Below, one piece after another: positions 1-64,000 of a stretch of DNA of 64,000 nucleotides. Source of the DNA: Cedecea neteri (GTDB lineage Bacteria; Pseudomonadota; Gammaproteobacteria; Enterobacterales; Enterobacteriaceae); the NCBI RefSeq assembly GCF_000758325.1, contig NZ_CP009459.1:1550001-1614000 (forward strand), read 5' to 3'. The translations under genes and the position numbers were made by a program. The notes under the pieces were generated by a model. The model saw only the letters and a program-made list of their open reading frames with translations, ran no database searches and was not told the DNA's origin. How positions within the stretch are numbered: position 1 is the stretch's first letter; every line of letters begins with the position of its first letter.

Positions 1-1640
<1,640 letters not shown>

Positions 1641-1692
1641 GACTCAGTCCTTAGCATTACAGCGTCAGATGTCGGCTTTTTATCGCCCATAA

Positions 1693-1716
1693 TCTTTCGT
1701 TTTGTTTCATTTGATG
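1693..1716 (+). promoter_or_regulatory. AgaR-type operator upstream of agaS (site 1)
   Basis: CTTTCGTTTTGTTTCATTTG fits the known E. coli AgaR operator pattern of TTTCRTTT followed by YRTTTYNYTT. It lies 53 bp upstream of the agaS start codon. A second copy in the opposite orientation starts at 1770. Binding is inferred, not shown. Confidence 0.75.
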
Positions 1717-1769
1717 GTTTATCGTGCTTTGTGAAAATTTATAGAAAGGAATCGACAAGATCAATATAC

Positions 1770-1790
1770 AAAATGAAATAAAACGAAAAT
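1770..1790 (-). promoter_or_regulatory. AgaR-type operator upstream of agaS (site 2, inverted)
   Basis: AAATGAAATAAAACGAAAAT is the inverted version of the site at 1693 with two changes, and reads TTTTCGTTTTATTTCATTT on the minus strand. The two sites face each other about 55 bp apart across the likely agaS promoter. The rest of the gap (1791-1989) is AT-rich at the agaS side and holds no gene that I can see. Confidence 0.7.
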
Positions 1791-1989
1791 CATGATGTGG
1801 ATCTTTGTTTATGACTAATGCATTGTTTTTTTTAGATAGTTATTGAAAACCAGACAATTAAGAAAAGAAAAAGAAAGGCCCATAGCGGATCTCGCCACAG
1901 GCCAAAGTGATGCATAATGAAAGCAGCAGGAGCCGCCGCCTGCATTAAACGGGGTTCGAAACTGGAGATAAACGACCCGGTCTTTTACT

Positions 1990-2424
1990 TCAGATGCCTT
2001 CTTCGCTGGCTTCCGTTGCCCGGTGGCGAGCCATCTCGTCGACCAGGCTGGTCAGGCCTCGGTGCCCGCATTCCAGCGCCATCTGGCGAAACTCGCTGCC
2101 GTTTAGCCCTTCGCGCTCCAGTACCATTTCCAGCAGAAGCTGCAGATTGACGCCTGTAACGACCTCGCGCCCCGACTTCTCAAGCGCGAGCGTTGAGGCG
2201 ATACGGAAAGGCGTACCGCCCAGCAAATCCGTCAGAAAGACCAAACCTTCGCGTTCATCCAACTGGCCGATAGCCTCGTGAAACTGTTCCGTCAGCCGTG
2301 CGGTGGAAGAGGTTTCCGGAAAGTCGATGGCAATAATCTGCGGCTGCTCGCCGAGGATCTGTTTCATTGCCTGTTCCATCCCACTGGCAAAGCCTCCATG
2401 GCCGCTCAAAATGATGCTTAACAT
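1990..2424 (-). CDS. agaF: PTS enzyme IIA, N-acetylgalactosamine type (AgaF)
   Basis: A 144-residue cytoplasmic IIA protein of the mannose-family phosphotransferase system. The start MLSIILSGHGGFASGM carries the phosphorylated histidine (His9 in SGHGGFA), and FLTDLLGGTPFRIAS is the family's second signature. It receives phosphate from HPr and passes it to AgaV. It is the last gene of kbaZ-agaVWEF and starts 12 bp after agaE. No agaA follows it, unlike in E. coli. Man-family IIA proteins of other sugars look alike; specificity is inferred from the neighbours. Confidence 0.9.
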   Translation of the reverse strand: MLSIILSGHGGFASGMEQAMKQILGEQPQIIAIDFPETSSTARLTEQFHEAIGQLDEREGLVFLTDLLGGTPFRIASTLALEKSGREVVTGVNLQLLLEMVLEREGLNGSEFRQMALECGHRGLTSLVDEMARHRATEASEEGI

Positions 2425-2436
2425 CTGCTTTTCTCC

Positions 2437-3306
2437 TCAGAGGAAGTGAAGGAACTTCCCAACAACGGCTAAAACGACGGTGATGCAAATCAGGCGTAGG
2501 GGACTCCAGCCACGGCGGACCAGGGCGTACATTGCCAGGGTATACACCAGCGGTAAAAACGCCGGCATCAGCTTGTCGATGACGTCAGACTGCAGCTTAA
2601 CCACCGCATCCCCGGCGGTAATTTCAAGCGTAGTAGACAGGCGAACATAGGTTGCAACGAGGGCGCCGATAACGGTCATCCCGACGATAGAAGCGGCATG
2701 CCCGACCTTGCGTGTATTGGCCTTAATTAACGGAATGGCGGCCACGCCCATGCGGTAAGCGTAGTGCGCCAGGCCGAAACGCAGGCCCAGATGCACCACG
2801 TTAAACAGCACGATAAACACGATGGCACCGAGTATCGATCCCTGAAGCGCCAGGCTGGCGCCGATACCGCCGCAGATTGGCAGCAGCGTTAGCCAGAACA
2901 TCGCATCCCCGATGCCACCGAGCGGCGCGCCAACGGCAATTTTTGTGCTCTGGATGCTGTTTACATCCTGCTTCGAACGCTCCATCGCCAGAATAATGCC
3001 GATCACAAAGGTGACCAGGAACGGGTGGGTATTGAAGAACCCCATATGCCCCTGCATGGCCCGGGCTAAATCGCGTTTGTTGGTGTGGATCTTTTTCAGG
3101 GCAGGCAGCAGGCCATACAGCCAGCCGCAGGCCTGCATACGCTCGTAGTTAAACGAGGCCTGTAGCAACATGGAACGCCATGCCACGCGGTTGATGTCTT
3201 TCCGGGTTAGCTCCGCGCCAATCTTCTGATCTTCATAAATATTATCGTTTGAGATGATGTTCTCAGGCTCAATGGCCTGTGAAAGCGTTTGGGTATCAGA
3301 TGCCAT
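2437..3306 (-). CDS. agaE: PTS enzyme IID, N-acetylgalactosamine type (AgaE)
   Basis: A 289-residue IID subunit of a mannose-family PTS permease. The cytoplasmic N-terminal part contains ELTRKDINRVAWRSM and the conserved ASFNYERMQACG stretch. The helix GAPLGGIGDAMFWLTLLPI (about residues 128-146) is the typical IID membrane signature, and the C-terminus has two or three more hydrophobic segments. With AgaW it forms the sugar channel in the inner membrane. Its start overlaps the end of agaW by 11 bp, which suggests translational coupling. Confidence 0.92.
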   Translation of the reverse strand: MASDTQTLSQAIEPENIISNDNIYEDQKIGAELTRKDINRVAWRSMLLQASFNYERMQACGWLYGLLPALKKIHTNKRDLARAMQGHMGFFNTHPFLVTFVIGIILAMERSKQDVNSIQSTKIAVGAPLGGIGDAMFWLTLLPICGGIGASLALQGSILGAIVFIVLFNVVHLGLRFGLAHYAYRMGVAAIPLIKANTRKVGHAASIVGMTVIGALVATYVRLSTTLEITAGDAVVKLQSDVIDKLMPAFLPLVYTLAMYALVRRGWSPLRLICITVVLAVVGKFLHFL

Positions 3307-4078
3307 CTTCGAATTCCTCTTTCTGGACGCGAGCGGGCTGCGGTGGAGTAGGGTCTTTACGCATCAAATCCATCAGGGCCAGCGCTAGCGCGGCGGCGGC
3401 AATCGCCAGCACCGGTAATTTCAACCAGGCTGCGCCAACAAAGCCGATGATGAAGTAGGGGATATAAACGTTTTTCATCATGATTTTCAGCAGTACGGCG
3501 AAACCGATAGCCGGCATGATGCCCCCGGCGACGCCAAGCCCGTCAATCAGCCGCGCGGGCAGCATGTCGATGGCCGTTTTGGCATGCTCAGCCCCAAAAT
3601 AAATGGGTAAGAAGGCGCACAGAAAATAGAAGATGCCGAGTGCGAGCATCGCCAGATAGTTAATGCGCTCAATGCCATTGGTATCGGCGTTCGCAGCCAT
3701 GCGGTCGGCACGTGCCATGACGCCGGACATCACGGAGAACAGGAAGGTGATGCCCATCTGCACCGCAACCGCAAAAGGCACCGCGACGCCGACGGCGACT
3801 TCGGGCTTCACGCCGGTGGTAATGGCAAAAGTCGTGCCGACGATGGTGCCAATAATGACGTTAGGTGGCTGTGCGCCAGCGAGCGGAGCCAGGCCCATCC
3901 ACACAAGCTCCAGCGTGCCGCCGGTAAGAATACCGGTGTGCAAATCGCCAAGAATAAGGCCAACCAGTGGGCCAAGGACGACGGGGCGGTGCATATGGGT
4001 CAGGCCGTTGAACATATCCAGACCGGCGATAAAGGCCAGCAGGCCCAGGGCTATCGCTTGCAGTAAGCTGATTTCCAT
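3296..4078 (-). CDS. agaW: PTS enzyme IIC, N-acetylgalactosamine type (AgaW)
   Basis: A 260-residue, strongly hydrophobic IIC permease subunit. I chose the start MEISLLQAIALG at 4078, because the upstream in-frame extension does not resemble the family. GLTHMHRPVVLGPLVGLILGDLHTGILTGG-type sequence near residues 24-53 and the loop GAQPPNVIIGTIVGT near 68-82 are typical of mannose-family IIC proteins. Several membrane spans follow. It lies 10 bp after agaV and overlaps agaE. Symbols agaW and agaC are used for different paralogous IIC genes in E. coli; the position next to agaV favours agaW. Confidence 0.9.
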   Translation of the reverse strand: MEISLLQAIALGLLAFIAGLDMFNGLTHMHRPVVLGPLVGLILGDLHTGILTGGTLELVWMGLAPLAGAQPPNVIIGTIVGTTFAITTGVKPEVAVGVAVPFAVAVQMGITFLFSVMSGVMARADRMAANADTNGIERINYLAMLALGIFYFLCAFLPIYFGAEHAKTAIDMLPARLIDGLGVAGGIMPAIGFAVLLKIMMKNVYIPYFIIGFVGAAWLKLPVLAIAAAALALALMDLMRKDPTPPQPARVQKEEFEDGI

Positions 4079-4088
4079 AGCAAATACC

Positions 4089-4562
4089 TCAGAGAAGCTT
4101 ATAGAGATCCTGAGCTGATTCCGTCGGTACACCCTGCACAAAACATTCGACGCCGGCCTGTTTCAGGCCGGTGAAGGCGGCAATGTCCTGTTCATCAACC
4201 GATACGGTTTTAGCAACCTGCTTTTTGCCTTCGACGTAGTGCATGTTGCCTACGTTGATACGCGTTACCGGCACGTTGCCGTTCACCAGGGTGAGGAAGT
4301 CCCGCGGGTTTTTACAGACCAGCAGGATCTTCTGGCGATCCGCCGCGCGGTGAATGTTGTCGATGACTTTTTGCAGCGGCCAGAAGCGCACCGCAATCCC
4401 TTCTGCCAGCACCATCTCCATCAGGTTCTGCTGGATGGGATCTTCCGCCACCTCATCATTCGCGACCAGAACCAGGTTTGCGCCGGAAAACCCGACCCAC
4501 TGCACGCCAACCTGACCGTGGATCAGGCGCTCATCAATGCGGCTTAAGACAATATTTGGCAT
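4089..4562 (-). CDS. agaV: PTS enzyme IIB, N-acetylgalactosamine type (AgaV)
   Basis: A 157-residue cytoplasmic IIB protein. MPNIVLSRIDERLIHGQV contains the active-site histidine (His15), which carries phosphate from AgaF to the incoming sugar. The stretch ANLVLVANDEVAEDPIQQ is conserved across mannose-family IIB proteins. It is the first PTS gene after kbaZ, with a 24 bp gap. AgaV (GalNAc) and AgaB (GalN) are paralogues in E. coli. Location directly after kbaZ matches agaV. Confidence 0.92.
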   Translation of the reverse strand: MPNIVLSRIDERLIHGQVGVQWVGFSGANLVLVANDEVAEDPIQQNLMEMVLAEGIAVRFWPLQKVIDNIHRAADRQKILLVCKNPRDFLTLVNGNVPVTRINVGNMHYVEGKKQVAKTVSVDEQDIAAFTGLKQAGVECFVQGVPTESAQDLYKLL

Positions 4563-4586
4563 GGTATTTCCCTTATTATCATTGTG

Positions 4587-5891
4587 TTAATGAGGAGGTA
4601 ACTCACCGTGACAGGCCGCGTGATACTGGCGCAGCACATCCTGAATATGGTCGATAATCAGCTCATGAGGCCTGGCGGCCAGCTGTGCTTCCCGCACTTT
4701 GGCGTACTGAAGCGGCAAATACTGGCTGATTAACGGTAGCGGAATGGGTTCATGGGCAAGGTTTCTGACCAGCACATCGTAAGCCTCATCGATGTCGCGA
4801 TCCGGCCAGTAGTAGCGTACCCGGTCAGAGTAGCTGTAGCCGCGTGCCAGGCGTAGCGCATCGCCGTTGCCGTGATAGTGCTGCTGCCAGTGCTCCGGGT
4901 GGTCAAGCATCACGCTTTCCAGGACGTCCCTCAGGCCGGAGCATTTGTGTGCCGGGAGCAGTTCTCGCTCAATGGCTGAGAGCGAAAAAAGGGCTTCACG
5001 TAGGGCAAAAGTCAGGGCCGGGCCGACTTTTAGTATCGCAAAGTGATCTTCCACTAACTGATGCAGCGCCTGCGTGGTCTGGTAATCCGTTGAATGCGCT
5101 TCAAAAACCATCGAGGGCGAATCTGCAATGAGTTTGCTTAGCGCCCGGGCTTTTTCCGGCTGGTAGTCAATCACCTGGGTGTGGTCGAACTCGACGCCGG
5201 GTTGAACAACAAGGCCAATAATTCGCGGCCAGATTTCACTTAGCCCCTGTTCAGAAAAGGCCCGACGGTGAGCTTCCAGCGTGGCATCTGCGGCCTGCGG
5301 AGTTGTGACGGCGAGCTCAGCGAGAGTTTCATGGGCACCGCCAGGCACCGGTACTTCAGTGCCGATGATGTACACCAGATCGGCATGGCCAAAGTGGTCG
5401 ATACAGGTTTGCTCAGCAATCAGCGCCAGTCTGGCTGCTCGCCCGGCAACGACGTCATCCATGAGCGGCACGGGATCGTCTGCACAAGACATGCTGCAGT
5501 CGAGGTGTATTTTTTTGAAGCCTGCGGCGACATAGCTGCGGATCAGCTCTTCGGCATGGGACATTGCCTCTTCGGCTGGCCGGGTTTGCCAGCGGTTTGG
5601 CCCAAGATGGTCGCCGCCGAGTATCAGGTTGGCATAAGGAAAGCGGTGTTGTTCCGCGAGTTGATAAACGAAACCGCAGAAATCCGCAGGCGTCATTCCG
5701 GTATAGCCGCCGTACTGGTCCACCTGGTTAGAGGTCGCTTCGATAAGCAAGCTGGTGCCGGCTTCGCGAGCGTGGCGCATGGCGGCCTCAAGTACCAGCG
5801 GATGCGCGGAGCACACCGCAAAGATCCCGTGCTGGTTGTTCCGTTTGTGGTTAGCGACAAATTCGATCAACTGTTTCACTTTCCTCTCCAC
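4587..5891 (-). CDS. kbaZ: Tagatose-bisphosphate aldolase subunit KbaZ
   Basis: A 434-residue protein of the GatZ/KbaZ family, which stabilises and activates the catalytic aldolase KbaY. Family hallmarks are [14 protein letters not shown] (residues 24-37), [16 protein letters not shown] (52-67), GGDHLGPN (93-100), IHLDCSMSC and [11 protein letters not shown]. The reading starts with GTG at 5889-5891. It is the first gene of the operon kbaZ-agaVWEF and is divergent from agaR, with three AgaR-like sites in the 239 bp between them. GatZ is excluded by the aga context and by closer resemblance to KbaZ. Confidence 0.95.
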
Positions 5892-5912
5892 GCTGATGGG
5901 TTAAAACATTTT

Positions 5913-5936
5913 CTTTCGATTCATTTCATTTAATCG
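5913..5936 (+). promoter_or_regulatory. AgaR-type operator at kbaZ start
   Basis: CTTTCGATTCATTTCATTT matches the AgaR pattern with one departure (ATT for TTT after the TTTCG core). It lies 22 bp upstream of the kbaZ GTG, where a bound repressor would block transcription. Confidence 0.65.
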
Positions 5937-5992
5937 TGCCTTAATGGCGTTTGAGAATAAAAAGAAAGATACTGGAATTGAGATCTGTTTCG

Positions 5993-6013
5993 CAAAAGAA
6001 ACATAATGAAAGG
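5993..6013 (-). promoter_or_regulatory. AgaR-type operator between kbaZ and agaR
   Basis: Read on the minus strand, CCTTTCATTATGTTTCTTTT follows the AgaR pattern, with one A in place of T. It sits in the middle of the divergent control region. An adjacent GTTTCGC stretch could be an extra half-site. Confidence 0.55.
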
Positions 6014-6090
6014 CGCTGGTGTGCTTACTGCGCCTTTTGAACGAAGATTCCTGGGGCTTGCTTTCTGCTAAAAGAAAGGTGTTAATAGAC

Positions 6091-6110
6091 AAATAGAAAT
6101 GAAACGAAAG
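6091..6110 (-). promoter_or_regulatory. AgaR-type operator upstream of agaR
   Basis: Minus-strand CTTTCGTTTCATTTCTATTT fits every fixed position of the E. coli AgaR operator pattern. It ends 20 bp before the agaR ATG, which suggests that AgaR limits its own synthesis. Confidence 0.75.
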
Positions 6111-6130
6111 ATATATTGAAAGGTTACCCT

Positions 6131-6940
6131 ATGAGAAACAGTGATACCGCAACGGACAAACGTATTCCGGGTACCAGCGAAAGACGCGAACAGATTATTC
6201 AGCGTCTTCGCCAGCAGGGAAGCGTGCAGGTTAATGATTTATCTTCTTTTTTTGGTGTTTCAACCGTCACAATCCGCAACGATCTTGCGTTTCTTGAAAA
6301 GCAGGGCATTGCGGTTCGTGCCTACGGCGGGGCGTTGATCTGTGAGCCTGGTAGCGCGGTAGCAGAGCCTTCGGTGGAAGATAAAAGCTCGCTGAATACT
6401 ACACTGAAGCGCAGCATCGCTCGTGTGGCGGCAGGTTTGATCCAGTCCGGAGATAAGGTGATTCTGGACTCCGGTACCACGACATATGAAATTGCCCGGA
6501 TGATGCTGCAGCATAAAGAAGTGATCGCCATGACCAACGGCATCAACGTAGCTAACGCCCTGTTGGAAGCAGAAGGGGTAGAGGTGCTGATGACAGGCGG
6601 GCACCTGCGTCGTCAGTCACTGTCGTTTTACGGCGATAGCGCGGAACAGTCGCTGCAAAATTATCATTTCGACATGCTGTTCCTCGGGGTAGATGCTATC
6701 GATCCGGAACGCGGCGTGAGCACTCATAATGAGGATGAAGCGCGCCTCAACCGCAAAATGTGCGAGGTCGCCGAGCGGATTATCGTGGTGACCGATTCCA
6801 GCAAATTTAACCGCTCCAGCCTGCATAAAATCATCGATATCCAGCGAATTCACCGGGTGATTACCGATAAAGGCATTCCGGCAGATAGCCTGATTGCGCT
6901 GCGCAAGAGTGGCATTGATGTTGTGCTGGTGGGCGACTAG
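6131..6940 (+). CDS. agaR: AgaR, DeoR-family repressor of the aga regulon
   Basis: A 269-residue transcription repressor, the same length as in E. coli. The N-terminal winged helix contains [24 protein letters not shown] and the recognition helix [17 protein letters not shown] (about residues 40-56). The C-terminal DeoR sensor domain has [15 protein letters not shown], which binds a phosphosugar, and [24 protein letters not shown]. The ATG at 6131 has GAAAGG upstream; a TTG at 6116 is a less likely start. It is divergent from kbaZ. Its predicted operators lie at 1693, 1770, 5913, 5993 and 6091. Confidence 0.96.
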
Positions 6941-6963
6941 CGTTTTGTTTCTGGCGGGCCCGC

Positions 6964-6992
6964 GTGACAGGGGAGATGAAACCCTCTATACT
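6964..6992 (+). promoter_or_regulatory. Promoter of rnpB
   Basis: GTGACA (6964-6969) and TATACT (6987-6992) are separated by 17 bp, and a G at 7000 begins the RNase P RNA. The GC-rich stretch between -10 and start (GCGCGCC) is typical of stable-RNA promoters under growth-rate and stringent control. It begins 24 bp after the agaR stop. Confidence 0.8.
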
Positions 6993-6999
6993 GCGCGCC

Positions 7000-7376
<377 letters not shown>

Positions 7377-7808
7377 CATTCATATCGAAACGCCCCGCAC
7401 AGTGAAAGCTGGCGGGGCGTTTTGCATCCAGGGACAACGAGATGAATGACTGTCCACGACGCTCTTCATAGAAAGAAAGCGGCTTATCGGTCAGCTTCAA
7501 CTCATTCATATCGAAACGCCCCGCACAGTGAAAGCTGGCGGGGCGTTTTGCATCCAGGGACAACGAGATGAATGACTGTCCACGACGCTCTTCATAGAAA
7601 GAAAGCGGCTTATCGGTCAGCTTCAACTCATTCATATCGAAACGCCCTGCAGGTGCAAGCTTGCGGGGCGTTTTGCATTCAGAGACAACAAGATGAATGA
7701 CTGTCCACGACGCTCTTCATAGAAAGAAAGCGGCTTATCGGTCAGCTTCAACTCATTCATATAGAAACGCCCCGCAGGTGCAAGCTTGCGGGGCGTTTTG
7801 CCTTCATA

Positions 7809-8735
7809 CTATTGCAGCGTTTTAAGCATGCAGATTTCACAGCTGTTGTGGCCAGTGTTGCCCAGGCTGCCGTCCAGGTGTTTGAAACCAAATGCTTCGT
7901 AGAGTGAGACCGCCGAGCTGAGCTCATCGAGCGTCTCCAGGTAGCAGTAACGATAGCCGAACGCTTCGGCTTGCTCTATCGCCAGCGCCATCAGGCGTCT
8001 TCCCAGGCCCATTCCCGTCACGTTGCTGTCCAGATAGAGTTTTTGTAATTCACAATATTCTTCGCCTGCACCCTGCAGCGGGGCGATGCCAACGCCGCCT
8101 AAAATTTTGCCTTCGTGTTCAACTACCCAGTAGCCAGACCCGGGTTTTTGGTAGGCGCTGGTCAGGTCATTCAGCGCCGGATCGTGCAGGCTCACGCCTT
8201 CGAGATGATCGATTTTATTATCACAGAAGCTTTGGCGGATAACCTCGGCGATAGCGAGATTGTCCTCTGGGCGAATGGGCCGAATCTGAACCTGAAGATC
8301 CCGCTGGCTGCGGGCATTGACCAGCGCGCGAGTCAGCGATTTGACCGACTGATAGATCTGCTGTTTTTCGCTGTCTGATGCCAGAGAAAGAGCCTGGGCC
8401 GTGAAGTCGTTAGCGTGTTTGGTGAGATCTTTCAGTGCGGCAATGCCCTCCTGGCTCAGGTTGAACACAGTGGCTCTCCCGTCGTTTTCATCCTGCATTC
8501 TTGCCAACAGATTGGCACTTTCAAGACCGCGAAGCGTTCTGCTAATGCTGGATTTTTCCACGCACAGGCGGCGGGCAAGCTCCGTTACCCCGGCGGGCTC
8601 GCGATCGAGTTCGATCAAAATATGGCTTTGTAACGGCGACAGATCGGTCCCGCTGCTTTTCCTGTTCAGCATGCCCAGCTCGCGCACCATCTCGCGCAGC
8701 GCGGCTCGGAATTCTTCAATTTCGTTGGTCTGCAT
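7809..8735 (-). CDS. MarR-type regulator fused to a GNAT acetyltransferase
   Basis: A 308-residue two-domain protein. Residues 1-140 form a MarR winged helix (LSPLQSHILIELDREP, then VTELARRLCVEKSSISRTLRGLE). Residues 148-308 form a GNAT domain: RPIRPEDNLAIAEVIR, then the acetyl-CoA loop VTGMGLGRRLM near residue 248, and AFGFKHLDGSLGNTGH near the end. Such fusions occur in many bacteria, but their substrates are mostly unknown. It is divergent from a small membrane protein gene, with a perfect 7-bp-arm palindrome (8768-8782) between them that it may bind itself. The acetylated target cannot be told from sequence. Confidence 0.85.
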   Translation of the reverse strand: MQTNEIEEFRAALREMVRELGMLNRKSSGTDLSPLQSHILIELDREPAGVTELARRLCVEKSSISRTLRGLESANLLARMQDENDGRATVFNLSQEGIAALKDLTKHANDFTAQALSLASDSEKQQIYQSVKSLTRALVNARSQRDLQVQIRPIRPEDNLAIAEVIRQSFCDNKIDHLEGVSLHDPALNDLTSAYQKPGSGYWVVEHEGKILGGVGIAPLQGAGEEYCELQKLYLDSNVTGMGLGRRLMALAIEQAEAFGYRYCYLETLDELSSAVSLYEAFGFKHLDGSLGNTGHNSCEICMLKTLQ

Positions 8736-8767
8736 AACAACTCACATCAATGGGGGAAATGTATTTG

Positions 8768-8797
8768 GTTAACACTGTTAACTAGTTTGTGTATCAT
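8768..8797 (+). promoter_or_regulatory. Promoter of the small membrane protein, overlapped by a palindromic operator
   Basis: TTAACA (8769-8774) and TATCAT (8792-8797) are 17 bp apart, a good sigma-70 pair pointing right. GTTAACACTGTTAAC at 8768-8782 is a perfect palindrome around a central C and covers the -35 box. MarR proteins bind such sites, and a MarR-domain gene starts 33 bp to the left. Binding is inferred. Confidence 0.65.
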
Positions 8798-8837
8798 ACC
8801 GAAATTAAGCAGGCAGGCAAGCGAGCAGGAGGACAGG

Positions 8838-8939
8838 ATGCAAAACAGAGAACCCGATACGACGGACAGAAGGATTGTGATCGGTACGATCGTTGCTGTG
8901 CTGTGTTTTTATATTGCGGTTGCGGTGGGATCGCTTTGA
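8838..8939 (+). CDS. 33-residue single-span membrane protein, unknown function
   Basis: A short open frame, MQNREPDTTDRRIVIG followed by a continuous hydrophobic stretch (about residues 13-31) ending VAVGSL. A perfect AGGAGG ribosome site stands 5 bp before the ATG, and a good promoter lies at 8769-8797. This combination makes it likely to be translated. The charged N-terminus and single helix suggest an inner-membrane protein. It lies 76 bp upstream of the AAA ATPase gene in the same direction. I do not recognise a family. Confidence 0.7.
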   Translation: MQNREPDTTDRRIVIGTIVAVLCFYIAVAVGSL

Positions 8940-9015
8940 GTCTCTGGCGGCAAATAAGTGCGCTTTGGCGGGTATTTGTCATAATGGTCCTCAAGTTTCA
9001 CCTCGGCGAAAAATC

Positions 9016-10113
9016 ATGATCAAATCCCTCTACATCGACAACTACCGTTCCGTGCGTAAGCTTTCCATTGATTTGGGGAGATTGAACGTGGTGTTTGGGC
9101 CCAACGGGTGCGGTAAGTCTAATATTTATAAGGCGATCCATCTGATCCACGGCGCGGGGAGTGGGCAATTGTCCCATTGGCTTTCTGATGAAGGCGGGAT
9201 CCAGAAAGCGATGTGGGCGGGCGATCGTGCCCGCGGCTACGCCAGCGCGCCGCGCAGACTGACGCTGGCGGTCGAAACCGACACGTTTGAATATGAACTA
9301 CAGGTGGGCTTCCCTGAGCCGCTGCCGTACCCGACGATGTTTAGCCTCGATCCTATCGTGAAAGAGGAGCAAATCTGGCTCAGCGGCTACCGGCGTCGTC
9401 CTTCGTCGTCGGTAATGCAGCGGCGTAATCAGACGGTTTTTCTTAATAACGTCAACGGCGAAAAGGTCACTCACGCCGCCACGCTATATGAAAATGAATC
9501 CCTCTTTGGCCAGCTTGGCGAGCCTCATTTGTACCCGGAAGTCTCCAGCGCCAGGGAGACGCTGCGTAACTGGCGTTTCTACCACGAGTTCGATATTTCC
9601 AAAGGCGCTGGCCTGAGGCTGCCTCAGGTGGGCTATCGTTCCCCGGTGCTGTCCGGCGATGGCCTGAACCTGGCCGCCGCGTTTCAGACCATCGTCGAAA
9701 TTGGCGACAGCGAGCTGATGTTTACCGTGCTGGAGGAGGCTTTCCCGGAATGTACGTTTTTCTGTGATAACAGCGGCGGGCGCTTCCAGATGATGATGAA
9801 CCGACAGGGGATAAATCGCCCGCTGGAGTCCGCGGAGTTTTCAGACGGCACGCTGCGTTTTCTCTGCCTGACGGTGGCGCTGCTCAGCCCGAGACCGCCG
9901 CAGTTCATCGCCCTAAATGAGCCTGAAAATAGCCTGCATCCGCAAATGCTTCCGGCGCTTGCCCGCCTGATTGCCGAGGCGAGCCGCTACACGCAGATTT
10001 GGCTCACCAGCCATTCCCCTGAACTGGCCACCCTTATCGAAAAACACACGGCGTTTACGCTGTACGAGCTGGGTATTGAGAAAGGGGAAACCACGATGAC
10101 TCAGCTGGCCTGA
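9016..10113 (+). CDS. AAA/SMC-like ATPase, unknown role
   Basis: A 365-residue protein of the ABC/SMC-like AAA ATPase group (COG4637 type). MIKSLYIDNYRSVRKLSIDLG is the typical beginning. Walker A is GPNGCGKSN (residues 28-36). FSDGTLRFLCL is the signature region, and PPQFIALNEPENSLHP holds Walker B, with N in place of the usual aspartate before Glu. TSHSPEL is the switch histidine motif near the end. The ATG at 9016 has only a weak ribosome site. No nuclease (TOPRIM) domain is attached, so it is not a full OLD protein. It may be co-transcribed with the small membrane protein. DNA-linked function is only a guess. Confidence 0.75.
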   Translation: MIKSLYIDNYRSVRKLSIDLGRLNVVFGPNGCGKSNIYKAIHLIHGAGSGQLSHWLSDEGGIQKAMWAGDRARGYASAPRRLTLAVETDTFEYELQVGFPEPLPYPTMFSLDPIVKEEQIWLSGYRRRPSSSVMQRRNQTVFLNNVNGEKVTHAATLYENESLFGQLGEPHLYPEVSSARETLRNWRFYHEFDISKGAGLRLPQVGYRSPVLSGDGLNLAAAFQTIVEIGDSELMFTVLEEAFPECTFFCDNSGGRFQMMMNRQGINRPLESAEFSDGTLRFLCLTVALLSPRPPQFIALNEPENSLHPQMLPALARLIAEASRYTQIWLTSHSPELATLIEKHTAFTLYELGIEKGETTMTQLA

Positions 10114-10119
10114 CGCCGT

Positions 10120-10147
10120 TTTCCCTTCCCCGCAAGGAGAAGGGAAA
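10120..10147. terminator. Hairpin between convergent genes
   Basis: Arms TTTCCCTTCCCC and GGAGAAGGGAAA enclose a GCAA tetraloop, with one mismatch. It fills the 41 bp between the ATPase gene and the convergent gene ending at 10155, so it may act in both directions. Confidence 0.6.
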
Positions 10148-10154
10148 CCTAAGG

Positions 10155-10949
10155 TTACAGGCTACCGGCGATGGTGATGTAGTCGGTATAAAGCTGCGGC
10201 GCGCCGGAGAAGGAAGCCAGTTCTCGCCATTCGTCGTACATCCTTTCGCTTTCCTGATGCTCCTTCACAAACTGCAGAGATTTCTCCGTAGAGACGTCCA
10301 GCTCCGGGTGGAAAGAGTTCAGCGAGGCCAGGCTCTCTATCTCGAGCATCACCAGATATTGCTCGATGCGGTTGCCGCCGGTGCCTTTCAGCATATGGAA
10401 TTTCCAGCCCGGATAGTCGTCAATGCGGTGGACGTTGTCGCGGATAAACGCATCGAAAGTCTGGGGTGAAACGCCCGAGCGTAGCGCGAGATTATGTAGC
10501 CCGACGACGCGTTTAATCGGTTCCTGCCCGTCGCGTAGCTGGTAGTTTGGCCCTTCCGCCAAAGAGCTATGTTCGTTTTCAGCGAGCTGCTGATAGGTGG
10601 AGAAAATCGTTGGCAGCTCGCCAAACGTCGCGAAAGTTTTCCAGGTGTTGATAAGCTCGATACCTGCCGGACGATCGCGCCAAAAAGCACGCGCCAGCTC
10701 CGTTTGTTCCCCCTGGCTATCGATATAGCGCGCGTAGCTGTCGGCATTTTCTGCTTCGTACAGCATCAGATATTGGTTCTGACGTTCGCCGCGCAGGCCT
10801 TTCAGCAAGGTCCAGCGCCAGCCAGGATAGGCCGGGATCTGCACGCCTTTGGCCTGCACAAAGGCTTCAAACGTCTCTTCGGTCACGCCCTTTTTCAGGT
10901 TAAGGCCCACATAGTGAAGGCTGAATACTGCCGGTGATGAGTGACTCAT
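10155..10949 (-). CDS. Double ferredoxin-fold (dimeric alpha-beta barrel-like) protein, copy A
   Basis: A 264-residue cytoplasmic protein without a signal peptide. It consists of two similar halves. Half one has GVTEETFEAFVQAKG then PGWRWTLLKGLRGERQNQYLML (about residues 20-70). Half two has GVSPQTFDAFIRDN then PGWKFHMLKGTGGNRIEQYLVML (about 155-205). The pattern PGW..., KG..G.R..QY...L.E resembles dimeric alpha-beta barrel (Dabb-like) folds. It is a clear paralogue of the protein at 12211-13002. The start MSHSSPAV at 10949 matches the paralogue's start. It is the last gene of the five-gene operon. I do not recognise a characterised homologue. Confidence 0.75.
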   Translation of the reverse strand: MSHSSPAVFSLHYVGLNLKKGVTEETFEAFVQAKGVQIPAYPGWRWTLLKGLRGERQNQYLMLYEAENADSYARYIDSQGEQTELARAFWRDRPAGIELINTWKTFATFGELPTIFSTYQQLAENEHSSLAEGPNYQLRDGQEPIKRVVGLHNLALRSGVSPQTFDAFIRDNVHRIDDYPGWKFHMLKGTGGNRIEQYLVMLEIESLASLNSFHPELDVSTEKSLQFVKEHQESERMYDEWRELASFSGAPQLYTDYITIAGSL

Positions 10950-10965
10950 ACAAACTCCTGTTTCA

Positions 10966-12129
10966 TTAACGCTGGCGAGAAATAAACGGCGAACCTGAAG
11001 CCACAAAGAAAAGCAGCAACAGGGCACCACTGAAGGTCAAACTGAGCCCAATGTGATGGGCGATAAAGCCAATCAGCGCAGGCCCTGCGAGCAGGCCGCT
11101 GTAGCCAAAAAGCGTGACGGCAGGGATGGCGAAATCTGCTGAAACCCCCGGCTGGTTACCGGCGGAGGTGAAGATAATGGGAATAATGTTGGCGAGACCG
11201 GCTCCGACCAGGATAAACCCCGGCAGGGTGCCCCAATGGGTAAAGACGAGCAGGGCAATCCCGGTGCCAGCAATAGCGCAGCCGAGGAGCAGCACGAGCT
11301 TGCCGCCCAGGGCGCTGACCAGACGATCGCCGCTGAGCCGCCCAAGGGTGACGGTAATGGAATATAAGGTGTAGCCGAAGCCCGCGAGCGAAGCGCTCAT
11401 GCCGCGCTCCGAGGTCATAAATACCGCCGACCAGTCCAGCATGGCGCCTTCAAGCATAAAGACGAAAAAGCAAAGTATCGCGATGACCAACACGGGCGGA
11501 TGGCTCAGCACGCGTAGCGTCTCGCCTTTGCCGCTTGTGGCTCCATTTTGTTTGGGCAAAATGTTCCGGGCAGAGGCAGCAAGCAGCAAAGCCAGAAAAA
11601 CGGTGATGGCGCACACGGCAAGCAACGGCGTTGCCCCCAGCCACAGAAAGAAGCTGACGCTGCCCGCGCCGGCAATGCTGCCGATGCTGTAAAAGCCATG
11701 AAAACCGGACATTTTTGCCTGCTCGCTTTCCTGTTCGACCACCACTGCATGGGCGTTCATAGCGACGTCGAGCATGCCGTTGAAGGTGCCGAAGAGCAGC
11801 AAAGCCAACGCCATGGCTTCGCGCTGGTCAAACAGCATCAGCAGCGGTAAATCCGCGGCAAGCCCCAGCACGCTGAGGATCATCAGCCGGCGGCAGCCAA
11901 AGCGTGTAATCAGGCGGCCGGTAAATGGCATAACGAGCATTGAGCCCGCGGCGATGCAAAAGAGCAGCAGCCCTAAAGCGCCGTCGTTGATATCCAGCCG
12001 TGCTTTGGCGAAAGGAATTAGCGGGGCCCAGGACGACATGGCTAAACCGGCCATGAAAAATATGGCGCGCGTGGCGTGCTGTTCCCGTGACTGTACGTCC
12101 GCCAGGGTTGGGGTTGAGTTAATCGTCAT
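10966..12129 (-). CDS. MFS transporter (YbjJ-like)
   Basis: A 387-residue major facilitator protein with about 12 membrane spans. FMAGLAMSSWAPLIPFAKARL opens the first span. GRLITRFGCRRLM (about residues 71-83) is the conserved loop 2-3 motif, and SGFHGFYSIGSIAGAG in the middle recalls E. coli YbjJ. It lies between the two ferredoxin-fold paralogues, 16 bp before copy A and 81 bp after copy B. A position inside a biosynthetic-looking operon suggests export (or uptake) of the pathway's product. The substrate cannot be told. Confidence 0.85.
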   Translation of the reverse strand: MTINSTPTLADVQSREQHATRAIFFMAGLAMSSWAPLIPFAKARLDINDGALGLLLFCIAAGSMLVMPFTGRLITRFGCRRLMILSVLGLAADLPLLMLFDQREAMALALLLFGTFNGMLDVAMNAHAVVVEQESEQAKMSGFHGFYSIGSIAGAGSVSFFLWLGATPLLAVCAITVFLALLLAASARNILPKQNGATSGKGETLRVLSHPPVLVIAILCFFVFMLEGAMLDWSAVFMTSERGMSASLAGFGYTLYSITVTLGRLSGDRLVSALGGKLVLLLGCAIAGTGIALLVFTHWGTLPGFILVGAGLANIIPIIFTSAGNQPGVSADFAIPAVTLFGYSGLLAGPALIGFIAHHIGLSLTFSGALLLLFFVASGSPFISRQR

Positions 12130-12210
12130 AGTAATTTCGTGACTCAGTGTGTGGATTCACTCGCGTGAATGCGTCGTGCCCGGTCCTTCGGGCACGCGCG
12201 GCGGTAAGCG

Positions 12211-13002
12211 TTAATTAAGGCTTTCTGCTACCGAGAGGTAATCGGTATAGATTTGCGGCGACCCGGAAAACGAGGCGAGTTTTTTCCATTCCTCGTACAT
12301 TTGTTTGGTATCGCGGTGCGCCTGGGCGAATTTGGCTGCTTCGTCGGTGGCGATATCCGGCTCGGGGTAAAAGACATCCAGCGCCTCCAGGCTGGCGATC
12401 TCCATCAGCACCACATACTGATCGAGCCGGTTACCGCGCTCCCCTTTTAACAGCCGGAACTTCCAGTCCGGATAATCTTCAATCCGGTGATGGTTACCCT
12501 CGATAAAGCTTTCAAACTGTTCGGCACTGACGTTAGGCCGCAGCGCGAGGTTGTGAATACCAATCACCCGAGCAACCGGGGGCTGCTGCTGGTAGCGGGG
12601 GCCCGGCTTGACGGTACTTTTCTGGTTTTCTGCCAGCAGGCGATAATCGGTGAACAGCGTTGGCAGTTCGCTGAACGTACCGTAGCGGCGCCATTCGGCC
12701 AGCAGCGCCTGTGCTTCGGGATGCTGCCGCCAGAACTCACGAGCTTCTTCGGTCTGGTTGCCGTCTGCGGCCATGTAGCGATCGCGCATTGCCGCATTTT
12801 CAATTTCAAACAGCATCAAATATTGCCCGGCACGTTCGCCGCGTAGGCCGCGAAGCAGCGTCCAGCGCCAGCCCGGATAGCAGGGAATATGCACGCCTTT
12901 GTTCTGCACAAAGGTTTCAAACGCCTGCTGGGTAATGCCCGCTTCGGTATCGATGGCGATGTAAAACAGGCTGAAAACCGGCGTGGTTGAAGAGTGGCTC
13001 AT
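12211..13002 (-). CDS. Double ferredoxin-fold (dimeric alpha-beta barrel-like) protein, copy B
   Basis: A 263-residue paralogue of the protein at 10155-10949, similar over its whole length, including the start MSHSS and the end (SGSPQIYTDYLSVAESLN here, SGAPQLYTDYITIAGSL there). It too has two repeats, with PGWRWTLLRGLRGERAGQYLML and PDWKFRLLKGERGNRLDQYVVL. It starts 3 bp after the radical SAM gene, so translation is probably coupled. Copies A and B may form a heterodimer or act on successive intermediates. That is inference, and no function is known to me. Confidence 0.75.
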   Translation of the reverse strand: MSHSSTTPVFSLFYIAIDTEAGITQQAFETFVQNKGVHIPCYPGWRWTLLRGLRGERAGQYLMLFEIENAAMRDRYMAADGNQTEEAREFWRQHPEAQALLAEWRRYGTFSELPTLFTDYRLLAENQKSTVKPGPRYQQQPPVARVIGIHNLALRPNVSAEQFESFIEGNHHRIEDYPDWKFRLLKGERGNRLDQYVVLMEIASLEALDVFYPEPDIATDEAAKFAQAHRDTKQMYEEWKKLASFSGSPQIYTDYLSVAESLN

Positions 13003-13005
13003 GGG

Positions 13006-14454
13006 TTACTCCTGCTCTGCGTCGGCTGAGATGAACTGGGTGTTAATGATGGCTTCAACCAGCGTGACGCCGATGGGCGTCAGCGTGACTACGCCGTGCT
13101 CAATTACCACCAGTTCTTTTGCCTGCAGCTTTTCCAGCGTCGGTTTGATGATGCGGTTTTCAAAAAAGCTGTTGCCGTTGAAGCGTGTCGCGAACACGGC
13201 GTCGTCCACCGGAATGAGCGTGGAGAGGGCCATTTTGAAGGCGTTAACTTCGCGCTGTTCCGGTGAAATACCGTGGCTTTCTTCGATAGGTAGGCGGCCT
13301 TCGTCGAGGAACTGCTTGTATTGCTTATAGCCGGTGATGTTGATGGCTTCGGCGCGGGTGCACTTCGAACTGCCACCCAGGCCGATAGCAACTTCGGGAT
13401 ACTGCTTGTCGAGATCGGTGATCAGTCCTTTCCACTTTTCAGCTTCCAGGTGGTTCTGGTGGAAATACATCGTGGGGTGTTCGCGATAGCCCTCGGTGAG
13501 GTATTTCTCGACCAGCTCGCGCATTTGATATTGCTTGCCCAGCCCCGGGAACGTCATGTTGTTCATGTTGATCAGCCCTTTTTTCTGCCACAGGCTTTCA
13601 CGCTCGCCGGAAACGCCGGTGCGCGTTTTCATGAACTCTTCCATGTGCAGCTTGGTACAGACGACGTGGGAGAGATCCAGCTCCAGGGTGCGCTCCATGT
13701 CGTACTTCACGTCATCCACGGTTTGGCCCAGCATGCCGTAGATGAGATCGACGCTGACCCACTCGATGCCCTGTTCCCGGGCGCTGCGGATGGTTTCTTC
13801 ACACTCGTCGGCGGTGTGCTGGCGACCACAGGCGGCAATAATGGCGTCGTTGAAGGATTGGGTGCCGAAACTGATTTTGCTGAAGCCCAGCTCTTTCAGA
13901 ATGCCGATGTATTCGCGGTTTAATGTCCCTGGTTCGCCTTCAAAGCGCAGCGTTGCCGCCGAGAAATTAAAATGCGTGTAATAGAAGTCCATCAGCCGAC
14001 GCAGCTCCGGCTCCGGGAGCAGGGAAGGCGTGCCGCCAAAGATATTGAATTCGCCAATTTCCGCTTTTGACAGACTCGGCACTTTTTCCAGCCACATCTT
14101 CGCTTCTTTAATGTTGTAGTCCACCAGATCCCGGAAGACGCCTTCCGCCGAAGGCGATTTTGGATTGAGGATCACCGTTGGATACTGGCAGAAGTGGCAG
14201 CGGTAACGGCAGGTGGGAATATAGGCCCACAGATGGATCTGTTTCGCAGCCCGAATATCGTGCTCCATATCGGCAAAAAACGATTCCAGCGGGTAGTGCT
14301 CAATGTCACCGGGAAAAACATGGCAGCCAAAAGGATCTTTATGGACGTAGTCCAGAAAAGCCTCGTTCTCCGGCTGGAGGAGGAAGTCGTAAACTGCCGG
14401 AACCGGATAAGCCGGGTCGAGATCTTTTAAGGACGCGAGAGCTTCGGTATTCAT
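13006..14454 (-). CDS. HemN-like radical SAM protein
   Basis: A 482-residue radical SAM enzyme. TCRYRCHFC holds the CX3CX2C cluster ligands Cys82, Cys86 and Cys89. The motif NIFGGTPSLL (near 137-146), FEGEPGTLN, FGTQSFN and DLIYGMLGQT follow the HemN order, and the C-terminus (about 400-475) resembles the HemN C-terminal domain. The fourth cysteine of true HemN (two residues after the third) is absent; here the sequence is CQY. So it is probably not the coproporphyrinogen oxidase but one of the HemN-like enzymes (heme-opening HutW/ChuW type, methyltransferases, cyclopropanases). It overlaps the upstream glycosyltransferase gene at TGATG. Confidence 0.85.
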   Translation of the reverse strand: MNTEALASLKDLDPAYPVPAVYDFLLQPENEAFLDYVHKDPFGCHVFPGDIEHYPLESFFADMEHDIRAAKQIHLWAYIPTCRYRCHFCQYPTVILNPKSPSAEGVFRDLVDYNIKEAKMWLEKVPSLSKAEIGEFNIFGGTPSLLPEPELRRLMDFYYTHFNFSAATLRFEGEPGTLNREYIGILKELGFSKISFGTQSFNDAIIAACGRQHTADECEETIRSAREQGIEWVSVDLIYGMLGQTVDDVKYDMERTLELDLSHVVCTKLHMEEFMKTRTGVSGERESLWQKKGLINMNNMTFPGLGKQYQMRELVEKYLTEGYREHPTMYFHQNHLEAEKWKGLITDLDKQYPEVAIGLGGSSKCTRAEAINITGYKQYKQFLDEGRLPIEESHGISPEQREVNAFKMALSTLIPVDDAVFATRFNGNSFFENRIIKPTLEKLQAKELVVIEHGVVTLTPIGVTLVEAIINTQFISADAEQE

Positions 14455-17120
14455 CAGAAAACACCTCCGTTGGCAAAGTAGTTGTGGGCTTCACCGGACT
14501 CGCGATCTTCACAGAAGTACCAGACAAAGCGTTCGAAATCTTTTTCCGCGACGCTGTCAAAGCAGGCCGGAAGCGGTGGCGCAAAACCAATGTCCTCCCC
14601 GACGGCGTTGCGTAGCGCGGTGAATATCTCGTGGCGGAACTCGAAATAGAGCCGGTAGGCCGGCGTTTTGTAGCTATGGATTGGCTTGAAGTCGATGATG
14701 CTCATTTCACGCTTAATAGCGTGAATACGCTGATAAAGCCGCTCTGCAACCTGCGGGGAGAAAAAGGCTCGCACCCGCTCGTTCTCCAGCAAAATGTGCG
14801 GATTCAGCAGGGCCGGAAGCACGATGTTTTTCGGGATGTAGTCCTTGATGGAGTACTCCCAGCCCTGCCTGGCCTGTTCCTCAGTGAGGTCAATCAGCGT
14901 GTTTTTTTGGATTGAGACGTCCGGGCGCACGTCTTTCATGATGATGATGCCGTCGCTGCCGTAGGCGATGCCGTTGATCACATCGTCAATAATGGTGTCC
15001 ACGCGGCGGCTGTTGATCTCCACAAAAGATTCTTTGGCGTAAACCGGTTTGCCGCCCCAGGCGATGATCTTGATGCCGAAATCCCAGTCGTCGGAAAGGT
15101 GTTCCACGAAGCGGCCTTTTTCCAACTGGTAGAAGATCTCGATGCCGCCAATTTTTTCGTACAGACCGCGCTCCACGGCGAAGCCTTTGCCATCCGGGAA
15201 GCCGCCAAACAGCGAGAACGACACGTCGCGGCAGCGCAGGGTTTTTTGAATTTCACGGAAGAGGTTGGGGCGCTGCTGGAATGCTTCTCGGTCGTAGTAG
15301 TAATTGCAGGTGCCGAGATCGCCGTCGTCGGCAATCATTTTTTCTATCAGGGTATGCAGCCAGTAAGGATCCACGGTGCAGTCGGCATCGGCTGAGACAA
15401 TATAGTGTTTATTGCTTTTGCCCAGCCGGGCATCACGCGCCCTTGAGCGCAGGGCGGCGTAATCCATACCGCATTTACGGGCCGATGAGACACCCTGAAT
15501 CTTCTCCTGAATAATGTGCACATCCATCGCCGGATGTTTTTCTTTGAAGAGGTTTATCTTTGCCACGGAATCATCGCGGGAGTTGTTATCCACGATGATC
15601 ACTTCATAAGCGTCATGGGTAACCAATCGGCCATGCGTTTGTTGGTCAAAGAGTGAGGCTAGAACTTCATCAATTCGGTCGCTTTCATTGTAAACAGGCA
15701 GCACTACCGAGACGAAAATGTTATCGCGCATATCTACTCCTGGGGCGGTGATGTTCAGAATGTCCATCACGTTGTTGGAAAGGATGTTTTTGCCGATGGC
15801 GAAGTTCTTAGCGGCTATACGAGCCATTTCAGGTTTATTGGTCAGCAGCAAAAAGACTTCGTTGATAAAGGCTTCGTCAGGCAGGCCGTCCTGCCCGTCT
15901 GAGATAGGCATCACCGGAGCTTCAAAGCCGTGCTGGCCGTAGACTTCCGGGTAGTATTCATAGCGGGTGGTGATGTAGCAGCGCTGGCTGCTGATTGCTT
16001 CTCCAATGGGATTGCCGTAGCTGTCGTAGTCCCATGAAGTCAGGAACGACACCAGGTCGCAGGAATGGTAGAGATCCTCGATGGTGATTTTTCCCAGACT
16101 CATGGGCATGAAGTTGTGATGCAGCGGGCCAAGAAACTTCACGTAGGAAGTGATGTCCAGCTCCTGCGCCAGCTGCTCAAGCTCGCCTGCATGCGTGGCG
16201 TGTTCACGAGGATCACCGGCGATCAAAAGCCAGACGGTTTTATCGATATTGTGCTTTCTGAACAGGTGGTTAAGGCGTTGAACTAAGAGTACGTCGCGAT
16301 CCAGGCGCTTCTGCGGGATGATGCGCGTCGTTCGGGCAATGACTATGTCATCGGCGGGAATATTCAGGGATGCCCGGATGTTTTTCAGCGCCTGTTGCCC
16401 GGTAAAGCTGTAGGTATTTTTCACTACGTGAATATCGACTTCCCGGTGGCACCAGTGTTCCAGCTTTTCTTTGAGATCGTTATTCAGCGTAACGTAGCTA
16501 ATAAAAGGGGATTTGGCAGGTTTAATGGCATGCTTATACGGCGGTAAACCATACTTCATAATATTTTTCTCGCTGTTCCACATGAGGTCGTGATCGCGCC
16601 AGATAACAAAATTCCCTAACTGGTGGCGATGGCCGTATTGTTCGATAGCGAGATAAAGAGCGCGGGTGTAAATGATATTCTCTGGCAGCGTGCCGTTTTC
16701 GACAATGACGGTGCAAATTCGAAGTTGTTCCCATTGAAGTAAAATTCTTTCGGCCAGACTTTGGGCGGAATATTCAACGGCGCGGATTATTTCTGATTTT
16801 TCTTCAAATGAAACAGAAAGTCTTTCACTGATAAGCACCGCATGTGCTTTTTCAATAAACTCCGGGGAATAATGAGGTACAGAGGTAATCTCGCTAATGC
16901 GCGTTAAGGTAAAGGCATCGCGATAAATTTCGGGCTCATGATCGTAAGGCTTATTAAAATTGCCTTTGTCAACCTTAATGTCATACCCAAGATCGAGATA
17001 AGAGTTGATGCCTTTTTGTTTAAGGCTTTGTGATACTTTTAATGCTTCTACCGTAATACCTGAGACGGCAACAGCATCAAAAGAGATAAACATGGCATAT
17101 CTTTGACCATAAACGTCCAT
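14454..17120 (-). CDS. Two-domain glycosyltransferase (GT4-like plus GT2)
   Basis: An 888-residue protein without membrane spans. The first half (about 1-455) resembles GT-B glycosyltransferases of family 4: VAVSGITVEALKVSQSLKQ near the start, RTTRIIPQKRLDRD for nucleotide-sugar binding, VWLLIAGDPR, and DSYGNPIGEAISSQ. The second half is a GT-A family 2 domain starting FVSVVLPVYNESDRIDEVLA near residue 467, with VIIVDNNSRDDS, the metal-binding VSADADC and SDDWDFGIKI. It would transfer two sugars in turn or make a repeated disaccharide. It is first in the operon, and its TGA overlaps the radical SAM ATG. A long structured AT-rich leader precedes it. The acceptor is unknown. Confidence 0.85.
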   Translation of the reverse strand: MDVYGQRYAMFISFDAVAVSGITVEALKVSQSLKQKGINSYLDLGYDIKVDKGNFNKPYDHEPEIYRDAFTLTRISEITSVPHYSPEFIEKAHAVLISERLSVSFEEKSEIIRAVEYSAQSLAERILLQWEQLRICTVIVENGTLPENIIYTRALYLAIEQYGHRHQLGNFVIWRDHDLMWNSEKNIMKYGLPPYKHAIKPAKSPFISYVTLNNDLKEKLEHWCHREVDIHVVKNTYSFTGQQALKNIRASLNIPADDIVIARTTRIIPQKRLDRDVLLVQRLNHLFRKHNIDKTVWLLIAGDPREHATHAGELEQLAQELDITSYVKFLGPLHHNFMPMSLGKITIEDLYHSCDLVSFLTSWDYDSYGNPIGEAISSQRCYITTRYEYYPEVYGQHGFEAPVMPISDGQDGLPDEAFINEVFLLLTNKPEMARIAAKNFAIGKNILSNNVMDILNITAPGVDMRDNIFVSVVLPVYNESDRIDEVLASLFDQQTHGRLVTHDAYEVIIVDNNSRDDSVAKINLFKEKHPAMDVHIIQEKIQGVSSARKCGMDYAALRSRARDARLGKSNKHYIVSADADCTVDPYWLHTLIEKMIADDGDLGTCNYYYDREAFQQRPNLFREIQKTLRCRDVSFSLFGGFPDGKGFAVERGLYEKIGGIEIFYQLEKGRFVEHLSDDWDFGIKIIAWGGKPVYAKESFVEINSRRVDTIIDDVINGIAYGSDGIIIMKDVRPDVSIQKNTLIDLTEEQARQGWEYSIKDYIPKNIVLPALLNPHILLENERVRAFFSPQVAERLYQRIHAIKREMSIIDFKPIHSYKTPAYRLYFEFRHEIFTALRNAVGEDIGFAPPLPACFDSVAEKDFERFVWYFCEDRESGEAHNYFANGGVF

Positions 17121-17521
17121 GGCGACTACCCCTTTGAAGCGAAACTGCTACGCTTATTTGTTGTAAGCAATTGATACATCCCGAATGGCTGCGTTTTCGA
17201 TGACGCCCGAAGCCATTCAGAACCGGCAAAATCAGAAAACATCGCCAGCAGCGGTACCTGCGCTGGCTTTCAAGTGCTGTATGTATCAAAGTGCCTGCAA
17301 GAATAAGCTTGCGGGATAGTTAAACGTTTTGGCGTTTATCAGTATTATATTTTTAGGCCGAGAGAGTTCGCCGGTTTTCTTTAATTTTCCGGTTCACTTC
17401 ATCTGGCATTTTTCTGATTTTGTAATTATCAGTTTTTGATTTTTTTACTGGTGTTGGATTCCGAGAAAAGTTGTTCAAAAGACCACGCAATCTTAAACAT
17501 CTCTATTTTTTACCGTAAAGC

Positions 17522-17533
17522 GGGAACGTTCCA
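17522..17533. promoter_or_regulatory. GGGAACGTTCCA palindrome, possible weak RcsAB-like box
   Basis: GGAACGTTCC is a perfect 10-bp palindrome. It resembles the stronger copy at 17675 and partly fits the known RcsAB box (TRVGAAWAWTSYGR). Function is inferred only. Confidence 0.35.
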
Positions 17534-17674
17534 GTTGGTGAGCGTTATCACACATTCTGTTTTTGTTTTTAAAGCTGAATTTTTAATAACCGGACGAACA
17601 TTAATATACATTTCAGGCCTTTTAAATAATGAATTACGTAAACGTTTAGATACTGATTTTAAAAAATGACAAAA

Positions 17675-17692
17675 ATTGGGAATGTTCCCAAT
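17675..17692. promoter_or_regulatory. ATTGGGAA/TTCCCAAT palindrome, RcsAB-box-like
   Basis: Two perfect 8-bp arms around TG. The central 14 bases, TGGGAATGTTCCCA, agree with the RcsAB consensus TRVGAAWAWTSYGR at 12 of 14 positions. The same GGGAATGTTCCC recurs at 46610, upstream of bsmA. Control of a glycosyltransferase operon by the Rcs envelope-stress relay would make sense, but binding is not shown. Confidence 0.45.
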
Positions 17693-18220
17693 GTGGTGCG
17701 AATTTGCTGCTTCTGTGTCTACTGTTCCGACAGCCACAAGGCTGACATTTGCGAAATATAAAAGGCAATTTACCGCTTTACCCTAATAAAAGAGCGCTCT
17801 CAGATATACCGAACCCTTAACTTTGGTATGGGAAGAGTAAAACTTACACCCGGTATTCGTAACTCATTATAAATATTAGATTATTATTTAAATCATGATA
17901 AATAGTAAGGGCTAGAGGAAACTCAGCCACTAAATATTTACTTACTATATGAGGCTTTTACAGAATTGGAATCGATAGTCTACGCGCGCGCTGATTGAAA
18001 CATTGAATAAAAATTTATCGAAATATTTGAATGAGTTAGCGATGACGCGCATCCTGTGGATGGCCATTAACCAAAGCAAAAAAATGCCAAAGCTAACGAG
18101 AATATATCGAGGCCGCTATTCGTAGGTATGGCAATATTTCACCGTATACAGCGTGTGGTCAGGATGAGGTGTTTTCTACAGAATGCGTTCTGTGAATAAA
18201 TACCAGGGAAGGAAATGAGC

Positions 18221-18245
18221 AGCCTCTTTCAGAGCGAAAGAGGCT
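18221..18245 (-). terminator. Hairpin after yhaK
   Basis: Perfect 10-bp arms AGCCTCTTTC and GAAAGAGGCT around AGAGC, 10 bp beyond the yhaK stop. The T run on the minus strand is weak (CTCATTTCC). Confidence 0.6.
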
Positions 18246-18254
18246 GGCTGTAAG

Positions 18255-18956
18255 CTAGACAGGTAAGTCGATCAGCAGGCCACGCAGCGGCGTATCGGCG
18301 ACGAGGGTGATATTCGCCTCATCACGAATAAACGCGCCATCGCCGCAGGTAAGTGCTTCCTTCTCTTCTGCTGGCGTTACCGCATGCACCGTGCCGTGAA
18401 TCGACTGCAGATAGGCTCGTGGGCCATGAAGCTGGAAGCTTAGCTGCTCGCCCTTTTGCATCTCAATATGGTGGATCCACACCTGCTGGCGGAGCTGCAG
18501 GCTGTGATTGCTGCCGTCCGGCGAGGCAATCAGCTGATGTGATGCTCCCGCGAACGGGATCTTTTGTACCAGCGGATTTTCACGGTCCGGGCAGGCATCC
18601 AGCCACAGCTGCATGCGCGTCAGCGATTTCTCTTTGCTGAGGTTGTGCTCGCTATAGCTGATCCCCGGCTGGGTGGAAAGCAGCAGGACTTCGCCGGCGC
18701 TGGCCTGGATATGGTTGCCTTCGCTGTCGCGGTATTCCGCTTCCCCTTCCAGAATCAGGTTGAGGATGTCTACTTTCGGGTAACCGCGTGGTTGAAACGA
18801 GGCTCCAGGGGCCAGAACTTCCTGGTTGAGCACGCGCAGAGAGGCGTAGCCCAGCAGTTTCGGGTCGAAGTAGTGTCCAAAAGAAAAGGTGTAGCGAGCC
18901 TGCAGCCATCCGTAGTCAGCTTTACCACACTGTTTGGCTGTTCTTGTCGTAATCAT
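18255..18956 (-). CDS. yhaK: Pirin-like cupin YhaK
   Basis: A 233-residue bicupin, very similar to E. coli YhaK over its whole length (MITTRTAKQCGKADYGWLQA at the start, HYFDPKLLGYASLRVLNQEV near 27-46). Pirin family proteins bind a metal through cupin histidines; YhaK has been described as a cytoplasmic redox marker without a known reaction. It is divergent from the LysR gene yhaJ, with 105 bp between, as in E. coli. Its control by YhaJ is plausible from this arrangement. Confidence 0.95.
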   Translation of the reverse strand: MITTRTAKQCGKADYGWLQARYTFSFGHYFDPKLLGYASLRVLNQEVLAPGASFQPRGYPKVDILNLILEGEAEYRDSEGNHIQASAGEVLLLSTQPGISYSEHNLSKEKSLTRMQLWLDACPDRENPLVQKIPFAGASHQLIASPDGSNHSLQLRQQVWIHHIEMQKGEQLSFQLHGPRAYLQSIHGTVHAVTPAEEKEALTCGDGAFIRDEANITLVADTPLRGLLIDLPV

Positions 18957-19061
18957 AATTCTTGACCTCTCTTTACACTAAACCCATGTTAAGGGTCTGG
19001 ACGCTGCATTGTTAGCCAGTTAATCTGCTCGGTATGTTCAAATTTCCTGAATGAGAACGAA

Positions 19062-19952
19062 ATGGCGAAAGAAAGGGCGTTGACGCTGGAAGCGTTAAGG
19101 GTCATGGATGCGATCGACAGGCGCGGAAGCTTTGCCGCTGCGGCCGACGAGCTGGGACGTGTACCGTCCGCGCTCAGCTACACCATGCAAAAACTGGAAG
19201 AAGAGTTGGATGTGGTGCTGTTTGACCGATCGGGCCACCGCACCAAATTTACCAACGTGGGACGTATGCTGCTGGAGCGAGGGCGCGTGCTGCTCGAGGC
19301 GGCGGATAAGTTGACCACCGACGCGGAAGCGCTGGCGCGGGGCTGGGAGGCAAACCTGACTATCGTCACCGAAGCGCTGGTGCCGACGGAAAAACTGTTC
19401 CCGCTGGTGGATAAGCTGGCCGATAAAGCCGACACCCAATTATCTATTTTCACCGAAGTGCTGGCCGGGGCCTGGGAGCGCCTGGAGCAGGGCAGAGCGG
19501 ATATTGTTATCGCGCCGGATATGCACTTCCGCAGTTCCTCGGAGATTAACTCCCGCAAGCTGTACAAAGTGATGAGCGTTTATGTTGCCGCGCCGGATCA
19601 CCCGATTCATCAGGAGCCGGAGCCGCTTTCTGAGGTGACCCGCGTGAAGTATCGTGGCGTGGCAGTGGCGGACACCGCCCGTGAAAGGCCGGTGCTAACG
19701 GTGCGTCTGTTGGACAAACAGCCGCGCCTGACGGTGAGCTCTATCGAAGAGAAGCGGCTGGCGCTGCTGGCCGGGCTTGGCGTGGCGACGATGCCATATC
19801 CACTGGTGGAGCAGGACATTGCCGAAGGCCGCCTGCGGGTGGTTAGCCCGGAATATACCAACGAGATTGATATCATTATGGCATGGCGGCGCGACAGCAT
19901 GGGCGAAGCCAAAGCCTGGTGCCTGCGCGAGCTGCCTAAACTGCTGAAATAA
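19062..19952 (+). CDS. yhaJ: LysR-type regulator YhaJ
   Basis: A 296-residue LysR regulator. The N-terminal winged helix is LTLEALRVMDAIDRRGSFAAAADELGRVPSALSYTMQKLEEEL (about residues 8-50), and the effector-binding domain follows. It closely matches E. coli YhaJ, which responds to aromatic compounds such as dinitrotoluene breakdown products. It is divergent from yhaK. A strong terminator follows at once. In E. coli its downstream neighbours are yhaI and yhaH; here the next gene is mscM. Confidence 0.95.
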   Translation: MAKERALTLEALRVMDAIDRRGSFAAAADELGRVPSALSYTMQKLEEELDVVLFDRSGHRTKFTNVGRMLLERGRVLLEAADKLTTDAEALARGWEANLTIVTEALVPTEKLFPLVDKLADKADTQLSIFTEVLAGAWERLEQGRADIVIAPDMHFRSSSEINSRKLYKVMSVYVAAPDHPIHQEPEPLSEVTRVKYRGVAVADTARERPVLTVRLLDKQPRLTVSSIEEKRLALLAGLGVATMPYPLVEQDIAEGRLRVVSPEYTNEIDIIMAWRRDSMGEAKAWCLRELPKLLK

Positions 19953-19985
19953 AAAAACGCGTTGGTTTTTTGCCAACGCGTTTTT
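19953..19985 (+). terminator. Rho-independent terminator of yhaJ
   Basis: Thirteen-base arms AAAAACGCGTTGG and CCAACGCGTTTTT around TTTTTTG, with A and T tails on both sides. It starts directly at the yhaJ stop and probably serves mscM from the other side too. Confidence 0.9.
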
Positions 19986-19999
19986 GCCCTTCCTCGAAA

Positions 20000-22900
20000 T
20001 TACAGGCTGCCAGGCGTTCTGGCGGCTCTGCCTGCGGATTTAATCGTCTTACTGCTACGCTGCCCGCCGAGGCTCTCCAGACGCATCTGGAACGGTGGGA
20101 ACGGCATCTCGATGTTGTGCTCGCGGAAGCCCTGCAGAATCAGCTGGTGGATTTCGTGGCGCAGCGGCATTCGGTGGCCCATTTCTGCCGCGTGAATACG
20201 CAGTTCGAAAACCTGGATACCTTGCTGGAGATCAACCAGGAAGGCTTCCGGCGCTGGTGTATCGAGCACCAGCGTGCAGCGGTGTGCGGCTTCCAGCAGG
20301 ACCTGGGTGACCTCTTCCGTATTTGCTTCTGACGGAGCAGGAATAGTGAGCACCACGCGCGTGACCGAGTCCGAAAGCGACCAGTTGATGAACTGTTCGG
20401 TAATAAAGGCCTGATTCGGCACGATGATTTCTTTGCGGTCCCAGTCGCTGATGGTTGTCGCGCGGGTGTTGATTCGCGTGATGGTGCCCGTCAGATCGCG
20501 GATGGTGACCGTGTCGCCGATGCGTATCGGCTTCTCGAACAGAATAATCAGGCCGGAGACGAAGTTGGCAAAGATTTGCTGTAAACCGAAGCCTAAGCCC
20601 ACGCTGAGTGCCGCTACCAGCCACTGCAGCTTGGACCACTCAATCCCCACCATCGAGAAGCCAACCAGCCCGCCAATCAGCAGCAGCAGGTACTTCGTGA
20701 TGGTTGTGATCGCATAGCCGGTGCCGGGGGTTAAGTTCAGGTGCTGAAGAATTGCCAGCTCCAGCAGCGCGGGTAGGTTACGCACCAGCTGGGTGGTAAT
20801 AATCAGCACCAGAATGGCAATCAGTACAGCGCCAAGCGTAATCGGCTCGATGCTTTCCACACCCTGAACCGTGGAGGTGACATCCCACAGCGTGATGTTA
20901 CCGAGGAAGCCAAACGCCGAGTGGATTTCCGACCACAGAACGATCACCGACAGCAGGGCGATCAGCGTCAGAATCGAGCGAACCAGACGCAGGGACTGGG
21001 CGCTGATGGTATCCAGATCGACTTCCGGTTCGTCTACTGTTTCGGCCGATCCTTCCGTGCTGTTGGCGTGCGCAGTTTCTTCTTCGCCACGCGCTCGCTG
21101 GGCAAGGATTTCAGCCCGACGGTGTTTGGCACGGTCAAAGGCCAGACGGCGGCGCTGAATCAGCATCCAGCGGCGAATAATGTGATAAATCACCAGCAGC
21201 AGGAACCAGATAGCCACGGAGGTTTCCAGACGTGCCAGTAGCGCCTGAGCCGTCGCCAGGTAGCCGACGACAGCCGCCAGAATGGCCATCAGCGGTGCGC
21301 AAAGCAGCAGGTTCCAAAGAATGGTGTTGACGATGTTGTCGCCATCACCTTGCTTGTCGAGATAGAGCGGCAGTCCGGCGCGTTTCAGGCTAAGCGTGAC
21401 GATAGCCAGCGCGCCGCAAATCATGATGAAGCAAAGCCTGCCCAGTGAGGCAGAAAACTCTCTGTCGTTGAGGTTATCGAACATAATCAGCGCCATGATC
21501 AGCGGCACAATCAGGCCGATGCTCATGATGTAGTAGCGCATGGCCCGGCCCACGCGCTCGCGCGGCCAGCCGAAATGCACCACAAACAGCCCGGTAGGGC
21601 GCGCGAAGGTCGCACAAATCATCACCCCCCAAAGCAGAGGAACCGTGGCGGTAACACCGTCGCCAATCGCCACTGCGATAGGGTAAGGCCATGCCTCCTG
21701 CAAACCATAGCCGAGCGTCGCCCACAGCACGGGAAGCGGAGAGGCGACCAGAATCGACCAGAACACGGTGCGCAGCGTCAGGCGGAAGTGATCCTGGGTC
21801 ACTTTGCCGACTTTGGCGCTGGAGCGTTCCAAAAAGGCGGTGAAGTGGCGGCGCGAGCTAATGCTAAATCCGACCAGAATCAGCGCGCCAAAGAGCGGCA
21901 GCAGCGTTTCTTTGCTGGTCACCATCATGATCGCGGCCTTCCCCAACTGGCTGAAGGTATCCAGCGACACCAGACGCCGCAGATCCTGAACGATTTCCAG
22001 TGGCCAACTGATGCCGATTGGGCTGACGTCTGACGTCCAGAACAGATAGCGGTGGGTCGCCTCGTTCACCTCTTTCAGGGCATCTTCCAGCTGGCTGTTG
22101 GCCACTTTCAGTTTGGTGAGTTCAAGGATCAGGGTATCGCCGCCCTGCAGCAGCGAATTCAGCAACTCACGCTGGGTGCGAAGCTGGGCCTGCAGGATCT
22201 TATTTTGTTCCGACGTTAACGGGCTGCCATCGGCCTGGCGCACCTGCCGCAGTTGAGCATGTTTATTGAGCAAATCTTCATAGTGCAGGCGCTCTACGCG
22301 CAGCTGAGCCAGCTCGGTATCCAGCTGCTGCGGTTTGGGCATGTCAGGCAACCGGGCGACCTGGGCACGAAGCGCTTCACCCAGCACGTTGGAAACGCCG
22401 AGCCACTGAGACTGTTCGCGTAGCGTATTCAGCGCCTGGCGGACCTCCAGCGTCTGGTTATTGGCCTGACGCTGCTGAGAGGCAACCAGATCCATACGCT
22501 GAGCTTGCTGGTTGAGTGCCTGGGAAAGCTCGCGGTTATTTTTGAACTGCTCGACGATTTCCGGCGGCAGATTAGCGCTGGTTTCTGCCAGCAATTCGGT
22601 GCTTTCCAGCGCCTGTTCCGCTTCACGCTGACGCTGGCTATTGAGCTGATTTCTCAACGCCTGGAGGTAGGCATCCAACTGGGTGCTTTGCTTTTGCGCC
22701 AATTCGGCGCGCATGCGCGAAAGCTCCTGGCGGTTGTTAGCGGAAAGCTGCGCCAGTTCGAGTTCATCAACCTGCGCTTTCAGGCGTGCGGATTCGGCCT
22801 GCAGCAGGAAGTGCTGGGCCTGGGCAAGCGGAGTACTGCCGCTTTGCTGGGCACCGGCGCGGCGCTCGATATCGTTCAGCTGGCGGCGTGCATCCGTTTG

Positions 22901-23338
22901 CTGCTGAGGGAGCTGGCTTAACGAATCGCTGATGTCCCGGGTTCTTTCCTGTTCCTGCTGAGCAAGGCGGCTTTTGTCCAGAAGCTGGCTGCTGACCTGC
23001 AGGATCTCCTGGTTCAGCGCGTCGCTGCTCATGCCCGGAGAAACTTCCTCGGGTTCATCGCGCAGGTTGGTCAGTTGTTTACGCAGGGTTTGCGACAGCT
23101 TAGGGAAATTATCAATGACTTGTTGGTATTGCTCGGCGCGCTCGAGTGAGGCTTTACGCTCGTCCAGCGCATTTAGTGCCGACTGGAGTGCTTCGACAAT
23201 TTCCGCCTGATTCGGCGTGTTTTTGGCGGCCTTAGCCTGCTCCAGTTCCTGCGAGATTTGTTTTGCATCGGGGGCTGTCGCTGCGTATGCCCCCAGGCTG
23301 AGGCACCAGGCCATCAGGAAAGTGATAATCAGGCGCAC
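20000..23338 (-). CDS. mscM: Miniconductance mechanosensitive channel MscM (YjeP)
   Basis: A 1112-residue inner-membrane channel that opens on osmotic down-shock and lets ions and solutes out. It has a signal peptide (MRLIITFLMAWCLSLGAYAA), a large periplasmic coiled-coil part rich in Q, A and E (about residues 25-480), many membrane spans in the middle, and the MscS core near the C-terminus (LQWLVAALSVGLGFGLQQIFANFVSGLIILFEKPIRIGDTV-type sequence, about 900-960). Length fits E. coli YjeP (about 1107). It follows psd on the same strand, with a gap of 144 bp, as in the E. coli psd-mscM operon. Confidence 0.96.
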   Translation of the reverse strand: MRLIITFLMAWCLSLGAYAATAPDAKQISQELEQAKAAKNTPNQAEIVEALQSALNALDERKASLERAEQYQQVIDNFPKLSQTLRKQLTNLRDEPEEVSPGMSSDALNQEILQVSSQLLDKSRLAQQEQERTRDISDSLSQLPQQQTDARRQLNDIERRAGAQQSGSTPLAQAQHFLLQAESARLKAQVDELELAQLSANNRQELSRMRAELAQKQSTQLDAYLQALRNQLNSQRQREAEQALESTELLAETSANLPPEIVEQFKNNRELSQALNQQAQRMDLVASQQRQANNQTLEVRQALNTLREQSQWLGVSNVLGEALRAQVARLPDMPKPQQLDTELAQLRVERLHYEDLLNKHAQLRQVRQADGSPLTSEQNKILQAQLRTQRELLNSLLQGGDTLILELTKLKVANSQLEDALKEVNEATHRYLFWTSDVSPIGISWPLEIVQDLRRLVSLDTFSQLGKAAIMMVTSKETLLPLFGALILVGFSISSRRHFTAFLERSSAKVGKVTQDHFRLTLRTVFWSILVASPLPVLWATLGYGLQEAWPYPIAVAIGDGVTATVPLLWGVMICATFARPTGLFVVHFGWPRERVGRAMRYYIMSIGLIVPLIMALIMFDNLNDREFSASLGRLCFIMICGALAIVTLSLKRAGLPLYLDKQGDGDNIVNTILWNLLLCAPLMAILAAVVGYLATAQALLARLETSVAIWFLLLVIYHIIRRWMLIQRRRLAFDRAKHRRAEILAQRARGEEETAHANSTEGSAETVDEPEVDLDTISAQSLRLVRSILTLIALLSVIVLWSEIHSAFGFLGNITLWDVTSTVQGVESIEPITLGAVLIAILVLIITTQLVRNLPALLELAILQHLNLTPGTGYAITTITKYLLLLIGGLVGFSMVGIEWSKLQWLVAALSVGLGFGLQQIFANFVSGLIILFEKPIRIGDTVTIRDLTGTITRINTRATTISDWDRKEIIVPNQAFITEQFINWSLSDSVTRVVLTIPAPSEANTEEVTQVLLEAAHRCTLVLDTPAPEAFLVDLQQGIQVFELRIHAAEMGHRMPLRHEIHQLILQGFREHNIEMPFPPFQMRLESLGGQRSSKTIKSAGRAARTPGSL

Positions 23339-23482
23339 GTCAGTTACCTATAACGTTGCTGGAAAAGAGGGAAAGCTATGTTCCCCTCTGGGTGTTTTAG
23401 CAGAAAATCATTGGGTTGATTTTCGTGGTTAAGTGCTGTGAGCTTTCAGGCTCCGGGGGGACCCGTCGCCTGATTTTAGACG

Positions 23483-24442
23483 TTATTCTGCGGTTTTTGG
23501 CGCTTCGGGTTCGTCTGCTTTGGTGTCCAGCACCTCGGCAGGGATTTCGCTCACCGGAACTTCAGGCTCAATGACGGGTTCGCTTGAGACAGCCAGCACT
23601 TCGCCAATTTTCGTGACTGACATGCTTTTCAACTGCTCCGCCAGGTTTACTTTGCCCGGCGCAAACAGGTTAATCACCGTCGAGCCCAGCTTGAAGCGGC
23701 CCATTTCCTGGCCCTTCAGCAGCGCAACGGCACCTTCGCTCTCGCCTGCAGGCCATGTCCAGCGTTTAATCACGCCTTCACGCGGCGGGGTGATGGTACC
23801 GGCCCAGACGGTTTCGATGCTGCCAACAATGGTAGCACCAACCAGAATTTGCGCCATTGGGCCAAACTCGGTGTCGAACAGGCAGATCACGCGTTCATTA
23901 CGGGCAAACAGGTTCGGGACGTTTTGCGCCGTCAGGTGGTTGACGGAGAAAAGGTCACCCGGAACATAGATCATTTCACGCAGAATGCCGTTACACGGCA
24001 TGTGAACGCGGTGGTAGTCGCGAGGTGAAAGATAAGTTGTGACGAAGCTGCCGTTGCGGAACAGGTCGGCCATCAGGTAGTTACCTGCCAGCAGCGCTTC
24101 CAGGCTGTAGTTATGGCCTTTTGCCTGCAGGATTTTATCTTCTTCGATGTTGCCCAACTGGCTGATTACGCCATCGGCCGGCATCACCAGCACGTTAGGA
24201 TCGGTATTTACCGGGCGCACGTCATCGCGCAGCGGACGCACAAAAAAGTCATTGAAGGTGCGGTAAGCGGCGGTGTCCGGCTTCTGCGCCTCATTCATGT
24301 CGACTTTGTAGTATTTGACGAACAAATCGATGACCAGTTTGGTCAGCCAGCCAGCACGTTTGCTTGCGCCCCAGCCCGCCAGGCGAGTCAGCCAGAGTTT
24401 TGGCAGAATGTACTGCAGCGAAAGTTTAATGTTGTCTAACAA
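23483..24442 (-). CDS. psd: Phosphatidylserine decarboxylase proenzyme
   Basis: A 319-residue inner-membrane-bound enzyme that turns phosphatidylserine into phosphatidylethanolamine. The self-cleavage motif LGST in [13 protein letters not shown] (near residue 251-254) creates the pyruvoyl group on the serine. [14 protein letters not shown] near residue 140 is also highly conserved. The C-terminal tail ([14 protein letters not shown]...) is acidic and variable. A 77 bp gap separates it from rsgA. It forms an operon with mscM. Confidence 0.98.
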
Positions 24443-24519
24443 AATAGCCTCCTGGCTAAATGCCCTCTATGTGGGCCGATACAGAAAAGGGGCGATTCTA
24501 GCGACGCCCAGCTTAATTG

Positions 24520-25575
24520 TCAGTTGTCCGTATCAGAAAAGCTTTTACGCGTTTTTACCTGCGCCATGCTTTCCAGAATACGGTGGTAGTTTTCGAAACG
24601 TGTTTCAGCGATCTGGCCTTGTTCCACGGCTTCTCGCAGTGCACAGCCTGGATCGTTGTCGTGGCGGCAGTCGCGGTATTTACAACGGCCTAAATAGTCA
24701 TGGAATTCGACAAACCCGTGGGTGATTTGTTCAGGCTCGAGGTGCCAGAGGCCAAACTCACGCACGCCGGGGGAGTCGATGACATCGCCACCGCCGGGGA
24801 AGTGATAAAGGCGGGAAGCCGTGGTGGTGTGCTGGCCAAGACCGGAGACGTCGGAAACGTCATTCACCAGAATTTGTTTATCGGTGAAGCCTAACAGGTG
24901 ATTTAGCAGGCTTGATTTGCCTACGCCGGACTGGCCTGCAAAGATGCTGATGCGGCCTACGAGTTCGGCTTCAAGCTCTTTAAGCCCTTCCGCTTTGTAG
25001 CTGGAAACCATCAGCACGCGATAGCCAATTTTGCGGTAGATATCCATCTGCTCGTTAACGAAGGCCCGGCCTTCATCGTCCAGCAGATCGGTTTTGTTGA
25101 GCACCAGCAGCGGCTCAACGTCGAGGGTTTCGCAGGCAACGAGATAGCGGTCGATGATATTCAGCGACAGCTCCGGCAAGATGGCAGAAACGATGATGAT
25201 CTGGTCGATGTTTGCCGCAATTGGTTTTACGCCGTCGTAAAAGTCCGGGCGGGTCAGAACGGAGGTGCGCTCATGCACGGCCTCCACAATTCCTTTTTTC
25301 GAGACGCCTTCGGCGGCCTCTTTCGCTAAGCGCCAGACAACCTTGTCGCCGGTAACCAGCGAACGAATGGTACGACGAATGTTGCAGCGGTGTACCGTGC
25401 CTTCGTGCGACTCGACGTCCGCATGCTGGCCAAAGCGGCTGATAACCGTGCCTTCGCGCGGTTCACCAAACTGGGCATCGTCATAGTCGGCTTTCTCCAC
25501 GGTTTTTGTCAGACGACGCTGGTGGTTCGCGTTGACGCGGCGCTGCTGCCCTTTGGAGAGTTTATTTTTGCTCAA
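24520..25575 (-). CDS. rsgA: Small-subunit ribosome assembly GTPase RsgA
   Basis: A 351-residue GTPase that checks late 30S ribosomal subunit assembly. I place the start at a TTG (25573-25575) because the protein then begins [14 protein letters not shown], as in E. coli RsgA, and AGGAGCC stands before it. It has an OB fold (about 35-100), a circularly permuted G domain (NKTD, then [13 protein letters not shown] near 210-222, then DSPGVREFG), and a zinc finger ([14 protein letters not shown]). It is divergent from orn. Confidence 0.97.
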
Positions 25576-25688
25576 GCGTACTGGCTCCTGGTCGCCCCTG
25601 GTGGGCAAAACCTCTATGATACACACTATTTTATACGAATTAACCCATCGTCAAGGGTGGGCGACGCACAAGAAGGGTGGAAAATAGC

Positions 25689-26234
25689 ATGAGTGGAAAC
25701 GAAAACAATCTGATTTGGATTGATTTAGAAATGACCGGTCTGGATCCCGAGCGGGATCGCATTATTGAGATTGCTACCCTGGTGACCGATGCCAACCTGA
25801 ACATTCTGGCAGAAGGGCCAACCATCGCGGTGCATCAGTCGGATGCACAGCTGGGGCTAATGGATGACTGGAACGTTCGCACCCATACTGCAAGCGGGCT
25901 GGTTGAGCGCGTGAAAGCAAGTTCGCTTGACGACCGTGCGGCGGAGCTGGCAACGCTGGAGTTCCTGAAGCAGTGGGTGCCGGCGAATACTTCTCCGATT
26001 TGCGGGAACAGCATCGGGCAGGATCGCCGCTTCCTGTTTAAGTATATGCCCGAGCTGGAGGCCTACTTCCATTATCGTTACCTCGACGTGAGCACGTTGA
26101 AAGAGCTGGCGCGCCGCTGGAAGCCGGAAATTCTGCCTGGCTTCAAAAAGCAGGGGACTCACCAGGCAATGGACGATATTCGCGAGTCCGTGGCGGAGCT
26201 CGCCTACTATCGCGAGAATTTTATTAAGCTTTAA
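25689..26234 (+). CDS. orn: Oligoribonuclease
   Basis: A 181-residue 3'-5' exonuclease that degrades 2-5 nt RNA fragments and pGpG to mononucleotides; essential in E. coli. DEDD-family residues are visible: Asp12 and Glu14 in [13 protein letters not shown], plus Asp112 in [11 protein letters not shown] and the [13 protein letters not shown] block with the last histidine and aspartate. I chose the ATG at 25689 ([10 protein letters not shown]) to match the 181-residue family length. It is divergent from rsgA. Confidence 0.98.
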
Positions 26235-26240
26235 AAACAG

Positions 26241-26264
26241 TCCCCTTACCGAAAGGTGAGGGGA
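26241..26264 (+). terminator. Hairpin after orn
   Basis: TCCCCTTACC and GGTGAGGGGA form a 10-bp stem (one T-G pair) closed by a GAAA tetraloop, 7 bp after the orn stop. No T run follows, so termination may be weak or factor-dependent. Confidence 0.5.
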
Positions 26265-26350
26265 AAACAACCAATGGCGACGATAAAATAATCATCATGG
26301 CGATTTAACCAGCAGTCAGACGAAAATCGTGAAAAAAAACGTTTGAGGGC

Positions 26351-26378
26351 TTGCGACAAAAACGAATTCTCGTATAAT
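26351..26378 (+). promoter_or_regulatory. Promoter of the three tRNA-Gly genes
   Basis: TTGCGA (26351-26356) and a perfect TATAAT (26373-26378) are 16 bp apart. The following GCGCCTCCCG is the GC-rich discriminator of promoters under stringent control. The first tRNA begins 42 bp downstream. Confidence 0.85.
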
Positions 26379-26419
26379 GCGCCTCCCGTACCGATGCAGA
26401 ATTTGCAGCGTTACACAGA

Positions 26420-26495
<76 letters not shown>

Positions 26496-26532
26496 AAATT
26501 TGATTTGGCGTTTACAGCCATGCACCACCCAA

Positions 26533-26608
<76 letters not shown>

Positions 26609-26644
26609 AAATTTGATTGGCTTTTACAGCCACGCACCACCCAA

Positions 26645-26720
<76 letters not shown>

Positions 26721-26742
26721 AATTTTCCTTTCAAGCATAAAT

Positions 26743-26992
26743 TATCCACAGCGCCCAACAAGCGTCGCGGGTGGTATTTTGCTGTCTTGCAATACAACTA
26801 TGAACAGACTTATCCACAGCCTTCTGCCTTTCCATGCGTCTTCTACAAATGTAATATTTATTACACCAATATTTTAATTTATTGATAATAAAGAAGTTAA
26901 TTTAGTGTCGAAATATTAATGTAATGCTTGCAGAAATTTTGACACTTGAATGACAACGTGTTTTTGAATGTTATGCACACGCTGTGGACATA
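26743..26992. other. datA: datA-like DnaA-titration locus (three DnaA boxes and an IHF site)
   Basis: Perfect DnaA boxes TTATCCACA lie at 26743-26751 and 26810-26818, and TTATGCACA (TTATNCACA type) at 26971-26979. Between the second and third, the minus strand reads TATCAATAAATTA (26875-26887), which fits the IHF consensus WATCAANNNNTTR exactly. E. coli datA lies in the same place, between the glyVXY tRNAs and queG; there it binds DnaA with IHF and promotes ATP-DnaA hydrolysis, so that replication starts once per cycle. AT-rich DNA separates the boxes. Position and composition together make the call strong, but function is inferred. Confidence 0.85.
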
Positions 26993-28132
26993 TCATGCGT
27001 CGCGCGGAAGCCCTTTCTCAATCACCCTCACCAGACGCTGTTTCTTCGGTAACTGAACCTCAACGGCCTGCTCGCTTCGTCTGGCTAATTGTTGCGCAAT
27101 CGCCCATTCAATGTGCTCATCCAGAAGTGGGTGCTCACCTTTTCTTTGTTCAAGCGCGGCCAGGTTTGACTCATCCCAGGGTGCATTGCCCAGTGCAACG
27201 GCGATATTACGCAGCCAGCGAAGGTGGCCGATACGGCGGATCGCTGAGCCTTCGGTTACGCGCAGGAAATGCTGCTCACTCCAGGCAAACAGTTCGGTCA
27301 ACGGTGGAGAATGGAGCGCCTTACGCGGGCTGAAGTCATCTTCTTCGCTAAGCTGCGAGTAGCGGTTCCACGGGCAGATAAGCTGGCAGTCATCGCAGCC
27401 GTAGATACGGTTGCCGATTAGCGGCCTGAATTCTTCCGGAATGGCGCCTTCAAGTTCTATGGTCAGATAGGAAATACAGCGCCTGGCGTCCACCGTATAG
27501 GGTTCGACGATGGCGCTGGTCGGGCAAATTGTCATGCAGGCTACGCAGCGGCCGCAGCCTTCTTCAACGGGGGCGTCAATCGGCAGCGGAATATCGACCA
27601 GCAGTTCGCCAAGGAAGAAAAACGAACCTGCCTCGCGATTCAGGATAAGTGAGTGCTTACCTGTCCAGCCCAGCCCCGCTTTTTCGGCCAGCGGGCGCTC
27701 AAGAAGCGGCGCGGAGTCGACAAAAGGTCTAAAATTCAGCGTGGAGCAGTGGGACTGAATCATTTCCCCCAGCTTTTTTAAGCGGTTACGCAAGACCTTA
27801 TGGTAATCACGGCCCAGCGCATAGCGGCTGACGTAGCCCAGCTGCGGGTTGTTCAGCGTTGAGGCGAAGGCGGCGTTGGTGGGAAGGTAATTCATGCGGA
27901 CGCTAATGACCCTGAGTGTACCGGGCACCAGTTCGTGTGGGCGCGCGCGCATCATGCCGTGCCGGGCCATCCAGTCCATTTCACCGTGATATTGCTTGTC
28001 GAGCCATTCCTGCAGCTGTGGCTCGCTGGCGGTGAGATCGGTATCGGTAATACCGACCTGCTGGAAGCCAAGATCTTTGCCCCATTGTTTAATGTTTTGC
28101 GCTAACTGATTGTAATCGAGGGGCTGTGACAT
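26993..28132 (-). CDS. queG: Epoxyqueuosine reductase QueG
   Basis: A 379-residue cobalamin-dependent iron-sulfur enzyme. It makes queuosine from epoxyqueuosine in the wobble base of tRNAs for Asn, Asp, His and Tyr. Two [4Fe-4S] motifs are visible: CGRCVACMTICP (about residues 189-200) and CDDCQLICPW, plus a HEAT-like C-terminus (GHLRWLRNIAVALGNAPWD). I chose the ATG at 28130-28132 ([12 protein letters not shown]) to match E. coli. Its start codon overlaps that of nnr on the other strand by two bases. Confidence 0.97.
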   Translation of the reverse strand: MSQPLDYNQLAQNIKQWGKDLGFQQVGITDTDLTASEPQLQEWLDKQYHGEMDWMARHGMMRARPHELVPGTLRVISVRMNYLPTNAAFASTLNNPQLGYVSRYALGRDYHKVLRNRLKKLGEMIQSHCSTLNFRPFVDSAPLLERPLAEKAGLGWTGKHSLILNREAGSFFFLGELLVDIPLPIDAPVEEGCGRCVACMTICPTSAIVEPYTVDARRCISYLTIELEGAIPEEFRPLIGNRIYGCDDCQLICPWNRYSQLSEEDDFSPRKALHSPPLTELFAWSEQHFLRVTEGSAIRRIGHLRWLRNIAVALGNAPWDESNLAALEQRKGEHPLLDEHIEWAIAQQLARRSEQAVEVQLPKKQRLVRVIEKGLPRDA

Positions 28133-29642
28133 GACGGACCATAACCTGAAAAAGTACGCCAAAAGTATACCACATTCGGTCTGGCCAGCGGACTGGCTGC
28201 GTAATGCTGAAAAAGACGCAGCCGATAGCCTGGGCATTACGCTTTATGAACTGATGCAGCGTGCCGGTGAAGCGGCATTTCAGATTGCCCGCGCGCGTTA
28301 TCCTGACGCCCGCCACTGGCTGATTGCCTGTGGACACGGAAATAACGGCGGGGACGGGTATGTTGTTGCCCGGCTGGCGCAGGCGGCGGGTTTTCAGACA
28401 ACGTTGCTGGCTGTAGAAAGCGATAAGCCCTTACCCGATGAGGCGAGTCAGGCGCGTGAAGCGTGGCTTAATGCGGGCGGCGTTCCGCACGCTCCCGATA
28501 AAATCTGGCCCGCAGACGTTGATTTGATTGTTGATGCCTTGCTGGGCATTGGCTTAAGCAGTGCGCCGCGTGAAGGCATTGCCCGGCTGATTGAGCAGAT
28601 GAACGTTCACCCTGCACCGGTTGTCGCCTTGGATATCCCTTCTGGTCTGCTGGCAGAAACAGGCGCTGTGCCCGGCCAGGTGGTTCAGGCTGCGGATACG
28701 GTGACGTTTATCGCACTGAAGCCAGGTTTGCTCACGGGGAAAGCGCGAGATGTGGTTGGCACATTGCACTATGCCGCCCTGGGGCTTGAACCCTGGCTCG
28801 AAGGGCAGGCCGCGCCCATTTCCCGGTTTGATGTTCAGCAGCTTGTCGGGTGGATTAAACCGAGGCGGCCGACGTCGCATAAAGGGGATAACGGGCGGCT
28901 GGTACTGATTGGGGGGGACTGCGGCACTGCCGGAGCCATTCGTATGGCCGGTGAGGCAGCACTGCGAGCGGGAGCTGGTCTTGTTCGGATACTTACTCGT
29001 GCTGAGAATGTTGCTCCGTTGCTTACCGCTTGCCCGGAGTTAATGGTTCATGAGCTGACGCCGCAATCGCTTGATGAGGCTCTGGAATGGGCGGATGTGG
29101 TGGCCATTGGGCCGGGGCTTGGGCAACAGGAATGGGGCAAGAAAGCGCTGCAGAAAGTCGAAAACAGCCGTAAACCGATGCTTTGGGACGCGGACGCGCT
29201 TAACCTTCTGGCAATCAACCCGGATAAACGTCAGAATCGCGTGATTACGCCTCATCCCGGCGAAGCGGCTCGACTGCTAAATTGCGCTGTGTCACAAATT
29301 GAGAGTGACCGCTTACTTGCAGTAAGGCGTTTGGTCAAACGTTATGGCGGGACCGTGGTCTTAAAAGGTGCCGGCACTCTGGTTGCCAGCCACGATCGGC
29401 TGGGCATTATCGACGTTGGCAATGCTGGGATGGGAAGCGGAGGAATGGGGGATGTGCTGTCGGGGATTATTACCGCATTGCTGGCACAGAAGCTTACCCC
29501 TTATGATGCTGCCTGTGCAGGCTGCGTGGCTCACGGCGCGGCGGCTGATGTTTTAGCCCGCCAGCGAGGCACGCGCGGTATGCTGGCAAGCGACCTGCTT
29601 TCAACGCTTTACCTGTTTGTTAACCCGGATTTGAATACCTGA
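28131..29642 (+). CDS. nnr: Bifunctional NAD(P)H-hydrate repair enzyme Nnr (YjeF)
   Basis: A 503-residue protein that repairs hydrated NAD(P)H. The N-terminal part (about 1-220) is the epimerase, with [17 protein letters not shown]. The C-terminal part (about 230-495) is the ADP-dependent dehydratase of the ribokinase-like fold, with [34 protein letters not shown] and [16 protein letters not shown]. It starts a cluster nnr-tsaE-amiB-mutL-miaA-hfq-hflXKC, conserved in enterics. tsaE follows after 4 bp. Confidence 0.97.
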
Positions 29643-29646
29643 AGCC

Positions 29647-30108
29647 ATGATGAATCGAGTTATTGCATTACCTGAAGAAGCGGCAACGTTAGCGTTGGGC
29701 GAACGCCTGGCACAGGCCTGTGAGGGCGCGACGGTGATTTACCTTTATGGTGACCTCGGCGCGGGCAAAACCACCTTTAGCCGCGGCTTTTTACAGGCGC
29801 TGGGGCACAAGGGCAACGTTAAAAGCCCAACCTATACATTAGTTGAGCCGTATCAGCTTGATAACCTGATGGTTTATCACTTTGACTTGTATCGCCTGGC
29901 TGACCCGGAAGAGCTTGAGTTTATGGGGATCCGTGACTACTTCACCAACGACGCAATTTGCCTGGTGGAATGGCCGCAGCAGGGGACAGGTGTGCTCCCG
30001 GACCCGGATGTCGAAATTCACCTGAGCTACGAGGCGCAAGGTCGCGAAGCGCGCATTGCTGCCGTTTCCTCATCTGGTGAAGCGTTACTGGCGCGGTTAG
30101 CCAAATAG
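29647..30108 (+). CDS. tsaE: tRNA threonylcarbamoyladenosine ATPase TsaE
   Basis: A 153-residue P-loop ATPase that works with TsaB and TsaD to place threonylcarbamoyl on A37 of ANN-reading tRNAs. The Walker A motif is [16 protein letters not shown] (near residues 33-48). [10 protein letters not shown] and [17 protein letters not shown] are conserved family blocks. Essential in E. coli. Two ATG codons stand side by side at the start; either fits. amiB follows after 13 bp. Confidence 0.97.
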
Positions 30109-30121
30109 CAAGGATGACGGG

Positions 30122-31453
30122 ATGATCTATCGCGTGAAAGGTTGGTTGATGGCTGGATTCCTGCTGCTGTGCTGTGCACAAGCGGGGGCGGCGGCGTTGT
30201 CTGATATTCAGGTTTCTAACGGTGAAAATCAGGCGCGTATCACTTTTAGTTTTATGGGTGACCCGGAATACACTTTTTCACAGGATAATAAGCGAAGCGT
30301 TGCGCTGGATATCAAACAAACCGGCGTGATTCGCGGCCTGCCTTTGCAGTTTAGCGGCAGCAATCTGGTGAAAAGCATCAGCGCCGGGCAGCCAAAAGAC
30401 GATCAATCTTTGCGCCTCGTCGTCGATTTAACCCAGCCAGGTAAAACCCGTGCCGTGAAACAGCAAAACGGGGCCAACTATACCGTTATCTTTACGATCA
30501 ACGCTGATGTACCTCCGCCGCCACCACCGCCGCCAGTTGTGGCTAAGCGCGTTGAACCTGTTGCCCCCGTTCAGGCTCCCGATCCGGCTCGTAATCCCTT
30601 TAAGCCTCAGCAGGTCACCGGCGTGATAGGTTCTAATACCGTCACTCGCCCGGCGGCTCGAGCAAAAAACAGCGGTCCGTCGGATACCGTCGTGGTCGCC
30701 ATTGATGCCGGTCACGGCGGTCAGGACCCCGGTGCGATTGGCCCCGGCGGTACGCAGGAAAAGAACGTCACTATTTCTATCGCGCGGAAGCTGAAAGCTC
30801 TGCTGAACGATGACCCAATGTTCCGCGGCGTACTGACTCGTGATGGGGATTATTTTATCTCGGTCATGGGGCGTTCAGACGTAGCGCGTAAGCAGAATGC
30901 AAACTTGCTGGTGTCCATTCATGCGGATGCAGCGCCGAATCGTGATGCCACTGGCGCATCTGTATGGGTGCTTTCTAACCGCCGTGCGAACAGTGAAATG
31001 GCGGGCTGGCTGGAGCAGCATGAGAAGCAATCTGAGTTGCTGGGCGGTGCGGGAGATGTGCTGGCAAATAGCCAGGCCGATCCCTACCTAAGCCAGGCTG
31101 TGCTGGATTTGCAGTTCGGTCATTCTCAGCGCGTCGGGTATGATGTGGCGACCAAAGTGTTGGCTCAGCTGCAGCGCGTCGGTTCTTTGCATAAGCGCCG
31201 CCCGGAACACGCGAGCCTGGGCGTGTTGCGTTCACCTGATATTCCTTCACTGCTGGTTGAGACGGGCTTTATCAGCAACAGTTCCGAAGAACGTTTGCTT
31301 GGCAGCGACACTTATCAGCAGCAAATAGCTCAGGCCATTTATGAGGGGCTGCGTAACTATTTCCGCGAGCACCCGCTGCAGTCTGCTCCATCGAATGAGC
31401 AAACTGCCCGTAGCCAACCAGGTTCGCCGCAGCAGGTCGCGGTGACCAACTAA
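30122..31453 (+). CDS. amiB: N-acetylmuramoyl-L-alanine amidase AmiB
   Basis: A 443-residue periplasmic amidase that splits septal peptidoglycan during cell separation, activated by EnvC. It has a signal peptide ending near AQAGAAA (about residue 24), an AMIN domain (about 25-125), a proline-rich linker with eight prolines in a row, and the zinc amidase_3 domain ([15 protein letters not shown], then [11 protein letters not shown], then LVETGFISN). It has the usual E. coli length and place before mutL. Confidence 0.97.
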
Positions 31454-31462
31454 GGAGATAAC

Positions 31463-33340
31463 ATGCCGATTCAGGTTCTGCCGCCGCAGCTTGCGAACCA
31501 GATCGCCGCTGGCGAGGTTGTAGAGCGCCCTGCGTCGGTAGTAAAGGAGCTGGTTGAGAACAGCCTTGATGCCGGGGCCACGCGCATTGATATCGACATC
31601 GAGCGTGGTGGCGCGAAGCTCATTCGTATTCGGGACAACGGCTGTGGTATCAAGCAGGAAGAGCTGGCGCTGGCGCTGGCTCGTCATGCCACCAGTAAAA
31701 TCGCTTCACTTGACGATCTTGAAGCTATTATCAGCCTCGGGTTTCGCGGTGAAGCGCTGGCCAGTATCAGTTCCGTCTCCCGCCTGACCCTGACTTCACG
31801 TACGGCAGAACAAAATGAAGCCTGGCAGGCCTATGCTGAAGGGCGTGATCAGGCTGTGACGGTCAAACCAGCCGCGCATCCTGTCGGGACGACGCTTGAA
31901 GTGCTCGATCTGTTTTACAACACGCCAGCGCGCCGTAAGTTCATGCGCACCGAAAAAACCGAATTCAATCATATCGATGAAGTTGTGCGCCGCATTGCGC
32001 TGGCGCGGTTCGACGTTTCTATCACGCTCAATCACAACGGCAAAATGATTCGCCAGTACCGTGCCGTGCAGGAAGGTGCGCCACGCGAGCGCCGCCTGGG
32101 GGCCATCTGCGGTACGCCGTTTCTTGAACAGGCGCTTGCCATTGAGTGGCAGCACGGTGATTTGACTCTACGTGGCTGGGTTGCTGAGCCTTCTGCAACC
32201 ACTTCGGCCCTGGCGGAGATCCAATATTGTTATGTTAACGGGCGCATGATGCGCGACCGCTTAATTAACCATGCAATTCGTCAGGCCTGTGAAGACAAGC
32301 TGGGCGTGGATCAGCAGCCGGCCTTTGTGCTGTATCTGGAGATCGACCCGCATCAGGTGGACGTTAACGTTCACCCGGCTAAGCATGAGGTGCGTTTCCA
32401 TCAGTCACGGCTGGTGCATGACTTTATCTATCAGGGCGTGATCAGCGTACTTCAGCAGCAGGGTGAGAACGCTCTGGCGCTGGAAGAAACGGCGGAAACG
32501 CCTGTTGAGCGCTGGCAGCCGGAAAATCGTGTTGCCGCAGGGCGCAATCAGTTTGCCACGCCAGCCGTCGCGCGTGAGCCCCGTGAGGCTGCGACAAGGC
32601 AGAGTTCGCCTGTATCGGGCAGCGGTGGCCGTCCAGCCGGGGCCGGAGGCACGCCGCTTTGGCCACACGCTGCGCCAGGCTATCAAAAGCAGCAGGGTGC
32701 CCTTTACCATCAGTTGCTTGAGACACCTGACGTCGAGCCAAAACCTGTCGTTCGTGTTGAAGAGCCGGCTGCGTTAGAGGGCCACTCGCAAAGTTTTGGC
32801 CGGGTGTTAACGGTTTTACCGCCGGATAAAGCTTTGCTGGAGCGGCAGGGCAAACTTTCGCTGCTTTCGCTGGTGGTGGCCGAACGGTGGCTAAAACAGG
32901 CTCAACTGGCGCCAGGGAGTGCAGGTCTGCGCGCTCAGCCGCTGCTGATTCCGCTCCGGCTGAAAGTCAGTCGCGAAGAACATGACGTATTGGTTAAATA
33001 TCAGGCGCTTTTGAAAGAAATGGGCATTGAGTTTGATACCGATGCCCGGCAGATAACAATTCGCACGGTACCTTTACCTTTACGGAAACAAAATTTACAA
33101 ATCTTGATTCACGAACTGCCAGGATACCTGGCGCAACAGGCGGACGTTTCGGCGGGCCAACTGGCTTTGTGGATTGCTCGTCATTTGGCAAGCGATCACG
33201 AACAGTGGAGTCAGGCTCAGGCGATTACCCTGCTGGCAGACGTTGAACGTCTTTGCCCGCAGTTGGTGAAATCACCCCCCGGCGGTTTGCTACAACCTGT
33301 TGATTTACAATCGGCGATGAACGCCCTGAAAGATGACTGA
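31463..33340 (+). CDS. mutL: DNA mismatch repair protein MutL
   Basis: A 625-residue GHKL ATPase that links MutS mismatch recognition to MutH and UvrD. ATP-binding motifs are [16 protein letters not shown] with the catalytic Glu near residue 29, RDNGCGI and [11 protein letters not shown]. The variable linker (about 335-440) is rich in Pro, Gly and Ala and is about ten residues longer than in E. coli. The C-terminal dimerization domain ends [12 protein letters not shown]. Its last 8 bp overlap miaA. Confidence 0.98.
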
Positions 33341-34277
33341 AGATAAAAAAAGGCCACAGGCGATTTTTTTAATGGGGCCAACAGCCTCAGGCAAGACGGC
33401 ACTTGCTATTAATTTGCGTAAAACTTTGCCGGTAGAGTTGATAAGCGTGGATTCGGCCCTCATCTATCGTGGAATGGATGTCGGTACCGCTAAGCCAACG
33501 GAACAAGAGCTCGCCCAGGCGCCTCACCGGTTACTGGACTTGCTTGACCCGGCTCAGGCGTACTCTGCGGCAGATTTTCGCCGCGATGCGCTGGCCGAGA
33601 TGGCTGAAATTACCGCCGCCGGGCGTATTCCGCTGCTGGTCGGTGGGACCATGCTCTATTTTAAAGCGCTGCTGGAAGGGCTTTCGCCACTGCCGTCGGC
33701 GGACTCCGAAGTCAGGGCAAGAATAGAGCAACAGGCGGCAGAGCAAGGGTGGAATGCGCTGCATCGTCAACTGGAGGAAATCGATCCCGTTGCCGCTGCC
33801 CGGATTCATCCAAATGATCCGCAAAGGCTTTCCCGGGCACTGGAAGTTTTTTTCATTTCGGGTAAAACTTTAACGGAACTGACGCAAACGTCAGGAGAAG
33901 CTCTGCCGTATCAGGTGCATCAGTTCGCCATCGCCCCGGCGAGCCGTGAACTGCTCCATCAGCGAATTGAGCAGCGTTTTCATCAGATGTTAGCTTCAGG
34001 TTTTGAAGCAGAAGTGCGGGCGCTTTTTGCTCGCGGAGATTTGCATACGGAGATGCCTTCCATCCGTTGTGTGGGCTACCGCCAGATGTGGTCTTATTTG
34101 GCCGGTGAAACGTCATACGATGAAATGGTTTATCGAGGTATTTGCGCGACGCGTCAATTGGCTAAGCGCCAGATGACCTGGCTGCGTGGCTGGGAAGGTG
34201 TTCACTGGTTAGACAGTGAAAAACCAGAGCAGGCATACAGCGAAGTGCTACAGGTTGTTAGTGCGAAGCATGGGTGA
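33333..34277 (+). CDS. miaA: tRNA dimethylallyltransferase MiaA
   Basis: A 314-residue enzyme that adds the dimethylallyl group to A37 of UNN-reading tRNAs. The P-loop is [12 protein letters not shown] (residues 15-26), followed by [19 protein letters not shown] and [13 protein letters not shown]. Its ATG lies inside the end of mutL, so the two are translated in step. Lack of the modification changes rpoS and reading-frame keeping in E. coli; hfq follows 101 bp downstream. Confidence 0.98.
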
Positions 34278-34366
34278 ATGTGTACAATTGAATCGTCAGC
34301 GTGCGCAAATTTTTACGCAGTTTTTCAGAGCTAATCGCTCTTGAGTGACAAACAACAAACATATAA

Positions 34367-34690
<324 letters not shown>

Positions 34691-34717
34691 GGTTGCTTGC
34701 TGTTTTCCCGGTCGGGG

Positions 34718-34751
34718 GACCAGTTCAACTGCGTTCCCCGCTGGTCTTTTT
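34718..34751 (+). terminator. Terminator/attenuator between hfq and hflX
   Basis: GACCAG (34718-34723) and CTGGTC (34741-34746) form the outer stem, directly followed by TTTTT. The loop holds a second GC-rich block that can pair with the upstream GGGGG. It lies 28 bp after hfq and would cut the level of hflXKC message. Confidence 0.7.
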
Positions 34752-34765
34752 GAGAGGTTATACGC

Positions 34766-36046
34766 TTGTTTGACCGTTATGATGCCGGTGAGCAGGCGGT
34801 ACTGGTTCACATCTATTTTTCGCAAGACAAAGACATGGAAGACCTGGCGGAGTTTGAATCCCTGGTCTCTTCAGCCGGTGTCGAAGCACTGCAGGTGGTA
34901 ACCGGTAGCCGCAAATCCCCGCACCCAAAGTATTTCGTTGGTGAAGGCAAAGCCGTTGAGATTGCCGAGGCCGTTAAGGCTACTGGGGCGTCGGTTGTGC
35001 TGTTTGATCATGCGTTATCCCCCGCCCAGGAACGTAACCTGGAAGCCCTGTGCCAGTGCCGTGTTATTGACCGCACCGGGTTAATTTTAGATATTTTTGC
35101 CCAGCGTGCACGTACCCATGAGGGTAAATTGCAGGTTGAGCTGGCCCAGCTTCGCCATTTGGCTACGCGCCTGGTTCGCGGCTGGACCCATCTTGAGCGC
35201 CAGAAAGGCGGGATCGGTTTACGCGGTCCGGGGGAAACCCAGCTCGAGACAGACCGTCGCTTGCTGCGCAACCGCATTATGCTGATCCTCTCGCGTTTAG
35301 AACGTGTGGAAAAACAGCGCGAGCAGGGACGGCGTTCACGTAATAAAGCAGATGTGCCGACGATTTCATTGGTGGGCTACACCAACGCCGGTAAATCCAC
35401 GCTATTTAACAGAATTACCGCGGCCGATGTTTATGCCGCGGATCAGCTATTTGCCACACTCGATCCTACACTGCGCCGCATTGACGTCGCCGATGTGGGC
35501 GAAACCGTGCTGGCAGATACTGTCGGTTTTATTCGCCACCTGCCGCATGATTTGGTAGCAGCGTTTAAAGCCACTTTGCAGGAGACACGTCAGGCCACGC
35601 TGTTGTTACACGTGATTGACGCGGCCGACTTCCGGATGCAGGAAAACATTGCAGCAGTCGATACCGTACTGGAAGAGATTGAGGCGAATGAAATCCCTAC
35701 GCTGTTGGTCATGAATAAAATCGATGCGCTGGATGAGTTTGAGCCGCGTATCGACAGGAATGACGAGAATGTGCCGATCCGCGTCTGGCTTTCCGCACAG
35801 ACCGGTGCCGGTGTCCCACTGCTTTTCCAGGCTCTGACGGAGCGTTTGTCTGGTGAAATTGCGCAGCATACGCTGCGTTTACCCCCTCAGGCAGGGCGTT
35901 TGCGGAGCCGTTTTTATCAGCTTCAGGCAATAGAAAAAGAGTGGACAGAGGAAGACGGCTGCGTGGGGTTAGAAGTTCGTATGCCTATCGTGGACTGGCG
36001 TCGCCTTTGTAAACAAGAACCGGCACTCGCGGATTACATCGTTTAG
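34766..36046 (+). CDS. hflX: Ribosome-rescuing GTPase HflX
   Basis: A 426-residue GTPase that binds the large ribosomal subunit and splits stalled ribosomes, notably after heat shock. It starts with TTG ([16 protein letters not shown]) with GAGAGG before it, as in E. coli hflX. The N-terminal HflX domain has [18 protein letters not shown] (about residues 152-170), and the G domain has [12 protein letters not shown] and [15 protein letters not shown]. Lies between hfq and hflK. Confidence 0.97.
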
Positions 36047-36130
36047 ACGCAATTAAGCCGGCTCATAAATGTCCTGAAGACTATTTCCCCCTCGGGGGAT
36101 ATCACCGCACAACAAATATGGAGCATAAAC

Positions 36131-37390
36131 ATGGCGTGGAATCAGCCCGGTAATAACGGACAGGACCGCGACCCGTGGGGAAGCAGCAAGCCTGGCGGCG
36201 ACTCTGGGGGTAACAAAGGAGGGCGCGATCAGGGGCCACCTGATCTGGATGATATCTTCCGCAAACTGAGCAAAAAGCTCGGCGGCCTTGGCGGTGGGAA
36301 AAGCGGTGGCAACGGCGGTGGTAATGCATCGCAGGGGCCTGGCAATCCTATTGGTGGTCGTGTAATCGGTATTGTGGCTGCAGCCGCGGTCATTATTTGG
36401 GCCGCAACCGGGTTCTATACCATTAAAGAAGCCGAACGCGGTGTTGTGACCCGCTTTGGTAAATTCAGCCATCTCGTTGAGCCGGGTCTGAACTGGAAAC
36501 CGACGTTTATCGACAGCGTTCAGGCAGTGAACGTTGAGTCGGTACGTGAACTTGCTGCGTCCGGTGTGATGCTGACTTCTGACGAAAACGTCGTGCGCGT
36601 TGAGATGAACGTTCAGTACCGCGTGACCGATCCACAGCGTTATCTGTTTAGCGTGACCAGTGCGGATGACAGCCTGCGTCAGGCCACCGACAGCGCTCTG
36701 CGTGGCGTTATCGGTAAATACACCATGGATAAGATCCTTACCGAGGGTCGTACCGTAATTCGTAGCGATACCCAGCGTGAGCTTGAAGAAACCATCAAGC
36801 CTTACAACATGGGCATCACGCTGCTGGACGTAAACTTCCAGACGGCACGTCCGCCGGAAGAAGTTAAGGCCGCCTTTGATGATGCTATTGCCGCTCGTGA
36901 GAACGAACAGCAGTACATTCGTGAAGCGGAAGCTTACAGCAACGAAGTGCAGCCTCGTGCGAACGGCCAGGCTCAGCGTATTCTGGAAGAAGCTCGTGCT
37001 TATAAAGCACAGACCGTTCTGGAAGCGCAGGGTGAAGTGGCTCGCTTCGCTAAGATGCTGCCAGAATATAAAGCCGCACCGCAAATCACCCGCGAGCGTC
37101 TGTATATCGAGACCATGGAAAAAGTCCTTAGCCACACCCGTAAAGTGCTGGTTAACGATAAAGGTGGCAACCTGATGGTGCTGCCGTTGGATCAGATGTT
37201 GAAGGGCGGCGCTCAGCAGCCGGCCGCGAAGAGCGATAACAGTGCAGCGAATAATCTGCTGCGTCTGCCGCCAGCGTCCAGCTCAAGCAGCAGTGCCAGC
37301 ACCTCTTCGTCCTCCTCGAGTGGCGATATCATGGATCAGCGTCGTGCCAATGCACTGCGCAACGATACCCAGCGCGTAGGGAGTGAATAA
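36131..37390 (+). CDS. hflK: FtsH regulator HflK
   Basis: A 419-residue inner-membrane SPFH (band 7) protein. With HflC it encloses the FtsH protease and limits its attack on membrane proteins and lambda CII. The N-terminal cytoplasmic part is rich in Gly and Asn (GGGKSGGNGGGNASQG), followed by one membrane span (GRVIGIVAAAAVIIWAATGFY, about residues 76-96) and the SPFH domain. The C-terminus has a serine run (SSSSSASTSSSSSSG). hflC follows after 2 bp. Confidence 0.97.
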   Translation: MAWNQPGNNGQDRDPWGSSKPGGDSGGNKGGRDQGPPDLDDIFRKLSKKLGGLGGGKSGGNGGGNASQGPGNPIGGRVIGIVAAAAVIIWAATGFYTIKEAERGVVTRFGKFSHLVEPGLNWKPTFIDSVQAVNVESVRELAASGVMLTSDENVVRVEMNVQYRVTDPQRYLFSVTSADDSLRQATDSALRGVIGKYTMDKILTEGRTVIRSDTQRELEETIKPYNMGITLLDVNFQTARPPEEVKAAFDDAIAARENEQQYIREAEAYSNEVQPRANGQAQRILEEARAYKAQTVLEAQGEVARFAKMLPEYKAAPQITRERLYIETMEKVLSHTRKVLVNDKGGNLMVLPLDQMLKGGAQQPAAKSDNSAANNLLRLPPASSSSSSASTSSSSSSGDIMDQRRANALRNDTQRVGSE

Positions 37391-37392
37391 CG

Positions 37393-38397
37393 ATGCGTAA
37401 GTCTTTTGTTGCAGTAATTATCATCGTGCTGGTCGTGATCTACACCTCGCTGTTCGTGGTGCATGAGGGCGAGCGCGGCATTACATTACGCTTCGGCAAA
37501 GTCCTGCGTGATGATGAAAACAAACCGGTCGTGTATGAGCCAGGTCTGCACTTCAAGATCCCGTTCATTGAAACCGTGAAAACCCTGGATGCCCGTATCC
37601 AGACGATGGACAACCAGGCCGATCGCTTTGTGACCAAAGAGAAGAAAGACCTGATCGTTGACTCCTACATCAAGTGGCGTATCAGCGATTTCAGCCGTTA
37701 CTACCTGGCTACTGGCGGTGGTGATGTTTCTCAGGCAGAAGTGCTGCTGAAACGTAAGTTCAGTGACCGTCTGCGTTCTGAAATTGGTCGTCTGGATGTG
37801 AAAGACATCGTGACCGATTCCCGTGGTCGCCTGACGCTGGACGTTCGTGATGCTCTGAACTCCGGTTCTGCGGGCACCGATGATGAAGTCGCTACGCCAG
37901 CAGCGGATGATGCGATTGCGTCTGCCGCAGCGCGCGTAACTCAGGAAACCAACGGCAAAGTGCCGGTGATTAACCCGAACAGTATGGCGGCGCTGGGTAT
38001 TGAAGTGGTGGATGTGCGTATCAAGCAGATCAACCTGCCGACAGAAGTGTCCGAGGCGATTTACAACCGTATGCGCGCAGAGCGTGAAGCGGTTGCCCGT
38101 CGCCACCGTTCACAGGGTCAGGAAGAAGCTGAGAAGCTGCGTGCAACCGCAGATTACGAAGTTACCCGTACGCTGGCAGAAGCCGAGCGTGAAGGGCGTA
38201 TCTCTCGTGGTGAAGGTGATGCGGAAGCCGCGAAGCTGTTTGCTGATGCGTTTAGCCAGGATCCAGACTTCTACGCCTTTATCCGTAGCCTGCGTGCCTA
38301 TGAAGCCAGCTTCCAGTCTAATCAGGACATTATGGTGCTGAGCCCGGACAGCGACTTCTTCCGTTACATGAAAACACCAGCCAATAGCGCACGCTAA
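37393..38397 (+). CDS. hflC: FtsH regulator HflC
   Basis: A 334-residue partner of HflK, with an N-terminal membrane anchor (SFVAVIIIVLVVIYTSLFVV) and SPFH domain starting HEGERGITLRFGKV. The helical stretch EAVARRHRSQGQEEAEKLRATADYEVTRTLAEAEREG is the coiled coil by which SPFH proteins assemble. Two bases separate it from hflK, which fits coupled, equal production. Confidence 0.97.
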   Translation: MRKSFVAVIIIVLVVIYTSLFVVHEGERGITLRFGKVLRDDENKPVVYEPGLHFKIPFIETVKTLDARIQTMDNQADRFVTKEKKDLIVDSYIKWRISDFSRYYLATGGGDVSQAEVLLKRKFSDRLRSEIGRLDVKDIVTDSRGRLTLDVRDALNSGSAGTDDEVATPAADDAIASAAARVTQETNGKVPVINPNSMAALGIEVVDVRIKQINLPTEVSEAIYNRMRAEREAVARRHRSQGQEEAEKLRATADYEVTRTLAEAEREGRISRGEGDAEAAKLFADAFSQDPDFYAFIRSLRAYEASFQSNQDIMVLSPDSDFFRYMKTPANSAR

Positions 38398-38412
38398 TCG
38401 CTGAGTAATGTG

Positions 38413-38440
38413 AAAGAGCCGGTTTACCGGCTCTTTTTTT
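38413..38440 (+). terminator. Terminator of hflC
   Basis: Perfect 11-bp arms AAAGAGCCGGT and ACCGGCTCTTT around TT, followed by TTTT. It ends the hflX-hflK-hflC transcript 16 bp after hflC. Confidence 0.92.
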
Positions 38441-38459
38441 ATGCCCGCAAAGGATGATT

Positions 38460-38657
38460 ATGAATTCAACAATCTGGCTGGCGCTTGCGCTGGTTTTGGT
38501 ACTCGAAGGCCTGGGACCGATGCTGTATCCGCGCATCTGGCGGCGAATGATTCTGGCAATGGCGCAATTACCGGACACGCTGTTGCGCCGTTTTGGCGGC
38601 GGTCTTGTGGTTGCTGGCATCGTGATCTACTACATGTTGAGTCGCGCCAGTAGCTGA
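38460..38657 (+). CDS. yjeT: Small inner-membrane protein YjeT (DUF2065)
   Basis: A 65-residue protein with two hydrophobic spans (TIWLALALVLVLEGLGPML and FGGGLVVAGIVIYYML) joined by a basic loop. It matches E. coli YjeT, whose function is not known to me. The ATG at 38460 (MNSTIWLAL) was chosen over an ATG 6 bp upstream by family likeness. It lies between the hflC terminator and purA. Confidence 0.9.
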   Translation: MNSTIWLALALVLVLEGLGPMLYPRIWRRMILAMAQLPDTLLRRFGGGLVVAGIVIYYMLSRASS

Positions 38658-38723
38658 GTGAAATTTATCCGGCAGAAACTGATTTTGTATACTAAAAGGG
38701 CTGTTCATCTGAGAAACCGATGG

Positions 38724-38754
38724 TAGAATCCATTTTTAAGCAAACGGTGATTTT
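38724..38754 (+). promoter_or_regulatory. purA -10 box and partial PurR operator
   Basis: TAGAAT at 38724-38729 is a likely -10 box. AAGCAAACGGTGATTT (38738-38753) keeps the left half of the PurR operator (GCAAACG) but departs on the right. PurR controls purA in E. coli. Binding here is inferred. Confidence 0.45.
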
Positions 38755-38756
38755 GA

Positions 38757-40058
<1,302 letters not shown>

Positions 40059-40066
40059 TGATGTCG

Positions 40067-40088
40067 CGGGGTGTGGTTTCACACCCCG
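40067..40088 (+). terminator. Hairpin after purA
   Basis: Perfect 9-bp arms CGGGGTGTG and CACACCCCG around GTTT. Only scattered T follow (TATCGCTTTCTT), so it is a weaker terminator. Confidence 0.7.
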
Positions 40089-40235
40089 TATCGCTTTCTT
40101 CCCGCCGCTTTATTCATCATTCCAATCAAATAAATTAGCTGGCAACCATATGGCTGGTTTATCATCAATATGTACCTGCTTTAAGGTGCAATTTGCCTTG
40201 CGCAAAGCGTTTCCCCTCCCACCCATGAGGTTGAT

Positions 40236-40661
40236 GTGCAGTTAACGAGTTTTACTGATTACGGTTTACGTGCTTTGATTTATATGGCTTCTCTTCCTGA
40301 AGGGAGAATGACCAATATCTCTGAAGTCACAGAGGTGTACGGCGTGTCCCGTAATCACATGGTGAAAATCATCAATCAACTCAGCCGCGCGGGCTATGTC
40401 ATGGCCGTGCGAGGAAAAAATGGCGGCATTCGTCTTGGTAAGCCTGCGGAAACGATCCGCATTGGCGACGTGGTGCGCGAGCTGGAGCCGCTCTCATTGG
40501 TGAACTGTAGCAGTGAGTTTTGTCATATCACCCCCGCCTGCCGACTCAAACAGGCTTTGGCTGAGGCGGTGCAGAGTTTCCTTCAGGAACTGGACAAGCA
40601 CACGCTGGCCGACCTGGTGGACCAAAACCAACCGCTCTACAAATTACTGCTGGTGGAATAA
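40236..40661 (+). CDS. nsrR: Nitric-oxide-sensing repressor NsrR
   Basis: A 141-residue Rrf2-family repressor. It starts with GTG ([19 protein letters not shown]). The winged helix covers about residues 1-60, and [15 protein letters not shown] gives the three cluster cysteines Cys91, Cys96 and Cys102 that hold an [2Fe-2S] cluster destroyed by nitric oxide. It normally shares a transcript with rnr, which begins 38 bp downstream. A perfect NsrR operator lies upstream of ytfE at 53783 in this window. Confidence 0.97.
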
Positions 40662-40699
40662 TCACGATTCCATCTGCGGATGACAACGGAGGACCCGAA

Positions 40700-43147
40700 A
40701 TGTCAAAAGATCCTTTCCAGGCACGAGAAGCCGAAAAATACGAAAACCCGATCCCAAGCCGGGAGTTTATTCTCGACCATCTCTCAAAACGTGAAAAACC
40801 GGCCAGCCGCGAAGAGCTGGCGGAAGAACTAAAAATCTCCGGTGAAGAACAGCTTGAAGCTTTGCGTCGTCGCCTCCGTGCGATGGAGCGTGATGGCCAA
40901 CTGGTCTTCACTCGCCGTCAGTGCTACGCGCTGCCGGAACGCCTGGATCTACTGAAAGGTAAAGTGATCGGCCACCGCGACGGGTTTGGTTTCCTGCGCG
41001 TTGAAGGGAGTAAAGACGATCTCTATCTTTCATCCGAGCAGATGAAAATGTGCATGCACGGCGATCTGGTGCTGGCGCAGCCGCTCGGCGCGGACCGTAA
41101 AGGCCGCCGCGAAGCGCGTATTGTGCGCGTGCTGGAGCCAAGAACCGGGCTGATTGTTGGCCGCTACTTTACCGACGCTGGCGTAGGTTTCGTGGTGCCG
41201 GACGACAGCCGTCTGAGCTTCGATATCCTGATCCCGCCGGAAGCGCTAATGGGCGCCCGTATGGGCTTTGTGGTGGTGGTCGAGCTGACCCAGCGTCCAA
41301 CGCGCCGTACCAAAGCGATAGGTAAGATTGTTGAAGTGCTTGGCGACAACATGGATACCGGTATGGCCGTTGATATGGCGCTGCGTACTCATGAAATTCC
41401 GCACGTCTGGCCGAAAGAGGTTGAAGCCCAGGTTGCAAAACTGAAAGAAGAAGTGCCGGAAGAAGCCAAAATCGGCCGCGTTGACCTGCGCGATCTGCCG
41501 CTGGTGACCATTGACGGCGAAGATGCGCGTGACTTTGACGATGCCGTATTTTGCGAGAAAAAACGCGGCGGTGGCTGGCGCCTTTGGGTTGCGATTGCCG
41601 ATGTAAGTTACTACGTTCGTCCTCCTACGGCGCTGGATAACGAAGCCCGCAATCGCGGGACGTCAGTTTACTTCCCGTCGCAGGTAGTACCGATGCTGCC
41701 GGAAGTGCTTTCAAACGGCCTGTGTTCGCTGAACCCGCAGGTTGACCGCCTGTGTATGGTGTGTGAGATGACTATCTCCGCAGCGGGGCGTCTGACAGGC
41801 TATAAATTCTATGAAGCGGTGATGAGCTCCCATGCGCGCCTGACCTACACCAAGGTCTGGCATATGCTGCAGGGCGATCAGGAACTGCGCGAGCAATACG
41901 CACCGCTGGTTAAGCACATCGAAGAGTTGCATAACCTCTACAAAGTGCTGGAAGTTTCTCGTGCCCAGCGCGGCGGGATCTCGTTTGAAAGCGAAGAAGC
42001 GAAGTTTATCTTCAACGCCGAGCGCCGCATTGAGCGCGTCGAGCAGACCGTGCGTAACGATGCCCACAAACTTATCGAAGAGTGCATGATCCTCGCTAAC
42101 ATCTCGGCGGCGCGTTTTGTCGAGAAGAATAACGAGCCAGCGCTGTTCCGCGATCACGATCGCCCAAGCAACGATGCGATCACCGCGTTCCGTTCGGTGC
42201 TGGCGGAGCTTGGCCTGGAATTGCCTGGCGGGCAAAAACCAGAGCCGCGTGATTACGCCGATCTGCTGGAATCTATAGCCGATCGCCCTGACCACGAAAT
42301 GCTGCAAACCATGCTGCTGCGCTCAATGAAACAGGCGATTTACGATCCGGAAAACCGCGGGCACTTCGGCCTGGCGCTGCAGTCCTACGCGCACTTTACT
42401 TCGCCAATTCGTCGCTACCCGGACTTGTCTTTGCACCGTGCAATTAAATACTTACTGGCAAAAGAGCAGGGGCATACCGGGAACAGCACCGAATCCGGCG
42501 GCTGGCACTACAGCATGGAAGAGATGCTGCAGCTGGGTCAGCACTGTTCAATGACCGAACGCCGTGCCGACGAAGCGACTCGCGACGTAGCGGACTGGCT
42601 GAAGTGCGACTTCATGCAGGATCAGGTCGGCCAGGTATTCAACGGCATTATTGCCAGCGTAACTGGCTTTGGTTTCTTCGTGCGTCTGGACGATTTGTTT
42701 ATCGACGGCCTGGTTCACGTCTCGACGCTGGACAACGACTACTACCGCTTTGACCAGATTGGTCAGCGCCTGATTGGCGAATCCGGCGGGCAGACTTATC
42801 GTCTGGGCGACCGCGTTGAGGTTCGGGTGGAAGCCGTGCACATGGACGAGCGTAAAATCGACTTCGCGCTGATCTCAAGCTCACGTGCGCCGCGTGGTGA
42901 AGGTAAAACTGCAAAAGATAAAGCGAAGCGAGGCGGAAAAGGGGGCGCGCCGTCTAAGCGCCGTCAGGCAGGCAAGCGCGTAAACTTCGAGCCGGACAAT
43001 GCTTTCCGTAAAGAGAAAGACGGAGCGAAAGCGAAGAAAGACAAGGCCGGAAAGAAACCGAAGAAAGCCAAAGCGCCGTCGGACAAAACCCGTAAAATAG
43101 CGGCAGCAACGAAAGCGAAGCGCGCCGCGAAGAAACAGGCGAGCTGA
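40700..43147 (+). CDS. rnr: Ribonuclease R
   Basis: An 815-residue processive 3'-5' exoribonuclease that digests structured RNA, acting in rRNA quality control and tmRNA-linked decay. It has an N-terminal helix-turn-helix, two cold-shock domains (about 80-220), the RNB catalytic domain with [16 protein letters not shown] (acidic metal-binding residues near 272-281), an S1 domain ([27 protein letters not shown]) and a lysine-rich tail (about 735-815), which binds ribosomes and SmpB in E. coli. Confidence 0.98.
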
Positions 43148-43154
43148 TGTTACC

Positions 43155-43266
43155 CTCACTCTGACGTATTCCCTCCCGGAAAGGGAGAGGGGGCAAACAG
43201 AACGATAATGTATGCTTTTATCGTTTTCCTCCTCGCCCCTTTGGGGAGAGGGCCGGGGTGAGGGGC
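43155..43266. repeat. Palindromic intergenic repeat (REP-like)
   Basis: Three nested inverted repeats fill the rnr-rlmB gap: CCCTCCC/GGGAGGG-like arms at 43171-43190, a perfect AACGATAA/TTATCGTT hairpin at 43201-43225, and CCTCGCCCC/GGGGAGAGG at 43230-43251. The outer ends CCCTCAC and GTGAGGGG also pair. Such GC-rich elements with CCCTCACCCC/GGGGTGAGGG ends are scattered between genes in many enteric genomes. A terminator role for rnr is possible. Confidence 0.75.
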
Positions 43267-43326
43267 AAAATCAAGATTATGAACAAACCAACACGGGCGA
43301 ACCCTCGTCCGCAATGAGTGATATCG

Positions 43327-44058
43327 ATGAGTGAAATTATTTACGGCATTCACGCCGTCCAGGCCCTGCTTGAACGTGCTCCGCAGCGTTTTCAGGAAGT
43401 TTTTATCCTGAAAGGTCGCGAAGACAAGCGCCTGCTGCCGCTGATCCACGCTATTGAAGCGCAAGGGATCCCGGTGCAGGTGGCAAATCGCCAGTGGCTC
43501 GACGAGAAAGCCGAAGGCGCGGTACACCAGGGCATCATCGCCCGCGTGAAGCCGGGTCGCCAGTATCAGGAAAACGATCTGCCTGACCTGATCGCCGAAC
43601 ACGAACGTCCGTTCCTGCTGATCCTGGATGGTGTAACCGATCCGCATAACCTGGGTGCCTGCCTGCGTAGCGCAGACGCGGCCGGTGTCCATGCGGTTAT
43701 CGTCCCGAAGGATCGTTCCGCGCAGCTGAATGCGACGGCGAAAAAAGTTGCCTGTGGCGCAGCGGAGAATGTGCCGCTGATCCGCGTCACCAACCTGGCC
43801 CGTACCATGCGTCTGCTGCAGGAAGAGAACGTCTGGATCGTCGGCACCGCCGGTGAAGCGGACCATACTCTGTTCCAGAGCAAATTCACTGGCCCGATGG
43901 CGCTGGTAATGGGCGCAGAAGGTGAAGGCATGCGTCGTCTGACTCGTGAGCACTGCGACGAGCTGGTCAGCATTCCAATGGCCGGGACCGTTTCTTCTCT
44001 GAACGTGTCCGTTGCCACCGGCGTTTGCCTGTTCGAAATCGTGCGCCAGCGCGGTTAA
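43327..44058 (+). CDS. rlmB: 23S rRNA 2'-O-methyltransferase RlmB
   Basis: A 243-residue SpoU/TrmH (knot-fold) enzyme that methylates the ribose of G2251 of 23S rRNA. The start [17 protein letters not shown] at 43327 matches E. coli; a GTG 9 bp upstream is less likely. [25 protein letters not shown] is motif 1, and [11 protein letters not shown] and [18 protein letters not shown] are motifs 2 and 3, which form the trefoil knot and bind SAM. Conserved directly after rnr. Confidence 0.98.
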
Positions 44059-44073
44059 GCAACGTTATTTGAA

Positions 44074-44094
44074 TGGGGTGGAAACACCCCGTTT
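44074..44094 (+). terminator. Terminator of rlmB
   Basis: Stem GGGGTG/CACCCC with a GAAA tetraloop, followed by GTTTG, 16 bp after rlmB. In E. coli yjfI to yjfC lie between here and aidB; in this genome aidB comes next. Confidence 0.7.
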
Positions 44095-44166
44095 GTGATC
44101 CCCCTCCGCGCAGAACCCGCATCTCCGTCCATACTTACTGGCATTGCCACAGATGGAGGGAACAGC

Positions 44167-45801
44167 ATGCGCTGGCAAACTCACACCGTTTTTAATCAAC
44201 CCAAACCCCTCAGCAACAGCAATCTTTTTCTTTCAGACATTCCGCTGCGAGAAGCCGTCGTCCGTGAAGGGGCTGGCTGGGATGTTGAACTTCTGGCCAG
44301 TATCGGCCAACAGCTGGGTTCTGCCGAATCTCTGGAATTGGGGCGGCTGGCAAACATCAATCCACCGGAGCTGCTGCGGTTCGACGCCAGCGGAGAGCGC
44401 CTGGACGACGTTCGCTTTCACCCGGCCTGGCATTTGCTGATGCAAGGCCTGTTTGCTAATCGGGTTCACAACCTGGCCTGGCAAGAAGATGCGCGACAGG
44501 GTGCTTTTGTCGCCCGTGCGGCTCGGTTTATCCAACATGCTCAGGTTGAAGCGGGCACGCTTTGCCCAATTACTATGACGTTTGGGGCAACGCCGCTGTT
44601 GCTACAACACCTCCCCAAGACATTTGAAGCCTGGCGCAAGCCCTTGCTGAGCGATCGCTATGACGCACATTTGCTGCAGGGTGAACAGAAACGTGGTCTG
44701 CTGATTGGTATGGGAATGACTGAGAAGCAGGGGGGCTCTGACGTACTGAGTAACACCACCCGAGCTGAACCGCTGGCGGGCAGAGGGGCCGGTGAGGCTT
44801 ACCGGCTGGTAGGGCACAAATGGTTTTTCTCCGTGCCGCAAAGCGATGCGCATCTGGTGCTTGCTCAGGCTAAGGGCGGGCTTTCGTGCTTCTTCTTACC
44901 GCGTATTCTGCCGGACGGCCAGCGTAACGCCGTTCGTCTTGAGCGGCTCAAGGACAAGCTGGGAAACTGTTCAAACGCCAGCAGTGAAGTCGAGTTCTGT
45001 GATGCCACCGCCTGGCTCATTGGTGAGGAAGGTGAGGGCGTGCGCCATATTCTGAAGATGGGTGGATTTACCCGCTTCGACTGTGCGCTGGGCAGCCACG
45101 GCTTGATGCGACGTGCGCTATCGGTGGCCTTGTACCACTCGCTTCAGCGGCAGGCCTTTGGCAAGACGTTGATTGAGCAGCCGATGATGCGCCAGTTGCT
45201 GGGAAAAATGGCACTGCGGCTTGAAGGCCAGACGGCCTTTCTTTTCCGTCTGGCACGAGCGTGGGAGTCGCCGGGCGATGCTCTACAGCTGGCCTACAGC
45301 CGTTTGTTTACCCCGGCCGCGAAATTCAGCATCTGCAAAGCAGGGATCCCTTTTGTGGCCGAAGCGATGGAGGTTCTGGGCGGCGTGGGCTACTGCGAAG
45401 AGAGCGAGCTTCCTCGGTTATATCGTGAAATGCCGGTGAACAGCATCTGGGAAGGATCGGGCAATATTATGAGCCTTGATGTGCTGCGCGTGCTCGCCAG
45501 GCAGCCTGCGGTAATGGAAATGCTGTCCAACGAGTTTGATGAGGTTAAAGGGCAAAACCGGCATTTCGATCGCAGCTGGCGGCAGCTACAGCAACGTTTG
45601 CGAAAACCTCAGGAGGAGAGAGGCAGAGAAATTACGCAGCAACTGGCTAACCTCGCCTGTGGGGCACAACTGCTTAAATCACTCTCACCTCCGGCAGCAG
45701 AAGCCTGGTGCCGTATGATGCTGGATGAACGGGGAGAATCGCTTTTGCCCGAGCAGGTCATCAATGATGTGCTGCTGCGGGCAACGGGAGGCGTGGCTTA
45801 A
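44167..45801 (+). CDS. aidB: AidB, acyl-CoA dehydrogenase-like alkylation response protein
   Basis: A 544-residue flavoprotein of the acyl-CoA dehydrogenase fold, induced by alkylating agents and thought to protect DNA or destroy alkylators in E. coli. The start MRWQTHTVFNQPKPLSNSN is typical, though the genuine ATG is 24 codons into the longest open frame. MGMTEKQGGSDVLSNTT is a core flavin/substrate signature, and FTRFDCALGSHGLMRRAL and VLGGVGYCEESELPRLYRE follow. The C-terminal part is rich in basic residues and binds DNA in E. coli AidB. Its Ada-type operator is not evident to me. Confidence 0.96.
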   Translation: MRWQTHTVFNQPKPLSNSNLFLSDIPLREAVVREGAGWDVELLASIGQQLGSAESLELGRLANINPPELLRFDASGERLDDVRFHPAWHLLMQGLFANRVHNLAWQEDARQGAFVARAARFIQHAQVEAGTLCPITMTFGATPLLLQHLPKTFEAWRKPLLSDRYDAHLLQGEQKRGLLIGMGMTEKQGGSDVLSNTTRAEPLAGRGAGEAYRLVGHKWFFSVPQSDAHLVLAQAKGGLSCFFLPRILPDGQRNAVRLERLKDKLGNCSNASSEVEFCDATAWLIGEEGEGVRHILKMGGFTRFDCALGSHGLMRRALSVALYHSLQRQAFGKTLIEQPMMRQLLGKMALRLEGQTAFLFRLARAWESPGDALQLAYSRLFTPAAKFSICKAGIPFVAEAMEVLGGVGYCEESELPRLYREMPVNSIWEGSGNIMSLDVLRVLARQPAVMEMLSNEFDEVKGQNRHFDRSWRQLQQRLRKPQEERGREITQQLANLACGAQLLKSLSPPAAEAWCRMMLDERGESLLPEQVINDVLLRATGGVA

Positions 45802-45816
45802 TTAAATAGCGGGTCT

Positions 45817-46092
45817 TTACGCGTAGAGAATGGCCTGCGCTCGCCAGCTATCGGCCAGAGAGTTTTCCTGCATCTGAATAATGCGGTACCAGGAAGCACC
45901 TTGCTCATCAGCTTTCAGCGCGATCATACGTTCAACGTCCTGTGGGCTGCCGGCAATGTCATTGACCGAAATTAATCCGATTTCATTGAGGCCCGTTACG
46001 CAGTCCGCGCTGGCAAACTCGGCGGACTGCGCCAGAGTCGGAATGAGGCCAACAGATAACAGCAGTGTCGTTAAGGCAAGAGATCGTTTCAT
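45817..46092 (-). CDS. yjfN: Periplasmic DUF1471 protein YjfN
   Basis: A 91-residue secreted protein with a signal peptide (about residues 1-23, ending AQSAEFA) and a DUF1471 (YhcN) domain with SADCVTGLNEIGLISVNDIAG and ADEQGASWYRIIQM. It matches E. coli YjfN, which has been linked to activation of periplasmic DegP. One of three DUF1471 genes within 2 kb. It is convergent with aidB, with 15 bp between. Confidence 0.93.
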   Translation of the reverse strand: MKRSLALTTLLLSVGLIPTLAQSAEFASADCVTGLNEIGLISVNDIAGSPQDVERMIALKADEQGASWYRIIQMQENSLADSWRAQAILYA

Positions 46093-46249
46093 TGTCAGTT
46101 CCTTATCATTTTACCCCGAAGTGACAGGGCAATCCTTCGCTTACTCAAAGCTGACCCCGCTTCCTGAGGGCGAGGTCCATTGTGCATAAGAAACGATCAA
46201 GCGGCGAAAAGCTGTGTAAATATCAATAAATAACGGCTATCGGCCCGGG

Positions 46250-46579
46250 CTATTTTCGATACAAAATAGCCTGTGAATACCACTGGCCTGGGATAACCGT
46301 CTCATCATTCATAATGATGAGATAATAATCGGCTTTTGCTGCTGCGGCTTTCTTCTTAATAATGGCTTCTGAGTCCATCGGAGAGCCACGTACCACGGCG
46401 GTCACGGTGCCTATTTTTGTTAATTCCGCAGTCTGAGAACGCTGTACTTCCTGCGGATAATTCGTCGGCGACGGTGCTGGCTGCGGCGTACCCTGAAGCA
46501 CGCTGCAGGCGCTGAGTAAGGCCGCCAAAAATAGTACGGATAGCCGGGGCATGATGGTTTCTCGTTTCTTGACGATCAT
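46250..46579 (-). CDS. bsmA: DUF1471 lipoprotein BsmA
   Basis: About 109 residues. A lipoprotein signal with lipobox LLSAC puts the lipidated cysteine at residue 25. The start at 46579 (MIVKKRETIM) gives the same distance to the cysteine as in E. coli BsmA; MPRLSVLF at 46552 is the alternative. The mature part (QGTPQPAPSPTNYPQEVQRS, then VVRGSPMDSEAIIKKKAAAAKADYY and GQWYSQAILYRK) matches BsmA, a protein tied to biofilm stress and motility. It is divergent from yjfP. An RcsAB-like palindrome lies upstream. Confidence 0.9.
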   Translation of the reverse strand: MIVKKRETIMPRLSVLFLAALLSACSVLQGTPQPAPSPTNYPQEVQRSQTAELTKIGTVTAVVRGSPMDSEAIIKKKAAAAKADYYLIIMNDETVIPGQWYSQAILYRK

Positions 46580-46609
46580 AGTGTAGTTCCGGGTTTGGCC
46601 GTGCAAAGG

Positions 46610-46621
46610 GGGAATGTTCCC
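46610..46621. promoter_or_regulatory. GGGAATGTTCCC, RcsAB-box-like, upstream of bsmA
   Basis: The same 12 bases occur upstream of the glycosyltransferase operon at 17678-17689. They lie 31 bp before the bsmA start codon. Rcs control is a guess from the consensus. Confidence 0.4.
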
Positions 46622-46745
46622 GAATTGTTATCTCTGGCGCGCTTTTGACTGACTTTCGAATGAAAATCGCTAGCTAGATCTCACCGTTACAATAATCCCT
46701 AATCTGCGTTACTTTCCCTGATATTTCGCCGGAGGAGAAGAGAAG

Positions 46746-47474
46746 ATGATCGAAATTTATAATGAGCGATTCGCCGATGTTGAAGTGTTGCATGCGGTAC
46801 CTGCCGGAATGGAGCAATCCCCGCTGCCGACGGTGATTTTCTATCACGGGTTCACCTCTTCAAAGCTGGTATATAGCTATTTCGCTGTGGCGCTTGCGCA
46901 GCAGGGATTTCGTGTTGTCATGCCGGATGCGCTCGATCATGGCGCTCGCTACAGCGGTGACGCTCATGCTCGCCTGCAGCAGTTCTGGCCAATCTTAAAA
47001 AAAAGCATTGATGAATTCCCGGCTCTCTATCAGGCATTAATTAACTCCGGCGGTGTTGCCGAGGGCAGACTTGCCGTGGGAGGGGCTTCTATGGGAGGCA
47101 TGACGGCACTGGGGATTATGGCGCGGCATCCTGAAGTACGCTGCGTCGCCAGCCTGATGGGATCGGGCTATTTTACAACACTCGCACAGACGCTGTTTCC
47201 ACCTTCGGCGGAGGTGCGTGAAGAGGTTATCGTTGGCCTGAAGGATTACGAGGTTAGCGAGAAGCTTGAAGCGCTAAGCAACAGGCCGCTGCTGCTCTGG
47301 CATGGTGAAGAAGATGATGTGGTGCCCGCCGTTGAAACGTTCAGATTGCAGCAGGCTCTGGGGGCTAACAAGCGGGATCAAAACCTGACTTGTGTATGGG
47401 AAGCGGGCGTCAAACATCGTATTACGCCCGAGGCGTTAGAGGCCACAAGCCAGTTTTTTGCTCGATACTTGTAA
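46746..47474 (+). CDS. yjfP: Esterase YjfP (alpha/beta hydrolase)
   Basis: A 242-residue serine hydrolase. TVIFYHGFTSSKLVYSY is the oxyanion-hole region, and VGGASMGGMTALG holds the nucleophile serine in G-A-S-M-G (near residue 117). HGEEDDVVPAVETFRL gives the catalytic Asp region, and VKHRITPEALEATSQF the catalytic His. It matches E. coli YjfP, an esterase with broad substrates and a proposed role in deacetylating sugars before export. It has GGAGGAG before the ATG. Confidence 0.95.
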   Translation: MIEIYNERFADVEVLHAVPAGMEQSPLPTVIFYHGFTSSKLVYSYFAVALAQQGFRVVMPDALDHGARYSGDAHARLQQFWPILKKSIDEFPALYQALINSGGVAEGRLAVGGASMGGMTALGIMARHPEVRCVASLMGSGYFTTLAQTLFPPSAEVREEVIVGLKDYEVSEKLEALSNRPLLLWHGEEDDVVPAVETFRLQQALGANKRDQNLTCVWEAGVKHRITPEALEATSQFFARYL

Positions 47475-47477
47475 GCG

Positions 47478-47501
47478 AAAAAAGCCCCCGCAAGCGGGGG
47501 C
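47478..47501 (-). terminator. Terminator of yjfY (also follows yjfP)
   Basis: Perfect GCCCCCGC/GCGGGGGC stem with an AA loop. On the minus strand it ends in TTTTTT, a strong terminator for the yjfY transcript. On the plus strand no T run follows. Confidence 0.85.
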
Positions 47502-47561
47502 AAGTCAAACATGGATTTTTAGGTCGTGGTGTCTTCTCTGGTGTTTACGCGTACTCTCAAA

Positions 47562-47837
47562 CTACCGGTAGATGTCAGCGCTGACGTGCATATTGCCGTT
47601 GCTGCCCGGTTCTCTCATGATTATCGTGTGATAAAACTTCGCGTTGTGCTGGTCAGCATCCTGTTGAATGGCTGATTCCGCTTCAGATACGGTGGCGAAG
47701 TTGTGGTTGATGTAAATAACGCCCAGGCTCTGAACATCGTCCATATTTCTGGCCTGGCGGGCGTCGATTTTTATAGCTGCAGCCGCATTGGCGCTAAAGA
47801 GCAGTACAGCGGCAAGGGCAATAACGATATTTTTCAT
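47562..47837 (-). CDS. yjfY: Periplasmic DUF1471 protein YjfY
   Basis: A 91-residue secreted protein: signal peptide MKNIVIALAAVLLFSANAAA, then DUF1471 (DARQARNMDDVQSLGVIYI, HNAKFYHTIIMREPGSNG, MHVSADIYR). It matches E. coli YjfY of unknown role. I chose the ATG at 47837; a GTG four codons upstream is less likely. In E. coli it stands between the ula operon and rpsF; here the ula genes are gone and the gene remains. Confidence 0.93.
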   Translation of the reverse strand: MKNIVIALAAVLLFSANAAAAIKIDARQARNMDDVQSLGVIYINHNFATVSEAESAIQQDADQHNAKFYHTIIMREPGSNGNMHVSADIYR

Positions 47838-48055
47838 GATGCGCTCCACTACAACAAACCTTTAATCCGTGGTCGTCGCTCCTGTTAATGGCTGTGGCGG
47901 CCTGTTATCAATAAGTGTAATTCCTGATGGCTGAATAAAAAGTGACCATTTCTGATGGTCTCTTTCAAAATATTTTGACGATCTGCGGCTTTGTTTTGAA
48001 ATTCACAGGCTTAGCCATTCCCCCTGTCATAAAGAGAATTTATTTGCCAGCGGTC

Positions 48056-48084
48056 TTGAGTTTAGTGGCCTGGGTAAGTATGAT
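48056..48084 (+). promoter_or_regulatory. Promoter of the rpsF operon
   Basis: TTGAGT (48056-48061) and TATGAT (48079-48084) at the ideal 17-bp spacing, about 100 bp before rpsF. Of the 347 bp between yjfY and rpsF, nothing else coding is visible. Confidence 0.75.
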
Positions 48085-48124
48085 TACGCGTCAATTTTTC
48101 AGCCGCAATTCAAACACGTTCCTT

Positions 48125-48159
48125 GCTTCCATGGGCCGCGGCTGACCCTGACAGGAGGC
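48125..48159 (+). promoter_or_regulatory. S6:S18 autoregulatory leader hairpin
   Basis: GCTTCC (48125-48130) can pair with GGAGGC (48154-48159), and TGGG with CCC(T) inside, leaving a CCGCGGCTGA loop. The rpsF leaders of enteric bacteria carry such a hairpin, bound by the S6:S18 complex to slow translation. It lies 26 bp before the rpsF ATG and hides part of the leader. Inferred from position and shape. Confidence 0.6.
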
Positions 48160-48166
48160 TGAATAA

Positions 48167-48580
<414 letters not shown>

Positions 48581-48588
48581 TTCTGATG

Positions 48589-49135
<547 letters not shown>

Positions 49136-49164
49136 TCGGTCACGGTCCATTAATACGACTTTGA

Positions 49165-49626
<462 letters not shown>

Positions 49627-49645
49627 GTTTTTATTCACTGCTCGT

Positions 49646-49673
49646 AAAAACGCCAGCCTCGTGCTGGCGTTTT
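49646..49673 (+). terminator. Terminator of rplI, first copy
   Basis: CGCCAGC/GCTGGCG stem around CTCGT, flanked by AAAA and TTTT. The same stem, loop and tail recur at 49809. Confidence 0.92.
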
Positions 49674-49764
49674 GCTTTTCTGACGTCGGTGGGAAATTCA
49701 TATTTTTCCGGAGTGTTACGCTTCGGCCAAATAAGAAAACAGATGAGATTGGCTGGTTTACCCC

Positions 49765-49797
49765 AAACAGACGAAAACCACGTTTTTCGTCTGTTTG
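49765..49797. terminator. Hairpin between the two rplI terminators
   Basis: AAACAGACGAAAA and TTTTCGTCTGTTT pair perfectly over 13 bp around a short CCACGT-type loop. It could be a third stop signal. No gene is visible in 49674-49808. Confidence 0.55.
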
Positions 49798-49808
49798 TCA
49801 CCGATCTG

Positions 49809-49836
49809 AAAACGCCAGCCTCGTGCTGGCGTTTTG
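49809..49836 (+). terminator. Terminator of rplI, second copy
   Basis: Identical to the first copy at 49646 in stem, loop and following TTTTGCTTTTCTGA, 163 bp downstream. It lies 22 bp before the end of the convergent gene ytfB. Confidence 0.85.
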
Positions 49837-49857
49837 CTTTTCTGAGGCTGGATCCGT

Positions 49858-50442
49858 TTACTGCGCGCGAATAAAGCTGCCGTTCGGCTGGCGGGTAAAC
49901 AGCACCTGCTGATCGTTGCCGATATCGATGGTTAAGCCCGTTACCACACCGTTAGCATTTTGCCTGATTTGCACCATTTGCCCGGTCTGCAGATTGCTTA
50001 GCGGCTTGCTGTCACCTTCTACCTGCGCCATCGCGTAAACGTCCGCTGGCGGCAAATTATGATCGCGGAACAGCTGGGCCATCGTCTGGCCGGCCGCTAC
50101 GCGGTAGGAGCGCCACTGCTGCTCGATATCATTATTATCGTGGGGAACTGGAGCCTGGGTTTGCTCCTCCACGCGTGGAGGCTCAACCGGCGTCGCGGGG
50201 ACATTGGAAGGCGTCAGTTCGGCCTGCATCGGTGACTGAGATTGTACGGAGAGCTGCGCATCGCGTGTGACCGGGCGGCTATCGTTATCTGCCCCTGGCA
50301 GGAGAAAGCCGAGAATCACGCACGCGAAGCCAAGAATAATGCCTCGGCGGTGCAGGGGAGGTAACGGATCCAACAAGCGGATATGCTCAGGTGCATGCCA
50401 AATCCGCGTAAGCCATGGTTTAACAGCGAATTGCATGGGCAA
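49858..50442 (-). CDS. ytfB: Cell-division-linked LysM/OapA-family protein YtfB
   Basis: A 194-residue protein with a cytoplasmic start, one membrane span (GIILGFACVILGFLLPG, about residues 34-50), a variable Pro/Gln-rich linker, and a C-terminal OapA/LysM-like domain (QWRSYRVAAGQTMAQLFRDHNLPPADVYAMAQ, then VVTGLTIDIGNDQQVLFTRQPNGSFIR). E. coli YtfB (212 residues) binds peptidoglycan glycans at the septum. The linker is shorter here. It sits between rplI and fklB, as in E. coli. Confidence 0.94.
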   Translation of the reverse strand: MPMQFAVKPWLTRIWHAPEHIRLLDPLPPLHRRGIILGFACVILGFLLPGADNDSRPVTRDAQLSVQSQSPMQAELTPSNVPATPVEPPRVEEQTQAPVPHDNNDIEQQWRSYRVAAGQTMAQLFRDHNLPPADVYAMAQVEGDSKPLSNLQTGQMVQIRQNANGVVTGLTIDIGNDQQVLFTRQPNGSFIRAQ

Positions 50443-50713
50443 CCCTCCTCAAAAGACTACTTTCCAGTATAGACTCGTCCTGCTTCAAGCTGCCGATGTT
50501 GGCTACAACTCGAATTATTTAGAGTGTAAACGCTAACTGTCTGATGCCTGAAGCAATCCTGGTTCCCGTAACGGTGAACCACAGTTTTGCGCCCGTTTAA
50601 GCTATTGTTCCCGTTTCGTTTGCATTTGTCACCTTTCCTCCAATGTCATTTACCCTGCGGATTGACGCTGTTATGCTTCGGGCTTGCTTTTAAACATCAT
50701 GAAAGGAAAACCC

Positions 50714-51334
50714 ATGACAACCCCTTCTTTTGACAGCGTCGAAGCACAAGCAAGTTACGGTATTGGTCTGCAGGTAGGCCAGCAGCTGAGCGAATCCGGT
50801 CTGCAAGGTTTACTGCCAGAAGCGCTGGTCGCTGGCCTCCGTGACGCGCTGGAAGGGAATGCCCCGGCAGTTCCTGTTGACGTTGTACACCGCGCTCTGC
50901 GTGAAGTTCACGAACGTGCGGACGAAGTCCGTCGTGAGCGTCAGAAAGAGCTGGCGGTAGAAGGCCAAAAATACCTGGCTGAGAACGCAGAGAAAGAAGG
51001 CGTGAGCAGCACCGAATCCGGCCTGCAGTTCCGCGTTATCACTCAGGGCACAGGCCCAATCCCGGCCCGTAAAGATCACGTTCGCGTGCATTACACCGGT
51101 AAGCTGATCGACGGCACCGTTTTCGACAGCTCCGTCCAGCGTGGCGAACCGGCAGAGTTTCCGGTAAGCGGCGTTATTGCTGGCTGGATCGAAGCGCTGA
51201 CCCTGATGCCGGTAGGCTCCAAATGGGAACTGACTATTCCGCACAACCTCGCTTACGGCGAGCGCGGTGCCGGTGCTTCTATCCCACCATTCAGCACCCT
51301 GGTGTTTGAAGTCGAGCTGCTGGAAATTCTGTAA
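50714..51334 (+). CDS. fklB: FKBP-type peptidyl-prolyl isomerase FklB
   Basis: A 206-residue cytoplasmic isomerase (FKBP22). The N-terminal helical part ([18 protein letters not shown], about 1-90) makes a dimer, and the FKBP domain follows ([22 protein letters not shown], then [28 protein letters not shown]). The ATG at 50714 follows AAAGGAAAA. An earlier in-frame ATG gives a ten-residue extension not seen in the family. The 271 bp between ytfB and fklB hold no gene. Confidence 0.97.
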
Positions 51335-51344
51335 AGCGCTCGGA

Positions 51345-51367
51345 ACCCCGCCAGGTGCGGGGTTTTG
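51345..51367 (+). terminator. Terminator of fklB
   Basis: AACCCCGC/GCGGGGTT stem around CAGGT, followed by TT, 11 bp after the fklB stop. Confidence 0.85.
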
Positions 51368-51530
51368 CATTGCCTAATAATAAACTAACGTGATTTTATC
51401 TTGCATTAACCTGTTTTACGGGTATTTTTGTGAGCTATATCGCGCAGTGAATGCGATTTCACACTCAAATTAAACAAAAAATTAACATTACCCTTGTGCT
51501 TATTATTTATCCCGCCGATTCTTACCTCGT

Positions 51531-51550
51531 ATCACACAAAACAACATCAC
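51531..51550 (+). promoter_or_regulatory. Likely GcvB small-RNA target in cycA leader
   Basis: The CA-rich stretch ATCACACAAAACAACATCAC ends in ACAACATCAC, which can pair fully with GUGAUGUUGU of the GcvB R1 region. GcvB represses cycA in E. coli. Hfq, encoded in this window, is needed for it. The site lies about 63 bp before the ATG. Confidence 0.6.
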
Positions 51551-51612
51551 GTAAAAACACTTCACGGGCCAGTAGAGCCTGAAAAAACAGACAGGTACAG
51601 GAAAATACAAAC

Positions 51613-53025
51613 ATGGTAGATCAGGTCAAAGTCGCGGACGACGCTCAGGCGCCGACCGAGCAGTCGCTGCGGCGTAATTTAACAAACCGTCATATTCAGC
51701 TTATTGCCATTGGGGGTGCTATCGGCACCGGCTTGTTTATGGGGTCAGGGAAAACCATCAGCCTTGCGGGGCCGTCCATCATCTTCGTCTACATGATCAT
51801 CGGCTTTATGCTGTTCTTCGTGATGCGTGCGATGGGCGAACTGCTGTTATCGAATCTGGAATATAAGTCGTTCAGCGATTTTGCCGCAGATTTGCTGGGG
51901 CCGTGGGCGGGGTATTTCACCGGCTGGACGTATTGGTTCTGCTGGGTGGTGACCGGTATGGCGGACGTCGTGGCGATAACCGCCTACGCTCAGTTCTGGT
52001 TCCCCGGGCTTTCCGACTGGGTCGCCTCACTTGCCGTTGTGCTGGTGCTGCTGAGCCTGAACCTGGCCACCGTGAAAATGTTCGGTGAGATGGAGTTCTG
52101 GTTCGCGATGATTAAAATCGTCGCCATTGTCGCGCTGATCGTTATCGGCCTGGTGATGGTGTTGACCAGTTTCCATTCTCCGTCCGGCGTTGAGGCCTCC
52201 TTCAACAACCTCTGGAACGACGGCGGCTGGTTCCCGAAAGGCATCAGCGGCTTCTTTGCCGGGTTCCAGATAGCGGTCTTTGCCTTCGTGGGTATTGAGC
52301 TGGTGGGCACCACGGCCGCAGAAACCAAAGATCCTGAAAAATCACTGCCGCGGGCGATTAACTCGATCCCGGTGCGCATCATTATGTTCTACGTCTTCTC
52401 GCTGATCATCATCATGTCGGTGACGCCGTGGAGCTCCGTGGTACCGAACAAGAGCCCGTTCGTTGAGCTTTTCATGCTGGTCGGCCTGCCGGCTGCGGCA
52501 AGTATCATCAACTTTGTGGTGCTGACCTCTGCGGCCTCCTCCGCGAACAGCGGCGTGTTCTCTACCAGCCGTATGCTGTTCGGCCTGGCGCAGGACGGCG
52601 TGGCGCCTAAAGCGTTCGCTAAGCTTTCCAAACGTGCGGTACCGGCGAAAGGGTTAACCTTCTCCTGTATCTGCCTGCTGGGCGGCGTGGTGATGCTTTA
52701 CGTGAACCCGAATGTGATTGCCGCTTTTACTATGATCACCACGGTTTCCGCGATTCTGTTCATGTTCGTCTGGACTATCATTCTTTGCTCGTACCTGGTG
52801 TACCGCAAACAGCGTCCTCATCTGCATGAGAAGTCCATCTATAAGATGCCGCTGGGCAAGCTGATGTGCTGGGTGTGCATGGCGTTCTTCGTCTTTGTGA
52901 TTGTCCTGCTGACGCTGGAAGATGATACCCGTCAGGCGCTGATCGTGACGCCGCTGTGGTTCATTGTTCTGGGAGCTGGCTGGCTGTTCATCGGTAAGAA
53001 ACGTCTGGCAAATATCGGTAAATAA
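51613..53025 (+). CDS. cycA: D-serine/D-alanine/glycine permease CycA
   Basis: A 470-residue amino-acid/proton symporter of the APC superfamily, with 12 membrane spans. The N-terminus SLRRNLTNRHIQLIAIGGAIGTGLFMGSGKTI carries the amphipathic helix and the unwound first span with the substrate GXG motif. ELVGTTAAETKDPEKSLPRAINSIP is the permease consensus loop. D-cycloserine enters through this protein. Same length as in E. coli. Confidence 0.97.
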   Translation: MVDQVKVADDAQAPTEQSLRRNLTNRHIQLIAIGGAIGTGLFMGSGKTISLAGPSIIFVYMIIGFMLFFVMRAMGELLLSNLEYKSFSDFAADLLGPWAGYFTGWTYWFCWVVTGMADVVAITAYAQFWFPGLSDWVASLAVVLVLLSLNLATVKMFGEMEFWFAMIKIVAIVALIVIGLVMVLTSFHSPSGVEASFNNLWNDGGWFPKGISGFFAGFQIAVFAFVGIELVGTTAAETKDPEKSLPRAINSIPVRIIMFYVFSLIIIMSVTPWSSVVPNKSPFVELFMLVGLPAAASIINFVVLTSAASSANSGVFSTSRMLFGLAQDGVAPKAFAKLSKRAVPAKGLTFSCICLLGGVVMLYVNPNVIAAFTMITTVSAILFMFVWTIILCSYLVYRKQRPHLHEKSIYKMPLGKLMCWVCMAFFVFVIVLLTLEDDTRQALIVTPLWFIVLGAGWLFIGKKRLANIGK

Positions 53026-53043
53026 GCACGCAGTGTAAATGTT

Positions 53044-53077
53044 AAAAAAACCTCTCCTTTCCGGGAGAGGTTTTTTT
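53044..53077. terminator. Bidirectional terminator between cycA and ytfE
   Basis: AAAAAAACCTCTCC and GGAGAGGTTTTTTT form a stem with T runs on both strands, between convergent genes. Confidence 0.92.
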
Positions 53078-53091
53078 GTAATGCGAAGTGC

Positions 53092-53757
53092 TTATTTCTC
53101 TCCGCCCAACGCGCGTGGGAACAGAACGTTATTCTCCAGGCTGATGTGGTTCATCAGGTCTTCAATCAGTTCATTAATCCCGTTATACATCGCTTTCCAC
53201 GTCGTGCAGGCTTCCGGCGGCGGCGTGACGTTATTGGTGGTGTGCTTGATCACTTCCAGCAGTTCGCCCGCATCATCATGCTCGCTTTCCATCACGCTAA
53301 TCGGGCCACCGGCCTGCGTGCCCATGCCCTGTTTAATCATCGGGAACAGGATTTGTTCCTCTTTCATCATGTGGCTGCTCAGTTCCTGATGCAGCATGGT
53401 GAGATATTTCGCCAGCCCTTTCGGCACGTTGGGCTTATCGGCATGGACGCGCTCGACTTTGGTTGCCTGCAGAATCAGTTCCGGCAGTTGCTCGCGATGG
53501 CGGTCGTGGAAGCGCACAATGATGTGATCGATGATTTCGGCCAGCGGCGCAGCGCGCCAGTCTTTCTCTATGGGTTGTTCAGCTAATGCGGCCAACTGAG
53601 CTTCAATCGCTTCCAGATCGAGTTCCTTACGCGTTGCCGCGCGCAACAGCGTCTGTTTTCCGCCGCAGCAAAAATCCAAATCCAGTTTACGGAACAGTGC
53701 AGAAACGCGTGGAATAGTCAGCGCCAGTTCACCTAAAGGTTGATCGCGGTAGGCCAT
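53092..53757 (-). CDS. ytfE: Iron-sulfur cluster repair di-iron protein YtfE (RIC)
   Basis: A 221-residue hemerythrin-like protein that repairs iron-sulfur clusters after nitrosative damage. Cys30-Cys31 in FCCGGKQTL mark the N-terminal ScdA domain. Di-iron ligands are in [40 protein letters not shown] and [15 protein letters not shown] chose the ATG at 53757 ([11 protein letters not shown]) as in E. coli. A perfect NsrR operator lies 26 bp upstream of it. Confidence 0.97.
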
Positions 53758-53782
53758 AGCTTGATTCCTCATCATAAAATAT

Positions 53783-53805
53783 AAGATGCATTTTAAATGC
53801 ATCTT
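53783..53805. promoter_or_regulatory. Perfect NsrR operator of ytfE
   Basis: Arms AAGATGCATTT and AAATGCATCTT around one T form a perfect 11-1-11 palindrome, the known shape of the NsrR operator. NsrR is encoded at 40236-40661. Nitric oxide would lift repression of ytfE. Confidence 0.9.
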
Positions 53806-53936
53806 TATGTGAGCACTATAACCCTTTCGGGGCAGCGATCATAGCGAGATATGGATCACAAAAAATGTTTTCTACTTAACATACTGAATGCTTACAAAAA
53901 ATCCCCAAAAATGGTGGTTTGTGGATAGGAGAAGCA

Positions 53937-53963
53937 TAAATAACCAGGAGGTGCTGCCGATAG
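53937..53963 (+). promoter_or_regulatory. Sigma-28 (FliA) promoter of the chemoreceptor gene
   Basis: TAAA (53937-53940), 15 bp, then GCCGATAG (53956-53963), matching the sigma-28 consensus TAAA-N15-GCCGATAA in all but the last base. The chemoreceptor ATG lies 40 bp downstream. This ties it to the flagellar class 3 genes. Confidence 0.88.
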
Positions 53964-54002
53964 TTAGACGTCGGACAATATCTGCATAAGAAAAGGCTAT
54001 AC

Positions 54003-55658
54003 ATGTTTAAAAGAATGAAAGTTATCACCTTACTGGTTACCGTGTTGATTGTGCTGGGGCTCATGCAGCTGCTGTCAGCCACGGTTTTCATCAATGCCCT
54101 CAATAACGATAAGAACAACTTTACTGTCTCCCAACTCTCCAGCCAGAACGTGGCTGAATTTACCGATGCCTGGATCGGTCTCAACCAGGCTCGCGTCACG
54201 CTGAACCGCGGCATGCTGCGTATTCAGGGCAGCATGGCGAACCAGATCAACGGCGGGCAGCTCCAGGAGTTAGTCGCCACGGCTAATTCACTGCTGGCGG
54301 AAGCGCAAAGCCATTTCGAAAAGTACCAGGCGTTACCCGACACCCCTGGGCTGCGGCCTCACCTGAGCGATGAACTGGAAGCGCAATACCATAACTACGC
54401 CTCGACGCTTGCCAAAATGAACACCTTCCTGGCCCAGGGCAACCTGGAGCAAATGTTCAAGCAGAATGCGGAACAAAAGCAGGTGGCGATGCAGAAGGTC
54501 TACCGCGAATGGCGCGATGAGCAGGCCGAGCTTTCCAGTCAGGGCGTGCGCGATAACCAGGCCGACTACCAGCGGATTTTGTGGATCCTTGGCGTCGTCA
54601 TGCTTGGTGTCATAGGCGTGATTGTGGTGAGCTGGGTTGCGATGCGCCGCGTCCTGCTGATGCCTCTGAGTGAAGTGATGGATCACATTCGTGCCATTGC
54701 TGCAGGCGACCTGACCCGGCCTATTGAGGCAGAGGGTAAAAACGAAATGGCTCTGCTGGCTAACAGCGTGAAAGAGATGCAAACCGCCCTGGCGAATACC
54801 GTCAGCGTAGTGCGCGACGGGGCCGATACCATTTATACCGGTGCCGGTGAAATCTCTGCCGGCAGCAACGATCTCTCTTCCCGTACCGAGCAGCAGGCGG
54901 CTTCGCTGGAAGAAACGGCGGCCAGCATGGAACAGCTAACGGCTACGGTGAAGCAAAATGCCGACAACGCGCGGCAGGCTTCTCGTCTTGCGCTGGATGC
55001 TTCCACAACCGCGAAAAAAGGCGGCAACGTGGTGGAAGGCGTGGTGCGGACGATGGACGAAATCGCCACCAGCTCAAGCAAAATCGCCCAAATCACCAGC
55101 GTGATTGACGGCATTGCTTTCCAGACCAATATTCTGGCGCTTAACGCCGCGGTAGAAGCGGCCAGAGCAGGTGAGCAGGGGCGCGGGTTTGCCGTAGTCG
55201 CGGGTGAAGTGCGTACGCTTGCCCAGCGCAGCGCCCAGGCAGCAAAAGAGATTAAGGCCCTGATCGATGATTCCGGCGAGCGCGTTAACGCGGGCTCAGA
55301 CCTGGTGAATGAAGCCGGTAAAACGATGGCGGAAATCGTCAGCGCCGTAACCCGGGTTACCGATATTATGGGTGAAATTGCATCTGCGTCGGACGAGCAA
55401 AGCCGGGGTATCGATCAGGTTGGGCAGGCCGTGGCGGAGATGGACCGAGTAACCCAGCAGAATGCCTCGCTGGTCGAAGAGTCCGCGGCTGCAGCGGCTG
55501 CGCTGGAAGAACAGGCTTCTCGCCTTAATGAAGCGGTGGCGGTGTTTAAAATCAGCCGTCGTGCGCCGAGTCTCGCAAAAGCAGCTCACGTAAAAACGCC
55601 GCAGTTGAAAACCAAACAGGTGATGCCGGTTTCGGATGCGAACTGGGAAACCTTCTAA
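54003..55658 (+). CDS. Methyl-accepting chemotaxis protein, Tsr-like
   Basis: A 551-residue chemoreceptor, the same length as E. coli Tsr. Two membrane spans (about 7-29 and 193-213) enclose a periplasmic four-helix sensor. The sensor keeps [11 protein letters not shown], where the R, N, R pattern matches Tsr Arg64, Asn68 and Arg69, which bind amino acids. A HAMP domain (about 214-265), methylation helices and the hairpin tip ([35 protein letters not shown]) follow. It ends in NWETF, the CheR/CheB docking tag. So it is a full-length high-abundance-type receptor. Its ligand may be serine or another amino acid. It is not at the E. coli tsr locus, so I give no symbol. Confidence 0.92.
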
Positions 55659-55660
55659 AA

Positions 55661-55724
55661 AAATCCCGGCGATACTAAGCCGGGATCTTCTTCTCGCAAG
55701 CCGGGCTAAGCCCCGGCTTTTTTA
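55661..55724. terminator. Two hairpins between the chemoreceptor gene and ytfF
   Basis: ATCCCGGC/GCCGGGAT (55663-55686), then AAGCCGGG/CCCGGCTT (55698-55719) followed by TTTT. The second is a strong terminator for the plus strand and touches the end of the convergent ytfF. Confidence 0.85.
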
Positions 55725-56687
55725 CGCCTCGGAAACCTGAACCACCGTTGCTTTCTCCGGTTTGGAGCGCACCGCGAGCACCACGCCAATCGTCAGGCAC
55801 AGCACCCCGCCCAGCGTTAACAGCGGCGGCCAGCTCTGGCGAATCATAAAGGTATAAGCCAGACCCGCTAAAGTCTCAAAGACAATCAGCGGGCCGACAA
55901 TGACCGTCGGCAGGCGCTGGCAGGCGATGTTCCAGCAAAGATTACCGAGCCAGGAACAGAGAACGGCAATCGCCAGCATCAGGGTGATAAAGACTTCCGG
56001 GCGCGGGCCGAAGGGCAGGGTAAAGCCTGAATCATGACTGCCCATCCAAATGCACACGGCGATATAACCGATAAGCGAGAAGGGCAGCGTGGAAAGCCCC
56101 TGAACCGTGGCCCACATCATAGGGTTTTTATCCGGGTTCTCCCGCAGCCAGCGGGCATTGCGCAGAGCATACCAGGCCCAGCAGGCCACCGAAACAAAGG
56201 CCAGCAGAATACCGCTGGCGTAACGCCACCAGCTGAAATCGGCCTGCTCACCGCGCAGCTCGGCGGTATTCACCATAATCAGCCCAGCGGCAATCACCAC
56301 CAGCGCCGGAGCAAGGCGTCGCCACGGCAGCTTACCGTCCCTTTTGCTGTACAGCAGGTTAGCAAAAATGGGGATTACCACCGGCAGCGTGCCGATGATC
56401 ATCGTCGCGATAGGCGCGCCGGTACGCTGAATAGCGCTCGCTAGGCAAGCGTAGTAAATCAGGTTCCCGACGCTCGAGAGCTTCAGGGCGGTAAACCAGT
56501 CCTGACGGCTCAGCTCGCGCAGGCGCTTGCGTCCAAGCCAGGCAATGGGAATAGCAATCAGCCCAAGGGCGAGATAGCGCCCGGTCGACTGCAGGGCCGC
56601 CGGATAGTCCGGAACGATAATCGGCCCCACAAAAATTAATCCCCACATCAGCCCCGCCAGCAGGGCGTACAGCACACCACTTAACAT
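55722..56687 (-). CDS. ytfF: DMT-family inner-membrane transporter YtfF
   Basis: A 321-residue protein with about ten membrane spans and two EamA repeats, closely matching E. coli YtfF (SGVLYALLAGLMWGLIFVGPIIVPDYPA start; ALRNARWLRENPDKNPMMWAT in the middle loop). The substrate is unknown. I chose the ATG at 56687, with GCAGGAA before it. An AraC-family gene lies 80 bp upstream in the same direction and may control it; E. coli has no such gene here. Confidence 0.93.
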   Translation of the reverse strand: MLSGVLYALLAGLMWGLIFVGPIIVPDYPAALQSTGRYLALGLIAIPIAWLGRKRLRELSRQDWFTALKLSSVGNLIYYACLASAIQRTGAPIATMIIGTLPVVIPIFANLLYSKRDGKLPWRRLAPALVVIAAGLIMVNTAELRGEQADFSWWRYASGILLAFVSVACWAWYALRNARWLRENPDKNPMMWATVQGLSTLPFSLIGYIAVCIWMGSHDSGFTLPFGPRPEVFITLMLAIAVLCSWLGNLCWNIACQRLPTVIVGPLIVFETLAGLAYTFMIRQSWPPLLTLGGVLCLTIGVVLAVRSKPEKATVVQVSEA

Positions 56688-56767
56688 CTTTATTTCCTGC
56701 AACAACATGATTTAGCGGCAGTGTAAGGGGGCTGTGCCGCGGCGTATTGTACCAGGTTGCTGTCTTG

Positions 56768-57589
56768 TTAGCGTGTAACCTGCTTTTGGTAACGCACTGG
56801 TGTAATGCCATAGCGCTGGGCAAAGGCGCGGGTCAGATGCGCCTGGTCCGTCAGGCCGCTGGCGGCGGCAACCTGGGCGGCGGGCATGCCGTGGGTGAGG
56901 AATTGTTTGGCGTGCCACAGGCGAATCGCCATCAGCATCTGGTGCGGAGTTACGTGGTAGCAGGCTTTGAACTGCCGCTGGAAATGGTAAGGGCTAAGGG
57001 ACACCAGCCCCGCTAAATCTTCAAGGGTGATGGTGTGCATATAGTTGTCGTAAAGGTATTCGCGCACGAGGGCAAAGCGGTTTGCCGCCTCGTGAGTCCC
57101 AGGAAGGTGGCGGGCATAGGGGCGAAACGCCTCGACAAGATTCAGCAACAGCCCCTGCTGAGTGAGCGTATCCTCGGCCTGCCAAAGGCCCGCAATAAAC
57201 TGCGAAACCTGGCGGGCGCGGGCGGGATCGTGATTCACGGCGGCGTTAAACCACCAGCTTCTCTCCCCGGTCAGCGACTCCAGCAGGTTAGGATCCAGGT
57301 AAATCATGCGGTACTGCCAGCCGTCTTCGCTGGCGGCTTCGCCGGTATGCAGCTCATCCGGGTTCATCAGCACCAACGAGTCCGTGGGGGCAACCAGTTG
57401 CTCGCCCCGGTAGCGGAAGCGCTCTGCGCCCCAGGTGATGGCACCGATGCCGAAGGCTTCGTGGGTGTGTGGCTCAAAGGCGTATTTCGCAATATGGGCG
57501 TGATAAAGCTCAACGCCCGGCAGCTGCGGCAAATGCCGGAACTGGGCGCTGTCTCTCTCATCGCTGAACTGCTCGGGAACTCCCTGCAC
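56768..57589 (-). CDS. AraC-family regulator
   Basis: A 273-residue regulator. The N-terminal cupin (HAHIAKYAFEPHTHEAFGIGAI, about residues 30-51, and LMNPDELHTGEA) would bind an effector. The C-terminal double helix-turn-helix covers about 175-270 (LEDLAGLVSLSPYHFQRQFKACYHVTPHQMLMAIRL, then LTDQAHLTRAFAQRYGITPVRY). It starts at a GTG with GGAGAG upstream. Location directly before ytfF suggests it controls that exporter-type gene, a common pairing. Effector unknown. Confidence 0.88.
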   Translation of the reverse strand: MQGVPEQFSDERDSAQFRHLPQLPGVELYHAHIAKYAFEPHTHEAFGIGAITWGAERFRYRGEQLVAPTDSLVLMNPDELHTGEAASEDGWQYRMIYLDPNLLESLTGERSWWFNAAVNHDPARARQVSQFIAGLWQAEDTLTQQGLLLNLVEAFRPYARHLPGTHEAANRFALVREYLYDNYMHTITLEDLAGLVSLSPYHFQRQFKACYHVTPHQMLMAIRLWHAKQFLTHGMPAAQVAAASGLTDQAHLTRAFAQRYGITPVRYQKQVTR

Positions 57590-57667
57590 GCTTGCTCTCC
57601 ACGCGGATCCTCCCGTTATTATAGAGATGTCCGCGTGCAGGGCTAGTTATTAACCAGTTTTTAACAA

Positions 57668-58516
57668 TTAAAGGGCGCCTTTCACGCTGTCGCGAAGCGG
57701 CGTGGTTGGGCGGCCAATCAGTTTGCTTAGCTGGTGGCTGTCGTCAAACAGACCACCTTTTTCCGCGCCTGCATCGGAGTTTGCCAGCAGCGCGGCAAAA
57801 CCTTCCGGCAGGCCAGCGCCCTGAAGTGCCGCTTTAAAATCGGCCTCGTTCAGGTTCTGATAAACCACAGGCTTGCCGCTTTGCTGGCTGACTTCTGCCG
57901 CCAGTTCTGCGAGCGTCCAGCCGTGATCTCCCGCCAGCTCATAAACTTTGCCCGCCTGGTTATCCAGCGTCAGCACTTTAGCAGCAGCTGCCGCGTAATC
58001 AGCTCGCGTTGCAGAGGCGATTTTGCCTTCCCCGGCGCTGCCGATAAACACGCCGTGCTGAATCGCAGGCGGCACGCTGGCCAGATAGTTTTCGGTATAC
58101 CAGCCGTTACGCAGCAGCACGAATGGAACGCCGGACGCTTTGAGCTGTTGCTCCGTGACAATGTGTTCTTCGGCGAGGGCCAGTGGCGATTTGTCGGCAT
58201 GCAGCAGGCTGGTATAGGCGATGAGTTTCACGCCTGCCTGTTTAGCTGCGGCAATAATATTGCTGTGCTGGGCGGCGCGCTGGCCAACCTCGCTGGAGGA
58301 GATCAGCAACACTTTTTCCACGCCGGAGAACGCTTTTGCCAGCGCAGAGACATCGCCGTAATCCGCCGCGCGAACCTGCACGCCACGGTTGGCAAAATCG
58401 TCAACTTTGGCCGGGTTACGCACAACGGCCACGATCTCTTTGGCTTTCACCGTTTTCAATAAATCTTCAATAACAAGGCGGCCCAACTGGCCGGATGCGC
58501 CGGTAATCGCAATCAT
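57668..58516 (-). CDS. qorB: NAD(P)H:quinone oxidoreductase QorB (YtfG)
   Basis: A 282-residue atypical short-chain dehydrogenase that reduces quinones with NADPH. MIAITGASGQLGRLVIEDLL carries the Rossmann motif TGASGQLG (residues 5-12). KVLLISSSEVGQR and YTSLLHADKSPLALAEEH match E. coli YtfG. I chose the ATG at 58516, with CAGGAG before it. Divergent from its regulator gene qorR. Confidence 0.95.
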   Translation of the reverse strand: MIAITGASGQLGRLVIEDLLKTVKAKEIVAVVRNPAKVDDFANRGVQVRAADYGDVSALAKAFSGVEKVLLISSSEVGQRAAQHSNIIAAAKQAGVKLIAYTSLLHADKSPLALAEEHIVTEQQLKASGVPFVLLRNGWYTENYLASVPPAIQHGVFIGSAGEGKIASATRADYAAAAAKVLTLDNQAGKVYELAGDHGWTLAELAAEVSQQSGKPVVYQNLNEADFKAALQGAGLPEGFAALLANSDAGAEKGGLFDDSHQLSKLIGRPTTPLRDSVKGAL

Positions 58517-58568
58517 GATCAAACTCCTGAGTGATGTTTCGAACAAGTTGTGCCACACTAGCACTCTA

Positions 58569-58585
58569 ACTAACTTTTAGTAAGT
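58569..58585. promoter_or_regulatory. Possible QorR operator
   Basis: ACTAAC-TTTTA-GTAAGT is an inverted repeat with one mismatch, in the middle of the 92 bp between qorB and qorR. HxlR proteins bind such sites and often repress both divergent genes. Confidence 0.4.
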
Positions 58586-58608
58586 ACGTACAAAAAGGTA
58601 AGTATCGA

Positions 58609-59004
58609 ATGAGTGAAATCATCGAAGCGCCCATGACGCTGAGCGAGCAACTGCGCAACGGCAATCTGTTCAGCGACAAATGCCCCTCGCGGGATGTGCT
58701 GAAACACGTGACCAGCCGCTGGGGTGTCTTAATTTTAGTGGCATTACAGGACGGCACTCATCGTTTTAGCGATTTAAGGCGCAAGATGGGCGGCGTGAGC
58801 GAGAAAATGCTGGCGCAGACGCTGCAGTGGCTGGAGGCGGACGGTTTTGTGGATCGCAAATCTTACCCGGTGGTGCCGCCGCACGTGGAGTACACGCTGA
58901 CGCCGATGGGCCATGAAATTGCCGAGAAAGTGGCCGCGCTGGCCGACTGGATAGAAGAGAATTTGCCGCAGGTGATGGCGTCCCGCGAGAAACGGGACGC
59001 CTGA
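58609..59004 (+). CDS. qorR: HxlR-type redox regulator QorR (YtfH)
   Basis: A 131-residue HxlR winged-helix protein. DKCPSRDVLKHVTSRWGVLILVALQDG (residues 24-50) has the single redox-active Cys in CPSR, and FSDLRRKMGGVSEKMLAQTLQWLEADG is the recognition helix. Divergent from qorB, as in E. coli, where it responds to oxidants such as diamide or hypochlorite. It is convergent with cpdB, with 5 bp between. Confidence 0.95.
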   Translation: MSEIIEAPMTLSEQLRNGNLFSDKCPSRDVLKHVTSRWGVLILVALQDGTHRFSDLRRKMGGVSEKMLAQTLQWLEADGFVDRKSYPVVPPHVEYTLTPMGHEIAEKVAALADWIEENLPQVMASREKRDA

Positions 59005-59009
59005 GGCAC

Positions 59010-60941
59010 TTACTTCCTTAAATCAAGCTGATAGACAGCAAAACCAATGTCGTCGTTAGCGACTTTTTTCATTGGGTACTGGCCTTTTTCTTTGATAAAA
59101 GCGGCGGCTTTGTCGGTTGGCGAGGTTTCAAAGCGGATGTCCAGCGGCTGCTTGCTGGCTATAGGCGCCAGACGCCAGTTGTTGTCCGCCGCAGGGTGAA
59201 TTTCGCCCTGGGCGCCGATCCAGTTAGCCAGCACCGAGCGGTTCTCATCCGGGGAAGCAAACGCGATGTGGCTGTCGCCGGTGCCGGCAAACTTGCCGCC
59301 GTAAGCGCGGTAGTTATTGGTCGCCACCAGGAAGACGGCATTCGGATCGATAGGTTTGCCCTTGAAGGTGAGGTCTTTGATGCGCTCGGCATTTGGGTTC
59401 ACCATCTGGCATTCACCGTCGTAGCGAGCCGGCTGGCTGACGTCGATCTGGTAGTTCACGCCGTCGATGACGTCGAAGTTGTAGGTACGGAAGCCGTCCC
59501 AGTTGATCAGTTCCTGAGACTTAGTGCTGTTCACGTCGATCTGATTGAACTGCCCGGCGGAACATTCCAGCCACTCTTTAACTTCTTTCCCGGTCGCTTT
59601 CACCACCACCAGCGTGTTCGGATAAAGGTAGAGATCGGCGGCATTACGGAAGGTCAACTGGCCTTTTTCGACCTCAACAAAGCTGGCCGGATCGTTTTTA
59701 CGTCCGCCCACTTTGAACGGTGCGGCGGCGGAAAGCACCGGCAGATTCGCAAGATCCGGGTCGCCCTGAATGTATTTCTCGACGTAGGCCTTCTGCGCGT
59801 TATTCACCACCTGAACGGTGGGATCGTCCTGCACCAGTGCCAGGTAGCTGTACATGTTGTCCGCCGATTTACCCACCGGTTTGCTGACAAACTCACGGGT
59901 TGCGGTGTGATCGTGCTCCAGCACTTTCTTCAGGTTCTGATCTTCTGCCGCCAGTGATTTTTTGGCTACGCTGTCATAAATTGGCCGCGCTTCCGCCTTG
60001 CTGCTGGTGACTTTCCAGCTGCCAGAATCGTTGTTCAGCACCAGATCCACCACGCCGAGGTGGTCGCCCCACATGCCCGGCATCACGGCAGGTACGCCGT
60101 TCAGGGTGCCTTTTTCGATATCGACCCCTTTAATATTGGCAAAGTCTTTCCCTGGGAATACGGCATGGGCATGGCCGAACATAATGGCGTCCACGCCTGG
60201 CACCTGGCTGAGGTAATAAACGGAGTTTTCGGCCATCGCCTGATAAGGCTCGCTGGACAGCCCCGAGTGGGCTATCACGACGACTACATCAGCGCCCTGT
60301 TGGCGCATTTCCGGCACGTATTTCTTCGCCGTTTCAGTGATGTCGTTCACCGTCACTTTGCCGCTCAGGTTGGCTTTGTCCCAGGTCATGATTTGCGGCG
60401 GCACGAAGCCGATGTAGCCGATGCGCAGCGTCTGGGTTTTGCCGTCTTTGTCTTTGACTTCGGTTTCTTTAATCAGGTACGGCGTGAACATCGGCTTCTG
60501 GGTTTTCACGTCGATGATGTTGGCGTTCACATACGGGAATTTCGCGCCAGCGAGGGCTTTGTGCAGGAAGTCGAGGCCGTAGTTGAATTCGTGGTTGCCC
60601 AGGTTGCCGACCGTATAGTCGAGCGTATTCAGCGCTTTATAAACCGGATGAATTTCCCCGGCTTTTAGCCCTTTGGCGGCGGCGTAATCGCCCAGCGGGC
60701 TGCCTTGAATAATGTCGCCGTTATCCACCAGCACGCTGTTGGTGACTTCACCGCGCGCGGCATTGATCAAACTTGCGGTGCGTACCAGACCGAACTTCTC
60801 TGTCGGCGTATCTTTGTAGTAATCGAAGTCCATCATGTTGCTGTGCAGATCGGTCGTTTCCATGATCCGCAGGTCAACGGTGGCCGCATTGACGCTGGCG
60901 GCTATCAGCGTCGCCAGAAGCGTTGCGCTAAACTTAATCAT
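59010..60941 (-). CDS. cpdB: Periplasmic 2',3'-cyclic-nucleotide phosphodiesterase/3'-nucleotidase
   Basis: A 643-residue periplasmic enzyme that turns 2',3'-cyclic nucleotides into 3'-nucleotides and then into nucleosides. A signal peptide ([19 protein letters not shown]) is followed by the metallophosphatase domain ([46 protein letters not shown]) and the 5'-nucleotidase C-terminal domain. Convergent with qorR. Confidence 0.97.
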
Positions 60942-61142
60942 GTTTAAATGTCCTTTTTAGAGGTACGCCACAAAGGGCAATGTATATACAGACTGTTGCT
61001 TACAATTTTGTGAAGTCTGCCAGAATTTAAGTCCGGTAAACCAGAAATGCTTCACAGATAGCGCATCGCGGTGCAATGAGATATAAGTAAAACAATAAGT
61101 TATTCGCTCGATGTAGCGCAGAGACACAACACGAGGTGGAGA

Positions 61143-61889
61143 ATGTTAGAACAAATTTGCCAGCTGGCCCGCGAGGCCGGGGTCGCTATCATGCAGGTTT
61201 ATGACGGGGTAAAGCCGCTTGAGGCAACCCATAAGCTTGATGACTCCCCGGTGACGGCGGCAGATCTGGCTGCGCACGATATTATTCTGAAGGGGCTGAA
61301 AGCGTTGACGCCGGAGATTCCCGTGCTGTCAGAAGAAGATCCCCAGTCGTGGGATACCCGCCAAAGCTGGCAGCGCTACTGGCTGGTCGATCCGCTGGAT
61401 GGTACAAAAGAGTTTCTGAAGCGTAACGGCGAGTTCACCGTGAATATCGCGCTTATTGAAGGCGGGAAAGCGGTGATGGGCGTTGTCTATGCGCCCGTGC
61501 TGAAGATTATGTACAGCGCCGCAGAAGGGAAGGCCTGGAAAGAAGAGTGTGGCGTACGCAATCAGATTCATGTGCGGGATGCCCGTCCACCGCGCGTGGT
61601 GGTCAGCCGGTCTCATGCCGCCAACGATAGCGAGCTGAAAGAGTATCTCCAGCAGATGGGCGAGCACCAGACCACGGCCATTGGCTCATCGCTGAAGTTC
61701 TGCCTGGTGGCCGACGGCCAGGCTCAGCTCTATCCTCGCTTTGGGCCAACCAATATCTGGGACACCGCAGCAGGGCATGCGGTGGCGGTCGCTGCCGGGG
61801 CGCACGTTCATGACTGGCAGGGCAAGCCGCTGGACTATACCCCGCGTGAGTCGTTCCTGAACCCCGGCTTCCGCGTTTCTATTTACTGA
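61143..61889 (+). CDS. cysQ: 3'(2'),5'-bisphosphate nucleotidase CysQ
   Basis: A 248-residue inositol-monophosphatase-like enzyme that removes the 3' phosphate of PAP left from sulfate assimilation. Metal-binding motifs are SEEDPQSW (Glu-Glu near residue 65) and [21 protein letters not shown], and the C-terminal [16 protein letters not shown] has the last Asp. Divergent from cpdB. Its last 11 bp overlap the end of the convergent ytfJ. Confidence 0.97.
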
Positions 61890-62436
61890 GTAACCCTTGC
61901 AGCAGGCTAATCACCTGCTGCACTTCCTGCTGGGTTAACGGACCATCTTTGGCGAACTGGATCCTGCCTTCTTTATCCAGCACCACGATAGCTGAGCCAC
62001 CCTGTTGCAGCTGCCACGCCTTCGCCGCTACGCCGTTGCTGTCGACGATAAACTGCGACCACGGAAACTCTTTCTTATTACTTTCGATGCTGCTGCGCAC
62101 AAACATGCCGGTGCCAACAATTGCGTCGTCGGTATTCACAATGGTGGTGGTCTGGTACTTATCATGCGGGAATTTTGCCGCTTTGATGGCTTCGACCATG
62201 GCCGCATTTTCTTCTTTGGCGCTCGAACGGCCGGCAATATGCTGCAGGACTCTCACTTTCCCAGGCAGCTGCGCGCTATTCCAGTTTTTATAACTAAACT
62301 TACTGTTATCCAGCACCAGCTCGCCCTTGTCGGTAATACCAATAGGGGAAACGCGCTGGTTATTTTCAAAGTTATGGGCTGAGGCCATAAGCGGCAGCAG
62401 CAGAAGAGACAGCGCCAGCGTTTTGCGCAGGGTCAT
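61879..62436 (-). CDS. ytfJ: Periplasmic thioredoxin-fold protein YtfJ
   Basis: A 185-residue secreted protein with a signal peptide ([20 protein letters not shown]) and thioredoxin-like fold ([42 protein letters not shown]), lacking a CXXC pair. It matches E. coli YtfJ of unknown role. The ATG at 62436 has AAGGAG before it; the longest open frame starts 39 codons farther out and is not credible. Its stop lies within the cysQ stop region. Confidence 0.94.
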
Positions 62437-62761
62437 CGGTGACTCCTTATTGTTGTTAGCAGGTGATCCGACCACTTGGGCCAATGTTTTAAGCATATGT
62501 GCTGAATAAGCATCTGTCCCGCAAGCAAAGTGCCAGTTTGCGGGCTGACGCACATAACCCTGAAATTTGAAGGCTTACGCTGCCGTTTTTTACATTTAAA
62601 AATATTGTTCTGCAACTTTGTAATCTTTTAGTAAAAAAACTTCTACACACTAGGTGACCTTCGATATCTGGACTATAGTTTTCGAGCACCAAACTTTTTC
62701 GCCTCATTTTGTCGGGCCAAATGTAGCTCGCAGAGGCGTTAACATGCAGGAGTAAAGAACA

Positions 62762-62968
62762 ATGAAAATTTTCCAACGTTACAACCCCCTTCAGGTGGCG
62801 AAGTACGTGAAGATCCTGTTCCGTGGACGGTTGTATATCAAGGACGTTGGCGCTTTCGAATTTGATAAGGGCAAAATCCTTGTCCCGAAGGTTAAGGATA
62901 AGCAGCACTACTCGGTCATGTCCGAGGTCAACCGCCAGGTGATGCGCTTACAGGCGGATATGGGCTAG
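62762..62968 (+). CDS. ytfK: Small stringent-response protein YtfK
   Basis: A 68-residue cytoplasmic protein ([20 protein letters not shown] start, [21 protein letters not shown] end), very similar to E. coli YtfK. There it binds SpoT and tips it toward (p)ppGpp synthesis under phosphate or fatty-acid starvation. It has an AGGAG-type site before the ATG. The 325 bp upstream (62437-62761) are AT-rich and hold a TATAGT -10 candidate at 62674, but no clear -35 and no clear Pho box. Confidence 0.95.
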
Positions 62969-62984
62969 GCCCATAGATGAACGT

Positions 62985-63013
62985 AAAAAAAACGGCCCCG
63001 AAGGGGCCGTTAA
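62985..63013. terminator. Bidirectional terminator between ytfK and ytfL
   Basis: Perfect 9-bp arms AACGGCCCC and GGGGCCGTT around GAA. On the minus strand it is followed by a run of T, which makes it a strong stop for ytfL. Confidence 0.92.
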
Positions 63014-63029
63014 TGTTTCTGCGGTAAGC

Positions 63030-64000
63030 CTACTGTTCCTGAGGCGCTTCACCATCAGGCAGCTTTGGCGATAGCGCGACAGGCTTATTGTCGATACGCG
63101 TCACCAGCAGCTGGTCGATGCGGTAGTTATCAATATCCACCACCTCGAACTTGTAGCCGGAGAACTTCACCGAGTCGGTGCGTTTCGGGATCTTACGCAG
63201 CATAAACATCATGAACCCGCCGATGGTTTCGTAGTTACCGGACTGCGGGAACTCGTCGATATCCAGCACGCGCATCACGTCGTCAATCGGCGTGCCGCCT
63301 TCCACCAGCCATGAGTTTTCATCACGGGCAACGATTTGCTCTTCCATCCCCTGGCCGACCAGGTCGCCCATCAGAGTGGTCATCACGTCGTTCAGGGTAA
63401 TGATGCCCACCACCAGCGCGTATTCGTTCATGATAACCGCGAAGTCTTCCCCGGCGGTTTTAAAGCTTTCCAGCGCTTCGGAGAGCGTCAGGGTATCCGG
63501 CACAATCAGGGCGTTACGCAGATGCACACCGCTGTTCAGCGCCATGCTTTGGTTGCCCAGTACGCGGTTCAGCAGCTCTTTGGAATCAACATAGCCAACG
63601 ACGTGATCGATATCGCCGTTACACACCAGGAACTTGGAATGCGGATGTTCAGCGATGGTGGACTTCAGGCTTTGCTCGTCGGCGTGCAGATCGAACCAAA
63701 TCACGTTTTCGCGCGAGGTCATGGAGGACGGCACGGTACGTGATTCCAGCTCAAAGACGTTTTCAATCAGTTCGTGTTCCTGCTTACGCAGTACGCCCGC
63801 CAGCGCGCCGGCTTCAAACACCGCATAAACGTCGTCAGAAGTAATGTCGTCTTTACGCACCATCGGCAGCTTGAAGATACGGAAAATGACGTTGGCCAGG
63901 CCGTTGAAGAACCACACCAGAGGTCTGAAAACAAACAGACAGAAGCGCATCGGGTTGATAATACGTAAAGCAACCGTTTCGGGAGAAATCATACCGATGC
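63030..64000 (-). CDS. ytfL: Inner-membrane CBS/CorC-family protein YtfL, C-terminal part (cut by window edge)
   Basis: The last 323 or so residues of a hemolysin-C/CorC-like (UPF0053) protein. Visible are the end of the membrane domain (INPMRFCLFVFRPLVWFFNGLANVIFRIF), a paired CBS domain (about FDLHADEQSLKSTIAEHPHSKFLVCNGD through NEYALVVGIITLNDVMTTLMGD) and the CorC C-terminal domain (YKFEVVDIDNYRIDQLLV). It matches E. coli YtfL. The start lies beyond the right edge. Proposed ion-efflux role is not proven. Confidence 0.94.
   Translation of the reverse strand, partial: IGMISPETVALRIINPMRFCLFVFRPLVWFFNGLANVIFRIFKLPMVRKDDITSDDVYAVFEAGALAGVLRKQEHELIENVFELESRTVPSSMTSRENVIWFDLHADEQSLKSTIAEHPHSKFLVCNGDIDHVVGYVDSKELLNRVLGNQSMALNSGVHLRNALIVPDTLTLSEALESFKTAGEDFAVIMNEYALVVGIITLNDVMTTLMGDLVGQGMEEQIVARDENSWLVEGGTPIDDVMRVLDIDEFPQSGNYETIGGFMMFMLRKIPKRTDSVKFSGYKFEVVDIDNYRIDQLLVTRIDNKPVALSPKLPDGEAPQEQ

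Follow-up and report, generated by a model that had tools for sequence, protein, structure and literature searches.

A conserved five-gene operon of Cedecea neteri as a candidate trehalose-responsive pathway for an exported, glycosylated sugar metabolite

Several described systems resemble parts of the operon presented here. Concerning regulation, the closest is the treBC operon, which is controlled by TreR and CRP; TreR binds the palindrome of Escherichia coli treB. GMC-type oxidase/C-6' aminotransferase pairs build aminoglycosides, and the rhizopine (mos) genes form a NifA-linked pathway of rhizobia for a nodule compound. Two protein groups are also compared below: the class C (HemN-like) radical SAM methyltransferases, such as NocN, and the ABM-like barrels (2pgc, sulfur oxygenase reductase, PenE and anthrone-oxidase-like proteins).

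We analysed a stretch of 64,000 nucleotides of Cedecea neteri DNA (NZ_CP009459.1), referred to as the window. The operon occupies positions 10155-17120 and is encoded entirely on the minus strand. GT (14454..17120, minus strand) is a GT4-type and GT2 glycosyltransferase of 888 aa with no predicted membrane segment; it is followed by RSAM (13006..14454, minus strand), a HemN-fold radical SAM protein of 482 aa with a CX3CX2C motif, and by FDA (12211..13002, minus strand), a tandem dimeric alpha/beta-barrel protein of 263 aa. The last two genes encode an MFS transporter of 387 aa (10966..12129, minus strand), in which about ten hydrophobic segments were counted, and the FDA paralogue FDB (10155..10949, minus strand), which has 264 aa when read from ATG and also a longer GTG form in the ORF list. 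The initial annotation had described five co-directional genes joined by a TGATG overlap and then by gaps of 3, 81 and 16 bp, and this layout was confirmed. The dN/dS values of the operon genes against three relatives are 0.034-0.105 and the gene order is conserved, so the operon is more than a chance arrangement: it is genuine and conserved, under purifying selection. A search of 5,426 E. coli genomes, run at the sensitivity of megablast, gave no match, and an orthologue search of 398 Pseudomonadota genomes (E 1e-50) returned only the genome under study. Nothing between 9000 and 19000 reached the Rfam gathering threshold. A literature search, which reached only a minority of subscription papers, found no description of the five-gene set.

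Looking at the distribution of the operon, the order GT/RSAM/FDA/MFS/FDB (GT being GT4-GT2) is found in 26 of the 41 loci; these belong to Enterobacterales and Pseudomonas, and their flanks differ. The check suggested at the outset, a search for the same order elsewhere, therefore had a divided outcome: the order recurs in those 26 loci, but it is not one fixed unit and its parts are also found separately. Ten nodA-positive rhizobia have GT and RSAM without FDA or FDB, and a single Pantoea dispersa locus (L113), the only one examined, has MFS and FDB without the other cassette genes. In several relatives GT4 and GT2 are two separate genes; in L037, RSAM and FDA are joined in a single ORF, a natural fusion. 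The operon is a mobile cassette of separable modules with a modular and patchy distribution.

Upstream of GT there are two TreR-like operators (17522..17533 and 17678..17689), each matching the E. coli treB palindrome at 11/12 positions. A TGTGA-N6-TCACC site, which we take to be CRP-like, lies at 17537..17552 on the minus strand, 20 nt from the operator core. An upstream TreR-type operator is one trait expected of TreR regulon members, and the window operon has two at 11/12. The likeness to treBC consists of the palindrome and the CRP-like site, at an offset of 20 nt compared with 20-21 nt; the difference is that the window operon contains no PTS or hydrolase gene, and TreR binding is putative here. 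Operators and CRP-like site are invariant in three relatives while their flanks vary, and 324 kb of the same genome contain only three such operator sites, two of which are those upstream of GT. Across 28 upstream regions the box was found at 11/12 in six (two lineages), at 10/12 in three and not at all in 19. Concerning other types of control, FNR-type boxes were matched in two upstream regions only (L013 and L038), and sigma-70-type promoters were fewer than in shuffles. NifA/RpoN control of the γ-proteobacterial operons was rejected, as a convincing sigma-54 site is absent.

Trehalose genes (treB/treC, otsBA or thu-like) adjoin the cassette in five contexts: thu-like genes in L060, treR-treB-treC in Duffyella, treB-treC nearby in six Pseudomonas loci, otsBA in the genus g117 and treB in L139. 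Among the 41 loci, treB/treC are nearby in only six, all of them Pseudomonas. The 64 kb window contains no trehalose gene, a search of 260 kb of sequence flanking it in the same genome did not find treR, treB, treC or otsA, and the rhizobial loci have no trehalose neighbour. For adjacency of this kind in 5 or more of some 23 contexts, with each given an assumed chance of 0.5-2%, the rough odds are 1e-7 to 8e-5, in a post hoc test with contexts counted by eye and rates assumed.

The dual nature of the glycosyltransferase, proposed in the initial annotation, is borne out by a weak GT4-type match together with GT2, and by the separate genes of the relatives. The GT4 domain has no match among solved structures, so it identifies no trehalose-using glycosyltransferase. 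RSAM retains CX3CX2C and has no counterpart of the fourth HemN cysteine, a pattern seen in 20 of 20 relatives in the alignment. It had been considered probably not a plain coproporphyrinogen oxidase, and we agree: the same genome has three other HemN-type proteins (by eye HemN, HemW and a HutW-like protein), and RSAM scores 93.2 bits against the curated NCBIfam hemN cut-off of 324.95 and lacks the CX3CX2CXC motif. The HemW and HutW-like proteins of this genome also lack the fourth cysteine; its absence therefore counts against HemN and indicates nothing more specific. Assignment to HemW (112.5 bits, NCBIfam cut-off 205.4), HutW (90.4 bits, cut-off 400) and the STM4012 family (115.5 bits, cut-off 380) was likewise rejected. 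By profile, the closest solved relatives are NocN (E 6.5e-26) and then HemN (E 1e-22), and the RSAM model (pLDDT 71) aligns with HemN at Z 27.6 across 397 residues. RSAM thus has the HemN-type fold and CX3CX2C that characterise class C methyltransferases, which it also resembles in profile rank; it differs in that neither a thiopeptide setting nor any other context known for class C accompanies it, and methyl transfer is putative.

FDA and FDB are paralogues (54% identity), and each is an internal duplication with 31-32% identity between its halves. They represent two protein families matching no Pfam family. The ferredoxin fold expected for this pair was recovered for FDA, whose AlphaFold2 model (pLDDT 91) consists of tandem ferredoxin-like (dimeric alpha/beta-barrel) domains and aligns with 2pgc at Z 15.2 across 197 residues. 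The fold is common to anthrone-oxidase-like, PenE, HmoB and coproheme decarboxylase proteins. FDA shares the tandem ferredoxin-like fold with the ABM-like barrels, but its identity to them is 10-16% among the top matches and it reaches no Pfam family at the cut-off. A chlorite dismutase/coproheme decarboxylase identity of FDA and FDB was rejected: there is no such Pfam match at E 0.1, and for FDA these proteins are fold neighbours only.

Concerning the rhizobial pair, a published table for Paraburkholderia phymatum nodules lists both GT and RSAM genes as NifA-dependent, about as much as nifH. In the accessible portions of two P. phymatum studies the pair is mentioned only in tables or in passing. 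Sigma-54 sites lie upstream at 11/12 in L027 (with an upstream element) and L061, and at 10/12 in L029, L030 and L044; the P. phymatum locus (L057) has no clear site, despite the published NifA-dependent expression. A copied nifH promoter was rejected, as the sequences upstream in L030, L027 and L061 gave no match to the nifH loci L070-L073, and Nod-box cores upstream of the rhizobial GT genes are scattered short matches only. The rhizopine genes are comparable in that they, too, make a nodule compound by a pathway linked to NifA; they use other enzymes, whereas the cassette has glycosyltransferases and a radical SAM protein.

An even balance of confidence and doubt attaches to our preferred reading, that the horizontally spread cassette encodes a pathway which responds to trehalose and yields a small sugar metabolite that is glycosylated, modified by radical SAM chemistry and exported, and that may derive from trehalose. 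In its favour are the conserved order and low dN/dS, the five trehalose contexts, the sites upstream of GT, the RSAM-FDA fusion in L037, the NifA dependence in P. phymatum, and the C-6' aminotransferase relative and GMC protein of g117. Against it stand the absence of trehalose genes from the window and the searched flanks, the upstream regions without a box, the small number of loci with treB/treC nearby and the GT4 domain with its lack of a solved relative. The upstream sites suggest that trehalose would switch the operon on through the TreR-like operators and the CRP-like site, as in treBC. GT4 and GT2 would then attach two sugars to an acceptor that is small and soluble; trehalose, trehalose phosphate or something closely derived from trehalose is the likeliest candidate. 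RSAM with FDA would perform a radical SAM modification of the acceptor or glycoside; their partnership is supported by the natural fusion in L037. MFS is the putative exporter, and FDB, found elsewhere with MFS as its only partner, may protect the cell or do a final step at export. Nodule bacteria keep GT and RSAM, and NifA drives the pair in P. phymatum according to the published data. The building, glycosylating and exporting pathway of the initial annotation is supported in outline, with the product class now read as a small glycosylated sugar metabolite. If MFS were instead an importer and FDB a processing enzyme, the five genes would import a glycoside from the host and alter it; MFS and FDB do stand alone in L113, and uptake systems adjoin the cassette in L060, L114 and the Pseudomonas loci, but two glycosyltransferases indicate synthesis and the rhizobial pair works without an MFS nearby, which makes import very unlikely.

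The tetrapyrrole or polyketide intermediate suggested initially, with RSAM acting on a porphyrin-like or aromatic compound bound by FDA and FDB, draws on the HemN fold of RSAM and the fold relatives of FDA. We find it hardly credible, since RSAM lacks the fourth cysteine, rhizobia keep GT and RSAM without FDA or FDB, and none of the neighbours in families recurring in at least four loci stood out by eye as a haem or polyketide gene: the recurring ones are trehalose genes, with an aminosugar-type oxidase/aminotransferase pair in one variant. A glycoside of GT, RSAM and FDA unrelated to trehalose, with the neighbours explained by insertion-site coincidence, would suit the majority of loci, rhizobial ones included, that lack such neighbours; the five contexts and the operators upstream of the window operon, with the rough odds at assumed rates, leave this improbable. 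In a host-niche pathway whose product contains no trehalose, the sugar might instead act only as a signal of an insect, fungal, plant or nodule environment, much as NifA signals the nodule in rhizobia. This is possible, though on balance we doubt it: control does differ between lineages (Cedecea-type and Serratia loci have TreR-like boxes, Sinorhizobium has sigma-54 sites, P. phymatum shows NifA dependence), but adjacency to several different trehalose systems, for uptake as well as synthesis, is better explained by a substrate than by a signal alone.

If the preferred reading is true, the cassette is an unrecognised natural-product pathway common to host-associated bacteria and nitrogen-fixing symbionts, and it gives a function to the nodule-expressed glycosyltransferase and radical SAM pair; trehalose is a testable inducer and P. 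phymatum a tractable organism. A bolder, speculative reading, which we consider unlikely as a whole, is a new Gram-negative family of trehalose-based, aminoglycoside-like metabolites, in which host or nodule trehalose would be glycosylated, radical-SAM-modified and exported. Taken jointly with it, and equally speculative, insects, fungi, plants and nodules might be the trehalose sources, Pantoea dispersa might hold a resistance or uptake module only, nodulating rhizobia might have a NifA-controlled short version with a nodule-specific product, and one lineage might aminate at C-6 and sulfate. The aminoglycoside 6'-oxidation/transamination pair is resembled in the enterobacterial genus g117 only; the window operon differs in having no such genes, as tblastn found neither a C-6' aminotransferase nor a sugar oxidase in the window and, among the loci searched, only L136-L138 have them. 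Beside the cassette, g117 adds a sugar-oxidase-like GMC protein, whose solved relatives are sugar oxidoreductases, a sulfotransferase, and a relative of the C-6' aminotransferases that aligns with them over its full length.

The operon in the window comprises five genes on the minus strand: the dual GT4-GT2 glycosyltransferase (GT, 14454-17120), the HemN-like radical SAM protein (RSAM, 13006-14454), the ferredoxin-fold protein FDA (12211-13002), the MFS transporter (10966-12129) and the FDA paralogue FDB (10155-10949). The gene junctions of the initial annotation were re-read from the window sequence and are identical. In Pfam, GT matches GT2 and, weakly and below cut-off, a GT4-type family; RSAM matches Radical_SAM, MFS matches MFS_1, and FDA and FDB have no match above cut-off. 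The latter two share 54% identity and each contains an internal duplication. Concerning RSAM, its NCBIfam scores are far under the cut-off for all families scored; the closest solved relatives by sequence are NocN and HemN, and the predicted model (pLDDT 71, moderate confidence) fits HemN over 397 residues.

Searching a collection of species genomes with RSAM yielded 41 loci (L015 and L043 are pieces of one genome, both at contig ends), and the order GT-RSAM-FDA-MFS-FDB is kept in 26 of them. Variation within the 26 includes GT as two genes (GT4 and GT2), RSAM and FDA as one ORF (L037) and frame breaks (L042); L032 has a permuted order, with GT4 at the far end. The host genome is a single contig of 4.66 Mb, and the nearest loci are those of Cedecea neteri and of two strains labelled Enterobacter (RSAM identity 98%). 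The dN/dS values of the window operon against L005, L007 and L031 are 0.034-0.105, and the genes flanking the cassette vary from group to group. FDA/FDB are patchy in Enterobacteriaceae (14/348 genomes; 6/149 in a smaller draw), and are found in 11 of 398 Pseudomonas genomes (one a fragment) and in one of 369 Gammaproteobacteria genomes, the window's own. Pseudomonas fragi F1801 (L022) keeps GT, RSAM and FDA, with MFS truncated and FDB absent, and genome G673 (L143) has an FDB fragment only; both are decaying cassettes.

Parts of the cassette also occur separately. A Pantoea dispersa plasmid locus (L113) contains MFS and FDB (identity 58% and 69%) without GT, RSAM and FDA. FDB matches are found on eight P. 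dispersa plasmids (gene neighbourhood read in L113 only), and none of these plasmids has an RSAM match at 1e-60. Three genomes of one enterobacterial genus (G117, G1501, G1568) possess a GMC oxidoreductase, a class III aminotransferase, a sulfotransferase, GT4, GT2, RSAM and FDA, with no match to MFS or FDB in the stretches read. Full-length alignments of their aminotransferase score 336-344 bits against proteins named C-6' aminotransferase, and the next match is Neamine transaminase NeoN (132 bits); the nearest solved relatives of the GMC protein are glucose dehydrogenase and pyranose oxidase, with 6'''-hydroxyparomomycin C oxidase lower down. In G1604 (L139, 5899-9140), GT4 is broken, RSAM is split by two transposase-like ORFs and FDA is present.

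Rhizobial loci account for 11 of the 41. Ten contain GT and RSAM, and L045 only RSAM fragments; GT is broken in L035, the GT2 part is broken in L038, and L034 stops 405 bp past RSAM. FDA/FDB are found in none of the 11 rhizobial genomes and are found in the Pseudomonas genome searched alongside. The RSAM tree unites 13 proteins of Sinorhizobium, Ensifer, Paraburkholderia and Cupriavidus, which span two classes, in a single clade (97/98) that excludes the Rhizobium jaguaris protein. NodA is present in 11/11 rhizobial carriers vs 0/2 Pseudomonas carriers. Of 144 Paraburkholderia genomes, 27 have NodA (a fragment in one case) and eight have RSAM at 1e-100 (broken in one case); all eight RSAM genomes are among the 27 (hypergeometric 6e-7, uncorrected for kinship). 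The distance between RSAM and nodA is ~14-15 kb in four of these genomes and ~320 kb in a fifth; the remaining three have them on separate contigs. The NodA frame is 198 residues long in all eight, and ten genomes with a 213-residue frame lack RSAM; this split may track the host plant group (mimosoid vs papilionoid).

The P. phymatum pair, BPHY_RS38020/RS38025 (identity 74% and 68%), is named Bphy_7706/7707 in the available text of PMC8305402, where both genes, like nifH, are lower in nifA-mutant nodules (log2 change -4.07, -4.98 and -4.88, respectively); treS is also lower, and trehalose itself is unchanged. In rpoN-mutant nodules, Bphy_7707 changes by -3.6 according to the available part of PMC5979394; in the literature searched, these tags occur only in these two sources. 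Sinorhizobium terangae L027 has an 11/12 sigma-54 site and an upstream element, S. garamanticum L061 an 11/12 site, and L029, L030 and L044 10/12 sites (the consensus is printed in the portion available of PMC3538637). Following GT-RSAM, the P. phymatum locus (L057) contains a hemerythrin-domain gene (10974-11534), which an ORF of L025 (11981-12541) matches in length and place.

Trehalose genes adjoin the cassette in five contexts. In Pseudochrobactrum (L060), 15 bp separate GT4 from a preceding gene group that encodes a ThuA-domain protein and a Gfo/Idh/MocA protein and includes sugar ABC genes; from gene order, we take this group to be thuEFGKAB-like. Duffyella (L114) has treR, treB and treC, 148 bp before GT4. 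Six Pseudomonas loci (L020, L021, L023, L026, L041, L042), which may amount to one or two contexts, contain treB and treC by tblastn; in L020, the sole one scanned, treB, treC and PTS enzyme I score above NCBIfam cut-offs. In the genus of G117, GMC is preceded at 216 bp by an OtsA-like gene, itself preceded by an OtsB-like gene (by eye); the OtsA piece scanned lacked its start and scores under the cut-offs. L139 has a divergent treB, above cut-off. No trehalose genes of these kinds are found in the 64-kb window, nor treR, treB, treC or otsA in 260 kb of its flanks.

Upstream of the window operon there are two 11/12 matches to GGGAACGTTCCC, which in the E. coli tre region (6.5 kb) is the sole site with <=2 mismatches, located between treR and treB; Duffyella treB carries a 10/12 version. 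Such TreR-like boxes with <=1 mismatch number three in 324 kb of the own genome, two of them upstream of the operon, and shuffled sequence yields 0.19 per 64 kb. Both operon boxes are unchanged in L005-L007, in variable surrounding flanks. A CRP-like TGTGA site precedes one box by 20 nt in the window, as at treB in Duffyella (20) and E. coli (21). Across the 28 upstream regions scanned, the box is found at 11/12 in six (window, L005-L007, Serratia L014, L018), at 10/12 in three and not at all in 19. A third palindrome (46610-46621, 11/12) lies upstream of an alpha/beta-hydrolase-like ORF (46746-47474).

The TreR-like sites suggest that the operon may be under TreR-type repression lifted by trehalose. 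Since neither GT4 nor GT2 has a predicted membrane segment, they would put sugars on a soluble acceptor, most likely a trehalose-related one. RSAM together with FDA would modify the acceptor or its glycoside, a partnership suggested by the L037 fusion and by FDA staying with GT-RSAM where MFS-FDB is absent. Because MFS-FDB is a separable pair, MFS may export the product and FDB protect or finish it. No published description of this five-gene set was found in the literature searched. The cassette enzymes are members of known superfamilies; FDA and FDB have no Pfam match, yet their predicted fold is known. That the cassette makes a new Gram-negative family of trehalose-based, aminoglycoside-like metabolites, with a NifA-run short form in rhizobia and a resistance/uptake module alone in P. 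dispersa, is a tentative reading that we consider rather unlikely.

Elsewhere in the window, an ORF at 6937-7635 has a head-to-tail repeat of 42 residues and resembles a repeat element, not a gene (similar sequence occurs in L005), and a tandem array of three tRNA-Gly (GCC) genes is located at 26420-26720.
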